Position numbers and translations under genes: made by a program. A DNA stretch of 64,000 nucleotides, from assembly GCF_026151205.1 (NCBI RefSeq), contig NC_087074.1, positions 21,185,765 through 21,249,764 of the forward strand, written 5' to 3'. Below are positions 1 to 64,000 of this stretch, one piece after another. The DNA is from Bolinopsis microptera. Taxonomy: Eukaryota; Ctenophora; Tentaculata; Lobata; Bolinopsidae. Below the pieces are notes generated by a model. The model did no database searches. It saw only the letters and a list, made by a program, of their open reading frames with translations, and was not told the origin of the DNA. Each line of letters opens with the position of its first letter. The stretch's first letter is position 1.

Positions 1-3000
1 AAATCCTTGTGAACATTTCGAATCCAACGGAATGCCCACTTTTCCCCGTACTATTCATCTAATAATGCCATATATATGCATTATGTTCATGACAGTGAAG
101 ATTTCTTAGTCCAGTCATTTATGGACATGAGCCTGCAAATTTCAGATACCCACGAAACTTTGCACAGAACTCCCAAAGGTATGAATAAAAACGATTTTTC
201 GGGTTGGAGACATTTTTTTACCTTGGGCAAAACCCAGAGGGCCACGCCGAAAAAACACATATTGACCCAATAACGTAACTGAACACCTTGCTTCTGAAGG
301 TCGTAGAGACATCAAAATAGGCTTAAACGAAGCCGCCATATGCATGCGAGTTATAACATAGAAAGGAGCAAAAATGGCTGATATAACCAAATTTTTGCTC
401 TATTTTGTGCACATTTCCCCTTCCTCCAAATAACTCGAAAAGTAAGCTTTTTAGGTGCATGTTGCTTCATAAGTTGTAAATAAACATGCCATTCGCACCA
501 ATTTGCACTCATTACAAAATCGCTAAGGCCTTCATAGCTCAATGTACCTACATACCCGCCACATACTATTTTGCATGATTTCTGGAACCGAAAATCAGTT
601 TTCGCCAATAACTGTAAAAGTAAGCACATTAAGGCATAATGTTTCCTTTCGTAGTCATATATAAAATGCCAATTGCGGTTTTTCTTTTGCACTCTATCCA
701 AAGACTCTATCACAATCCTATCAAAAGTAGTAAAATCGGCTCCGCGCCACGCCCCAAAATGGTTTTTTGGCGAATTCTCGAAAGTAAGGATTTTAGGAGG
801 CAATGTGTTGATCAATAACTCTATATAAACATGCATTATGCGGCTTACGTTTTAAAGCCTATTTTGAATCTCTACGACGCTTCAAAGCAAGGTAATATTT
901 AACACTCGCTCCTCTCCCCCCCCCCCCCCCCCCCCCTATAAAACCAGGCCTCTTGCGAGTTGGCGAGAGTGACAAAAATGCACAGTTTAACAGAAACCCC
1001 TGTGAGAAATCATCGCATTTCAAGCACAATCTGGGTCCTAATTATATAGGTAAAATAAGAGGTCCGGTACATTCAGATACCCGGTAAGATTTGGCAAGAT
1101 TGACAGAGGTTTTGATCATTGAAATCAATAAAATGATAGTACAGCAGTAAAATCGGTTCGATCTTAAATGGTGCCCCTTTGTGCTGTTCTTTATGTGGAA
1201 TTTGATAAAGCTGTATTGTAATTAGTTTACGAAACTACTATATTGTGTGGTTAACCTTTTCATTTCAGGTCCAGCCCTTTCCGCTAGCCTACTAATTACT
1301 AAAATATGTCGAGATTTACTGAACTCCAACTTCAAATATTGATGAATTTAGTATCCTCAATCTAAAAATCTTCGAATTTTTTCTGCAAGGCATTTTTAAT
1401 CCACGTTCATGGCAATCGATTTCACTTTTGGCGGAAAAAAATATTTTCAAATTTTCAAACTTTTTTTTCAAGTCCTCGAAAAAAAATTTTAAGTGAAAAA
1501 AATTTGAAGTTATTTCAAAAACTACATTTCTCCGTGTTTCAAACGATATAAATCCATTTTTAAGCCAATAAAAAATTTCACTTTTTTTTGGTGATTAACA
1601 AAATTGGTAATTATCCAATTAGCTGATTTGTCCGATGTAAAAACTTTTTAAACAAAAGTTTACTTCCTTGAAAGATAAAATTCTAGTTAATTTGCAGCCT
1701 TCTATGATGTTCACACAAAAGATTATTTGGAAACCAAAAGGTGGTACAAAGGTGGTAAAAGTGGTAAAAGTTGTGTTTCCGTGAGATACCAAAATTGGCA
1801 AACCAAGTCTACTTATGTTCGTAGGGTCCTAACTACCATATCCGTGAGAAATCCGTGGTGAACATTCGAAATCCTTCGGAATGGGCCACTTTCCCCTCAC
1901 TATTCATGCTATAATGCATACATTATGTCATGACTGTGAAAGATTCTTAGTCCAGACATTATGGACATGTGCCTGCAAATTATTCAGTATACCCACGAAA
2001 CTTTGCTGCACAGAACTTCCCAAAGGTATAATAAACGATTTCGGTTGAGACATTTTTTTACCTTGGGCAAAACCCAGAGGGCCACGCCCATATTGACCCA
2101 ATAACGTAACTGACCCCTTATCCCTTGCTTCTGAAGGTCTTAGAGACATCAAAATAGCTAAACGAAGCCGCATATGCATGCGCGTTATCTAACATAGACG
2201 GGAGGCAAAAATGGCTGATAAAACCAATTTTGCTCTATTTGTGCACATTTCTCCAAATAACTCGAAAAGTAAGCAATTTAGGGTTCTGTAGCTTCCATAA
2301 GTTTATAATAAACCTGGCCAGTTCTGCACAATTAGCATCATTCAAAAAACTCTAAGGCCTTCATAGCTCAATGTACCCACATACCCATCATTTTGTTTTT
2401 GCATGATTTTCAGGAAACCGAAAATCATTTTTCGCCAATAACTGTAAAGTAACACTTTAAGGCAAATGTTTTCTTCGTAAGTCATAATATAAATATGCCA
2501 ATTGCGGTTCTTTTGCACTCTATCCAAAGACTCTAATCACAATCCATCAAAGTTAGTAACAATCGGCCTCAGCGGCGCCACGTCCCATAAATGGTTTTTT
2601 TGGCGAATTACTCGAAAAGTAAGGATTTTAGGCAATGTGGTAGATCAATAACTCCTTTATATAAACATGCTTATGCGGCTTCGTTTTAAGCTATTTGAGT
2701 CTCTACGACCCATCCAGAAGCAAGTAAATGTTACACTCGCTCTATACCCCCCCCCCCCCCCCCCTCCCTATAATACCAGGCCTCTTTGCGAGTTGTGGAC
2801 AGAGTGACAAGAAAGTGCACAGTTAAAAGAACCCTGTGAGAAATCGCATTCTTGCATCGACTGGGTCAAATTATAGAGGTAAAAGAATAGGGTCCGGTAC
2901 ATTCAGAATACCCGGTATAGATTGGCAAGATGAACGAGAGGTTTTAGATCATTGAAATCAATAAAATATAGTACAGCAGGTAAATCGGTTCGATCTTAAA

Positions 3001-6000
3001 TGGTCCTTTTGTGCAGTTTCTTTATGTGGAATTTGATAAAGCTGTATTGTAATTTAGTTACGAAACTCTAATATTGGTGTGGTTAACCTTTTCAGGTCCA
3101 GCCCTTTCCGCTAAGCTATTCCTAATAACTAAAATATGTCGAGATTACGAACTCCAACTTCAAATATTGATGATTTTAGTATTCCTCAATCTAAAAATCT
3201 TCGACATTTTTCTGCAAGGCATTTATCCACGTTTCATGCAATTCAACACTTTTGGCGAAAAAAATATTTTTCAAATTTTCAAAACTTTTTTTCAAGTCTC
3301 GAAAAAAAATTTTAGTGAAAATTTTTATGAAGTTTTTCTAAAAACTACATTTCTCCGTGTTTCAAACGATTTAAATCATTTAAAGCCAATAAAACATGTT
3401 CACATATTTTTGGTGATTAACTAATTTGGTAATTATCCAATTAGCTGATGTCCGATGTAAAAACTTTGATACAAAAGTTTTACTCTTGATAAGATAAACA
3501 ATCTAGGTAATTTGCAGCCTTCTATGATGTTCACAACTAAAGATATTTGGCAAACCAGAAAGGTGTACAAAGGTGGTAAAAAAAAGTGGTAAAATTGGTG
3601 TTTCCGTTGAGATACAAAATTGGCAACAAGTCTAATTATGTTTCGGAGGGGTCCCCTAACAACCATATTCCGTTGAGAAATCCTTGTGAACATTCGAATC
3701 CCACGGAATGCACTTTTCCCCTTACTATTCCTGCTAATAAATGCATACATTATGTCATGACTGTGAAGATTCTTAGTCCAGTCATTTAAGGACATGTGCC
3801 TGGCAAATTTTCAGGATACCCACGAAACTTTGGCACAGTAACTTCCCAAAGGTATGAATAAACGATTTTCGGTTGGAGAACATTTTTTTACCTTGGGCAA
3901 AACCCAGGAGGGCCACGCCCAATGTGAACCCAATAACGTAACTGACCCCTTTCATTCTGAAGGGGCGTAGAGACTTCAAAATAGCTTAAACGAGCCGCAT
4001 ATGCATGCGAGGTATTAACATAGAACGGGAGGCAGAAAATGGCTGATATAACCATTTTGCTCTAGTTTTGCAACAATTCCTCAAATAACTTCGAAAAAGT
4101 AAGCATTTTTAGGGTGCATGTGTGCTTCATAAGTTGTAATATAAACATGGCCAGGTCTGCACAATTTTGCACTCATTCAAAAATCTCTAAAAAGGCCTTC
4201 TAGCTCAATGTACCACATACCCATATTTTTTGCATGATTCTGGAACCGAAAATCAGTTTTTCGCTCAATAACTGTAAAAGTAAGCACTTTAAGGCATATG
4301 TTTCATCTCGTAAGTCATATATGAAATATGCCAATTGCGTTCTTTCACTCGTATCCAAAGACTCTATCACTATCCTATCAAAAGTTAGTAAAATCGCTCA
4401 GCGGCCACGCCCCAAAATGGTTTGGCGAAATTTCTCGAAAAGTAAGGATTTTTAGGCAATGTGTTGACAATAACGTCTAATATAATACATGCAATGCGGC
4501 TTCGTTTAAGCCAATTTTGGAATGTTCTCTACGACCTCAGAAGCAAGGTATATTACAACTCGCTTTCCTATAACCCCCCCCCCCCCCCCCCCCCCCCTAT
4601 AATACCAGGCCCCTTGCGAGTTGCGAGAGTGACAAAAAGTGCACAAGTTTAAAGAACCCCTGTGAGAAATCGCATTTCTTGCACAACTGGGTCTAATTAT
4701 AGAAGGAAAATAAGAGGTCCGGTACATTCAGATACCCGGTAAAAGATTGGCAAGATTGACAGAGGATTTGATCATTGAAATCAATAAAAATGAAGTACAG
4801 CAGGTAAAAATCGTTCGATCTAAATGTCCTTTTGTGCAGTTTTCTTTATGTGGAATTTGATAAAGCTTGTATTTAATTAGTTACGAAACTCTAATATTTG
4901 TGTTAACCTTTTCCAGGTCCACCCTTCCGCTAAGACTATTCCTAATTACTAAAATATGTCGAGATTTACTGAACTTCCAACTTCCCATATTGGATGATTT
5001 TTAGTATTCCTCAATCTAAAAATCTTCGAAATATTTCTGCAGAGTCTTTTTTTATCCACGTTTCAAAGCAATTCGAATCCCTTTTGGCGGAAAAAATATT
5101 TTTCAAATTTTCAAAAACTTTTTTTTCAATCCCCGAAAAAAAATTTAAGTGAAAATTTTCGAGTTTTTTCTAAAAACTACATTTCTCCGTGTCTCAAACG
5201 ATTTAAATCATTTAAAGCCAATACAAAATTTTCACGTTTTTTTTGGTGATTAAACTAATTGGTAATTATCCATTTAGCTGATTGTCGATGTAAAAACTTT
5301 AGATACAAAATTTTACCTCCTTGATCAGTAAAACATTCTAGGTAATTTTGCAGCCTTTCTATGAAGTTCACAACTAAAGATATTTGGCAAACAGAAAGGT
5401 GGTACAAAGGTGGTAAAAAGTGGAAAAGTGTGTTTTCCGTGAGAGATACCAAATTGGCAACCAAGTCTAATTATTTCGTAGTGTCCTAACTACCAAATTC
5501 CGTTGAGAATCCTTGTGAACATTCGAATCCAACGAGATCCATTTCCCCTTACTATTCATGCTAATTAATGCAACATTATGGTCAATGACTGTGTAAGATT
5601 CTTAGTCCAGTCATTTATGGACATGTGCCTGCAAATTTTCAATACCCACGAAACTTTCACATAACTTCCCAAAGTAATGAATAAACGATTTCGGTTGGAG
5701 ACATTTTTTTTACCTTGGGCGCAAAACCCAGGAGGGCCACGCCCAAATGACCCAATTAACGTAACTGAACACGTTTGCTTCTGAAGGTCGTTAGAGACTT
5801 CAAAATAGGCTTAAACGAAGCCGCATATGCATGGCAGTTTTATTAACATATAACGGGAGGCAAAAATGGCTGATTAAACCAATTTGGCTCTATTTTGTGC
5901 ACATTTCCTCCAAATAACCCTTCCCCGAAAAGTAAGCATTTTAGGGTGCATGTTAGCTTCATAAGTTGTATATAAACATGGCGCATTCTGCACAAAATGC

Positions 6001-7633
6001 CACTCATACAAAATCTCTAAGGCCTTCCATAACTCAATGTACACTATCCCATATTTTTGCATGATTTTCTGGAACCGAAAAATCAGTTTTTCGCCAAAAA
6101 CTGTAAAATAAGCACTTTAAAGGCAATGTTTCTTCGTAAGTCATATATAAATATCCAATTGCGGTCTTTTGCACTCTATCCCAAGCCTCTAATCACAATC
6201 CCTATCAAAAGTTAGTAAAACGGCTCAAGCGCCACGCCCAAAATGGTTTTTGCCGATTTCTCGAAAAGTAAGGATTTTAGGCAATGTGTTGATCCAATAA
6301 CTCTTATATAAACAATGCAAATGCGCTATCTTTAAGCCTATTTTGAGTCACTACGACACTTCAGAAGCAAGGTATATTACACTCGCTTCCTATACCCCCC
6401 CCCCCCCCACCCTATATACCCGCCTCTTGCGAGTTCGAGAGTGACAAAAAGTGCCCAGTTTAAAAAACCCCTGTGAGAAATCGCATTTCTTGCACAGAAC
6501 TGGTCTAATTATAACGAGGGTAAATCAGGGTCCGTACATTCAGATTACCCGGTAAAGATTGGCAAGATTGACGAGAGGTTTTGATCATTGAAATCAATAA
6601 ATGATAGTACAGAGGTAAAAGACGTTCGATCTTAAATGGTCCTTTTGTGCTGTTTCTTCTTAGTGGAATTGTGATAAAGCCTGTATTTTAATTAGTTACG
6701 AAACTCTAATATTGTGTGGTTAACCTTTTTCAGGTCAGCCCCTTTCCGCTAAGCTATTCCCTAATTACTAAAATAGTCGAGATTACTGAACCCAACTTCA
6801 ATATTGAGATTTTAGTATTCCTCAATCTAAAAATCTTCTGAATTTTTTCGCAAGGCATTTATAACCACGTTTCATGCAATTCGATCACTTTTGGCGGAAA
6901 AAAATATTTTCAAATTCAACTTTTTTTTCAATTCTCGAAAAAAAAATTTAAATGAAAAATTTTTGAAGTTTTTTCTAAAAACTACATTTCTCTGTTTTCA
7001 AACGATTTAAATCATTTAAAGCCAATAAAAAATTTTTTCACTTTTTTTTGGGTGATTAACTAATTGGTAATTATCCATTTAGCTGATTGTCCGATGTAAA
7101 AACATTTTGAAACAAAAGATTTACTCCTTGATAAGATAAACATTCAGGTTAATTTGCAGCCTTCTATGATGTTCACAAACAAAAGATATTTGGCAAACCA
7201 AAAGGTGGTACAAAGGTGGTAAAAAGTGGTAAAAAGTGTGTTTCCGTTGAGATACAAAATTGGCAAACAATCTAATTTATGTCGTAGGGTCCTAACAACC
7301 ATATGCCGTTGAGAAATCCTAGTGTGACATTCGAATCCAACGGAATGCCACTTTCCCCTTACTATTCATGCTAATAATGCTTACATTATGTCCTGACTGT
7401 GAAGAGTTCTAGTCCAGTCATTTATGGACATGTGCCTGCAAATTTCAGATACCCACGAAACTTTGCACAGAACTTCCCAAAGGTATGAATACAACGATTT
7501 TCGGTTGTAGACATGTTTTTTACCTTGCAAAAACCCAGGAGGGCCACGCCCATATTGACCCAATAACGTAACGACTCCCTTGCTTTCTAAAGGTCGTAGA
7601 GACTTCAAAATAGCTTAAACGAAAGCCGCATAT

Positions 7634-7648
7634 GGGGGGGGGGGGGCA
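7634..7648 (+). other. Isolated G run inside a satellite unit, likely sequencing error
   Basis: A run of about 13 G interrupts the otherwise conserved GCCGCATATGCATGCG segment of the unit. No other copy has it. A similar isolated GGGG insertion occurs at about 23,959. These are best explained as read errors in unpolished sequence. Confidence 0.6.
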
Positions 7649-10600
7649 TGCGAGTAATTAACATAAGAAACGGGAGGCAAAAAAGGCTGATATAACCAAT
7701 TTTGCTCTATTTTGTGCACAATTTCCTTCCTCCAATAACTCAAAAGTAAGCATTTTTAGGTGCATGTGCTTCATAAGTGTATATAAACATGGCCATTCTG
7801 CACAATTTGCACTCAATCAAAAATCTCTAATCCCTTCATAGCTCAATGTTACCACATACCCATATTTTGCAATGATTTCAGGAACCGAAAATCATTTTTC
7901 GCCTGAATAACTGTAAAAGAAGCACTTTAAGGGCATATGTTTTCATCGTAAGTCTTATATTACATATGCCATTGCGGTTCTTTTGCACTCTATCTCCAAA
8001 GACCTATCACAATCCTATCAAAATTAGTAAAATATTCGCTCATCGCCACGCCCAAAATGGGTTTTGGCGAATTTTCTTTCTCGAAAAGTAAGGATTTTAG
8101 GCAATGTGTATTGATCAATAGACTCTTATATAAACACATATGCGGCTTTCGTTTAAGCCTATTTTGAAGTCTTCCTACGACCTTCAGAAAGCAAGGTTAA
8201 TTACACTCGCTCCTCATACCCCGCCCCCCCCCCCCACCTATAATACCGGCCTCTTGCGAGTTGCGAGAGTGGACAAAAAGTGCACGTTTAATAGAACCAC
8301 CCCTGTGAGAAATCGCATTCTTGCACAACAGGTCTAATTATAGAGGTAAATAAGAGTTCCGGTACATTCAGATACCCGTATAGATTTTGGCAAGATTGAC
8401 AGAGGTATTTGATCATTTGAAATCAATAAAAATGGAAATAAAAAGTTTTTTACAGCCAGTAAAATCGGTTGTCGATCTAAATGGGTCCTTTTTGTGCTTC
8501 TTATGTGGATTTTGATAAAGCTGTAATGTAATTTAGTTACGAAACTCTAATATTGTGTGGTTAACCTTTTTTTCAGTCCAGCCTTTTCCGGCTAAGCTAT
8601 TCCTAATTACTAAATATGCGAGATTTACTGAACTCCAACTTCAAAAATTTATGATTTTTAGAATCCTCAATCTAAAAATCTTCGAAATTTTTCTTGCAAG
8701 GCATTTTTATCGCACGTTTCATGCAATTCGATCACTTATGGATGGCGAAAAAAATATTTTCAAATTTTCATACTTTTTTTTTTCAAGTCTCGAAAGAAAA
8801 TTTTAAGTGAAAAATTTTTGAAAGTTTTCTAAAAACTACTACTTTCTCCGTGTTTCAAACGATTTAAATCATTTTAAGCCAATTAAAAAATTTTCACTTA
8901 TTTTTGGTGCTTAACTTAATTGGTAATTATCCATTAGCTGATTGTCCGAGAAAAACTTTTGATAGAACAAAAGTTTTACTCCCTTGATAAGATAAACATT
9001 CTAGGTGAATTTAATTTGCAGCCTTCTATGATGTTCACAACTAAAGATATTTGGCAAAAACCAGAAAAGGTGGTACAAAGGTGGTAAAAAGTGTAAAGTG
9101 GTGTTTCCGTTAGATAACAAAATTTGCAACAAGTCAATTTGTACGTAGGGGTCCAAACTACCATATCCCGTTGAGAAATCCTTGTGAACATCGAATCCAA
9201 CGGAAAAATGCCACTTTTTTTCCCCTTACTAGTCATGCTAATAATGCAACAATTATGTCATGACTGTGAAGATTCTTAGTCCAGTCATCTGTATGGACAT
9301 GTGCCTGCAAAATTTTCAGATACCCAACGAAACTTTGCACAGAAATTCCCAAAGGTATGAATAAACGATTTTCGGTTGGAGACATTTTTTTACATTGGGC
9401 AAAACCCAGGAGGGCCACGCCCATATTGACCCATAACGTAACAGACCCCTTGCTTCTGAAGGTCGTAGAGACTTCAAAATAGGCTTAAACGAAGCCGCAT
9501 ATGCAAGCGAGTTATTAACAACATAGAACGGGGAGGCAAAAATGGCTGATCATAACCAATTTTTGCTCTATTTGTTCACATTCCCTCCAAATAACTCGAA
9601 AAGTAAGCAATTTAGGGTGCATGTTGCTTCATATAAGTTGTATAATAAACATGGCCCAAATCTGCACAATTTTCACTCATCAAAAATCTCTAAGGCCTTC
9701 ATAGCTCAATGTACACATACCCATATTTTGCATGATTTCTGGAACCGAAAATCGAGTTTTTTTCCGTACGCCAATAACTGTAAAAAGAAGTCACTTTAAG
9801 GCATAATGTTCTCTTCGTAAGTCAGGTAAATAAATATGCCAAATTGCGGTTCTTTTGCACTCTATCCAAAGACGCCTATCACAATCCTATCAAGAAAGTT
9901 AGTAAAATCGCTCAGTCGCCACGCCCAAAATGTTTTTGGCGAAGTTCTCGAAAAGAAAGGAGTTTGGCAATGTGTTGATCAATAGCTCTTATATAAACAT
10001 GCATAATGTCGGCTTCGTTAAGCCTAATTTTGAAGTTCTCTACGACCTTCATAAGCAAGGTATATTTACACTCGCTTCGTATACCCCCCCCCCCCCCCCC
10101 CTTAATAATACCAGGCCTCTTGCGAGTTGCGAGAGTGACAAAAAGTGCACAGTTTAAAGAAACCCTTGAGAAAACGCGTATTTATCGCAATTTCATGCAC
10201 AACTGGGTCTAATTAATAGAGTAAATAATGAGGTCCGGTACATTCAGAACCGCGTATAATTGGCAAGATTGACAGAGGTTTTGTATCATTGAAAACAATA
10301 AATGATAGTACAGCAGGTAAAACCGGTTCGATCTTAAATGGTCCTTTTGTGCTGTATCTATTATGTGGAATCTGATAAAGCATGTTATTTTAATTAGTTA
10401 CGAACTCTAATATTGTGTGGTTAACCTTTTCAGGGTCCAGCCCTTTCCGCAAAGCTATTCCAAATTACTAAAAATTTCGAGATTTACTGAACTCCAACTT
10501 CAAAATTGATGATTTTAGTATTCCTCAATCTAAAAATCTTCGAATTTTTCTGCAAGCATTTTTATCCACGTTTCATGCAATTCGCTCACTTTTGGCGGAA

Positions 10601-13600
10601 AACAATATTTTCAAATTTTCAAACTTTTTTTTCAAGTCACGAAAAAAAATTTTTAAGTTAAAAATTTTTGAAGTTTTTCTAAAAACTACATACTCTACAT
10701 TCCTCCGTGTTTCAAAAAACGATTTTAAAAAAAATTAAATCATTTAAACCAATAAAAAATTTTCACATTTTTTGTGATTACCTAATTGTAATTATACCAA
10801 TAGCAGATTGTCCGATGTAAAACTTTTGATACAAAAGTTTTTTTACTCCTTGATAAGATAAACATTCAGGTTAATTTGGCAGCCTTCTATGATGTTCACA
10901 ACTAAAGATATTTGGCAAACCAGAAAGGTGGTAACAATGGAAAAAAATGGTAAAAGGGTGTTTCCTTGAGATAAACAAAATTGGCAACCAGTCTAATTAT
11001 GTATTCGTAGGGGTCCTAACTAACTACCATATTCCGTTGAGAAATCCTTGTGAACATTCCGAAACCAACGGAATGCCACTTTCCCCTACTATTCATCTAA
11101 TATGCATACATTATCATGACAGGAAGATTCCTTAAGATCCAGTCCATTTATGGACATGTGGCCTGCAAAATTTCAGATACCCACGAAACTTTGCACAGAA
11201 CTTCCTCAAAGGTATGAAATAACGATTTTCGGTTGGAGGACATTTTTTTTACCCTGGGTGGGCAAAACCCAGGAGGGCCACGCCCATATTACCCAATAAC
11301 GTAACTGACCCCCGTGCTTCTAGAAGGTCGTAGAGACTTCAAATATTGCTTAAAACGAATCCGCATATGCATGCGAGTTATTAACAATAGAACGGGAGGC
11401 AAAAATGGCTGATATAACCAATTAGCCTCTATTTGTGCACATTACCTTCAAATAACTCGAAAAGTAAGCATTTAGGGTGCATGTTGCTTCATAAGTGTAT
11501 AAAAACATGGCCATGTCTGCACAATTTGCACTCATTCAAAAATCACTAAGGCCTTCATAGCTCATGTACCACATACCCATATTTTTGCATGATTTACTGA
11601 ACCGAAAATCAGTTTTATTCTTCGCTATAACTGTAAAAGTAAGCACTTTTAAGGCATTTGTTTCTTCTTCGTAAGTCATATATAAATATGCCAATTCTGC
11701 TGTTCTTTTGCACTCTATCCAAAACTCTATCACAATCCTATCAAAAGTTAGTAAAATCGGGCTCAGCGCCACGCCAAAATGGTTTTTGGCGAGTTCTCGA
11801 AAAGAAGATTTTTAGGCATGTTTTGATCAATAAACTCTAATATAAACTTGGCATATGCGCTTCGTTTAAGCCTATTTGAAGTCTCTACGACCTCAGAGCA
11901 AGGTATATTTACACTCGCTTCCTATACCCCCCCCCCGCCCCCCCCCTATAATACCAGGCCTCTTGCGAGTTGCGAGAGTGACAAAAAAGTGCACAGTTTA
12001 AAGAAACCCCTGTGAGAAATCGCATTTCTTGCACACTGGGTCTAATATAGAGGTAAAAGATGAGTCCGGTATCATTCAGATACCCGGTATAGATTGGCAG
12101 AGATTGACAGGAGGTTTGAACATTGAAAACAATAAAAAGATATACAGCAGGTAAAATCGTTCGATCTTAAATGGTCCTTTTGTGCTGTTTCTTTTGTGGA
12201 ATTTGATAAAGCTGATTGTAATTAATTACGAAACTCTAATATTGTGTGTTAACCCTATTTCAGTCCCAGCCCTTCCGCTAAGCTATTCTAATTAACTAAA
12301 ATATGGTCGAGTATTTACTGAAACCACCAACTTCAAATATTGATGATTTTAGGTATTCCTCAATCTTAAAAAACTTCGAAATTTTTCTGCAATGCCATTT
12401 TTATCCACGTTTCATGCAATTCGATCACTTTTGGCGAAAAAAATATTTTCAAAATTGTTCAAACTTTTTTTTTTCAAGTCTCGAAAAAAGAAATTTTAAA
12501 GTGAAAAATATTTGAAGTATTTTTCTAAAAAACCCACTACATTTCTCCGTGTTTTCAAAACGATTAAATCATTTTAAGCCAATAAAAAATTTTCACTTTT
12601 TATGGTGATTAACTATTTGGTAATTATCCAATTAGCTGATTGTCCTGATGTAAAAAACTTTGATACAAAAGTTTTACTCCTTGATAGATAAACATTCCTA
12701 GGTAATTTTGCAGCTTCTAATGATGTCACAACAAAGATATTTGGCAAACCAGAAAGAGTTGTACAAAGGTGGTAAAAAGTGGTAAAAGCGTGTGTTTTCC
12801 GTTGAGATACAAAATTGGCAACAAGTCTAATTTGTCGTAGGGGTCCTAACTACCATATTCCGTTGAGAAATCCGTGTGAACATTCGAATCCAATCGGAGA
12901 TGCCACTTTTCCCCTTACTATTCAACTAATAATGCATACATTATGTCATGACTGTGAAGATTCTTAGTCCCAGTCATTTATGGACATGTGCCTTGCAAAT
13001 TTCAGATACCCACGAAACTTTGCACAGAACTTCCCAAGGTATGAATAAAGCGATTTTCGGTTGGAGACATTTTTGTTACCTTGGGCAAAACCCAGAGGGC
13101 CACGCCCATATTGGACCATAATAAACGTAACTGACCCCTGCTTCTGAGGTCGTAGAGACTTCAAAATAGGCTTAACCGAAGCCGCATATGCATTGCGAGT
13201 TATTAACATAGAACGGAGGCCAAAAATGGCTGATATCACCAAATTAGCTCTATTTTGTGCACATTTCCTCACAATAACTCGAAAGTAAGCATTTTATGGT
13301 GCATGTTGCTTCATAAGATGTATATAAACATGGCCATTGTCTGCACAATTGCACTCATCAAAAATCCTAAGGCCTTCATAAGCTCAATGTACCACATACC
13401 CATATTTTGCATGATTTTCATGAACCGAAAATCAGTTTATTTCGCCAATACTGTAAAAGTAAGCACTTTAATGCATATGTTTCTTTCTAAGTCATATAAA
13501 AATAATCCAATGCGGTTCTTTGCACTCTAATCAAATACTCTAATCACAATCTATCAAAAGTTAGTAAAATTCGCTCAGCGCCACGCCCGAAAATGGTTTT

Positions 13601-16600
13601 TGGCGATTTCTCGAAAGTAAAGGATTTAGGCAATGTGTTGATCAATAACTCTTAAATAAACATGCATATGCGGCTCGGTAAGCCTATTTTAGAAGTCTCT
13701 ACGACCCTTCAAAAGCAAGGTATATTTACACGCCACTCAACTCGCTTCCTATACCCCCCCCCCCCTCCCCCCTATATACCAGGCCCTCTTGCGAGTTGCG
13801 AGAGTGACAAAAAGTTGCACAGTTTATTACAAGAAACCCCTGTGAGAAAATCGCATTCTTGCACAAACTGGGTCTAATATAGAGTAAATAAGAGGTCCGG
13901 TACATTCGATACCCGGTATAGATTGTAAGATTGACAGAGGTTAGATCATTGAAATCCAATAAAATGTAGTAACAGGCAGTAAAATCGGTTCGATCTTAAT
14001 GGTCCTTTTGTGCTGAGTTTCTTTTAGTGGAATTTGATAAAGCGATTGTAATTAGTTACGAACTCTAATATTGTGTGTTTAACCTTTTCAGGGTCCACCC
14101 TTTCCGCTAGCTATTCCTAATTACTAAAATAATGTCAGATTTACTGAACTCCAACTTCAAATATTGATGATTTTAGTATTCCTTCAATCTAAAAATCTAC
14201 GAAAATTTTTCTGCAAGCATTTTTACCACGTTTCATGCAATTACGATCACTTTTGCGGAAAAAAATATTTTTCAATTTTCAAACTTTTTTTTCAAGTCTC
14301 GAAAAAAAAATTTTTCAGTGAAAAATTTTTGAAGTTTTTTCTACAAGACAACATTTTCTCCGTGTTTCAATCCAAACGATTTAAAAAATCATTTTAAGCC
14401 AAAAAAAAATTTTCACTTTTTTTGGTTGATTAACTATTGGTAATTATCCAATTAGCTGATTGTCCGTGTAAAAACTTTTTGATATACAAAGTTTACTCCT
14501 TGATAAGAAAAACTTTCTAGGTTAATTTGCAGCCTTTCTATGATGTCACACTAAGATAGTTGGCAAACCAGAAAGGTGGTACAAAGTGTTAAAAAGTGGT
14601 TAAAGTGTGTTTCCCGTTGAGATACAAAATTGACAACAAGCCTAACTATGTTCGTAGGGGTCCTAACGTACCATATTCCGTTGAGAATCCTTGTGAACAT
14701 TCGAATCCAACGGAATCCACTTTTCCCCTTACTATCATGCTAAAAATGCATACATTATGTTCATGACTGTGAAGATTCTAGTCCAGTCATTTATGGACGA
14801 ATTGTCCTGGCAAATTTTCAGATACCCACGAAACTTTGCACAGAACTTCCCAAAGGTAATGAAAAAACGATATCGGTTGGAGACATTTTTTTACCTTGGC
14901 AAAAACCAGGAGGGGGGTCCACACGCCCATATTGACCCAATAACGTAACTGAGACCCCTTGCTTCTGAAGGTCGTAAGAGACTTCAAAATAGGCTTAACG
15001 AAGCCGCATATGCATGCGAGTTATTAACAGAGAACGGGAGGCAAAAAATGGCTGATATAACCAATTTTGCTCTATATTTGTGCACAATTCCTCCAAATCA
15101 CTCGAAAAGGTAAGCATTTTAGGGTGCAATGTTGATTCATACGAAGTTTGTATAAATCACATGGCCATTCTGCACCATTAGCGACTCATTCAAACTCTCT
15201 AAGCTTCATTGCTCAGATGTACCACATACCCATATTTTTTGCATGATTTACTGGAACCGAAATCAGTTTTTCGCCAATAACTGTAAAAGTTAAGCACTTT
15301 AAAGGCATATGTTTCTCGTAAGTCAATATAATATGCCAATTCGGTTCTTTTGCACTCTATCCAAAGACTCTATCACAATCCTATCAAAAGTTAGTAACAT
15401 CGGCTCAGCGCCACGCCCAAAATGGTTTTTTGGCGATTTCCTCGAAAAGTAAGGATTTTAGGCAATGTGTTATATCATAACACTTATATAACAGCATATG
15501 CGGCTTCGTTTAAGCCTACTTTGATCTCTACTCTACGACCTTCAGAAGCCAAGTATATTACACACTGGCGCATCCTATACCCCCCCCCCCCCCCCCCCCT
15601 ATAATACCAGGCCTCTTGCGAGTTTTCGAGAGTGACAAAAAGTGCACAGTTTAAAGAAACCCTGTGAGAAATCGCATTTCTTGCACAACTTGGTCTAATT
15701 ATAGAGGTAAATAAGAGGTCGGTACATTCATGATACCCGGTATAGATTGGCAAGATGACAGAGGTTGTGATCATTGAAATCAATAAAATGATTATACGCA
15801 GGTAAAAATCGGTTCGATCTTAAATGGTCCTTTTGTGCTGTTTTCTCTTTATGGGAATTTGATAAAGCTGTATGTAATTAGTTACAACTCTAATATTGTG
15901 GTGGTAACTTTTTCCAGGTCCCAGCCCTTTCCGCTAAGCTATTCTAATTACTAAAATAATGTCGAGATTACTGAACTCCAACTTCAAATATTGATGATTT
16001 TATATTCCAATTCTAAAAATCTTCGAATTTTTCTGCAAGGCATTTTTATCCACGTTTCAATGCAATTCGATCACTTTTGCGGAAAAAAATAGTTCAATTT
16101 TTCAAACTTTTTTTTTCAAGTCTCGAAAAAAAATTTTAAGTGAAAAAATTTTTGAAGTTTTCTAAAAACTACATTTCTCCGTGATTCAAACGATTTAAAT
16201 CATTTAAGCATAAAAAATTTCACTTTTTTTGGTGATTAACTAATTGGGTAATTATCCAATTAGCTGATTGTCCCCGATGTAACAAATTTTGATACAAAAG
16301 TTTTACTCCTTGATAAGATAAACATCTAGGTTAATTTGCAGCCTTCAAGATGTTCACAACTAAAGATATTGGCAAACCAAAAAGGGGTACAAAGGTGGTA
16401 AAAAGTGGTAAAAGTGGTGTTTCCGTGAGATACAAAATTGGCACACGTCTAATTATGTTCGTTAGGGTGTCCTAACACCATATTCCGTTGAGAAATCGCT
16501 TGTGAACATTCGAATCCAACGGAATGCCACTTTTCCCCTTACTTATTCAATGCTAATAATGCATACATATGTCAGACTGTGAAGATTCTAGTCCATCATT

Positions 16601-19600
16601 TATGGACATTGTGCCTGCAAATTTTCAGATACCGCACGAAACTTTGCACAGAACTTCCCAAAGGAATGATAAACGATTTTCGGTGGAGACATTTTTTTTA
16701 ACCTTGGGCAAAACCCAGGAGGGCCACGCCCATATAGACCCCAAATAACGTAACTGACCACCTTGCTCCTGAAGGTCCGTAGAGACTTCTATACTTAAAC
16801 GAAGCCGCATATGCATGCGAGTTATTAACATAGAACGGAGCAAAAAAGCTGATATAACCAAATTGCTCTATTTTGTGCACAGTTCCTCCAAGATATCTCG
16901 AACAGTAAGCATTTTAAGGTGCATGTTGCTTCATAAGTTTATATAAACATGGCCTTCTGTCACAATTTGCACTCCATTCAAAAATCTCTAAGGGCCTTCA
17001 TAGCTCAATGTACCACAAACCCATATTTTTGCATAGATTTTCATAACCGAAAATCAGTTTTTTCCGCCAATAACTGTAAAAGTAAAGCACTTTAAGGCAT
17101 ATGTTTCTTCGTAATCATATATAAAATATGCCAATTGCGGTTCTTTTTGCACTCTAATCCAAAGACTCTATCACAATCCTATCAAAATTAGTAAAATCGG
17201 CTCCAGCGCCACGCCCAAAATGGTTTTTGGCGAATATCTCGAAAAGTGAAAGTGATTTTAGGCAATGTGTTGATCAATAACTCTTATATAAACATGCAGA
17301 TGCGGTTTTTTTTTTCCTTCGTTAACCTATTTGAAGTCTGCTACGACCCTTCAGAATGGCAAAGTTATATTACACTCGCTTCCCTATCCCCCCCCCCCCA
17401 CCCCCCCCTATAATACCAGGCCTCTGCGAGTTTGCGAGAGTGACAAAAGTGCTACGAGTTAAAGAACCCCTGGTGAGAAAATCGCATTTCTTGCACAACT
17501 GGGTCTAATTATAAGGTAAATAAGATGGTCCGGTACATTCAGATACCCGGTATAGATTGCAAGATTGACAGAGGTTTTGATCCATAGAAATCAATAAAAT
17601 GAAAGTAACAGCAGGTAAAATCGGTTCGATCTAAATGGTCCCTTTTGTTGCTGTTTCTTTATGTGGAATTTGAATAAAGCTGTATTGTAATTAAGTTACG
17701 AAACTCTAATATGGAGGTGGTTAACCTTTTCAGGTCCAGCCCTTTCCGGCTAACTATTCCTAATACAAAAATATGTCGAGATTTACTGAACTCCAACTTC
17801 AAAATATTGATGAGTTTTACTATTCTCAATCTAAAAAATCTTCGAAATTTTGGCTGCAAGGCATTTTTATCCACGTTATCATGCAATTCGATCCACTTTT
17901 GGCGGAAAAAAAATATTTTCAAATTTTCAAAAACTATTTTCAAGTCTCGAAAAAAAATTTTAAGTGAAAATTTTTGAAGTTTTTCTAAAAAACTAACATT
18001 TCACTGCTCCGGTGTTTCAAACGATTTAAATCATTTTAAGCCAATAAAAAATTATTCACTTTTTTGTGATTAACTAAAATGGTAATTATCCATTAGCATG
18101 ATTGTCCGATGTAAAAACTTTTGATACAAAAGTTTACTCCTTGATAAGATAAACATTCTAGGTTAATTGCAGCCGTTCTATGATGTTTCATAAATTCACA
18201 ACAAAGATATTTGGCAAACCAGAAAGGTGTACAAAGGTGGTAAAAAGTGGTAAAGTGTGTTTCCGTTGAGATACAAAATTGGCAACAAGTCTAATTATGT
18301 TCGTAGGGGTCCTAACTCCAATATTCCCGTTGAGAAAATCCTTGTGAACATTCGAATCCAACGGAATGCCACTTTTTCCCCTTACTAGTCATGCTAATAA
18401 TGCATACAGTATTCATGACTGTGAAGATTCTTATTCCAGTCATTATGGACATGTGCCTGCAAAATTTTCAGATACACAGAACTTTGCACAGAACTTCCAA
18501 AGGATGAATAAACGATTTTCGGTTGGAGACTTTTTTTTATACCTGGGCAAACCCAGAGGGCCACGCCCATATTGACCAAAATATCGTAACTGACCCCTGT
18601 TCTGAAGGTCGTAGAGACTGTCAAAATAGGCTTAAACGAAGCCGCTATGCAAGCGAGTTATTAACATAGAACTGGGGGCAAAAATGGCTGATATAACCAA
18701 TTTTGCTCTATTTTGTGCACCATTTCCCCAAAAACTCGAAAAGTAAGCATGTATAGGGTGCATGTTGCTTCATAAGTTGTATATAAACATGCCATTCTGC
18801 ACTAATTTGCACTCATTCAAAAATCTCTTAAAGGCCTACATAGCTTCAATGTACCACATATACCCATATTTTTGCATGATTTCTGGAACCGAAAAATCAT
18901 TTTTTCGCCAATAACTGTAAAAGTAAGCACTTTAAAGGCATATGTTTCCTTCGTAAGTCATATATAAATACGCCAATTGCGGTTCTTTTGCACTCCTATC
19001 CAAAGACTCTATCACAATCCTAATCAAAGTTAGTAAAAAACGGCTCAGCGCCCGCCCAAAATGGTTTTGGCGATTTCTCGAAAAGTAAGGATTTTAAGGC
19101 AATGTGTGATCAATACCCTCTTATATAACATGCTATGCGGCTTCGATTAAGCCTATTTTGAAGTCCTCTACGAACCTTAAGAAGCAAGGTATATTTACCT
19201 CGCTTCCGTAACCCCCCCCCCCCCCCCCCCATAATACCAGGTTCCGACTATGCGAGTTGCCGAGAGTGACAAAAGTGCCAGTTTAAAGAAACCCCTGTGA
19301 GAAATCGGCATTTCTTGCACAATGGGTCTAATAATAGAGGTAAAAAGAGGTCCGCGGTACATTCAGATACCCGGTATAAGATTGGCAAGATTGACAGAGG
19401 TTTGATCATTGAAATCAATAAAATGAGAGTACAGCAGGTAAAATCGGTTTCGATCTTAGAATGGTCCCTATTTGTGCTGTTTCTTTATGTGGAATTGATA
19501 AAGAGCTTATTTAATTAGTTACGAACTCTAATATTGTGTGGTTAAACCTTTTTCACAGGTCAGCCCTTTCAGCTAAGCTATTCTAATTTACTAAATATGT

Positions 19601-22600
19601 CGAGATTTACTGAACTCCAACTTCAATATTGATGATTTAGTATCCTCAATCTAAAAATCTTCGAAATTTTTTCTGCAAGCAGTTTTATCCACGTTCATGC
19701 AATTCCCGATCACTTTTGGGGCGAAAAAAATATTTTCAAATTTGCAAACGTTTATTTTCAAGTCTCGAAAAAAAATGTAAAGTGAAAAATTTTTGAAGTT
19801 TTTCTAAAAACTACATTTCTCCGTGTTCAACGATTTAAATCTTTAAGCCCAATAAAAAATTTTCACTTTTTTTGGTGATTAACTAATTGGAATATCCCAA
19901 TAGCTGATTGTCCGGATGTAAAAAACTTTTGATACAAAAGTTTTACTGACTCCTTGATAAGATAAAACATTCTAGGTTAAATTGCAGCCTTCTATGATTG
20001 TTACAACTAAAGATATTTGGCAAACCAGATAAAGGTGGTACAAAGGTGGTAAAAAGTGGTAAACAGTGGAGTTTTCCGTGAGATACAAAATGGCAACAAG
20101 TCTAAGTTATGTTCGTAAGGGTCCTAACTACCTATATTCCGTTGAAGAATCCTTGTGAACATTCGCATCCAAACGGAATTGCCCTTTTCCCCTTACTATT
20201 CCTGCTACTAATGCATACAATATGTCATGACTGTGAAGGATATCTTGAGTCCAGTCATTTATGTACATGTGCCTGCAATTTTCAGATACCACGAAAACTT
20301 TGCACAGAACTTCCCAAAGGTCTGAATTAAACGATTTTCGGTGGAGACATTTTTTTACTTGGGCAAAACCCAGGAGGGCCACGCCCAGTATTGACGCCAA
20401 AACGTAACTGACCCTTGCTTCTGAAGGTCTGTAGAGACTTCAAATAATAGGCTTAAACGAAGCCCATATGCAATGCGAGTTTATTAACATAGAACGGGAT
20501 GGCAAAAATGGCTGATATAAACCAATTTTGCTCTATTTTTGTGCTCATTTCCTCAAATAAATAACTCGAAAAGTAAGCATTTAAAGGGGGTGCATGATGC
20601 TTCATAACGTTTGAAATAAAACATGGCCATTCTGCACAATTTGCACTCATTTCAAAAATCCTAAGGCCTTCATAAGCTCAATGTACACATACCCATGATT
20701 TTGCATTGATTTCTGGAACCGAAAATCCGTTTTTTTCGCCAATAACTGTAAAATAAGCACTTTAAGCATATGTTTCCTTCGTAAGTCATATATAAATATG
20801 CCAATTGCGGTTCTTTTGCACTCTATCCAAAGACTCTATCACAATCCTATCAAAAGTTAGTAAAACTCGGCTCAGCGCCACGCCCAAAATGGTTTTTGGC
20901 GAATTTCTCGAAAAGTAAGGATATTATGCCATGTGTTGATCATAACTCTTAATATAACATGCATTGGGCGGCTTCGTTTAAGCCTATTTTGAAGTCTCTA
21001 CGACCTCAGAAGCAAGGAATAAGTTTAACTCGCTTCCTATAACCCACCCCCCCCCCCCCCCCTCCCTATAATACCAGCCTCTTGCGATTGCGAGAGTGAC
21101 AAAAAGTGCACAGTTTAAAGAAACCCCTGTGAGAAATCGCATTTCTTGCACAACTGGGTCTAATTATAGAGGTAAATAAAGGTCCGGGTACATCAAGATA
21201 CCGGTATAGATGGCAAGATTGACAGAGGTATTGATCATGATATCAATAAAATGATAGTACAGCAGAAAATCGTTCGTTCTTAAATGGTCCTTTTTTGTGC
21301 TGTTTCTTTATGTGGAATTTGAATTAAAGCTGTATTGTAATTTAGTTACGAAACTCTAATATTGTGTGGTTAACCTTTTTCAGGTCCAGCCCTTTCCGCT
21401 AAGCTATTCCTAATTACTAAATATGTCGAGATTTACTGAACTCCTCTTCAAATATTGATGATTTTAAGTATTCCCAATCTAAAAAATCTTCGAAATTTTT
21501 CTGCAAGGCAATTTTTTATCCACGTGTTCATGCAATTCGATCACTTTTGGCGGAAAAAAATATTTTCATCAAATTTTTCAAACTTTTTTTTTCATTCTCG
21601 AAAACAAATTTTAAGTTGAAATTTTTGAAGTTTTTCTAAAAACTACATTTCTCCGTGTTTCAGTCAAACGATTTTAAATCATTTTTAAAAGCCAGTATAA
21701 AAAAAATTTTTTTTCACTTTTTTGTGGATTAACTAATTGGTATTATCCAATTAGCTGATTGTCCGATGTAAAAACATTTTGATACAAAGTTTTACTTCTC
21801 CTTGATAAATAAACATACTAGGTTAATTTGCAGCCTCTATGATGTTCACAACTAAAGATATTTGAGCAAACCAGAAGGTGTACAAAAGTGGTAAAAGTGG
21901 TAAAAGTGGTGTTTCCGTTGAGGATAACAAAATTGGCAACAAGGTCTAATTAGTTCGTAGGGGTCCTAACTACCATATTCCGTGAGATCCTTGTGAACAT
22001 TCGAATCCAACGGCATGCACTTTTCCTCCCCTTACTATCATGCTAATAATGCATACATTAGTCATGACAGTGAAATTCATAGTCCAGTCATTTATGTACA
22101 TGTGCTGCAAGATTTTCAGATACCCGAAACTTTGCACAAACTTCCCAAAGGTATGAATAAACGATTTTCGTTGGAGACATTTTTTTACCTTGGGCAAAAC
22201 CCCAGAGGGCCACGGCCCATATTACCCATAACGTAACTGACCCCTTGCTTCTGAAGGTCGTAGAGACTATCAAAATAAGGCTTCAACGAAGCCGCATATG
22301 CCATGCGATTATTAACAAGACGGAGGCAAAAATGGGCTGATATAACCAATTTTCTCTATTTTGTGCACGATTTCCTCCAAAGAACTCGAAAAGTAAGCAT
22401 TTTAAGGGTGCATGTTGCTTCATAAGTTAGTATATACACATGCCCATTCTGCACAATTTGCACTCATAACAAAAATCTCTAAGGCCTTCATAGCTCAATG
22501 TACCACATACCCATATTTTTGCATGATTTCCTGGAACGAAAATCAGTTTTTTCCGCCATAACTGTAAAAGTAAGAGCACTTAAGGCATATGTTCTTCGTA

Positions 22601-24060
22601 AGTCATATATTAAATATGCCAATTGCGTTCTTTTTGCACTCTATCCAAAGACTCTATCACAATCCGACAAAAGTTAGTAAAATCGGCCTCAGCGCACGCC
22701 CAAAATGGTTTTTTGGCGATTTCTCGAAAAGTAAGGATTTTTGGCAATGTGTTGATCAATAACTCCTTATATAAACAATGCAATATGCGGCCTTCGTTTA
22801 AAGCCTATTTTGAAGTCTCTACGACCACATAACAAGGTATATTTTACAACACTCGCTTCCTCATAACCCCCCCCCCCCCCCCCCCCCCCTATAATACCAG
22901 GCCTCTTGCGAGTTGCGAGAGTGACAAAAAGTGCACAGTTTAAAAGAAACCCCTGTGAGCAATCGCATTTCGCCACAACTGGGTCAAAATAATAGAGGTA
23001 AATAAGAGTCCGGTACATTTCAGAACCGGTATAAGATTGGCAAGATGCAGAGGTTTTTGATCATTGAAATCAATACAATGAAAGTACACAGCATGCAAAA
23101 TCGGTTCGATCATAAATGGTCCTTTTGTGCTGGTTCTTTAGATGTGGGAATTTGATAAAGCTGAATGTAATTAGTTACGAAACTCTAATATTTGTGGTAA
23201 CCTTTTTCAGGTCCAGCCCTTTCCGCTAACTATCCTAATTACTAAAATATGTCCGAGATTTTACTGAACTCCAACTTCAAATATTGATGATTTTAAGTAT
23301 TCCTCAATCTAAAAATCTTCGAAATTTTCTGCAAAGGCATTTTACCACGTTTCATGCAATCGATCACTTATGCGGAAAAAAAATATTTTCAAATTTTCAA
23401 ACTTTTTTTTCAATCTCGAAAAAAAAATTTTAATGAAAATTTTTGAAGTTTTTCTAAAAAACTACATTTCTCTCCGTGTTTTCAACGATTAATTCCATTT
23501 TATGCCAAAAAAAAAATTTTCACTTTTTTTTGGTGATTAACTAATTGGTAAATATCCAATAACATATTGTCCGATGTAAAAACTTTTGATGACACAAAGT
23601 TTACTCCTAGATAAGATAAACATTCTAGGTTTAATTTGCAGCCTTCTATGATGTTCACAACTAAAGAGTATTAGGCAAACCAAAAGGTGGTAACAAAGGT
23701 GGTAAAAAGGTAAAGTGGTGTTCCGTTAATACAAATTGGCACAAGTCCTATTTATGTTCGTAGGGTCCTAACTACCATATCCGTTGGAATTCCTGTGAAC
23801 ATTCGAATCCAACGGAATCCACTTTTCCCGCTTACTATTCATTTCTAATAATGCTAACTTTATGTCATGACTGTGAAGAATCTTAGTTCCCAGTCATTTA
23901 GTGGACATGTGCCTGCAAATTTCAGATACCCACTAAACTTTGCACAGAACTTCCCAAGGGGGGAAGGTAGAATAAACGATTTTCGGTTGGAGACATTTTT
24001 TACCTTGGCAAAACCCAGAGGGCCACGCATATTGACCTCTCAATAACGTAACTGACCCCT

Positions 24061-24117
24061 TCTTCTGAAGGTCGTAGAGACTGTCAAAATAGGCTTAAAC
24101 GAAGCCGCATATGCATG
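24061..24117 (+). repeat. Left arm of inverted repeat inside the satellite unit
   Basis: This segment (CTTCTGAAGGTCGTAGAGAC, then TTAAACGAAGCCGCATATGC) is the reverse complement of the segment at about 24,588-24,648 of the same unit. The same pair occurs in every unit I read, for example about 288-346 with 835-895. Near-perfect arms of about 55-60 bp enclose about 480 bp, like the terminal inverted repeats of a small nested element. Confidence 0.85.
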
Positions 24118-24197
24118 CGAGTTAATAACAAAGAACGGGAGGCAAAATGGCTTGATATAACCAATTTGCCTCTATTTGTGCACATTTCCTCTATCCT

Positions 24198-24590
24198 CCA
24201 AATAACTCGAAAAGTAAGCATTTTAGGTGCATGTTGCTTCATAAGTTGTAATAAAAAATGGCCATTCTGCACAATTTGCACTCATATCAAAAATCCTCTA
24301 AGGCCTTCATAGCTCAAAGACCACATACCCATATTTTGCATGAATTTCTGGAACCGAAAATCAGTTTTCCGCATAAATTGTAAAAGTAAGCACTTTAAGC
24401 ATATGTTCTTCGTAGTCATATATAAATATGCCAATTGCGGTTCTTTGCACTCTATCCAAAGACTCTATCACAATCCTATCAGAAAGTTAGTAAAATCAGC
24501 TCAGCGCCACGCCCAAAATGGTTTTTGGCGAATTTCTCGAAAAGTTAAGGATTTTAGGCAATTGTTGATCAATTACTCTTATATAAACAT
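24198..24590 (+). repeat. Three diverged direct subrepeats of about 165 bp
   Basis: Three blocks begin with related text: AATAACTCGAAAAGTAAGCA near 24,200, ATAAATTGTAAAAGTAAGCA near 24,372 and AATTTCTCGAAAAGTTAAGG near 24,529. Each is followed by a GCAT(A/G)TG, a TATATAAAYATG motif and, in the first two, a TTTGCACTC segment. Similarity between blocks is partial (roughly 70% by eye over 90 bp). They show that the array-specific half of the unit arose by older, smaller-scale tandem duplication. Confidence 0.65.
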
Positions 24591-24648
24591 GCATATGGCG
24601 GCTTCGTTTAAGCCTATTTTGAATTCTCTACGACCTCAGAAGCAAAGG
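24588..24648 (-). repeat. Right arm of inverted repeat inside the satellite unit
   Basis: Partner of the arm at 24,061-24,117. It reads GCATATG(G)CGGCTTCGTTTAAGCC and then GACCTCAGAAGC before running into the part shared with the foldback element. The transition between array-specific and shared sequence falls right at the outer end of this arm. Confidence 0.8.
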
Positions 24649-27600
24649 TATATTTAACACTCGCTTCCTATACCCCCCCCCCCCCCCCCCCTATAATACC
24701 AGCCTCTTGCGAGTTGCGAGAGTGACAAAAAAGTGCACAGTTTAAAGAAACCCCTGTGAAAATCGCGCATTTCTTGCACAACTGGGTCTAATTAAAGAGT
24801 AAATAAGAGGTCCGGTACATTCAGATACCCGAATAGTTGGCAAGATATGACAGAGGTTTGATCATTGAAAATCAATAAAATGATAGTACAGCAGGTAAAA
24901 TTCGTTCGATCTAAATGGTCCTTTTGTGCTGTTTTTCTCTTTATGTGGAATTTGATAAGCGTATTGTAATTAGTTACAAACTCTAATATGGTGTGGGTTG
25001 AACCTTTTCAGTTCCAGCCCTTTCCGCTAAGCTATTCTAATACAAAAATAAGTTCGAGATTTACTGAACTACTCCAACTTCAAATATTGATGATTTTAGT
25101 ATTCCTCAATCTAAAAATCTCGAATTTTTCTGCAAGGCATTTAATATCCACGTTTTCATGCATTCGATTCACTTTTGGCGGAAAAAAATATTTTCAAATT
25201 TCAAAACTTTTTTTCAGGCAGTCTCGAAAAAAAATTTTAAGTGAAAAATTTTGAAGTTTTTCTAAAAACTACATTGCTCCGTGTTTCAAACGATTTAAAT
25301 CATTTTAAGCCAATAAAAAAATTTTCACTTTTTTGGTGATTAACAATTGGAAATTATCCTAATTAGTCTGATTGGTCCGATGTAAAAACTTTGATACAAA
25401 AGTTTTACTCCTGATAAGATAAACCATTCTAGTTAATTAGCAGCCTTCATGATGTTTCACAACTAAAGATATTTGGCAAATAAACTCAAAAGGTGGGTAC
25501 AAAGGTGTAAAAAGTGAGTAAAAGTGTGTGTCCGTTGAGATACAAATGTGGTCAACAAGTCTAATTATGTTCGTAGGGGGCCTAACTACCATAATTCCGT
25601 TGAGAAATCCTTGTGAACATTCGAATCCAACGGAATGCCACTTTTCCCCTTACTATTCATGCTAATAATGCATACATTATGTCATACTGTGAAGATATCT
25701 TATCCAGTCATTTATGGACAAGGTGCCTGCAAATTTTCAGATACCCCCGAAACTTTGCATCAGAACTCCCAAAGTATGAATAAACGATTTTTCGGTTGGA
25801 GACATTTTTTTTACTTGGGCAAAACCCAGGAGGGCCACGCCCATATTGACCCAAAACGTAACTGACCCCTTGCTTCTGAGCGTAGAGCCTTCAAAATAGG
25901 CTTAAACGAAGCCGCATATGCAGTGCAGTTATTACCATAGAACGGGAGCAAAAAATGCTGATAAAAACCAATTTTGCTCTATTTGTGCACATATTTCCTC
26001 CAAATAACTCGAAAGTAGCATTTATAGGGTGCATGTTGCTTCATACGTTGTATATAAACGTGACATGGCCATATCAGCACAATTTGCACTCATTCAAAAA
26101 TCTCTAAGGCCTTCATGCTCAATGTACCACATACCCATATATTTTGCATGATTTCAGAACCGAAAAATCTAGTTTTTTCGCCAATAACTGTAAAAGAAGC
26201 ACATTGAAGGCATATGTTTCCTCGTAATCATATAAAATATGCCATTGCGGTTCTGTTGCACTCTAATCCAATAGACTCTATCACATACCACAATCCCTAA
26301 TCACAAGTAAGTAAAATCGGCTCAACCGCCACGCCCCAAAATGGTTTTTGGCGGAATTTCTCGAAATGTAAGGAGTTTAGGCAATGATTGGGGTTGATCA
26401 ATAACTCTTATATAAACATTGCATATGCGGCTTCGTTTAATCCTATTTTTGAAGTCTCTACGACCTTCAGAGCAATATATTTACACTCGCTTCCTATAAC
26501 CCCCCCCCCCCCCCCCCTATAATACGCAGGCCGTCATGCGAGTATGCGAGCGTGACAAAAAGTGCACAGTTTAAAGAAACCCCTGTGAGAAATCGCATTT
26601 CTTGCACAACTGGGTCTAATTATAGAGGTAAATAAGAGGTCCGGGACATTCAGATACCCGTAAGATTGCAAGATTGACAGAGTTTTGATCATTGAAATCA
26701 ATAAAATGATAGTAACGCAGGTAAAATCGGATTCGATCTTAAATGTCCTTATTGTGCTTGTTTCTTTATGTGGAATTTGATAAAGCTGTATAGTAGATTA
26801 GTTACGAAACTCTAATATTGTGTGGTGAACCTTTTATCAGGTCCAGCCCTTTCCGCTAAAGCTATTCCTAAATACTAAAATATGTCGAGATTTACTGGAC
26901 TCCCAACTTCAAAAAATTGATAGATTTTAGTATTCCTCATCTAAAAGATCTTCCGAAATTTTTCTGCCAGGCATTTTTAACCACGTTTCAGGCAATTCAT
27001 CACTTTTTGGCGGAAAAAAATATTTCAAATTTTCAAACTTTTTTTCAAGTCTCGGAAAAAAAATTTTAAAAAGTGAAAAGATTTGAAGTTTATCATAATA
27101 AAAACTACATTCTCCGTGTTTTCAACGATTTAAAATCAATTTAGGCCAATAAAAAATTTCACTTTTTTGGTGATTAACTAAATGGTAATTATCCAATTAA
27201 GCTGATTGTCCGATGTAAAAACTTTTGATACTAAAGTTTTATACTCCTGATAAGATAACATTCTAGGTTAATTTGCAGCCTTCTATGAATGTTTCACAAC
27301 TAGAGATATTTGGCTAAACCAGAAAGGTGGTACAAAAGTGTAAAAGTGGTAAAAGTGTGTTTCCGTTGAGATACAAATTGGCAACAAGGTCTAAGTTATG
27401 TTCGTAGGGGTCCCAACTACCATATTCCTTTGAGAAATCCTGTGTGAACATTCGAATCCAAAACGGAATCCACTTTTTCCCTTACTATTCAAGCTAAAAA
27501 TGCATACATTATGTCATGACTGTGAAGATTCATAGTCCAGTAATTAAATGGACATGTGCCTCAAATTTTTCAGATACCCCGAAACTTTGCACAAAACTTC

Positions 27601-30600
27601 CCAAAGGTATTAATAAACAGATTCGTTGAGCATTTTTTTTTACTTGGGCAAAACCCAGAGGGCGCACGCCATATGACCGCAATAAGCGTAACTGACCCCT
27701 TGCTTCTGAAGGTCGTAGAACTTCAAAATAGGCTTAAACGAAGCCGCATTATGCATGCAGTTATTAACAAAGAACGGGAGGCAAAAATGCTGATATAACC
27801 AATTTTGCTCTATTTTTTGTGCACATTTCCCTCCAAATAACGCGAAAAGTAAGCATTTTAGGGGAGCATGGTGCTTTCATAAGTTTGTATATTAGAACAT
27901 GGCCATTCAGCACAAGTTGCACTCATTCAAAAATCTCCTAAGCATCAAGCTCAATGTACCACATCCCCATAGTTTTTTGCCATGATTTCCTGGAACCGAA
28001 AATCAGTTTTTCTGCCATATAACTGTAAAAAGTAAGCACTTTTAAGGCATATGTTTTCTTCTAAGTCATATATAAATATGCCAATTGCGGTTAATTTGCA
28101 CTCTATCCAAAGACCTATCACAATCCAATCAAAAGTTAGTAAAATCGAGCTCACGCCACGCCCAAAATGTTTTTGGCGAATTGTCTTCTTCTCGAAAAGT
28201 AAGGATTTTAGGCAATGTGTTGGATCATAACTCTTATATTAACATGCATATGCGCTTCGTTTAAGCCTATTTTTGAAGGTCTCAACGACCTTCAGAAGCA
28301 AGGTATATTTAACACTCGCTTCCTATACCCCCCCCCCCCCCCCCCCTATAATACCAGGCCTCGTTGCGAGTTGCGAGAGTGACAAAAAGTGCACAGTTTA
28401 AAGAAACCCTGTGAGAAATTCGCATTTCTTGCACAACTGGGTCTAATAATAGAGGTAAATAAAGGTCCGGTACATTCAGATACCCGTATAGATTGGCACG
28501 ATTGACAAGTTTTGATCATTGAAATCAATAAAATGAATAGTGCAGCAGGTAAAATCGATTCGATCTTAAATGACCTTTTGTAGCTGTTTCTTTATAGTGG
28601 AACTTGAAAAAGCCTGTATGTATTAGTTACGTAAACTCTAATATTGTGTGGTTAACCTTTTCAGGTCCAGCCCGTTCTCCTAAGCATTCCTAAATTAACA
28701 AAAATAATGTCGAATTTACTGACTACACCAACTTCAAATATTGATGATTTAGTATTCCACAATCTAAAAATCATACGAAAATTTTTCGCAAAGGCATTTT
28801 TATCCACGTTTCAATGCAATTCGATCACTTTCTGCGGAAAAAAATATTTTCAAATTTGTCAAAACTTTTTTTTTCAAGTCTCGAAAAAAAATTAAGTGAA
28901 AATTTTTGAAGTTTTTCTAAAACTACATTTCTTCTCCGTGTTTCAAACGATTTAAAAATCATTTTAAGCCCATAAAAAAATTTCACTTTTTTTGGTAGAT
29001 AACTAATGGGTAATTATCCAATTAGCTGATTGCCGATGTAAAAAAACTTTTGATACAAAATTTTACCTCCTTGTAAGGATAAAATTCTAGTTAAATTTGC
29101 AGCCTCTATGATTTCACAACTAAAGATATTTGGCAAACCAGAAAGGTGGTAACAAAGGTGTAAAAAAGTGGAAAAAGTGGTGGTTTCCGTTGAGATAACA
29201 AAATTGGCATACAATCTAATAAGTTCTAGGGGTCCAACCTCCATATTCCGTTTGAGAAATCCTTGTTGAACATTCGAATCCAACGGAATGCACTTTTCCC
29301 TTATTCCCCTTACTATTCAAGCTAAACAGATACAATATGTCATGACTGAGTGAAGATTCTTATCCAGTCATTTATGGACATGTGCCCTGCAAATTTTCAG
29401 ATACCCACGAAACTTTGCACAGAACTTCCCAAAGGAAAGAAATAAACGATTTTCGGTTGGGAGACATTTTTTTACCTGGGCAAAACCCAGGAGGGCAAAC
29501 GCCATATTGAACCATAACGTAACTGACCCCTTGCATCTGAAGGTCGTAGATACTGCAAAATAGGCTTAAACGAAGCCGCATATGCATGCAGTTATTAACA
29601 ATAAGAACGGGAGGCAAATATGGCTGAAATAACCAATTTTGCTCTATTTTGTGCACATTCCTCCGAAATAACTCGAAAAGTAAGCATTTTAGGGTGCATG
29701 TGCTTCATAAGTGTAATATAAACAGCCATTCAGCACAATTTGCACGCATTCAAAAAATCTCAAGGCCTTCATACTCAATGTACCACATACCCATATCTTT
29801 GCATGATTTCCGGAACCGAAATCAGTTTCCGCCAATAACTGTAAAAGTAGCACTTTAAAAAGGCATATGTTCTTCGTAAAGACCATATATAATATGCCAA
29901 TTGCGTTCTTTGCACTCTATCCAAAGACTCTATCACAATCCTATCGTCAAAAGTTAGTAAAAACGGCGTCAGCGCCAACGCCCAAATGGTTTTTGGGAAA
30001 TTCTTCGAAAAGTAAGGATTTTAGGCAATGTGGTAGAATCAAATAACTCTTATATAACATGCATCATGCGCTTTATCGATTAAGCCTATTTTTGAAGTCT
30101 CTAAGACCTTCAGAAGACAAGGTATTATATTACACTCGCTTCCTATACCCCCCCCCCCCCCCCCCCCCCCCCCTATATACGAGGCCTCATGCGAGTTGCG
30201 ATAGTGACAAAAAGTGCCGCGTTTAAAGAAACCCCTGTGAGAAATCGCATTCTTGCACAACTGGTTCTAAATATAGAGGTAAATATTAAGAGTCCGGTAC
30301 ATTCAGATACCCGGTAAAGAATGGCAAGATTGACAGAGGTTTTGATCATTGAAAAACAAGAAAATGATAGTACAAGCAGGTAAAATCGTTCGAGCTTAAA
30401 TGGTTCCCTTTGTGCTGTTTTTCTTAATGTGAATTTGATAAAGCTGTATTGTAATTAGTTAACGAAACTCTAATATGTGTGGTTAACCTTTCAGGTCCAG
30501 CCCTTTCCGGCTAATCTATTCCTAATTACTAAATATGTCGAGATTTACTGAACTCCAACTTCAAATATTGATGATTTTAGTATTCCACAATCTAAAAAAT

Positions 30601-33600
30601 CCTTCGAAATTTTTCTGCAAGTCATTTTTATCCACGTTCATGCAATTCGATCACATTTTGGCGGAAAAAAATATTTTCAAATTTTCAAACTTTTTTTCAA
30701 TTCTCGGAAAAAAAATTTAAGTGAAAAATTTTTTGAAGTTTATTCTAAAAACTACATTACTCCGTGTTTCAAACGAATTAAATCATTAAGCAATAAAAAA
30801 TTTTCACTTTTTTTGTGATTAACAAATTGGAATTATCCAATTAGCTATTGTCCGATGTAAAAACTTTTGATACAAAAGTTTTACTCCTTGATAATAAACA
30901 TTCCAGGTTTAAATTGCAGCCTCTATAGTTCACAACTAAGAAATTGGGCAAACCAGAAAGAGGTACAAAGGTGTAAAAAGTGGTAAAAGTGTGTTTCGTG
31001 AGATACAAAATTGGCAACAGTCGTAATTATGTTCGTATGGGTCCTAACTACGCATATTCCCTTTGAAAAATCCTTGAGAACAATCTAATCCAACGGAATG
31101 CCACTTTTCCCTTACTATCGATGCTAATAATGCATACATTTATGTCATGACTGTGAATTCTTAGTCCAGTCATTATGGGACATGTGCCTGCAAATTTTCA
31201 GATACCCCGAAACTTTGCACAGACTTCCCAAAGGTATGAATAAACGATTTACGGTTGGAGACATTTTTTTTTACCTTGGGCAAACCCAGGAGGGCCACGC
31301 CCATATTGACCCAATTAACGACCTGACCCCTTGCTTCTGAAAGGTCGTAATGACTTCAAAATAGCATAAACGAACCGCATTATGCATGCGAGTTATTAAC
31401 AGAGAACGGGAGCAAAAATGGCTGATATAACCAATATTGCCTCTATTTTGTGGCCATTTCCTTTCCTCCAAATAACTCGAAAAGTAAAGCATTTTAGGGT
31501 GCATGTTGCTTCATAAGTTGTATAGAAAAACAGGCCATCTCCTGCACAAATTTGCACACATTCCAAAAATCTCTAAGGCCTTCCTAGCTCAATGTACCAC
31601 ATACCCCTATTTTTGCATGATTTCTGTGAACCGAAAATCAGTTTTTCGCCATAACTGTAAAAGTAAGCACTTTAATACATAGTTTTTCGGAAGTATAATA
31701 TAAATTGCCAATTGCGGTTCTTTTGCTCTCTATCCAAAGACCCACTATCGACATCCTATCAGAAATTAGTAAAATCGGCTACAGCGCCACCCCAAAATAG
31801 GTTTTTTTGGCGATTTCTCGAACAGTAATGATTTTGGCAAGTTTGATCAAGTAACCTCGGATATAAACATGCATATCGGCTTCGTTTAAGCTATTTTTGA
31901 AGTCTCTACGACCTTCAGAAGCAAGGTATATTTACACTCTCTTCCTATACCCCCCGCCCCCCCCCCCTATAATACCGATGCCTCTTGCGAGATGCGAGAG
32001 TGACAAAAAGTCACATTTAAAGAAACCCCTGTGAGAAATCCATTTCTGCACAACTGGGTCTAATTATAGAGGGTAAATAAGAGGTCCGGTACATTCAGAT
32101 ACCCGGTATAGATGCAATTGACAGAGGTTTTGATCATTGAAATCAATAAAAAGATAGTACAGCATGTAAATTCGGTTCGATCTAGTGGTCCTTTTTGCTG
32201 TTTTCTTTATGTGGAATTTGATAAAGCTGTATGAATTAGTTTAGCGAAACCTAATATTGTGTGGTAACCTTTTTCAGGTCCAGCGCCCTTTCCGCTAAGC
32301 TATTCCTAATTACTAAAATAATGTCGAGATTTCAACGAACTCCAACTCAAATATTGATGATTTTAGTATTCTCAATCTAAAAAATCTTCGAAATATTTCT
32401 GCAAGGCATTTTTAATCCACGTTTCATGCAATTCGATCACAATTGGCGGAAAAAAATATTTTCAAATTTCAAACGTTTTTTCAAGTCTCGAAAAAAATTT
32501 TAAGTGAAAAAATTTTTGAAGTTTTTTCTAAAAACACATTCTCACGTGTTTCAAACGATTTAAAAATCATTTTAAGCCAATAAAAAATTTTCACTGTTTT
32601 TTGTGATTAACTAATTGGTAATATCCATTCGCTGATTGTCCGATGTAAAAACTTTGATACCAAAAGTTCTTACTCCTTGATAAGATAAACATTCCTAGGT
32701 TAATTTCAGCCTTCTATGATGTTCACACTAAAGATATTTGCAAACAGAAAGTGGTACAAAGGTGGTAAAAAGTGGTAAAAGTGGTGTTTCCGTTTGAGAT
32801 ACAAAAATTGGCAACAAGTCTAATTATGTTTGCGTAGGGTCCTAACACCATATCCGTTGAGTAAATCCCTTGTGAACCTTCGAATCCAACGAATGCCCAC
32901 TTTTCCCCTTACTATTCATGCTAATAAGGCATACATTATGTCCATGACTGTGAAGATTCTAAGTCCAGTCCATTAAGGACAATGTCCTTTGCCTGCAATT
33001 TTCAGATACCCGACGAACTTTGCACAGAACTACCCAAGGAATGAATAAACGATTTTCGGTTGGAGACATTTTTTTTTACTTGGCAAAACCCCGGAGGCAC
33101 GCCCATATGACCCGAAAAACGTAAACTGAACCCATGCTTCTGAAGGTCGTAGAGACTCAAAATAGGCTTAAAACGAAGCGCAATAAGCATCGAGTTATTA
33201 ACATAGAACGGGGAGGCAAAAATAAAATGGCTGATATAGACCAATTTGCTCTATTTGGTGCACAATCCTCCTCCAAATAACTCGAACAAGTAAGCTTTAG
33301 GTGCATGTTTGCTTCATAAGTTGTATATAAACGATGGCCAATCTGCAGATACACTTTGCACTCATTCACAAAATCTCTAAGGCCTTCATAGCTCCATGTA
33401 CCACATACCCATATTTTTTGCATGATTTCTGGAACCGAAAATCAGTTTTTACTCGCCAATAACTGTAAAAGTAAGCACTTTAATGCATATGTTTTCTTCG
33501 TAAGTCATATATAAATAACCCAATTGCGTTCTTTGCACTCTATCCAAAGACTCTATCACAATCCTATCAAAAGTTGAGTAAAATCGCTTCAGCGCCACGC

Positions 33601-33682
33601 CCAAATGGTTTTTGGCGAATTTTCTCAAAAGTCAGTAGGATTTTAGGCAATGTGATTGATCCACATAACTCTTATATAAACA

Positions 33683-34010
33683 TAACATTAGCAAAACATA
33701 TTCAGGATCAACGAATCTGACCCTGGCTAAGTTAAAGGTTTTCTGAGCAACAATCCTGTCCAGAAATATCGGAGAGTTCGTATATCACGTGAACACATCA
33801 CGGATACAGGAAACGTACACAAGTACAAATTGCTATCTTATACCACTATTTAATAAATATTGCTATCTTATACCAACTATTTAAAGGATCTCTTATTTGT
33901 TACAATTAAAATAGAATCCATTCATACATTTTTTTCCCGGTTAATAAGTAACCACTTTTCAACCCCACAACTTAATCTCACTATCTCCAGATTGGATCTG
34001 ACGGAACAAG
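33683..34010. other. Array-flanking unique sequence with a short direct repeat
   Basis: The satellite stops abruptly after TCTTATATAAACAT and single-copy sequence begins. A stretch of about 25 bp (ATTGCTATCTTATACCA then CTATTTA) is repeated in tandem at about 33,826-33,883. No gene is seen. Confidence 0.7.
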
Positions 34011-34241
34011 ATGTTGGTTAGATGGAGACATGCTATTAAATTAGACAATGTTAGTATTGAGCTGCATCACAGAAGACCGATCACTCACTTGCCAAGTAAG
34101 ATTTATCGTAGATACCTTAAATTAGGAATAATCAGGGATTGTCTTTATCAAGCAATTAACAAATTGCCCCCTGATTTGTTATTGAACCACATTTGGATAT
34201 ATTTCCCCTATTTATTCTATTTTAAAATTTTTAATTTGTAA
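34011..34241 (+). CDS. Short open frame, unidentified
   Basis: A 76-codon ATG frame with a varied, protein-like composition (Lys, Arg, His and hydrophobic residues mixed, for example HLPSKIYRRYLKLGIIRD). It is the only frame of note here. I recognise no domain, and there is no clear splice signal or neighbour to support it. It may be an exon of an unknown gene, a decayed element or chance. Confidence 0.2.
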   Translation: MLVRWRHAIKLDNVSIELHHRRPITHLPSKIYRRYLKLGIIRDCLYQAINKLPPDLLLNHIWIYFPYLFYFKIFNL

Positions 34242-34485
34242 AAGCAACAGCAAACAACATGAAGAACTCAGAAAAACCCTGCTAATAACCCCAGGTTCGG
34301 ACCTGACAACCCTCAGTGCGCATTCCAGACTTAATTCCACAAGCACAGTGTAGTGAAGCTACCCTCCAGACTTTAACTGTACAAGAACACACGAACCGCT
34401 AGTGGCAACTCTTTTTCCTCTTGTGTTACTCACCGGGACAGCTTTCAACCAGAGTCTCTTCAAGTAGAGGTAACCATGACTCTAC

Positions 34486-34524
34486 CATGGTAACCATGGT
34501 AACCTGGTAACCATGGTTACCATG
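34486..34524. repeat. CATGGTAACC palindrome cluster
   Basis: CATGGTAACCATGGT at 34,486-34,500 and ACCATGGTTACCATG at 34,510-34,524 are perfect reverse complements around a 9-bp spacer, and the spacer itself contains a further GGTAACC-like piece. The motif GTAACCATG also precedes it at 34,470. The function is unknown; it may be a cruciform-prone microsatellite. Confidence 0.85.
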
Positions 34525-35074
34525 ACCGGCTCTTAACAGGCTTTTTGTCTACTCTTACCTGCCTTACTAACTGGTTTACTAACCATTTATTGCCGAGTTT
34601 AAACCAGTATATACCAGTATTAATTACCAGAATTAATACCTGTACACCTTTGCTGCCCCCAAATTATTATTGTACACCTTCCCATTACAGGTAAACATGC
34701 GGAACACCCCAGAGAAGAAACACTGGAGTTTTCGTTTGAACAAGGGTAATAGTACACGGAGTAATGGACTTCCTGACACCTAGTCAAGGTGTTCAATACG
34801 AGCGCTGTTATTCTCCCGAGAGGCTCTCCTTAAAGGAGCACATATCATTGGCTCCCCCCTGTGGCTCCGCTCCTGTCAAAGGAGGTGGATAAGAGAGACT
34901 TTGATAATCAACGAGTCTGTTTTCAGCACCGAGCTAGGTTGGTTTATGTAAATTATAATAATTCTCACGGTATCACGTCTGAAACATTTTGATCGTGCTA
35001 AAGCTTGTTCTTTATTATCCTGACACCGTTCTCACGTGACCAACTGCCGATCTTGACCCCTGTTGTTTTCCCAG
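34525..35074. other. Unique non-coding sequence
   Basis: No recognisable gene, RNA or repeat family. It contains TATACCAGTAT-type short repeats near 34,610 and mixed-composition sequence. It ends in a pyrimidine-rich stretch and CCCAG that would serve as a splice acceptor for the exon-like segment that follows. Confidence 0.5.
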
Positions 35075-35497
35075 TTCTCCCGGAATCGTGCTCCCGAACC
35101 GACAGTCCAGGCTGTGGGACCTGCAGCTGACAACCGTCATCGTCCTGGCCGACAACAGTTTCTATACCCCACCAAAACTTATCGTCACTTTCTGAGGATG
35201 TTCAGGTGTTTTAACTTGCGTCTTTTCAGGGGCTCAATCCACCTTCGTTTAAACTCTATTACATTTTTATTTCTCCTACCCTTATTCCTACCGTACCCCT
35301 CAAATCCACCTCCACATTCAGATGTTCCCTGCACCTGCGGAAGTCCTGACACAGCCCCTGTCAAGAGTAGATGTGGGGCCTGGTCCTGTGGAGCTGAGAC
35401 ACGATCTGGCAGCAGCAGTGAGTCTGAGGATGGGGCCCTGCAGGAGTCTACGACATTAAAAGAGAGGAGCCCTGGCAATATGAGAAATTCACTGTGA
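35075..35497 (+). CDS. Exon-like segment(s), unidentified protein
   Basis: A good pyrimidine-rich acceptor (TGTTGTTTTCCCAG) ends at 35,074. Two overlapping frames then look protein-like: one gives SRNRAPEPTVQAV and continues to LRMF before CAG/GTGTTT at about 35,211; the other gives QSRLWDLQLTTVIVLADN and stops at about 35,197. A second candidate acceptor (CCACATTCAG) near 35,319 precedes a frame containing EVLTQPLSRVDVGPGPVE and a GTGAGT donor near 35,418. I cannot decide the frame and recognise no family. GC content is higher than the surroundings, as expected for coding DNA. Treat as probable pieces of one gene. Confidence 0.3.
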   Translation, partial: FSRNRAPEPTVQAVGPAADNRHRPGRQQFLYPTKTYRHFLRMFRCFNLRLFRGSIHLRLNSITFLFLLPLFLPYPSNPPPHSDVPCTCGSPDTAPVKSRCGAWSCGAETRSGSSSESEDGALQESTTLKERSPGNMRNSL

Positions 35498-35649
35498 CCA
35501 ATTCTCATAGGGCTTAACATTTGCCCTTTTGAAATCTACAATTTTTAGATTATGTCTTGCTTTAGAAATTCAGTTAACAGATACCGTAACCGACAAAAAA
35601 TGCATTTATTAATGAACAAAAATTCCCAAATTGTTCTCACTCACCGTCC

Positions 35650-35849
35650 CTCACTACCCTCAGCCTCCCTGACCCTCCTCATCTACCCCTCCTCAGTCGT
35701 CACGCTGAGCTTCAGTTTAGAGGATTCTGAACACAAACTAAGTTACCAGGACGCTCTGCTCTTCTACAACATTGTGGATCTGTTAAGAGACTACTACACA
35801 CTGCTGTGGTTATTGGCCACTGATCTGGATACCCCGCTCACCGTAACGA
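35650..35849 (+). CDS. Exon-like segment, unidentified
   Basis: The open frame reads SLTLLIYPSSVVTLSFSLED, then a KLSYQDALLFYNIVDLLRDY segment and TLLWLLATDLDTPLT, ending at CACC/GTAACG, a plausible splice donor. CTACCCTCAG just upstream could be the acceptor. The alternating hydrophobic pattern followed by a helix-like stretch looks like real protein. It lies on the same strand as, and 150 bp after, the preceding exon-like segment, so both may belong to one gene. I thought of a lipid-transfer (VPS13-type) protein but cannot support it. Confidence 0.35.
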
Positions 35850-36250
35850 GTTGTTATTTGTAATTAAGATGATAACAGAATACTTACATAATAATTAATT
35901 TATAAATAATCTCAGTGCTTTCCTGGATCGGTGTCTGGCAGTTTTATTAATATAGGTTAGAAATTGTTATATTACTTCTACACGCAAGATTTGATTATTC
36001 TCGTTATCTGTATTGATCTTGTAAGTAGACAATTAGTATAAATATCTCCGGGGGAATTCGACGCGGGATCAATTATCACTCAGCCCGCCCAGCTGTAGAT
36101 AAAACATCTGAAGTGATTCATCCCGCCCCAAATTTGTATAAACACGCCCCTTTTTTTAGCGTAACTGATGTTTATCCTTCAATTCTCCGACTTACAATAA
36201 TCAATGATACTGCTGATTAGAACTCGATTAATAGTAGAACAGTTAGACGC
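35850..36250. other. AT-rich spacer with an imperfect inverted repeat
   Basis: No gene is visible. At 36,063-36,127 GCGGGATCAATTATCACTCAG pairs imperfectly with CTGAAGTGATTCATCCCGC. The same GGGATNA motif recurs in the stem-loop cluster at 36,779-36,931. Confidence 0.5.
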
Positions 36251-36255
36251 GCGAT

Positions 36256-36350
36256 CACGTGGGCGCGTCAAGTGCGTAACCACTGCCACCAATAGCATAC
36301 GCCGAGTCTAATTACCAAGTGGAACACGAAAGCGCACCACGTGATATAAA
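36256..36350. promoter_or_regulatory. Two CACGTG E-boxes and a TATAAA, possible promoter
   Basis: Palindromic CACGTG sites lie at 36,256-36,261 and 36,338-36,343, and TATAAA follows at 36,345-36,350, within a locally GC-richer stretch. The arrangement could be a core promoter, but no clear first exon follows on either strand. Suggestive only. Confidence 0.2.
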
Positions 36351-36547
36351 CCTCGTAACCCGGCCACTTCTTTTACACGCAAATCCTGGAACGGTGCCAA
36401 AGCGCTAATTCTTGGAATTTCTCCAACGGCGTGGCTGAGAAGTTGGCCACATAGCCAGCACCCTTGTCCGTGCCCTAAAATAGTATGGTTTTTGCTTGCG
36501 TCTCCTTCCAGCTCTGTTCCTGCTAACGTCAAGCTATTGCACTCCAC
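36308..36547 (-). CDS. Short open frame, unidentified
   Basis: A minus-strand frame of 79 codons with varied composition (segments LAGTELEGDASKNHTILGHG and GCWLCGQLLSHAVGEIPR). Local GC content is raised. No family is recognised, and it overlaps the E-box/TATA region. It may be an exon or chance. Confidence 0.2.
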   Translation of the reverse strand: MECNSLTLAGTELEGDASKNHTILGHGQGCWLCGQLLSHAVGEIPRISALAPFQDLRVKEVAGLRGLYHVVRFRVPLGN

Positions 36548-36778
36548 TATATCGGTTTGACATTCAGATTGATGAACTGCTTTCCCAATCGTGTTCCGGA
36601 CAGTACGAGTTTAGAGTCAACACCTGGCTCTAAACAAATTTAATTCTTGGCTTCAGTCATCCAGATTGGCCTCTGACTTCAATGACTTTGACCAAATTCC
36701 TGTTCAATCAACTCTCTTCTAAAGTATAAATCCATTGTCGAAATCGCCGGTGATAATTATAAATCCATAAACACTTCA

Positions 36779-36931
36779 CGCTCAGGGCTAAATAAATGTA
36801 ACCCTCAGCGGCGCTTCGGGATTACTTATTAACACAAATACTCGTGCGCTGGCGCGCACTCGTATGTGTTTATCAGATCAATCCCCTAGCGCGGGATGAT
36901 CTGTTATTTAAACCCTTTGCGTGGCGGGTTT
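36779..36931. repeat. Cluster of four adjacent stem-loops
   Basis: Four inverted repeats follow each other: CGCTCAGGGCTA with TAACCCTCAGCG (36,779-36,810); AACACAAATACTCGTGCGC with GCGCGCACTCGTATGTGTT (36,831-36,870, imperfect); GATCAATCCC with CGGGATGATC around CTAGCG (36,876-36,901); AAACCC with GGGTTT (36,909-36,931). Loops are short and stems GC-rich, unlike the flanks. This could be a small non-autonomous element built of hairpins or a structured RNA. I do not recognise a known family. Confidence 0.65.
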
Positions 36932-37373
36932 ATGTTATTGTACTACGTGTCATTCCTTCCCAATTTCCATCAGACCATATGGTTACGATTGATGAGGTTT
37001 TGCCATAGGAACAAGTGAAGAGTCATCAGATACCCCCGACTACAAGGTTAACCTTGTAGGAGTTGAATGTGAGTATTCTACATTACAGCCCTCTAGGTCG
37101 CGGATAGAATATTGGCATTGTCGTATCTGAATCGCCAACTAGCTGCTAAGTGCTTCTCAACTGTCAGTTTAGATTTGCTAAACTCGTGAATAATAGTCAA
37201 GGTGACCTGGAGGTGGCATCTTTGCACGGTAGTCCTAATACACTAAATTACTATGCGCGAAACGGCTTACCAACCAACACAAATGTTAAACTAATTCTTC
37301 GAAAAGTTCTAAACAGTAACCAATAACCACAGTAACCACAGTAACCCAACCCCGCCCCCAGGGAAGTGTAACC
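36932..37373. other. Unique spacer
   Basis: Single-copy sequence with no recognised gene. GTAACCACAGTAACCACAGTAACC is a short imperfect repeat near 37,317-37,348. A pyrimidine-rich segment (CCCCGCCCCCAG) precedes the candidate start codon at 37,374. Confidence 0.4.
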
Positions 37374-37613
37374 ATGTCGTCTGTGTGTGATAGACTACAA
37401 CGGGACAAGACATCCCTCTCCTCCAGAGTACTGCTACAGGACGTACATATGGGTACGATTATGAATGCCTCTCCTCTCTCTCCAATACGCTTGGTGTCGA
37501 CTACTACAACTCGTAAGATTCTTCCATTCACTAGGAGATCTAGGCAGGGGTTTATGTTCTTAATTTTAAGTAGCACCATTTATCTTGCTTGTTTGCAACA
37601 TAATAGAAAGTGA
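37374..37613 (+). CDS. Candidate first exon, unidentified
   Basis: ATG in a favourable context (GTAACCATGT) opens SSVCDRLQRDKTSLSSRVLL, and an ATGG/GTACG donor-like site follows at about 37,453. If spliced there, the exon encodes about 27 residues. The unspliced frame runs 79 codons. No family is recognisable. The sequence downstream soon becomes unreliable, so the rest of such a gene cannot be followed. Confidence 0.25.
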   Translation: MSSVCDRLQRDKTSLSSRVLLQDVHMGTIMNASPLSPIRLVSTTTTRKILPFTRRSRQGFMFLILSSTIYLACLQHNRK

Positions 37614-40442
37614 GGAGCATTATAAATTTCAATTATCAAGCTCCACATAATGGAATAACTATAATGTATTAATTTCAGGTACGTTTCCGGGTGGGAGCCG
37701 CTAGTTGAACCTGGAAAGTGGACTTACATTACGTCTCCACTCCTCATACTCAACTATTAAAGTACGTTAACTTGAAATTTGTTATAAAAGAAATATTGAA
37801 CATCAATCAAACTTCCTTAATGGTTTTTTTTAAAAATTTTAAAGTTAAGGGGGAAATATATTTACTTAAAAGTGTTTTTAAAACCCTAACCCACCCCCGG
37901 AAACGGGGAGGGGACCCGCGTCTGCCCTAAAACCAAAACCTAACACCTCTTTCCAACAAGCTAGTTTAACCAAGGGGAGAGACTGAAACCTTGCTGACCC
38001 GAAAAAGTCAGTTTTGGAAAACCGAAAAAGGGGCCCCGAAAACCTTTCATCCCCTTCCTAAACCCAAAAACCCAACTGGGCACTTAGGGTTAGTTTTTTT
38101 TTGGGAAACACACAGAACCAAAAAAAAATTGTGATTTTTATGACCTTTTTTACGAGGGGACCTAAGTTTCACGTATTGGGACAATGGAACAATAATCCGC
38201 CTAAGTCAAGAAAGCACTTTTTAAATTTTTTCTGCAAAAAATTGTTCACCCCAAGATAACCCAAAACCCCTTTTTTTTTTCGGGTTTTCCCACGAGAGAC
38301 GGAACACATCCACTGAACCCCCCCAACCCCCCTTTCTCCTCTGTTCGCCCCCCGATGTGGGGTTGTCAAAATGGGTGTCTGGGGCACGGAAACGAGGCCA
38401 TTTTTCTTTTTCCCAGGAGGGTGGCAAAAGGTTACAGCAAACACAAGGTCTCTAAACCTCTCCAGAGCCGGGAGTGGAAACCCAGGATTATAGACTGTTT
38501 TTTACCCTTTTATCATGACTTTTCATTTTTCAATTTTTTCCCAAATTGGGGTATTTTTTTTTCCCGGGACTTATTAAAAATTTTGTCCTTCTAATTTAAA
38601 TAAAATTTTAAATATCAATAAAGGCAATTCTTGTTCAGATCGCTGAGGGTTTCTGTGGGGAACGGGGAGGAGAGGACCAACTTTTCATAGACAAAGTTGG
38701 TCGTTTTCTTAAGCCCCCCGGTTTTTACAGGCGCCGGGTACGGGGGGGGGACCAATCAACTCTATCGGGAAATTGTTTTAACGATCTCATCCAAAGGGGA
38801 GGGTGCTAGGAAGTGTACAGGGTTTTCACTCGGGACTCCCCCACTGAAAAAACGGGACAGATTTTCCCCTGTGGGGGTGTTGTTAGAAAACCCCCCAACC
38901 TCTCTTCCACTCCCTCTCAGCTCCTCCCTTTCTCTCTGCGGGGGAAAAGGGGCTTATTCCTGTTGAAAAGGGTTTCGATGGTATCAGGTGAAATCATCGG
39001 GGAAATGTAAAGTTACGGTTTTAAAAAAATTTGTTTCCCTGTAAACTTTTAAAAATAAACTATAACTTTAATTATCTTTTTTTACTGTTTTTTTAGGATT
39101 GTCCCCAGCTAGGGGGGACATGTCTCGAAATTTTTGAAATGGAAAACCTCCCTTAAAATTGAACGACCTTTACGAGTTTTTCTTTTTGCCACATATCAGT
39201 GAGTAACACAGGGAGCAGTGCCCTCACCCTTATTCAGTCATTACATCCCAATTTAACCGTTTTTAAAACTTTATCCGCGTAGAAAGGTCTAGTTTACAGC
39301 CACCCCTAGGGGTTTTTTAAACCCCCACCTAAATTTCCAGGGTGATAAGTTTGTAAAATAGTAGCAGGAAGAGCGGGGCCCAATTTTCCCAAAGGGGGGA
39401 AACTCCCTTTCCAGACATGTGATCCCTTAAAACCCCGGTCCGGTTTCTGTAACGGGCCCTCCCGTCACCCTCATTTAAACAAGCTACCGTGGAGACACTG
39501 AAAAACGGGGGAAATTTCTTATTTTTGGGAAAATATTTCTTTTTTAAAAATTGATGAACGCCCAAAAAAGCAAAAAATCTACGAATTAAATCAAAATAGA
39601 CCCACACTAAAAAACAAGATGTGACTTTCCCGGGGCGAACTTTTAAAAAACACCCTTTTTTCGGTATCACCCCTTTAAATGTTTTTAAACGGGGGGATCT
39701 TATTTTATAAACTTTCGTGTGTTTAGGCAAGTTCAAATTAGCTGCGCCTTACCATGTTTTTTTTTTAAAATTTTAGTGAAACTTTTTAATGAAAGTCGGT
39801 GGTTTATGCTTATACCCTAAATAAACAACCCGTCTTCAACTTTTTAAAAGTCTCTGTGCGCTTTTTTTTTTTATTAATCTGAGAAAGAACTACCTTAAAA
39901 ATTTATTTCATTCTCGGTTGAAATGAGACCAATTCAGTTCTCATAAAATATGGGAAAAAATCGAATAATTTAAATATCAAATACAATACAAATTTTTTTT
40001 AAAAAAAAAACTCAGGGACGTAATAAAAACAAATTAAGCCCTAAAACTTTCAACCCCACTTGGACGGGCTTTTTTGCAAGTAGGAACAGTTAAGCACGAC
40101 TCTATTTGTCAGTACTCTAATAATGCCGTCGACCCTCCCTGAAGAACCCCCAAGGGTACCCCTATTTTATGACAAAAAAAAAATTTAAAATCATCAATTT
40201 TTTTTAAAATCATTTGCAAAAAAAATTCGTGAAATCGAAATCAAAAACCAGCAATTTAGAACACTTTTTTAAATCTTAAGACGTACTGTCCCCAATCTTT
40301 TCTTTATCCAGGATATACAAATTTAAAAGCTGTGCTCAGGAAATCAGGGGGCCCTACTTTTAAGTTTTTAAAATTCTTTTCTTAGGTCTATCTTTGTAGC
40401 TGTGACTGAGTAAGTAACAGGTTTTTGGGCCATTTGGGGCTC

Positions 40443-40612
40443 TTGGGGGGGGGGGGGGGGGGGGGGGGGGTTTTGGGGGGGGGGGGGGGGCTCTGTTTGG
40501 GGGGGGGGGGGGGGGCTCTGTGGGGGGGGGGGAGCTTTTGTGGGGGGGGGGCTTGGGGGGGGGGGGGGGCTCTTGGGGGGGGAGGGGGCCTTTTGGGGGG
40601 GGGGGTCTGTGG
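40443..40612 (+). repeat. Poly-G tracts separated by CTCTT/CTCTGT
   Basis: About eight G runs of 9-27 bases alternate with short CTCTT, CTCTGT or TTTTGT spacers, looking like a short minisatellite of unit (CTCTNTG-rich) x n. It lies inside the distorted block, so run lengths cannot be trusted. On the minus strand it would translate as poly-proline. If real it would form G-quadruplexes. Confidence 0.5.
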
Positions 40613-41339
40613 GTACTTTTTGCGATGTTAGGTGGAATATGAAGACCGTTTCCCCTGATGAAAAACACTACAGCGGCTATCTCCCCCCACCAGGGTCTTT
40701 TGCAAGGGCCCTTTAAATTTAAACCCTTCTTTGATCTTCTAAAAAAGTATTTCCCGGGAAAAAATGGGATTGGTCAGACAATTTTAACATTTTTTATTAT
40801 AGGCCCAAAGTGATAACTGTAATAGCAAAGTGTAAATTAAAACAACTTTGTATTTTTTTCTGTTGGTTATGCCTTAACCCCGGGGAACTCACGGATATTA
40901 TTATTCCTTGCGGGCCTTTTCGGGGGCTTCTAAAAAACTAGTGGTTCTTTACGGACCAGCTTCCCGTTGGGATCACACCTGAAAACCCGATTTGATTAAA
41001 AATTGGGCACGTGTTAAATTTTAACCCCCCGTCATTTTCAAATTCAAATTTTTTGACATTAAAATTATATCTACGTTTTTAAAATTTTTTTAAAATAAAC
41101 TTACCCAGTAAACTAAAAAAAAATTTAATTTTCAGATTATTAATTTTTTTGTAATATAAAGACATCATAAAAAAAGGGAAACGGAATATATTTTTTGCTA
41201 TTACTTCTGTAAAAATTTGTACTGTGGAAAAAAAGAAAATTTCTTTATATCGTGCACGTTCGCTGTATTTTACACCTTTTTCAAGTTCCCTACAGGGAAA
41301 AAATTTTAATATCTTTGGTAAGGGAGTTTAAACAGTAAA

Positions 41340-41480
41340 AGATTTTTCCGTCCCCCAATTTTTTCCGTACCCAATTTACCGAAAATTTCCCAAATTTTCC
41401 CTTCCCCAATTTACCATTCCCCCAAAATTTTCCATACTCCAATTTACCGTACCCCAATTTTACCGTACTGCATTTTAGTC
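41340..41480. repeat. 15-bp minisatellite, degenerate copy
   Basis: Distorted version of the TTTACCGTACCCCAA repeat found cleanly at 43,140-43,262. Five or six units are still visible (CCAATTTACCGTACCCC and similar). It marks the 3' flank of paralogue A. Confidence 0.7.
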
Positions 41481-41619
41481 ACCCGCATTTATTAACTGTG
41501 TCTCACCCGACAGTTTTCAGTTTTTTTGTATTGAATAGATTTATGATTAAATTGTTTTGATTGGAGACTTCCCCAGAATTAAACTCGGCACCAAATTTTT
41601 GTAAAGTTGTGTAACTTAC

Positions 41620-42710
41620 CTATTGAAGACACTGAGGTGGAGGTCCGTTAGTCGGGACTACAACAAACTCTGACAGATTCCCTCGTGGCACCCTTGTGGA
41701 TATGGTCTGATAGACAAGTGATCTTTATCTCTATATCGAGGTCAACTGCAGTACTGGCTCAGTCTGAACGTTTCCCCATGTTGAGTCGAGAGTGGTGCAT
41801 TCTGAGATTATGATACATAAATTATCTACATTATAGTTTATACGCTAGTTTATGTCAATATAATTCTGTACTAGACTGAAGTTTTTCATGAATTTTGCCA
41901 ATAAATAAATTACATTTAAACAATATTTCCCACCGCACCGTTGTCAATGTGTACAACTTGATACATTTCACTACAGTCAACAGAACAAAAGTCAACAGAA
42001 CGATCCCAGCTCCCACTAAAATGTATTTTTCGACCTGGTCTTACTACTCCGCGACAGTAAACTGTGGAACCTGCTGTACCTCCGACTGCCAGATCCAGTC
42101 TGCATCACTTGATATTGCAGCTATTTGACCAAAGCGATTGGCACCGTGGTCAGCCTATCTTAAAAGCAATCTGCCAGTTATCTGAACTATCTTGAATCCT
42201 GGCAGCTCCCATCCTTCTTCCTCCACCGATGAGCATTTCCAGTTAGTGTCTGTCACGAAGATTGTCTCTCCTTCCTCGTTCTGTAGTGATGCTAATATAC
42301 CATAATTATTAAGACCTGGGTCACTGCCTTTCAATGCTATCACCCTCAATGCTTCTGATGTCTGGAACGCTGTCGATCGATTCCAAATTCTAAGGGTACC
42401 GTCTTGTTGTTCATGTTGAACTCCATCAAGATACACCTTCAGGACATCGTCACAAGTAGCTATCAGGGTCACTTTCCCTATTAAGTGTTATGATAATTAA
42501 TAACTAATAATATTAGTTGTAATCAAGTAACTAATCTAAACGTGCAGCTAATTTGTGAGTAAATGTTTTTGTTGTGACACCTCCTTGTATTGGATATCAC
42601 TGTTGTAAAGTAAGAACTGTTAACAACTATAATAATAATGGGTACTAACCTTTATTGGCATTGGTAGTCAGTAAGCAGAGAGTCAGTACCAGTAGAAGTA
42701 TAGATAACAT
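41620..42710 (-). pseudogene. Paralogue A: signal peptide + jelly-roll + sushi-like gene, frameshifted
   Basis: Second, damaged copy of the gene at 43,443-48,352. Exon 1 (42,650-42,710) encodes the same 20-residue signal peptide (MLSILLLVLTLCLL...) and the same GTTAGT donor. Exon 2 (42,035-42,477) begins with TLIATCDDVLKVYLDGVQ, but a T missing at the Gly-Phe-Gln position, another base missing near the last Trp-Ile-Trp and further changes break the frame. Exon 3 (41,620-41,801) is 182 bp against 186 bp in B. The exon 2 donor is a weaker GTCGAA. Either this is a decaying duplicate or the indels are sequence errors; the adjoining block is clearly unreliable. Intron 2 here lacks the transposon of copy B. 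Confidence 0.7.
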
Positions 42711-43127
42711 CACATAGTCGAACTTGTTTACATCGCTTATCTACAGCAGATAAGAATTAAATCAAAAGTCAATCAATGTTTGATGTATTATTTGCAACAA
42801 ATACTGTGAAATAGAAGCCAATAAAATCGAAGCCAATGTATAGTTAAAAACAAATCGGGTATTCAAGCAAACGTCTAAATGGTACTGTGGCTCTTGAGTT
42901 AAAACTTTCGAAGAGTAATTAATTTAATTTGAATCAATACAAACAATAAAGTTTTTGTAAAGTTGTAAAGCATTCAGTATACTCTGGGCGGAATGTATTA
43001 CAGTTATTTACTTCTGTATTATAGTACTGTGAGAAAGAAGAGATTTCTTTATATCGTGCACAGTTCGCTGTATTTTACACCTTTTTCAAGTTCATACAGG
43101 GGAAATATATAATATCTAGGTAAGGTA
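42711..43127. other. Spacer between paralogues A and B
   Basis: AT-rich sequence without a recognisable gene. The duplicated block ends at about 42,760 (after CAGATAAGAATTAAA) and the next copy begins at about 42,990-43,030. No further exon of gene B was found here, although its third exon ends in phase 1 and needs a continuation. Confidence 0.5.
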
Positions 43128-43265
43128 GTAAAACAGTAAAAGATTTACCGTACCCCGATTTACCGTACCCTGAGTTACCGTACTCCAATTTACCGTACTC
43201 CAATTTACCGTACCCCTATGTACCTTACCCGATTTACCGTACTCCAATTTACCGTACCTCTTCCC
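43128..43265. repeat. 15-bp minisatellite TTTACCGTACCCCAA
   Basis: About eight to nine tandem units of 15 bp (GATTTACCGTACCCC, AATTTACCGTACTCC and close variants) lie between paralogues B and A. The equivalent place beyond A carries a distorted copy, so the minisatellite predates the local duplication. Confidence 0.9.
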
Positions 43266-43442
43266 CCAGAATTGTTTTAATTTGTTCAAACGTTTAGTTT
43301 ACCGCTTATAAACTAGAATTTCTAGCCGTTTACTTGGACAGTTTTCAGTTTGTTGTATTGAATAGATTTATGATTGAATTGATTGATTGGGGAGTTCCCC
43401 AATATTAAACTCAGCACTAACGCCATAAGTTGTGTTACTTAC

Positions 43443-43628
43443 CTATTGAAGAGCACTGGGGAGGAGGTCCGTTAGTCGGGACTACAGCACCGCTCTGACA
43501 AGTTCCCTTGCTGGCACCCTTGTGGATATGGTCTGCTAGACAAGTGAACTTTATCTCTATATCGAGGTCAACTGGCAGTACTGGCTCAGTCTGAACGTTT
43601 CCCCATGTTGAGTCGAGAGTGGTGCATT
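43443..43628 (-). CDS. Paralogue B exon 3: sushi-like (CCP) domain
   Basis: Acceptor TTTCAG and donor ATAG/GTAAGT bound a 186-bp phase 1-1 exon. The translation starts ECTTLDSTWGNVQ and continues with IEIKFTCLADHIHKG, KGTCQSG and PPPQC. The four cysteines, the Trp-Gly after the first, the F-T-C and the G-T-C before a final P-P-Q-C fit a complement control protein (sushi) domain, which mediates extracellular protein binding. The exon ends in phase 1, so coding should continue, but no next exon is visible before paralogue A begins. Confidence 0.75.
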
Positions 43629-43635
43629 CTGAAAT

Positions 43636-43700
43636 TATGATACATAAATTATGTATCATAGCATTAATAGTGTTAGCTACAGCTAACACTATTAATGCTA
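43636..43700. repeat. Two back-to-back perfect palindromes
   Basis: First: 12-bp arms around one A (43,636-43,660, TATGATACATAA with TTATGTATCATA). Second: 20-bp arms around a 2-bp loop (43,659-43,678 and 43,681-43,700, arm TAGCATTAATAGTGTTAGCT). They sit immediately before the exon 3 acceptor on the minus strand. Paralogue A has only the first few bases and neither hairpin. Confidence 0.9.
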
Positions 43701-43945
43701 AGTACCAAACAAGAAGTGGGAGGTGGATCGTTGGTATACCGTTAAATCGATTTAACACCGCAATTCCAGTCGCAAGCCTGGGACCACTACTAGCATTGTC
43801 ACAACATCTACAAAGCTGCCATATAGCCTGACTGACAATTTTCTCGACTGACTGACAATGTTTCTTCTTTTCCCCATTTAGAATACAGAGATTAGTACAT
43901 TTTAGCTTATGAATAATATTATATTTTTACCTATAGTTTACCTAG
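43650..43945. mobile_element. Insertion of about 290 bp specific to paralogue B
   Basis: Comparison with A (41,801-41,850, TACATAAATTATCTACATTATACGC-like) shows that B has about 290 extra bases between ATACATAAATTAT and CATTATACGCTAG. The block starts with the paired palindromes and includes an ACTGACTGACAAT direct repeat near 43,830. It could be a small non-autonomous element or filler DNA. I see no clear target duplication. Confidence 0.5.
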
Positions 43946-44094
43946 ATTACATTATACGCTAGTTTATGTCAATATAATTATGTACTAGACTGAAGTTTTT
44001 CATGAATTTTGCCAATAAATAAAGTACATTTAAACAATATTTCCCACCGCACCGCTTGTCAATGTGTACAATTTGATACATTTCAGTACAGTCA

Positions 44095-45468
44095 TAGTAA
44101 GGGGAAAAGTGGTCGATTTAAGGGTTCCGTTGGATTTGAATGTTCACAAGGATTTCTCAACGGAATATAGTAGTTAAGACCCCTACGAACATAATTAGAC
44201 TTGTTGCCAATTTTGTATCTCAACAGAAACACCACTTTTACCACTTTTTACCACCTTTGTACCACCTGTCTGGTTTGCCAAATATCTTTAGTTGTGAACG
44301 TCGTAAAAGGCTTGCAAATTAACCTAGAATGTTTATCTTATCAAGGAGTAAAACTTTTGTGTGAAAAAATTTTACATTGGACAATCAGCTAATTGTATAA
44401 TTACCAATTAGTTAATCACCAAAAAATTTTGAAAATTTTTTAATGGCTCAAAATGATTGAAATCGTTTGAAACACGGAGAAATGTAGTTTTTAGAAAAAC
44501 TTCAAAAAATTTTCACTTAAAAATTTTTTTTCGAGACTTAGAAAAAAGGTTTGAAAATTTAAAAATATTTTTATTCCGCCAAAGTGATCGAATTGCATGA
44601 AACGTGGATAAAAATGCTTTGCAAAAAAACTTCGAAGTTTTTTGAGTTTGGGGAATACTAAAATCATCAAATATTTGAAGTTGGGTCATAAATCTCGACA
44701 TTTTTATAATTGGGAATGTTACGGAAAGGGCCGAACCTAAAAAAGGTTTAACCCACAAATTAGAGTTTCTAACAAATTACAATACAGTTTATAAAAATTC
44801 CACAAAAGAAACAGACAAAAGGCCATTTAAGATCGAACCTTTTTTTACCTCGTACTACTTTTTTTATTGATTTCAATGATCAATAACCCTGTACCGTCAA
44901 TTTTGCCAATCAACCGGGTATCGAAGTACCGGACCTTATTTTCCCTAAATTAACCCCGTTTTTGCAAAAAAATGCGATTTTCCAGGGGGATCTTTTAACT
45001 GTGCCTTTTTGTCATCTCGCAACTCGCAAGAGCCCGGGATTATAGGGGGGGAAAAAGGGAAGCAGTGTAAATTTCCTTTATCACCACTTGGCTTTTTTTA
45101 TTTTGAATGCGCATGCCGCTTCGTTTGCTATGCCAGATACCTCGAATAACCCCCATATTTCATTGCCAGGGTCGGGATAGAGCTGGAGATTCATTGAAAA
45201 GTTGCTAGAAATAGCTAGATTTAGAGTAAAACTGGTGGTAGCTGGGTGGTGCTAGCATGGATGTAGCAGAGACGTAGCTACACGGGGTTTCATTGGAGTT
45301 GGTTATTTTAATGGCCAAAGAGTGCCGGAACTAAAGTTACTTAAGATTGCAGTTGAGGGGCAGTTGTAAACCACGGTGTAGTCAGGGACACAGAGCTACA
45401 GTGCAGGAGTAGCTGCAAGTGCAACAAGAACATTGCAAGTGATACAGTATGCAACAGTAAAACGCCGA
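44095..45468 (-). repeat. Left arm of the foldback element
   Basis: Reverse complement of the right arm. About 44,500-45,060 shows stretched homopolymers compared with the right arm, so part of the difference between arms is probably sequence error. It contains the reverse of the satellite segment from CCCCTTACTA back to the TATAATACC region; the C-tract is short here. Confidence 0.85.
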
Positions 45469-45944
45469 AGAAGGAGATAAGATTGTGGCTGCAGAGGAGG
45501 AGAGGAGCTGGAACCTGATTTTGTTTGGGTTGAAAGAAGAGTAGGAAGAAGAGTTTCCGCTCTGGTCACTGCATTTTTGGAAGAGGTGGGGTGAGAACTT
45601 ATTTTCAAGCGACAAGGGTGGGCCTGGAAGCAACCAGGACACTATCCGACCCATTAAAAACACCTCCCGGCTTAACAGCCTTTCATCAGAATCGTGAAAA
45701 CAGAGAGACGACCCCCCCCTTTTTTGATTGTTTATCAAAGTGGTCTCTTTAGCCCCCTCTTCTTTAGGCTTAGGGTTTGTGATCAAACTCTTCGCCTCGC
45801 TTTTTTCCCAACGGATTTTTTCCAGGGACAGATTAACTTTTTTTGGTCTCAACCAGCCTTAGTTTTTTGTTTTTTTTAGTAGTACGTTTTGCTACCCCCA
45901 TTTTAGCACCACCCACTTCCATCAGTTCACCTAAAATCTACTTC
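45469..45944. other. Loop of the foldback element
   Basis: Not repeated elsewhere in the window. A 156-codon minus-strand frame (45,382-45,852) crosses it, but the composition is unconvincing and part lies in the arm. Homopolymer distortion is visible around 45,600-45,880. No transposase motif is seen. Confidence 0.6.
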
Positions 45945-47597
45945 GCGGCGTTTTACGTTTAGACGTATCACTTGCAGTTCTATTGCCTTGCAGTACTCCC
46001 GCCCGTAGTCTGTGTCCCTGACACCCGGGTTTCCTGCCCCTCAACGCAACTTAAGTAACTTTAGTTCCGGCACTCTTTTGGGCCCTAAAATAACCAACTC
46101 CAAGAAACCCCGTGTAGCTAGTTTTTGCTACATCCATCTAGGCACCACCCAGCTACCACCAGTTTACTCTAAATCTAGCTATTTCTAGCAACTTTTCAAT
46201 GCTATCTCCAGCTCATATCCCGACCCTGGCAATGACATATGGGGGTTATTCGAGGTATCTGGCATAGCAAACGAAGCGGCATGCGCATTCACAATACAAA
46301 AAAGCCACAGTGGGGGCACAGTGGATGATGGAAGGTATATTTAGCACTCGCTTCCTATACCCCCCTATTATATCCGGGCCTCTTGCGAGTTGCGAGAGTG
46401 ACAAAAAGTGCTACATCCATGCTAGCACCACCCAGCTACCACCAGTTTACTCTAAATCTAGCTATTTCTAGCAACTTTTCAAAGCTATTCTCCAGCTCTA
46501 TCCGACCCTGGCAATGACATATGGGGGTTATTCGAGTATCTGGCATAGCAAAACGAAGCGGCATGCGCATTCCACAATACAAAAAAAGCCACAGTGGATG
46601 ATGGAAGGTATATTTACACTCGCTTCCTATACCCCCCTATAATACCGGGCCTCTTGCGAGTTGCGAGAGTGACAAAAAGTGCACAGTTAAAAGAAACCCC
46701 TGTGAGAAATCGCATTTCTTGCACAACTGGGTCTAATTATAGAGGTAAATAAGAGGTCCGGTACATTCAGATACCCGGTATAGATTGGCAAGATTGACGG
46801 TACAGAGGTTTTGATCATTGAAATCAATAAAATGATAGTACAGCAGGTAAAATCGGTTCGATCTTAAATGGTCCTTTTGTGCTTTTCTTTATGTGGAATT
46901 TGATAAAGCTGTATTGTAATTAGTTATGAAACTCTAATATTGTGTGGTTAACCTTTTTCAGGTTCAGCCCTTTCCGCTAAGCTATTCCTAATTACTAAAA
47001 TATGTCGAGATTTACTGAACTCCAACTTCAAATATTGATGATTTTAGTATTCCCCTATCTCAAAATCTTCGAAGTTTTTCTGCAAAGCATTTATATCCAC
47101 GTTTCATGCAATTCGATCACTTTTGGCGGAAAAAAATAATTTTTAAATTTTCAAGACCTTTTTCTAAGTCTCGAAAAAAATTTTTAAGTGAAAATTTTTT
47201 GAAGTTTTTCTAAAAACTACATTCTCCGTGTTTCAAACGATTTCAATCATTTTGAGCCAATAAAAAATTTTTCACTTTTTTTGGTGATTAACTAATTGGG
47301 TAATTATCCAATTAGCTGATTTGTCCAATGTAAAAATTTTCACACAAAAGTTTTACTCCTTGATAAGATAAACATTCTAGGTTAATTTGCAGCCTTTTAC
47401 GACGTTCACAACTAAAGATATTTGGCAAACCAGACAGGTGTACAAAGGTGGTAAAAAGTGGTAAAAGTGGTGTTTCTGTTGAGATACAAAATTGGCAACA
47501 AGTCTAATTATGTTCGTAGGGGTCTTAACTACCATATTCCGTTGAGAAATCCTTGTGAACATTCAAATCCAACGGAATGCCACTTTTCCCCTTACTA
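45945..47597 (+). repeat. Right arm of the foldback element
   Basis: Cleaner than the left arm. From about 46,602 (GGTATATTTACACTCGC) to 47,597 it is the satellite-shared sequence in the same orientation as the array, with a 6-C tract where array units have 13-26. It is longer than the left arm because of the internal duplication at 46,127-46,680. Confidence 0.88.
46127..46680 (+). repeat. Tandem duplication of about 275 bp in the right arm
   Basis: 46,127-46,409 and 46,410-46,680 are near-identical. Each runs from TGCTACATCCAT through CTAGCACCACCCAGCTACC and the ATGGGGGTTATTCGAG segment to GCGAGAGTGACAAAAAG. The left arm has one copy, so the duplication arose after the inverted structure formed. 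Confidence 0.9.
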
Positions 47598-47671
47598 TCA
47601 ACAAAACAAAAGTCAACAGAACGATGCCAACTCTCACTAAAATATATTTTCTGTTAAAATATTAAAATTAC

Positions 47672-48112
47672 CTGGTCTTACTACTCCGCGACAGTAAGCT
47701 GTGGAACCTGCTGTACCTCCGACTGCCCAGATCCAGTCTGCATCACGTGATATTGAAGCTATTCGACCCCAGGGACCACCTGACTTATAAGCAATATAAG
47801 CACTCTGCCAGTTATTTGAACTATCTTGAAATCCTGGCAGCTCCCATCCTTCTTCCTCGACCGATGAGCATTTCCAGTTAGTATCTGTCACGAATATTGT
47901 CTCTCCTTCCTCGTTCTGTAGTGATGCTAATATTCCACGATTACCACCACCTGGGTCACTGCCTTTCAATGCTATCACCCTCAATGCTTCTGATGTCTGG
48001 AACGCTGTCGGTTGATCCCAGTTTTCAAGGGTACCGTCTTGTTGTTCATGTTGAACTCCATCAAGATACACTTCCAAGACATTGTCACAAGTAGCTATCA
48101 GAGTCACTTTCC
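47672..48112 (-). CDS. Paralogue B exon 2: jelly-roll, galactose-binding-like domain
   Basis: A 441-bp phase 1-1 exon with acceptor TTAATAG and donor CCAG/GTAATT. The translation begins GKVTLIATCDNVLEVYLDGV, then ALRVIALKGSDPGGGNRGIL, TNWKCS, GWELPGF, and ends DADWIW...YCRGVVRP. The start (a D-N-V-x-x-V-Y-L-D-G strand), the central V-I-A-L, W-K-C, and the closing D-A-x-W-I-W and Y-C-R are typical of a beta-sandwich module common in uncharacterised invertebrate extracellular proteins, related in pattern to galactose-binding-like folds. The ligand is unknown. The frame is intact, unlike paralogue A. The foldback transposon lies in the intron that follows. Confidence 0.75.
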
Positions 48113-48291
48113 CTATTAAGTGTTATGACTTATGATAATTAATAACTAATAATATTAGTTGTAATCAAGTAACTAATCTAAACGTGCAGCTAATTTGAGA
48201 GTAAATGTTTTTGTTGTGACACCTCCTTGTATTGGATATCACTGTTGTAAAGTAAGAACTGTTAACAACTATAATAATAATGGGTACTAAC

Positions 48292-48352
48292 CTTTATTGG
48301 CATTGGTAGTCAGTAAGCAGAGAGTCAGTACCAGTAGAAGTATAGATAACAT
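48292..48352 (-). CDS. Paralogue B exon 1: signal peptide
   Basis: ATG at 48,350-48,352 opens MLSILLLVLTLCLLTTNANK, an 11-14 residue hydrophobic core with small residues at the end, then G from a split codon. The donor is AAAG/GTTAGT; the exon is 61 bp, phase 1, which joins exon 2 in frame as NKGKVTLIATCD. An out-of-frame ATG-TGA lies 5 bp upstream. The protein is therefore predicted to be secreted or type I membrane. Confidence 0.8.
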
Positions 48353-48389
48353 CACATAGTCGAACTTGTTTACATCGCTTATCTACAGC

Positions 48390-48925
48390 AGATAAGAATT
48401 AAAATTCAAACAACTGATTGGATCAAAGCACAAAAACTTCTTCCAAACTCGATATATTGGGCCATTTTACTTCCCAGCCGATTATCTAGACCGTTAGATA
48501 TCTCCAACGAAAGATTAAAACTGAAATTCATTGCACCCCCTCAAAAACCAAAAAAAATTAACACACTGCCTTGCAGGTGGTGTGATCCAGCACTCCAAAT
48601 CCCTCTCATTCTACGACATAAACCCCTCTACAGACATCTTCTGCGCATTCCAACTAGACGGTTTTCCCCCCAGTTCTACAAGCTCCAGTTCCCTTATCTC
48701 GGCACTTCAACTTCCCGTAAAACCTTCATGACAAGCGATGAGAAGGATCGGAAGTTGCCCATACACGTGAGATGTGAGATAGTCAGCAAGTTCTGCTGGA
48801 AGATTGTGCTGTATGTGAAGTTTGTGGTGGTTAACCTTACTGTCTTACCCTCTCGTATTCTCTCAACAGAAGTAAGCCATTCATGTTTTACCATGCCTTT
48901 TGGTTATTCGGTTTATATCATTTAA
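48390..48925 (+). CDS. Unidentified long open frame, possibly an exon
   Basis: One plus-strand frame stays open for about 178 codons, from CAGCAG/ATAAGAATT to a stop near 48,925. It includes WAILLPSRLSRPLDISNERL, a KPLYRHLLRIPTRRF segment and DEKDRKLPIHVRCEIVSKFC, with a GTATGT donor at about 48,811. A competing frame (48,531-48,731) contains KSLSFYDINPSTDIFCAFQ after a TTGCAG acceptor; it faintly recalls a ubiquitin-like fold but I cannot confirm it. No family is recognised for either. It begins at the outer edge of the duplicated block. Confidence 0.35.
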
Positions 48926-48979
48926 AGGATGATAAAAGATGCTCTTTTACCATAATATTGGGTACCATAACCCAATCTC

Positions 48980-49128
48980 CCTCAGCTCAGGAGAGGTTGC
49001 AGCATGTCAGTATGAAGCTCACGAGGCTGCGAGAAGTCTTCCATCCCCTTATGTTTGATTACAGCAATGAGGACACAGCCTCAACGCTTGAGCATTACGC
49101 ATTGGCAAGCAGTATCGCAAGGTATCAC
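48980..49128 (+). CDS. Exon-like segment, unidentified
   Basis: CCAATCTCCCTCAG is a good acceptor. The frame then reads AQERLQHVSMKLTRLREVFH, and later SNEDTASTLEHYALASSIAR, before AAG/GTATCA. The composition is helix-like and varied, as in real protein. It lies on the same strand as the open frame just upstream and may belong to one gene. The family is unknown. Confidence 0.4.
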
Positions 49129-49851
49129 GACCCTGTTTTTCAGTCTATATCTCATTTGATCACTATATCTTTTATTTATTCGCCTTGGCCTTGTATTACA
49201 ACTAATTAGAAGACTAGGATTTAACGACTTAATTGCCGAATTTGTATACCAATCTGTATGTGATAACTATTAATTTTAGTTTTTTTAGTTTAGTTTTTTA
49301 ACTATTAATTTGTTTTTTTCATTCAAAAACCCCACTTATCCAGGAAACCTCACGGGTGCTGGTATCGACCTTGCTAAGCCTCGGGGTGGCCTCTCAAGTG
49401 TGCCCAGGGGAAGGGGGCCTACAAAGTAAGCACTACTAATTCTGTCTTTTTGGGTTTGAAGATTTCGCACCTTTAATTTGGGGCCTTCGATTTGCTAGCC
49501 CTTAAAATTTAATCTAATGAACAATCTGTTTTTCCCGATAATATCAATTTTGCAAATAATCCCTTTACTTCGTTGGCACACCTAAGGCCTCCCAACATTT
49601 CTGAGTAAATACTTATTTCCAAAACACGAAGTGATAAAACCATGATGCGGGTGTACCCTAATTACAGGTTCAGGGGGAGCGGGTTTTTCCCCTCTAACAC
49701 CCAACAGGGGAGGATAGTACAATACCACAGAGAACCACTCTTCACAAGGGCCCCCTTTTAACCCCTCAGTGGTACCAAGTAAACAACCAACCTCATGTGA
49801 GTCTGATTTTTTGGGGGGTTTATTTTTCCGTTTTTGCCCCCTCCTCCCTCG

Positions 49852-49924
49852 GCCCCCCCCCCCCCCCCCCCTCCCCCCCCCCCCCCCCCCCCTCCCCCCC
49901 CTCCCCATTGGTCACCCGGGGCCC

Positions 49925-49977
<53 letters not shown>
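49852..49977 (+). repeat. Poly-C tract, interrupted
   Basis: About 125 bp of nearly pure C with a few T and one CATTGGTCACCCGGGGCC interruption. Proline-rich frames across it are trivial. The length is unreliable. Confidence 0.7.
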
Positions 49978-51211
49978 TTTCAAATATCATTAGGGGAGTT
50001 TGGTTTTAAGGGGTAGGAAGTTAAAAAGAATGGCCATAAGGGTAAATTAAACAATTTTGAAACTTTTTTTTTTTTTAATGATAACAATTTTTCTTGATTG
50101 AAACGTAGGGGGGAGAATTTATCTTCATTGGTTAAGTTAAAGATGCACGAATCCCAAAAAATTACTGACGAAAAATATGAATAAAAGATCGCAAGAGGTC
50201 TTCTCCCTTTAAAGGGTGAACTATGTAGACGCTCCTTCTGGAATCAAGGATAAAAAAGTCCCGGCGCGGTATGGATACTGCAGAAATTTAGAGCACTGAT
50301 ACTCACCATTTGCTTCGCGTTTTGTCAAGTCTTTTCGTTAAAGAGTTATTTGGCCAGTGCCATGACAAGGCCATGACTTTGCCTTTCCCAATGACCATTG
50401 TCTTTTCGACAAAAACAATGATGGGTTTAAAAAACGGGGTCTAGGATGGGGGAGAAGTCTATGAAAAAGGTCATAAGAGCGCAACGTAGCTTTCCCCGTT
50501 TCTTTCTTAAAGATCCTGGTCGGCTCTCAGATCTGAGCTATGGCCCCAAAATGATGACTAGGATATGAGTTCATGTGTTGCGCGAAAGCTGCGCTGAATT
50601 GGCCTTTAACACCACCCCTACTGTCGTTACCCATCCTATGACTTTAGGGCGGACCTTTCCCCAAAGAATGGATCTGGCAAGTCGAAAAACAAGTACCGCA
50701 TGTAACATAAAGCCTTTTTCGTGCTTACACTGAACAAAATTTGTTACAGCCCCCCTCTGGCATAAGACGGGGGCTAAATCACAAAAATTAACAGGGATCG
50801 GATTGAACGGGAAAAAAAACATAAATTTGCAGAGATCGTTGGCTAAGATTATATTTCGTAAAAGAAAGGAAAAAGGTTTGGGTAAGACGGAAGTTCAACA
50901 AGCCTAAACTTCGACTATGTCGAATAGAGTACGGTCCGGCTTTAGTTCGACACGTCAGAAGTTCGTGTCGAGAGTACTGTCGAACTTAGTAGTGAATCAT
51001 TTGCCCAGGACCACTGACCATACAAATGCAATTCATAGCCATGACCCGTTATCTCTCAACAACAATGAATTTTTAAAATATTTGGGAAGCCCGGGGCCAT
51101 AGGATTGCAACAGGATCTCCAAGTTTATAATATAATGGCCACACTTTGGCACACCATTGTTTAGAGTGCCGCCAACGGAACTTTCCCAATCGTTACCCGA
51201 GTTACTTTATC

Positions 51212-51276
51212 TGAGAGCCAACCAGAATCCTCATATTAGGAAAACCTACCTCATAACGAGGATCGGTTGGCTCTCA
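51212..51276. repeat. Stem-loop TGAGAGCCAACC
   Basis: TGAGAGCCAACC (51,212-51,223) and GGTTGGCTCTCA (51,265-51,276) are perfect complements. Just inside, GAATCCTCAT and ACGAGGATC extend the stem imperfectly. It lies in the cleaner island. No tRNA features are seen. Confidence 0.7.
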
Positions 51277-52396
51277 AAAATCGCGGCAAAAGCTGTGAGC
51301 TATTGCTCCGGAAAAAAAAAAAAAACCACCACCCCCTGGGGGGCCCTCTGTGAGTACCGTTACGTGTGTCAGGCCTATATACTCACACAAGTTCTAAACA
51401 TGAGTATGGACCAGAGGGTGTAAAGATAGTGAGCCACAGGAAACACACCTCTACTATTAACTTAAACTTAACGTACAAAATAATGGTGGGACCCCCTTTT
51501 TTTTTTGCCCTGCATAAAAAAATTTCCCTCTTAAAACCCCAAAGAAAAAAAAAAAATCCCCCATTCCCCCTTTTTTTAATGTTCAGGTCTCACTTCTTTA
51601 TGAATAATTTTTACTTAGTTGAAATTATTTTTGATTTTCCTATAAGTAAATAAAACAAAATTTGGGGCCGGGGGGGGGGGTTAAACTTTTTAATATATTC
51701 CCATTTTTCCACGAACAAACCCCCTCGAAATAGTAAAAAGTCACCAAGCCTTTAAGCCAGGGACAAAAACTTTTTTTCTTGTGCGAGTAACCCCTTATAT
51801 CCCCAAGAATATCCTGTTTAAAATTAAACATTTGACTCTTTACAATTGGTCCCTAAATTTTATACTTTTGTCCCCCCCCAATTTCTAGCCCACAATCCAC
51901 CAGGGCTGGGAATCCTCAACGGGACCCCAGACAAAGACCGGGTCACTGAGGCTGCTCCAAACTCTATCACCCCTTTCTCCTGCCTGTAACGATTAGATCG
52001 GTCGGTCATTTTTTAAGATTTTTGCTTAAATTTTTAAAAAAAATTAACTATTCCTGTTTTGTGGTATAATCTTAGTTACCACAGTTACCACGTTACCACT
52101 AGTTAACTTTTTTCCCAAATAGTTACCACTTTTTACCACTCACCCCCCTCGCTACTATCAATATTTTCCTGAGTGGAAATGTGAGGGGGGGTGGTTTCTT
52201 TATAAAAAACCCACAAAGCAGTGTTGTATCTATGAGGGGGCCCGGAGGGGGGAAGATATTCCTCCAGTGCCTGGGTGTTCCGCGGAGCTCTTATCAGGTC
52301 GTTTTTCTCCGACTTCAATGATCTCCCTACCCCTTACCGGTAAGGGAAAATTTTTTAAAAAATTTTTTAAAAGGAAATTGGTTTAAAAAAGTTTTG

Positions 52397-52400
<4 letters not shown>

Positions 52401-52448
<48 letters not shown>
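52401..52448 (+). repeat. Poly-A tract
   Basis: About 48 A in a row within distorted sequence. It could be a retroposon tail or a base-calling artefact; no element body is recognisable next to it. Confidence 0.6.
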
Positions 52449-52451
<3 letters not shown>

Positions 52452-55400
52452 GGGGAAATGGGAAAAGAAAAAGGGGGTGAATTTTCCCCTTTAAAACCGG
52501 TATTTTTTTTTAAAAAATTTAAATGACGGGGGAGCCAAAGGGGGGTAAAACCCCCCCCCCCCCCCCCCCCCAAAAAAATTTCAAAATTTACCGATTTTCC
52601 CCCAAAAGGGGGGCCCCGTAGGGGGGAACCCCCCCCCCCCCGGGGAAAAAGAGAAAAAAAAGCCAAAAACCCCCACAACCCACGCCAAGGGGGCATGCTT
52701 TTAACATCAACCCGACTCCCTTAACTTTTGGGGAAGGCGGGCCCAAACCAGACCAATTAGGAAAAGGGAGCTTAATGGATGATGTGGGGGCCCCCGAGGA
52801 AAGGGGGCCAAAAAGGGGTTGGGGTTTGGGGGGGAAAAGGACAACCGAAGCGCCCCATGAAAAAACCCCAACCAAAAGAAATCTTACTAACCCCCGCAAA
52901 ACCCCCTCCTTATTCCCAACGCCCACCGGGGGGGACCTCTATGACCCCCTTTAGGGGGCCCACAGGGACAAATTACCCAGGGGGCAAAAACAAGGAACCC
53001 TTAAAAGGGGGAGACCAAACCCTTTTCCAAAACCCCCCCAAAATTAGGGGGTTAGGCTTTTAATCAACCCCCTCCGGGAAATTTTTTTTTGGGGGGGGGC
53101 GTCTTTTTACCAGCCGGGGGGCGGGCTACGGGTTTTACTCTGGAATCCAGTTAAAAGGAGGGGGGACGGTTTTTTCACCCGGTAAGAGGGTGGAAACCAA
53201 AATTTAGGTGCAGGGAGTTAACTGGGGGTTATGGGCCCGAGGTCCAGGCCTTTTTCCCCAAAACCCTCCCCCCACATCTTTCTTCAAAAAAACCAAAATT
53301 TTTTTAAAGGCTGGGGGAAAAAAAAAAACGCCCAAAAGTTGGGTCCCGAAGCGGAGAAATGGGACGAAATTTGGGGGGTACAACCCCAGTTTAAGTAAGT
53401 TATTAGAAAGGTTAATTCACACTCTAGTTTTGAGGCCCTAAGGCTCCCAAAAAGGTGGTTTTTCAACTCTGGTTTTTTTAACTCAAGTCCAACCATAAAA
53501 TTTAAGAGACTGTCTTGGGAAACCCCTAGGGGAAATACAGGGGGGGGCCCCTTGGGCAAAAAAATAGGCTTACCGAAATCAGGTTTGAACTTTACCCCAC
53601 GATTTTTACTTTTCCCAAATTTTTTTGTTTTTTAAATTCCCAAAATAATAAAAAAAAACTTTTTCCCCCCCAGGTATGGGAGGGGTTTTTAAAATCCGTG
53701 GTTAGTGGGGGATTAGGCAGGAAAGGTTCCCCCCAAAGTCGGTCCCCGTTTAAAAATTTTTAACTCCCCCATTTTTTAAGTGAGGGAAAGATGTTTAGAG
53801 CCGACAAGGGAAACTTAGACCCAGGAGGGGGACTTTTTCTTTTTTTTTTTTGGGCCTTTTTCCCTTTTCTTCCTTTTTTTTTAAACCTTTTTTCCTTTTT
53901 TTTTTTTTTTTTTAAAATTTTTTTTAAAAACATTTTAAAAGAAACCAAAATTTTTTTTTTTAAAATTCAAATGAATCGGGGGTGGAGGGGTTAAAAATGG
54001 GTAGGGGGTTCCAGCATTCCCCTTTGGGAAAACAAGCGGGGGGGGGTACCATAAAAGGTCCTTAAAAGTTCAAACAGGGGTTTTTGTTTTTCCCAGGGAC
54101 TTTCTTTTCCGGCCTCTTTTTTCCGTTTTATTTTTTTTACCCCAAATTTTTCCCCCCTTTTTTTTTTCAATTTTTTTTAAAAAACAATAAAAGGAAGAAA
54201 CAAAATTTTTTCTTCCTAAGAGTTAAAAAAAGGGCCCGATGGCAGGGGAAAATTTGGAATTTCCCAAAAACCCGCAAACCCTCTATTGTGGAAATAACCG
54301 CAAAATACGGGGAACGGCATTTGGTTTGGGGGAAAAGCCCCAAAACCGGGGGGCCGTCCGACTTTCAAAAGGAACTTTAAAAGGGTTTTTAAGGAATTTG
54401 TTAGATTTAGGGGAATCTTAACCCCAAAAAAATTTTGGGAAAAAAAGGTTACAATTTTATACCGACCCGGGGTTTTTTTTTTAAAAGGTTGACCGTCCCC
54501 TCAATGAAATCCGGAAAATCCCCGATGCAGGACAAGATTTCTTTATCTGGAAACTGCCCTTTTTTGGGGAAACTTTCTTTTGGGGAAAGGGGCCAAAAAC
54601 CGTTTGGGCGTTTTTTTTTAAAAAAAGGAAATTTAGGGTTTTAAATTTGTTTGTTAAGCATTTAAAAATGTTTCGAATAAAGGTTTCCACGAACAACCGG
54701 TTTTAATTTTTTTCAAAAAACTTTTAAACCATTTCTATTTAAAATTTTTAAAAAACTCCTGGTTTCTTCAGAATTAAATTATTTTGGGGCATCCCGTTAA
54801 AAAAATTAAGAATCTTTAAATTGCTGGCAAACCGATTTTTTAAAAAATTTTAAATTTTTTCTTAAATTGAATTTTTAAATTTAAAAAATTTTGGGTAAAT
54901 TTTTTTTTGAAAAACAACCCCCCCGTTTTTTTTGTTTGACCAAACGGAGCTTATTTAAAAGACCTTTTATCATTGGGACAAAAAGTTTAATTAAATTTTT
55001 TAAATAAATTTTGGTTTTTTTTGAATTTTTTAAATTGAAAAATTTTTTAAATTTGAGGGGGGACTATAATTTAAAAACCACCCCTTTAATTAAATTCAAT
55101 AAATTAATAATTTTTATTTTTTAATTTTTGGTAGGTTGATTTTTTAAAAACCTTTTTTCCCCTTGTTTTTGACTGAATTTTTATTTTATACCCAAAATTT
55201 TTTTATAGCTAAATTTTTAATTGTAAAAATCAAATTTTTTAAAAACCAAATTTAAATAAAATTTTAAAAAATAAATTTGAGCTTTACTTATTTAAAAATT
55301 TTTTGGTTTTTATTGTAAAGGGTTTTTATGTTTTTCTAAAAAATAAAATATTTTTTTATTTTTATTTTAGGGTGTAATAAAAAATTTTTGAAAATTAAAA

Positions 55401-56194
55401 ACGAATTATTTTCTTTTTCTTAATATAATAATTTCCAAATTTTGTCCATTTTAAAAAAAACTAAGCTTTTATCTTAAATTTTTTAAATTTTTCAATTTAT
55501 AAAAAAAATTAAATTTTTTATCATACAATGGAAATTTAAAATACGATTAAAGGCCCTTTATTAAATTTCTACAAAGTTGGGGGGTTTTTGTAAAAAAAAT
55601 ATTTTTTAAAAAAGGGGGGAAACCTTTTTAAAATTAAAGAACAGGAAAAAACCTGTTCTTCAAAACAAACCTACCTTTTTTTATCAAAAAAAAATTTTTT
55701 TCCCGGGTTTTTTTTTTGGTTTTAAAAGTTTAAGGGGAAAATTGGGCTGTTTACAGGATAAAGGGGGGCCAAGAAACGCAAAAAAAACGGTCCATTTTTC
55801 GTTTTCAGTCATAACTTCTTTTTTCCCTAACGAACCGTTTGGTTTTAAAATTTTTTACCTAAAAAGGGGAAAAGGGTTTAAGAAAAGGTCAAGGGGATTC
55901 TTTTTTTTTGGGCCTTTATCAAATTTTTAACTTTGGAAACTTAAGGGGGGGCCTGTAAAAATCAACAAGTTTTGCCCAATTTCCCGGAAAAATGGTCCTT
56001 TTTAAAGAACTTTTAGTTTTCAAGGTACTTTGCCTCTCCAACACAAAAAAGTTTCATTTCATTTAAAAACGTTTTTAAAAATTTTTTAAAAACAATTTAA
56101 TTTTTTTTTTTTGGGGGTGCTTTTCAAATTTAAAAAATTTTTCAAAAGGGGGGTTTATCGTTGTGAAAAATGTTACTTACCTTAGTAATGTCAG

Positions 56195-56425
56195 GTTGCT
56201 GGCATAATAACACCGGTAACATAGGAGACTTTAACAGAATTGGACAGAAAAACCTGATCAACAAAGACGATTGTATAAGTTGGTGTAATGAAGAGGAACT
56301 TTGTCTAGCAGTACTTATAAGCCCAGCTCATTGGACCAGGAGGCAGTGTTATAGATTAAAGTACACGGACATTGGTTCCCGGTCGGGCTGGTTTACAGCT
56401 TATAAGTCATGTTTTGGGACCAAAG
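56195..56425 (+). CDS. Modular gene, PAN/Apple-like exon
   Basis: Acceptor AATGTCAG and donor CAAAG/GTAAGA bound a 231-bp phase 1-1 exon. The translation starts GCWHNNTGNIGDF, then DDCISWCNEEELCLAVLIS, QCYRLKYTDI and FTAYKSCFG. The six cysteines, with C-x3-C-x5-C in a helix-like segment, a C-Y-x-L strand and a terminal A-Y-K-S-C, fit a PAN/Apple-type module, which binds proteins or carbohydrates outside the cell. Phase agrees with the next exon at 59,855, 3.4 kb away. A signal peptide must lie upstream in unreadable sequence. Confidence 0.65.
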
Positions 56426-57016
56426 GTAAGATTCCCAAATTGATCTGTTATTGAGTTGGTACGTGCTTGGGTTAAATTTGATATAAAACGATATCTGATT
56501 GAGATTGTTTGAATTAAGCTATAACACTCCACCAGAATGCACTAGACTGAACCCGAGCTGGTGAAAGTAACAACCAGTTATTAGCATCTTTATATTACGA
56601 ATCTTAAGTCTGAAGCTGATTAATCTGTTTGTATGCTTTTTTTTGTTGGGGACCGGCCCGAAGTACCAGCCAATGTTTACTCAAAAAATAATATATATAA
56701 TAAGTGTTATCAATTCAAACTCAAAACTCATACAAGATTAGATCTCATTAAAACGATTAAAATGTATATAATAGAGCTTGTCGAAACAAAACATAGCTGA
56801 GCACATATAAAGTTGCCTTTAGCTGAAATTATCATATTAATATGCTTTTAGAGTTGTTAGAGTGGAAACAGGCGCATAGCTACTGCTAGCTAGCAATTCC
56901 AAAATTTTTAAAATTTAACGACTGTTATCAGTCGCATAGCGTCATGCCGTTTTTGCTGGCGAATTGATGGCAGTGTAACTGAGATGGTATGCAGTGAAAT
57001 TGATTCTGTGATGGCG
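56426..57016. other. Start of the large intron, unique
   Basis: Ordinary AT-rich intron sequence, ATATATATAA near 56,690, no gene. The 3' end of the LINE probably lies within 56,880-57,020, but I could not place a tail or target duplication. Confidence 0.5.
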
Positions 57017-57019
57017 TGC

Positions 57020-57862
57020 TTATGGGACAGAGTTATTATTAGCATTACGGTTGATGTTGCGCTCTGATTTCCTTAGTCCCGTTATATTGTATAACATAAA
57101 GTTAGGCCATTCGTCTGCAATGCCCTCGTTTTGTTGATCAATGAGCATGTTTTTTATGCACCTTTTGTAGATGTTAAGGTTGAATAGACTTGGCAAGGAA
57201 GTTGCTGCGACACTATATCTGTTTATTGCTAATAGTGGACCTTTGTAGAATACTGAATTATTGTAAGGGTGTTTACCGTATTCATCTGACCATAAAGTTG
57301 TAAGACTCGAATCCGGATCGGCGACGTTAAATATTGGTGCACTGTTAGGTATTGTTTTCTTTATAGAGGGAGGCACTAGACTTGGGAAGTTTTTTAGCTT
57401 ATGTATAAAAACTAATGCGTTCTTCACGATGATACTTTGAACTGTCAATATTTTGTGTACATAGAAACCAGACTTGGTACTTGCTGGTGGTGTACCATCT
57501 TTGTACCAGTAATTAACAAAACCTGGTAGTATTGCTCTAAGACCCATTTTCTGTTTAACAAATAGTGTTTCTATATGGGATTTGGCAGCAAAACCCCAGA
57601 CGAGGGAGCAGTAATTAAGGTGAGACTGCACAAAGCTGTGATATATTTGTAAACGTGCTTCCAGAGGCAAATATTTTTTAAGTTTGTACATGACTCCAAT
57701 GTATCTGGCCATTTTCATTTTCATGGCAGAAATATGTTGCGACCAGTTCAGTTTGTTATCTATTATAACACCTAAGAAACGGGCTTCTGTTTTTCTTTCG
57801 ATTGTGACACCAGAAATTACTACATCGCGATAAATGAGGTTTCTTTGTCGAGAAAAGATCAT
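57020..57862 (-). CDS. LINE C-terminal part after the in-frame stop
   Basis: 280 codons in the same frame as the part upstream, four codons after the TAA. They hold the end of the reverse transcriptase (KTNYMIFSRQRN, LGVIIDNKLNW, YGLVWGFAAKS-type segment LNYCSLVWGF) and the C-terminal tail common to CR1-like elements (DEWPNFMLYNITGLRKSERN). It is not an independent gene. Confidence 0.85.
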   Translation of the reverse strand: MIFSRQRNLIYRDVVISGVTIERKTEARFLGVIIDNKLNWSQHISAMKMKMARYIGVMYKLKKYLPLEARLQIYHSFVQSHLNYCSLVWGFAAKSHIETLFVKQKMGLRAILPGFVNYWYKDGTPPASTKSGFYVHKILTVQSIIVKNALVFIHKLKNFPSLVPPSIKKTIPNSAPIFNVADPDSSLTTLWSDEYGKHPYNNSVFYKGPLLAINRYSVAATSLPSLFNLNIYKRCIKNMLIDQQNEGIADEWPNFMLYNITGLRKSERNINRNANNNSVP

Positions 57863-57874
57863 ATAATTCGTTTT

Positions 57875-59287
57875 TTAAAGATTTAGAGCTAATCCGTTGT
57901 TATCTACCCATTTAACTAAGACATCGCTAAGAATTTTGAGCTTATCATAAACCTCGTTTATATTTTCTCCTGTTAGGAAAATGTTTGCATCATCTGCGTA
58001 CATGATGAAATTAGCTATTTCTGATATTTGAGGAAGATCGTTTATGTAGATTATAAAAAGGAGAGGTCCCAAAATTGAACCTTGGGGTACACCGTAAATA
58101 ATTGGATTGGCTGAGGATTCAGAGGATCCAATTGATACAAACTGGTTTCTGTTCATAAGATATGATTTAAACCAGTTTAAAGCTAGACCTCTTATGCCAT
58201 AGTGCTCGAGCTTATTCAGGAGTATGGAGTGATCCACAAGGTCAAAGGCTTTGCTAAAGTCAATCAAGAGGAGCAAAGTAACTTGCTTTTTAGACATTGA
58301 ATTGAGGATTCTGTCTTTAGCATTAAGAAGTGCATGTTCACAAGACCTACCTGGGCGGAAGCCGTATTGATTTTCACAAAGTATATTGTAGGTATCCAAG
58401 AAATTTATGACTCGATTGTGCATAAGCTTTTCGTAGACTTTTGAGAAAGTGGCAAGTAGAGATATCGGTCTGTAATTTTTGATGTCAGTTTTAGATCCAC
58501 CTTTATGTACAGGAACTACTTTTGCCGTTTTCAAGGCTTGGGGAAAGACCCCTTGTTCGAACGAGCTGTTAACAACGTGGGCCAATACAGTGGTAAAATT
58601 ATGACAGCTGTTGGCAATTTTGAGTGGTTGGATTTTGGTGTCAAGAGTAGCTTTATTCTTAAATAGGTTAATAACGTCTTGAACTTCGGTAGTTGTGACT
58701 GGTTTTATGTAGATACTATTTGGAGAAGGGTTACGTAGTGTCCCCTGGGCCCCACCAGGATCGAAAGTGGTCCTACTACTAATTTCAGATTTAATTTTTG
58801 GAGCGATGTTTGAGAAGTGATCATTAAATTTTTCTGCTACTGCTGCCGGAGTGCTGACTTGTCCGTTTTCGTCCGACAGTTTTATCGATGTAGGTTTGGC
58901 TGGTTTCCTATTCAGAAGTCCGTTAATCATCTGCCACTGCTTCTTAGAATTATCTTTGTGTTGTTCAAAGAATTTTTTGTAGTGTATGTTTTTGGCTTTG
59001 TCAACGTGTTTGGTGCAAAACTTTTTCAAACGGTCATATTTTAGCTGGTTCCTATCAACTGGTTCCTTAACAAAATCATGATATGCCTGATTTTTACGTT
59101 CTATAGCTTCTTCAAGCCAGGGCAGTATCCATGGTTTGGGATTAACACGTTCATTTTGTCTGCGCTCGGACTGTCTTTTTTTCGGGTAGGCAGCGTTATA
59201 AATCCTGTTGTAAGCCGAATTTAAACAATCAAACTGCTGGTTAGCATCAGGGGTATTTGTTAGTATTACAGACCAATTTTCTTCCAT
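57875..59287 (-). CDS. LINE reverse transcriptase, fingers and palm
   Basis: 470 residues from MEENWSVIL to the premature TAA. Residues 1-170 are the linker between endonuclease and reverse transcriptase; about 220-470 are the polymerase with D at IDFSKAFD and DD at YADD. The frame continues upstream without a stop to 59,395, so the ATG is only the first Met in a truncated copy, not the natural start. Confidence 0.9.
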   Translation of the reverse strand: MEENWSVILTNTPDANQQFDCLNSAYNRIYNAAYPKKRQSERRQNERVNPKPWILPWLEEAIERKNQAYHDFVKEPVDRNQLKYDRLKKFCTKHVDKAKNIHYKKFFEQHKDNSKKQWQMINGLLNRKPAKPTSIKLSDENGQVSTPAAVAEKFNDHFSNIAPKIKSEISSRTTFDPGGAQGTLRNPSPNSIYIKPVTTTEVQDVINLFKNKATLDTKIQPLKIANSCHNFTTVLAHVVNSSFEQGVFPQALKTAKVVPVHKGGSKTDIKNYRPISLLATFSKVYEKLMHNRVINFLDTYNILCENQYGFRPGRSCEHALLNAKDRILNSMSKKQVTLLLLIDFSKAFDLVDHSILLNKLEHYGIRGLALNWFKSYLMNRNQFVSIGSSESSANPIIYGVPQGSILGPLLFIIYINDLPQISEIANFIMYADDANIFLTGENINEVYDKLKILSDVLVKWVDNNGLALNL

Positions 59288-59380
59288 TATTAAATCTCTA
59301 AATTTATGGTTGTTGGCCTCATTAAAACTACGTACGTTGGTTTGTGTTGGATTTTGATTATAAGATGCGGAAGAGAAGAT

Positions 59381-59416
59381 GCTGTTAGACTCAGTTTATA
59401 AACTGACTCTAACAGC
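59381..59416. repeat. 36-bp near-perfect palindrome at the LINE 5' edge
   Basis: The sequence GCTGTTAGACTCAGTTTA followed by its near complement TAAACTGACTCTAACAGC has one mismatched pair and no loop. The LINE frame ends exactly inside it. It may mark the insertion junction. Confidence 0.85.
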
Positions 59417-59594
59417 ACAAATTGATTGTATAAATATAATGGGCATAATTGAATTCTTGTCAAGGGAGTCTTCAGCTTCACTGTCGTGTTTTTATACCGT
59501 AAATCAAAATATAGGACCACCTTGTATTACATTGATTGACGGAGGAGTGCTATCACAAAATTCACACTGAAGAGATACATTTCTCTCAGTTCAC

Positions 59595-59790
59595 GTGACG
59601 TCACTTAATACCAGACGTGACGTCACTTAATACCAGACGTGACGTCACTTAATACCAGACGTGACGTCACTTAATACCAGACGTGACGTCACTTAATACC
59701 AGACGTGACGTCACTTAATACCAGACGTGACGTCACTTAATACCAGACGTGACGTCACTTAATACCAGACGTGACGTCACTTATTAATAC
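59595..59790. repeat. 9 x 22-bp minisatellite of CRE palindromes
   Basis: The unit GTGACGTCACTTAATACCAGAC repeats with TGACGTCA starting at 59,596, 59,618, 59,640, 59,662, 59,684, 59,706, 59,728, 59,750 and 59,772. Every copy of the octamer is perfect. TGACGTCA is the consensus site for CREB/ATF bZIP proteins, and 22 bp places sites about two helical turns apart. The array ends about 75 bp before the exon at 59,855, in the intron of the modular gene. It may be an enhancer, an alternative promoter, or just a minisatellite. Confidence 0.95.
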
Positions 59791-59854
59791 CACACAGGTT
59801 GGTTACCAGTGCAACCTGATGACGATGCGTACATAGAATAGGACCTGGCTTCAG

Positions 59855-60232
59855 TACCTTTACAAGTTAAAACCAACAGCGAGTTGCAGAGTCTAGATAA
59901 CCTGACAGTGTCCTTCTACTCTGCTTGGAAGTACAATGCAGGAAAAGTATGGATCAACTTCGGCGAAACTCTAAAATACAAACTCGACTGGTGCAAGCCT
60001 TCCTGGTCTAACTTCTCCATAACACCTCCCAGTGATGCAGACAAGATATGGCGTATCACCCTCACCAAAAGTGCAGATATCAGGCTTGTGATACACTGTA
60101 ACGAGGTGGAGGTGCTCAACACTCTGCTCTCAGACACAACGTGTGATTGGCGTAGATGGAGAAACATCTGGGGTAAAAATGTGACAAAAATAAGCTTCTC
60201 CTCCGACACTGCGTCAGATTACTATGGACCAA
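59855..60232 (+). CDS. Modular gene, exon with unnamed CN-V domain
   Basis: Acceptor CTGGCTTCAG and donor CCAA/GTAAAT give a 378-bp phase 1-1 exon. The translation includes LTVSFYSAWKYNAGKVWINF, CKPSWSNFSI, IRLVIHCNEVEVLN, CDWRRW, and KISFSSDTASDYYGP at the end. I recall the pattern I-x-C-N-x-V-x-V-L followed by I-x-F-S-x-D-x-A-S-x-Y-Y from unnamed domains of cnidarian and other invertebrate extracellular proteins, but I know no name or ligand for it. Predicted mostly beta. The two N-F-S / N-V-T and N-L-T motifs are possible glycosylation sites. Confidence 0.7.
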
Positions 60233-60483
60233 GTAAATTAAAAGCTTGTATTTTTAACCAGGCCAATATCAGTATATATATATATATTTTCAATATTGCT
60301 AGCATACTGAACACTGATAATGGGATTTCGAGAGTTTCAAGTATTAGATGTCATATTTAATCAGAACCAAAGTATGTTCCCCTCTGAGTTCTGACACTGT
60401 GTCTAAATAACTACTTTTGATAATTTCAATCGTGCTGCAAAATAATGTCGCTCACAATTGGTTTTAAGTATCGTTACTAATCA

Positions 60484-60535
60484 ATTAAAAGTGCTTATTG
60501 ATCACAATTAAAAGTGCTTATTGATCACAATCCAT
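60484..60535. repeat. 26-bp direct duplication in intron
   Basis: AATTAAAAGTGCTTATTGATCAC occurs twice in tandem (about 60,484-60,509 and 60,510-60,535). No function is apparent. Confidence 0.85.
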
Positions 60536-60643
60536 TAATAATTGCAGTTACCTTGTTATCTTCTAATTTTAGGTGGACGGTAAATCCATAATTTTCATCA
60601 ATAATGCGAATAAAAAATCATTTGACATTACATCACTATGTAG

Positions 60644-61960
60644 ATAGTTGCAGTGGACTAAAGGCTGAGTGGACGAGGACGATCGAAACGACAAGACAGT
60701 TCCCAATACTGTCAGGAACCGTGGTGGAAGTGACATGCTCGTACTCTGGAGCTCTCAACAAAGGGAGCAGTGAAGTTACATGCTCGTACTCTGGAGCTCT
60801 CAACAAAGGGAGCAGTGAAGTTACATGCTCGTACTCTGGAGCTCTCAACAAAGGGAGCAGTGAAGTGACATGCTCGTACTCTGGAGCTCTCAACAAAGGG
60901 AGCAGTGAAGTTACATGCTCGTACTCTGGAGCTCTCAACAAAGGGAGCAGTGAAGTTACATGCTCGTACTCTGGAGCTCTCAACAAAGGGAGCAGTGAAG
61001 TGACATGCTCGTACTCTGGAGCTCTCAACAAAGGGAGCAGTGAAGTGACATGCTCATACTCTGGAGCTCTCAACAAAGGGAGCAGTGAAGTTACATGCTC
61101 GTACTCTGGAGCTCTCAACAAAGGGAGCAGTGAAGTTACATGCTCGTACTCTGGAACTCTCAACAAAGGGAGCAGTGAAGTTACATGCTCGTACTCTGGA
61201 ACTCTCAACAAAGGGAGCAGTGAAGTTACATGCTCGTACTCTGGAGCTCTCAACAAAGGGAGCAGTGAAGTGACATGCTCGTACTCTGGAACTCTCAACA
61301 AAGGGAGCAGTGAAGTTACATGCTCGTACTCTGGAGCTTTCAACAAAGGGAGCAGTGAAGTGACATGCTCGTACTCTGGAGCTCTCAACAAAGGGAGCAG
61401 TGAAGTGACATGCTCGTACTCTGGAGCTCTCAACAAAGGGAGCAGTGAAGTGACATGCTCGTACTCTGAAGCTCTCAACAAAGGGAGCAGTGAAGTGACA
61501 TGCTCGTACTCTGGAGCTCTCAACAAAGGGAGCAGTGAAGTGACATGCTCGTACTCTGGAGCTCTCAACAAAGGGAGCAGTGAAGTTACATGCTCGTACT
61601 CTGGAGCTCTCAACAAAGGGAGCAGTGAAGTTACATGCTCGTACTCTGGAGCTCTCAACAAAGGGAGCAGTGAAGTTACATGCTCGTACTCTGGAGCTCT
61701 CAACAAAGGGAGCAGTGAAGTTACATGCTCGTACTCTGGAGCTCTCAACAAAGGGAGCAGTGAAGTTACATGCTCGTACTCTGGAGCTCTCAACAAAGGG
61801 AGCAGTGAAGTTACATGCTCGTACTCTGGAGCTCTCAACAAAGGGAGCAGTGAAGTGACATGCTCGTACTCTGGAGCTCTCAACAAAGGGAGCAGTGAAG
61901 TGACATGCACGTCTGGAGACGCTTTTACTCATCTAGCGGAGCCTAGTTGTCCAAAACCAG
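60644..61960 (+). CDS. Modular gene, sushi-like exon expanded by 26 x 15-residue repeats
   Basis: The acceptor CACTATGTAG is chosen because it is the only one that joins the previous phase-1 exon in this frame (AAT-AGT-TGC); the donor is CCAG/GTTAGT. 1,317 bp, phase 1-1. The ends form a sushi-like domain: CSGLKAEWTRT, PILSGTVVEVTC at the front, TSGDAFTHLAEPSCPKPG at the back, matching the sushi exon of paralogue B. Between them the segment CSYSGALNKGSSEVT is repeated 26 times (60,736-61,905). One unit would give a normal domain of about 65 residues; here it is about 439. Each unit adds one cysteine and a Ser/Thr-rich stretch. The N-terminal frame upstream of 60,644 (ATG at 60,604) is intron. 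Confidence 0.8.
60736..61905 (+). repeat. 26 tandem 45-bp coding repeats
   Basis: Unit TGCTCGTACTCTGGAGCTCT then CAACAAAGGGAGCAGTGAAGTTACA, (61,906 - 60,736)/45 = 26 exactly, no length variation. Common differences are GTT/GTG (Val, silent); rarer ones are GCT/ACT (Ala/Thr), CTC/TTC (Leu/Phe), GGA/GAA (Gly/Glu) and CGT-type TCG/TCA (silent). In another forward frame the GTG form creates TGA, so only the called plus frame is open throughout. The long minus-strand frame is a by-product of a 45-bp unit without stops. Confidence 0.97.
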
Positions 61961-62020
61961 GTTAGTTGTCCAAAACCAGGTTAGTTGTCCAAAACCAAGT
62001 TAGTTGTCCAAAACCAGGTT
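61942..62020 (+). repeat. 4 x 19-bp repeat that copies the splice donor
   Basis: TAGTTGTCCAAAACCAGGT recurs at 61,944, 61,963, 61,982 and 62,001. The first unit ends the sushi exon, and each unit re-creates a donor: CCAG/GTTAGT at 61,961, CCAG/GTTAGT at 61,980, CCAA/GTTAGT at 61,999 and CCAG/GTTACA at 62,018. Use of any but the first would carry an in-frame TAG at 61,963-61,965 into the mRNA. Confidence 0.92.
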
Positions 62021-62242
62021 ACAAGTTTTAGTATGATACCTATGCTTGAGGTTAATACGATGCAACAACTTAAACTCGTATATTGAATTTTTGAAGCAAA
62101 CCCAAAATTGGGTAGATTCAAGAGTGGACCCGGGACCGTCGCAGATGTCCCCTTTTTTTACTCATTTCTACTTTTAGAGTGCAAATATGAAATTTTAAAA
62201 AGGAGCCAAATATTTTTAGCATTCTGATTATCTAATTTTCAG

Positions 62243-62475
62243 GTGGTCTGGGACAAGGCTGTGCTTCTGAAACCTATCGAACGCAGTACGGAACATTCAG
62301 CCACGGCTGGCTGGGGCTCGGTAAAAGCTCACAGTACAAGAAATGTCAGTTTGATGACTTCACGGCGGTTTTCACTTGCAAGATGAAAAGGAACAAGGAG
62401 TTATATGTGGAGAGGACTTACTATTGCAAGAACACTAAAAATACGATAGGAATAGAACAACTAGCCAACGATAAG
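62243..62475 (+). CDS. Modular gene, small Cys-rich exon
   Basis: Acceptor TCTAATTTTCAG is strong. The 233-bp exon enters in phase 1 and leaves in phase 0. The translation begins GGLGQGCASETYRTQYG, then SHGWLGLGKSSQYKKCQFDD, FTAVFTCKMKRNKEL and TYYCKNTKN. Four cysteines and an aromatic-rich pattern suggest a further extracellular fold; I do not recognise it. The donor AAG/GTTATT is weak but gives the right phase for the next exon. Confidence 0.65.
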
Positions 62476-62616
62476 GTTATTTCAGTATTAGTATTTTAGT
62501 ATGACCCATATCAGTTAAAAAAGTTACACATGGTATCTTATACAACTAGCTTAAACCATAGTTAATTTTCCAATTGTTTATGTTGATGGCCGGTCACATA
62601 ACTACATTCTCCTCAG

Positions 62617-62855
62617 ACTGCCTCGAATGAAGATAAGACGGCACAGATGGAGAAGATGACAAATAATGAGGGTATGAACGGTATCGGTGACGTAGAGGCG
62701 GTGTCTAATGTTCTAAAATCCATCGTCAAAAGCGGGGAAATCTCCGAGGCAGTGGCCCAGAGCGTCCTAAACACCGTGTCTAAACTTGTGAAGTCCGACT
62801 TTAAAACAGCTGATAACGACACTGAAACCCAGTTCGCCAGCAAGATCTGTGACGG
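62617..62855 (+). CDS. Modular gene, helical exon
   Basis: Acceptor TTCTCCTCAG; start phase 0; donor GACGG/GTACAT, phase 2. The translation reads TASNEDKTAQMEKM, then VEAVSNVLKSIVKSGEISEA, VAQSVLNTVSKLVKSDFK and ASKICDG. Regular hydrophobic spacing predicts several helices. The pattern recalls the helical half of the GAIN domain that precedes the membrane part of adhesion GPCRs, but no cleavage site or membrane segments follow, so this is only a resemblance. Confidence 0.65.
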
Positions 62856-63013
62856 GTACATTGTTTTGATTTGTTTTTGTGAGAATTGTACCATACTTCA
62901 AAATTTGTCGACATTCATACATTACTGAATCATTTCTGGAATTTATTTCATCATTTGTACATTAAAAGACACAAGCCACAAATCATAACCTATAAATAGA
63001 TCTAACCGATCAG

Positions 63014-63248
63014 TTTGGTGACTCAGACTGTTAACGTTGTTAAGCAAACTGTTGTCAAGAACAAGATTATCAAGTCTCCTCGCATAGCTGTGATCGATGT
63101 TAAGAAAGATGCAGATGCTGGTGAACCCAGCAGTAATGGAGTTGTCGCCCTCACCCTTTCTAAGGCAAGTCGAGGTGGCAAGGACCTTCAAGGTTGCGAA
63201 GTAGACTCTGGATCCGGCGATGACGAAGAGGAAAACACGATTCTATTG
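63014..63248 (+). CDS. Modular gene, exon with Asp/Glu-rich end
   Basis: The acceptor ACCGATCAG (ending 63,013) is preferred over the closer GACTCAG because it restores the phase left by the previous exon (G-GT). The translation reads LVTQTVNVVKQTVVKNK, RIAVIDVKKDADAGEP, VVALTLSKASRGGKDL and ends DSGSGDDEEENTILL. The donor is TTG/GTCAGA, phase 0, not ideal. A beta-type V-V-A-L-T-L segment follows the helices. The acidic tail may bind cations or form a flexible linker. Confidence 0.6.
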
Positions 63249-63381
63249 GTCAGAATTTATTTATTAGTACTCGCTTAACAGTACCTATAGAATTCATACA
63301 GTAGTTATTAGTATTGCAATGCGTAAATATTATGAATTTAACATCGTATCATTAAAATATGTTACTATGAAATTTATTCAG

Positions 63382-63684
63382 ATCGAGACAAAGTCGGGAG
63401 AAAAGAACGTAGATGTGGACATGGCCGTGGTCCTCATCACAGACTCGACACTTATGCCCGACAGGACGACTTCAATCTTGACAAAAGAGGAAGACGAAGA
63501 CGACAAGGAAGCCGTCACTAAAATCATGGATGACCTGAAGAATGATTTGGAGGACGCAACCAAGAAAGATGGCGAGGACACCAAAAAGAGCTTTGTTAAC
63601 TCATTCATCACTGAGGTCAAAGTTCAAAACGCAGTACCTGATGACTTCAAGCTAAATGTCTTCATGAAGCCCACCATTAATATA
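63382..63684 (+). CDS. Modular gene, charged exon
   Basis: Acceptor AATTTATTCAG and donor ATA/GTGAGT are both good; 303 bp, phase 0-0, 101 residues. The translation begins IETKSGEKNVDVDMAVVLIT and continues with KEEDEDDKEAVTKIMDD, a Lys/Asp/Glu-rich helix, then SFVNSFITEVKVQNAVPDDF. The pattern strand - charged helix - strand gives no known domain by eye. No membrane segment. Confidence 0.65.
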
Positions 63685-63744
63685 GTGAGTTATTTAAATA
63701 CGATCATTATACTTAAATTTTAATTTTACACTGTGGCAAATAAG

Positions 63745-63789
63745 ATTCTGGACGATATCAGACAATTTTCGTCGGAAAGCAAAAAGTAA
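63745..63789 (+). CDS. Possible last exon of the modular gene
   Basis: After a 60-bp intron with acceptor GGCAAATAAG, phase 0, the frame reads ILDDIRQFSSESKK and stops at TAA 63,787-63,789. If correct, the protein ends here without a membrane anchor and is secreted. The intron is short and the acceptor lacks a pyrimidine tract, so coding may instead continue beyond the window. Confidence 0.35.
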   Translation: MLDDIRQFSSESKK

Positions 63790-64000
63790 TCGAAATCATG
63801 AATGAGACAATTTCTTACGTTTCGCACGTGCAAACTTTATGCGGATGTTGCGTGCGCATCTAGTACCACAGTGCTGGCAAGCATAACAGAGATATTTACA
63901 GTTTCCACCTCTTTACCCAAAAAATATAAGTATACATCCTATCAGCATTAACGTAAATAATTCCTTTTTACTTATATTTTCTAATCCTCTACAACCTTCA
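63790..64000. other. Downstream flank, nothing recognised
   Basis: No clear AATAAA signal right after the proposed stop and no further exon with good splice sites before the window ends. Confidence 0.4.

Follow-up and report, generated by a model that had tools for sequence, protein, structure and literature searches.

An in-frame 45-bp minisatellite within a CCP/sushi-like domain of an adhesion-GPCR-like gene family in the ctenophore Bolinopsis microptera

In the ctenophore Bolinopsis microptera, a 45-bp unit that is repeated in tandem and in frame corresponds to the segment joining cysteines 2 and 3 in a CCP/sushi-like domain, and the exon carrying the repeats is, as its genomic context reads, exon 4 of an adhesion-GPCR-like gene. 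The first array lies in the window, by which we mean the whole 64,000-nucleotide stretch analyzed (contig NC_087074.1, 21,185,765-21,249,764, forward strand), and a second one occupies a paralogue on C11, where two near-identical genes differ in length by 35 versus 1 unit. We consider it rather probable that, in exon 4 of this family, these arrays represent an intragenic minisatellite (VNTR), one that would have been seeded within the domain itself, would be translated and would lengthen the receptor ectodomain.

TRF delimits the window array at 60727-61912 (period 45, 26.4 copies, 98% matches, no indels), within an open stretch spanning 60592-61965, and a unit-by-unit reading resolves 26 full units, followed by a partial 27th unit that closes the array. 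The elements of this region are as follows:

60727-61896, plus strand: 26 tandem 45-bp units coding EVTCSYSGALNKGSS (TRF and unit-by-unit reading)
61897-61960, plus strand: remainder of the CCP, running from EVTC (cysteine 3) through cysteine 4 (61948-61950) to the end of the exon
61944-62021, plus strand: 19-bp minisatellite, 4.1 copies, across the exon-4 donor splice site, also found in both C11 genes

The preliminary description had given 60736-61905, i.e., the same array (60727-61896) in a different phase, and had read it as 26 exact units with one cysteine each; the number of full units and the cysteine in every unit were borne out by the unit-by-unit reading, whereas "exact" is slightly too strong. 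Valine is encoded by GTT in 15 of the 26 units and by GTG in 11, and 20 units show no change outside this codon. The remaining six carry one further change each, a silent one (TCG to TCA) in one unit and replacements in five (A to T in three, L to F in one, G to E in one), so that the silent character attributed to most of the variation holds for GTT/GTG but rests on that single codon. The order of the valine codons shows no clustering in either array (runs test, p 0.18 and 0.51). With 14, 30 and 0 stops in the three plus frames of exon 4, the called frame is indeed the sole fully open one on this strand. The minus frames hold 43, 4 and 1 stops, and one of them is open over the entire array (430 aa), as expected from a unit divisible by three. 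Since the 19-bp repeat spans the donor, exon 4 is followed by several tandem donor copies; use of a later copy would lead to an immediate stop.

The identity of the domain was established on its one-unit form, whose cysteine spacing is 28-14-13. A protein search with the one-unit exon, in which one residue had been misread, scored 150 of 486 candidates and returned at least 156 genome matches. Forty exons of about 200 bp each were fetched from one-piece matches, a sample that for this reason could not have shown an array. In 39 of these 40 paralogous exons, 13 (n=3) or 14 (n=36) residues separate cysteines 2 and 3, in agreement with the earlier expectation of a single unit, and 12-15 residues separate cysteines 3 and 4; the remaining exon, L047, gave no four-cysteine match. 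The Pfam Sushi family (PF00084) was detected in 3 of the 39 aligned members (best E 1.4e-7), and the one-unit domain itself had no match to it. A profile of the family matches factor H at 6e-9, although no stretch passes on its own, and factor XIII B at 8.1e-7, where one stretch does. AlphaFold2 (AF2) predicts the one-unit form with a pLDDT of 91.6, and the best 50 of the 156 Foldseek matches of this model are all complement-related chains (probability up to 0.99, best E only 0.085). Spacing, predicted fold and structural matches therefore agree with the domain being CCP-like, as first proposed. Other candidates were discarded: M60-like_N and BTB_KLHL33, which exceed Pfam cut-offs on the raw array exon, are composition-driven, with no stretch passing alone, and p53 chains, the sole phmmer matches for the single domain, reach a best E of 0.7.

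The gene around the array was modeled with 14 exons, whose splice sites were placed by comparison with the two C11 copies and whose phases are consistent. The exons located in the window are:

56195-56425, plus strand: exon 2, cysteine-rich, family unknown; open, with splice sites and phase matching the C11 copies, 6 bp shorter
59798-60232, plus strand: exon 3, with one premature stop
60644-61960, plus strand: exon 4, the CCP/sushi-like domain with the expanded array
62243-62475, plus strand: exon 5, cysteine-rich
62617-62855, plus strand: exon 6
63014-63248, plus strand: exon 7
63382-63684, plus strand: exon 8; exons 9-14 (GPS-like motif and seven-helix region) follow beyond the window from C3:21249766, with domain matches taken from the one-unit C11 model

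Translation of 10 kb from near the window end (L009) places GPS-like and seven-helix exons just past it. Exons 5-8 lie where a GAIN domain would be found, exon 9 carries CLCSHNTSFAVLM, which we take to be the H-x-T cleavage motif and tethered agonist of a GPS, and exons 10-14 provide the seven-helix region and tail. Exon 1 of the C11 models reads MKLVIVFIAYLLHSATQS, judged by eye to be a signal peptide. On the one-unit C11 model, 7tm_2 is matched at E 2.5e-37 (128.9 bits versus a cut-off of 20.6), and GPS (PF01825) at E 8.6e-4 with 20.2 bits, below the Pfam cut-off of 22.5. The PDB matches of exons 9-14 (51 sequences) are adhesion and secretin-family receptors, with ADGRG6 first (E 2.9e-31). 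Pfam shows no GAIN match in the same model at E up to 1, PDB matches for this domain are at chance level (best E 0.74), and one window exon ORF matches GPR128 GAIN subdomain A at E 0.25. Likewise, exons 2-3 match nothing, the one-unit C11 counterpart of exon 2 having no Pfam or PDB match. The association of the two domain types is recurrent, as at least eight places have a sushi exon and a 7tm_2 match no more than about 5 kb apart (48 7tm_2 matches; lists compared by eye). The preliminary description was thus right in recognizing an expanded CCP-like domain, but it missed the adhesion-GPCR-like gene, the upstream stop and the second array.

This second array, at C11:17.33 Mb, comprises 35 units that are invariant except for the valine codon (GTT in 21, GTA in 9 and GTG in 5). 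The corresponding gene model, C11a, has no stop within its 14 exons, which are bordered by GT/AG splice sites, and encodes 1595 aa, whereas its sister C11b, located 46-48 kb away, encodes 1085 aa with 1 unit. Block by block, the regions around C11a (17324230-17340839) and C11b (17372235-17388026) are 99.1-99.6% identical, from which it follows that the unit number jumped between 1 and 35. The ectodomain preceding the cleavage motif amounts to some 690 residues in C11b and 1200 in C11a. Across the paralogues compared, unit numbers are 26 (window), 35 (C11a), 1 and 1. The length polymorphism that the preliminary description had expected between individuals is thus seen here between near-identical paralogues, with 35 versus 1 unit. 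A genome-wide search with the array junction as pattern, which is blind to diverged arrays, found at 0-1 mismatch 25 junctions in the window array, 34 in the C11 array and none elsewhere; at 2 mismatches it added just both array ends and four one-unit copies. Outside the extra units, dN/dS is 0.32 between the window copy and C11b (23 synonymous and 26 replacement changes), 0.27 between the window copy and C11a, and 0.21 between C11a and C11b, the last on just 7 and 5 changes. The value of 0.32, a pairwise sequence estimate, shows constraint still visible in the gene family.

Homologous blocks flanking the C11 core are 90-93% identical, apart from a block of 628 columns at 78%, and no N runs surround the C11 loci; these two observations disfavor the interpretation of C11a and C11b as alleles of a single gene that were assembled as a false duplication. 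The segmental duplication as a whole (C11:17324230-17346194 and 17372235-17396316), with its 99% core and its 90-93% flanks, looks as it would after gene conversion, and it also holds a VPS13-like gene (named by eye).

How the arrays may have arisen is suggested by the one-unit exon. Near-identical 12-mers, GAAGTnACATGC, encode the strands around cysteines 2 and 3; they are alike at 11 of 12 bases (sister copy). GAAGTTACATGC and GAAGTAACATGC, belonging to cysteines 2 and 3, respectively, lie exactly 45 bp apart, which is the unit length. Runs of exact identity at the 45-bp shift reach 6 bases at most, a length equalled at three other shifts and exceeded at two (7 bases); the seed argument is therefore carried by the one-mismatch 12-mer. 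In the proposed mechanism, this near-repeat coding EVTC at both cysteines would seed the array, the pseudo-symmetry of the CCP would set the 45-bp register, and misaligned exchange or slippage between the 12-mers would add or remove 15-residue units while keeping the frame. Contraction, conversely, would leave a perfect one-unit exon behind. In this reading the array would be translated; in C11a it would add 510 residues to the extracellular part before the GPS and the seven helices, and the longer ectodomain could alter how far the receptor reaches, how stiff it is and how force is coupled to the tethered agonist.

Whether both arrays derive from one event can be addressed from their surroundings. 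Close to the array, the flanks of C11a are nearest to those of the one-unit copies, since divergence among the C11 copies, including L004 (read in part), is 0.1% downstream and 0.4-0.5% upstream, against about 3% between them and the window copy. Additionally, the GTA valine codon occurs in 9 of the 35 C11a units and at cysteine 3 of C11b, and in none of the window units. On these sequence comparisons, separate expansion or repeated contraction would be favored.

The state of the window copy bears on the strongest competing explanation, and three further features near the array are needed to describe it:

56638-59378 (ends approximate), minus strand: insertion with reverse-transcriptase frames in intron 2 (RVT_1, E 1.5e-33)
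59593-59783, plus strand: intronic minisatellite adjoining exon 3, 22-bp unit, 8.7 identical copies
59839-59841, plus strand: premature stop TAG in exon 3, upstream of the array

The TAG stands where five other close copies (C11a, C11b, L004, L007 and L008) have a Trp codon; exons 2-14 of the window gene are otherwise open, and exon 1 has no match within the window. Because of the stop and the missing exon 1, the window copy is probably a recent, decaying pseudogene, though the TAG could be an assembly error. The homology of the window gene to C11 stops at 56142, and segments at 51061-52345 show homology, at 77-87%, to the far upstream C11 side. Between them, 52001-56000 is probably poor sequence: more than 30% of its bases lie in homopolymer runs of at least 5 in both 2-kb bins, as compared with 10% or less in 24 of the 32 window bins. 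The insertion, presumably of non-LTR type, is bounded at 56637-56641 and 59379 by comparison with L004, L007 and L008, at 56637 and 59379 with C11a, and at 56633 and 59499 with L005. Each copy of the 22-bp satellite holds the palindrome TGACGTCA, and the satellite is also present in L002 and L004. Deletion or frameshifts disrupt exons 3-4 of L007 (C3:18906820) and L008 (C3:14577603); in both, the end of exon 3 is joined to mid exon 4 by a deletion, out of frame.

The remainder of the window, whose start lies less than 100 kb from the end of C3, is also rich in repeats. Positions 1-33690 are a satellite with a unit of about 1.83 kb, some 18 copies and about 83-85% identity, and related pieces occur at 44125-45051 and 46632-47598. 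Two copies that are 92% alike (42033-42761 and 47670-48403) have a minus-strand open frame that looks extracellular, with no Pfam match in the one scanned. Another minus frame (43435-43923) shows a weak sushi-like match (E 0.044). In the genome at large, 18 innexin matches, all above the cut-off, argue against a sponge origin, since sponges are not known to have innexins, and a search for COX1 gave no match.

It comes close to an even chance that the arrays are neutral mutational noise, i.e., products of a duplication-prone locus that reside in dead or soon-dead copies and serve no function. Since this explanation disputes the functional part of our favored reading alone, the odds given to the two are not exclusive. 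The stop and the exon 1 not found in the window copy speak for it, as do the frameshifts of L007 and L008 and the occurrence of minisatellites of 22, 23 and 19 bp within 2.5 kb, which suggests that the locus is prone to tandem duplication. In line with this, replacements account for five of the six window units changed outside the valine codon, or three of the four distinct changes, close to the share of replacing changes among all those possible (104 of 135). C11a argues in the opposite direction, as all its 14 exons are open and flanked by GT/AG splice sites, and no replacement occurs in its 35 units, although a very young array fits this last observation equally well.

An unlikely explanation is that the array is a selected structural element, be it a cysteine-rich rod or beta-solenoid or else half-CCPs in a chain, and that it holds the N-terminal domains well away from the membrane or cross-links these domains. 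The 14 residues between successive cysteines of the array equal those between cysteines 2 and 3 and come close to the 12-15 between cysteines 3 and 4 of CCPs, and AF2 models the window array as a beta-solenoid, one of the forms suggested in the preliminary description, with one strand per 15 residues. The five models have mean pLDDT values of 62.6-72.9, with less than 50 at residues 1-24 and 424-438, and the best of them (72.9) has a pTM of 0.70. They were computed from a two-row alignment (A3), the 14-sequence alignment (A2) being left unused because it misplaced the ends of the one-unit domain onto the second unit. The best Foldseek match of the array model is antigen 43 (E 1.7e-4), with a TM of only 0.11. 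AF2 is reported to give solenoids for more than 40% of random perfect repeats (PMC11795689), and for this reason the array model was given no weight for or against a solenoid. Furthermore, the near-identical C11b and L004 do without the array, and exon 4 of the window has an odd number of cysteines, 29 (38 in C11a, 4 in the one-unit domain).

That long-read assembly or polishing made the unit numbers is very improbable, since the two loci lie on two chromosomes with distinct variants (GTA in C11a only, replacements in the window only) and no N runs surround the C11 loci, even though wtdbg was used for the B. microptera assembly, with pilon named in the same paragraph (PMC10232365), and 52-56 kb of the window looks poor.

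Returning to the minisatellite with a lengthened ectodomain, an effect on force sensing is plausible by analogy, through either lower force coupling or extended reach, because lengthening the N-terminal fragment of the Drosophila latrophilin dCIRL was described as gradually reducing its mechanosensory response (PMC5548486). A bolder proposal, which we regard as a long shot, is a length dial on a mechanosensitive receptor, in which the unit number, across the C11 receptors and across individuals, would set the tether length and with it how much force is required before the tethered agonist is exposed, and unequal exchange between the tandem sisters would renew the lengths (1 and 35) with hardly any sequence divergence. 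Domain growth may here be caught in the act, with a sub-domain segment multiplying where receptor tether length matters, and the near-identical sisters with 1 and 35 units constitute a natural experiment on ectodomain length.

Among the titles and abstract beginnings searched in the open literature, no report of such an array was found, and neither the Amphimedon GPCR paper (PMC4302439) nor a 2025 survey covering B. microptera and Mnemiopsis leidyi (PMC12716839) uses the word "sushi" in its text. In M. leidyi, receptors whose domains include sushi and GPS have been reported (PMC11797021), thus providing CCPs in putative receptors of the same phylum; these differ from the array gene in being described with C-type lectin or SRCR proteins, and the available part of that article mentions no unit array (PMC11797021). 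Similar to the C11 genes, dCIRL is an adhesion GPCR whose ectodomain length changes, but its spacers are engineered, as opposed to the natural array here. In CD97/ADGRE5, the number of EGF domains varies by splicing. Its 3 to 5 EGF domains (PMC8191316) resemble the array in that ectodomain modules vary in number before the GPS and the seven helices. There, however, whole EGF domains vary, whereas here part of one CCP does so, in the DNA and from 1 to 35 copies. Proteins of the factor H type repeat whole CCPs; the one-unit domain matches such complement proteins by profile and predicted fold, but in the array only the segment between cysteines 2 and 3 is repeated. Finally, the repeats of mucins are coding minisatellites with units rich in Ser, Thr and Pro. 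Like the array, they consist of in-frame, near-identical units of unstable number, but here each unit adds a cysteine to a folded domain.
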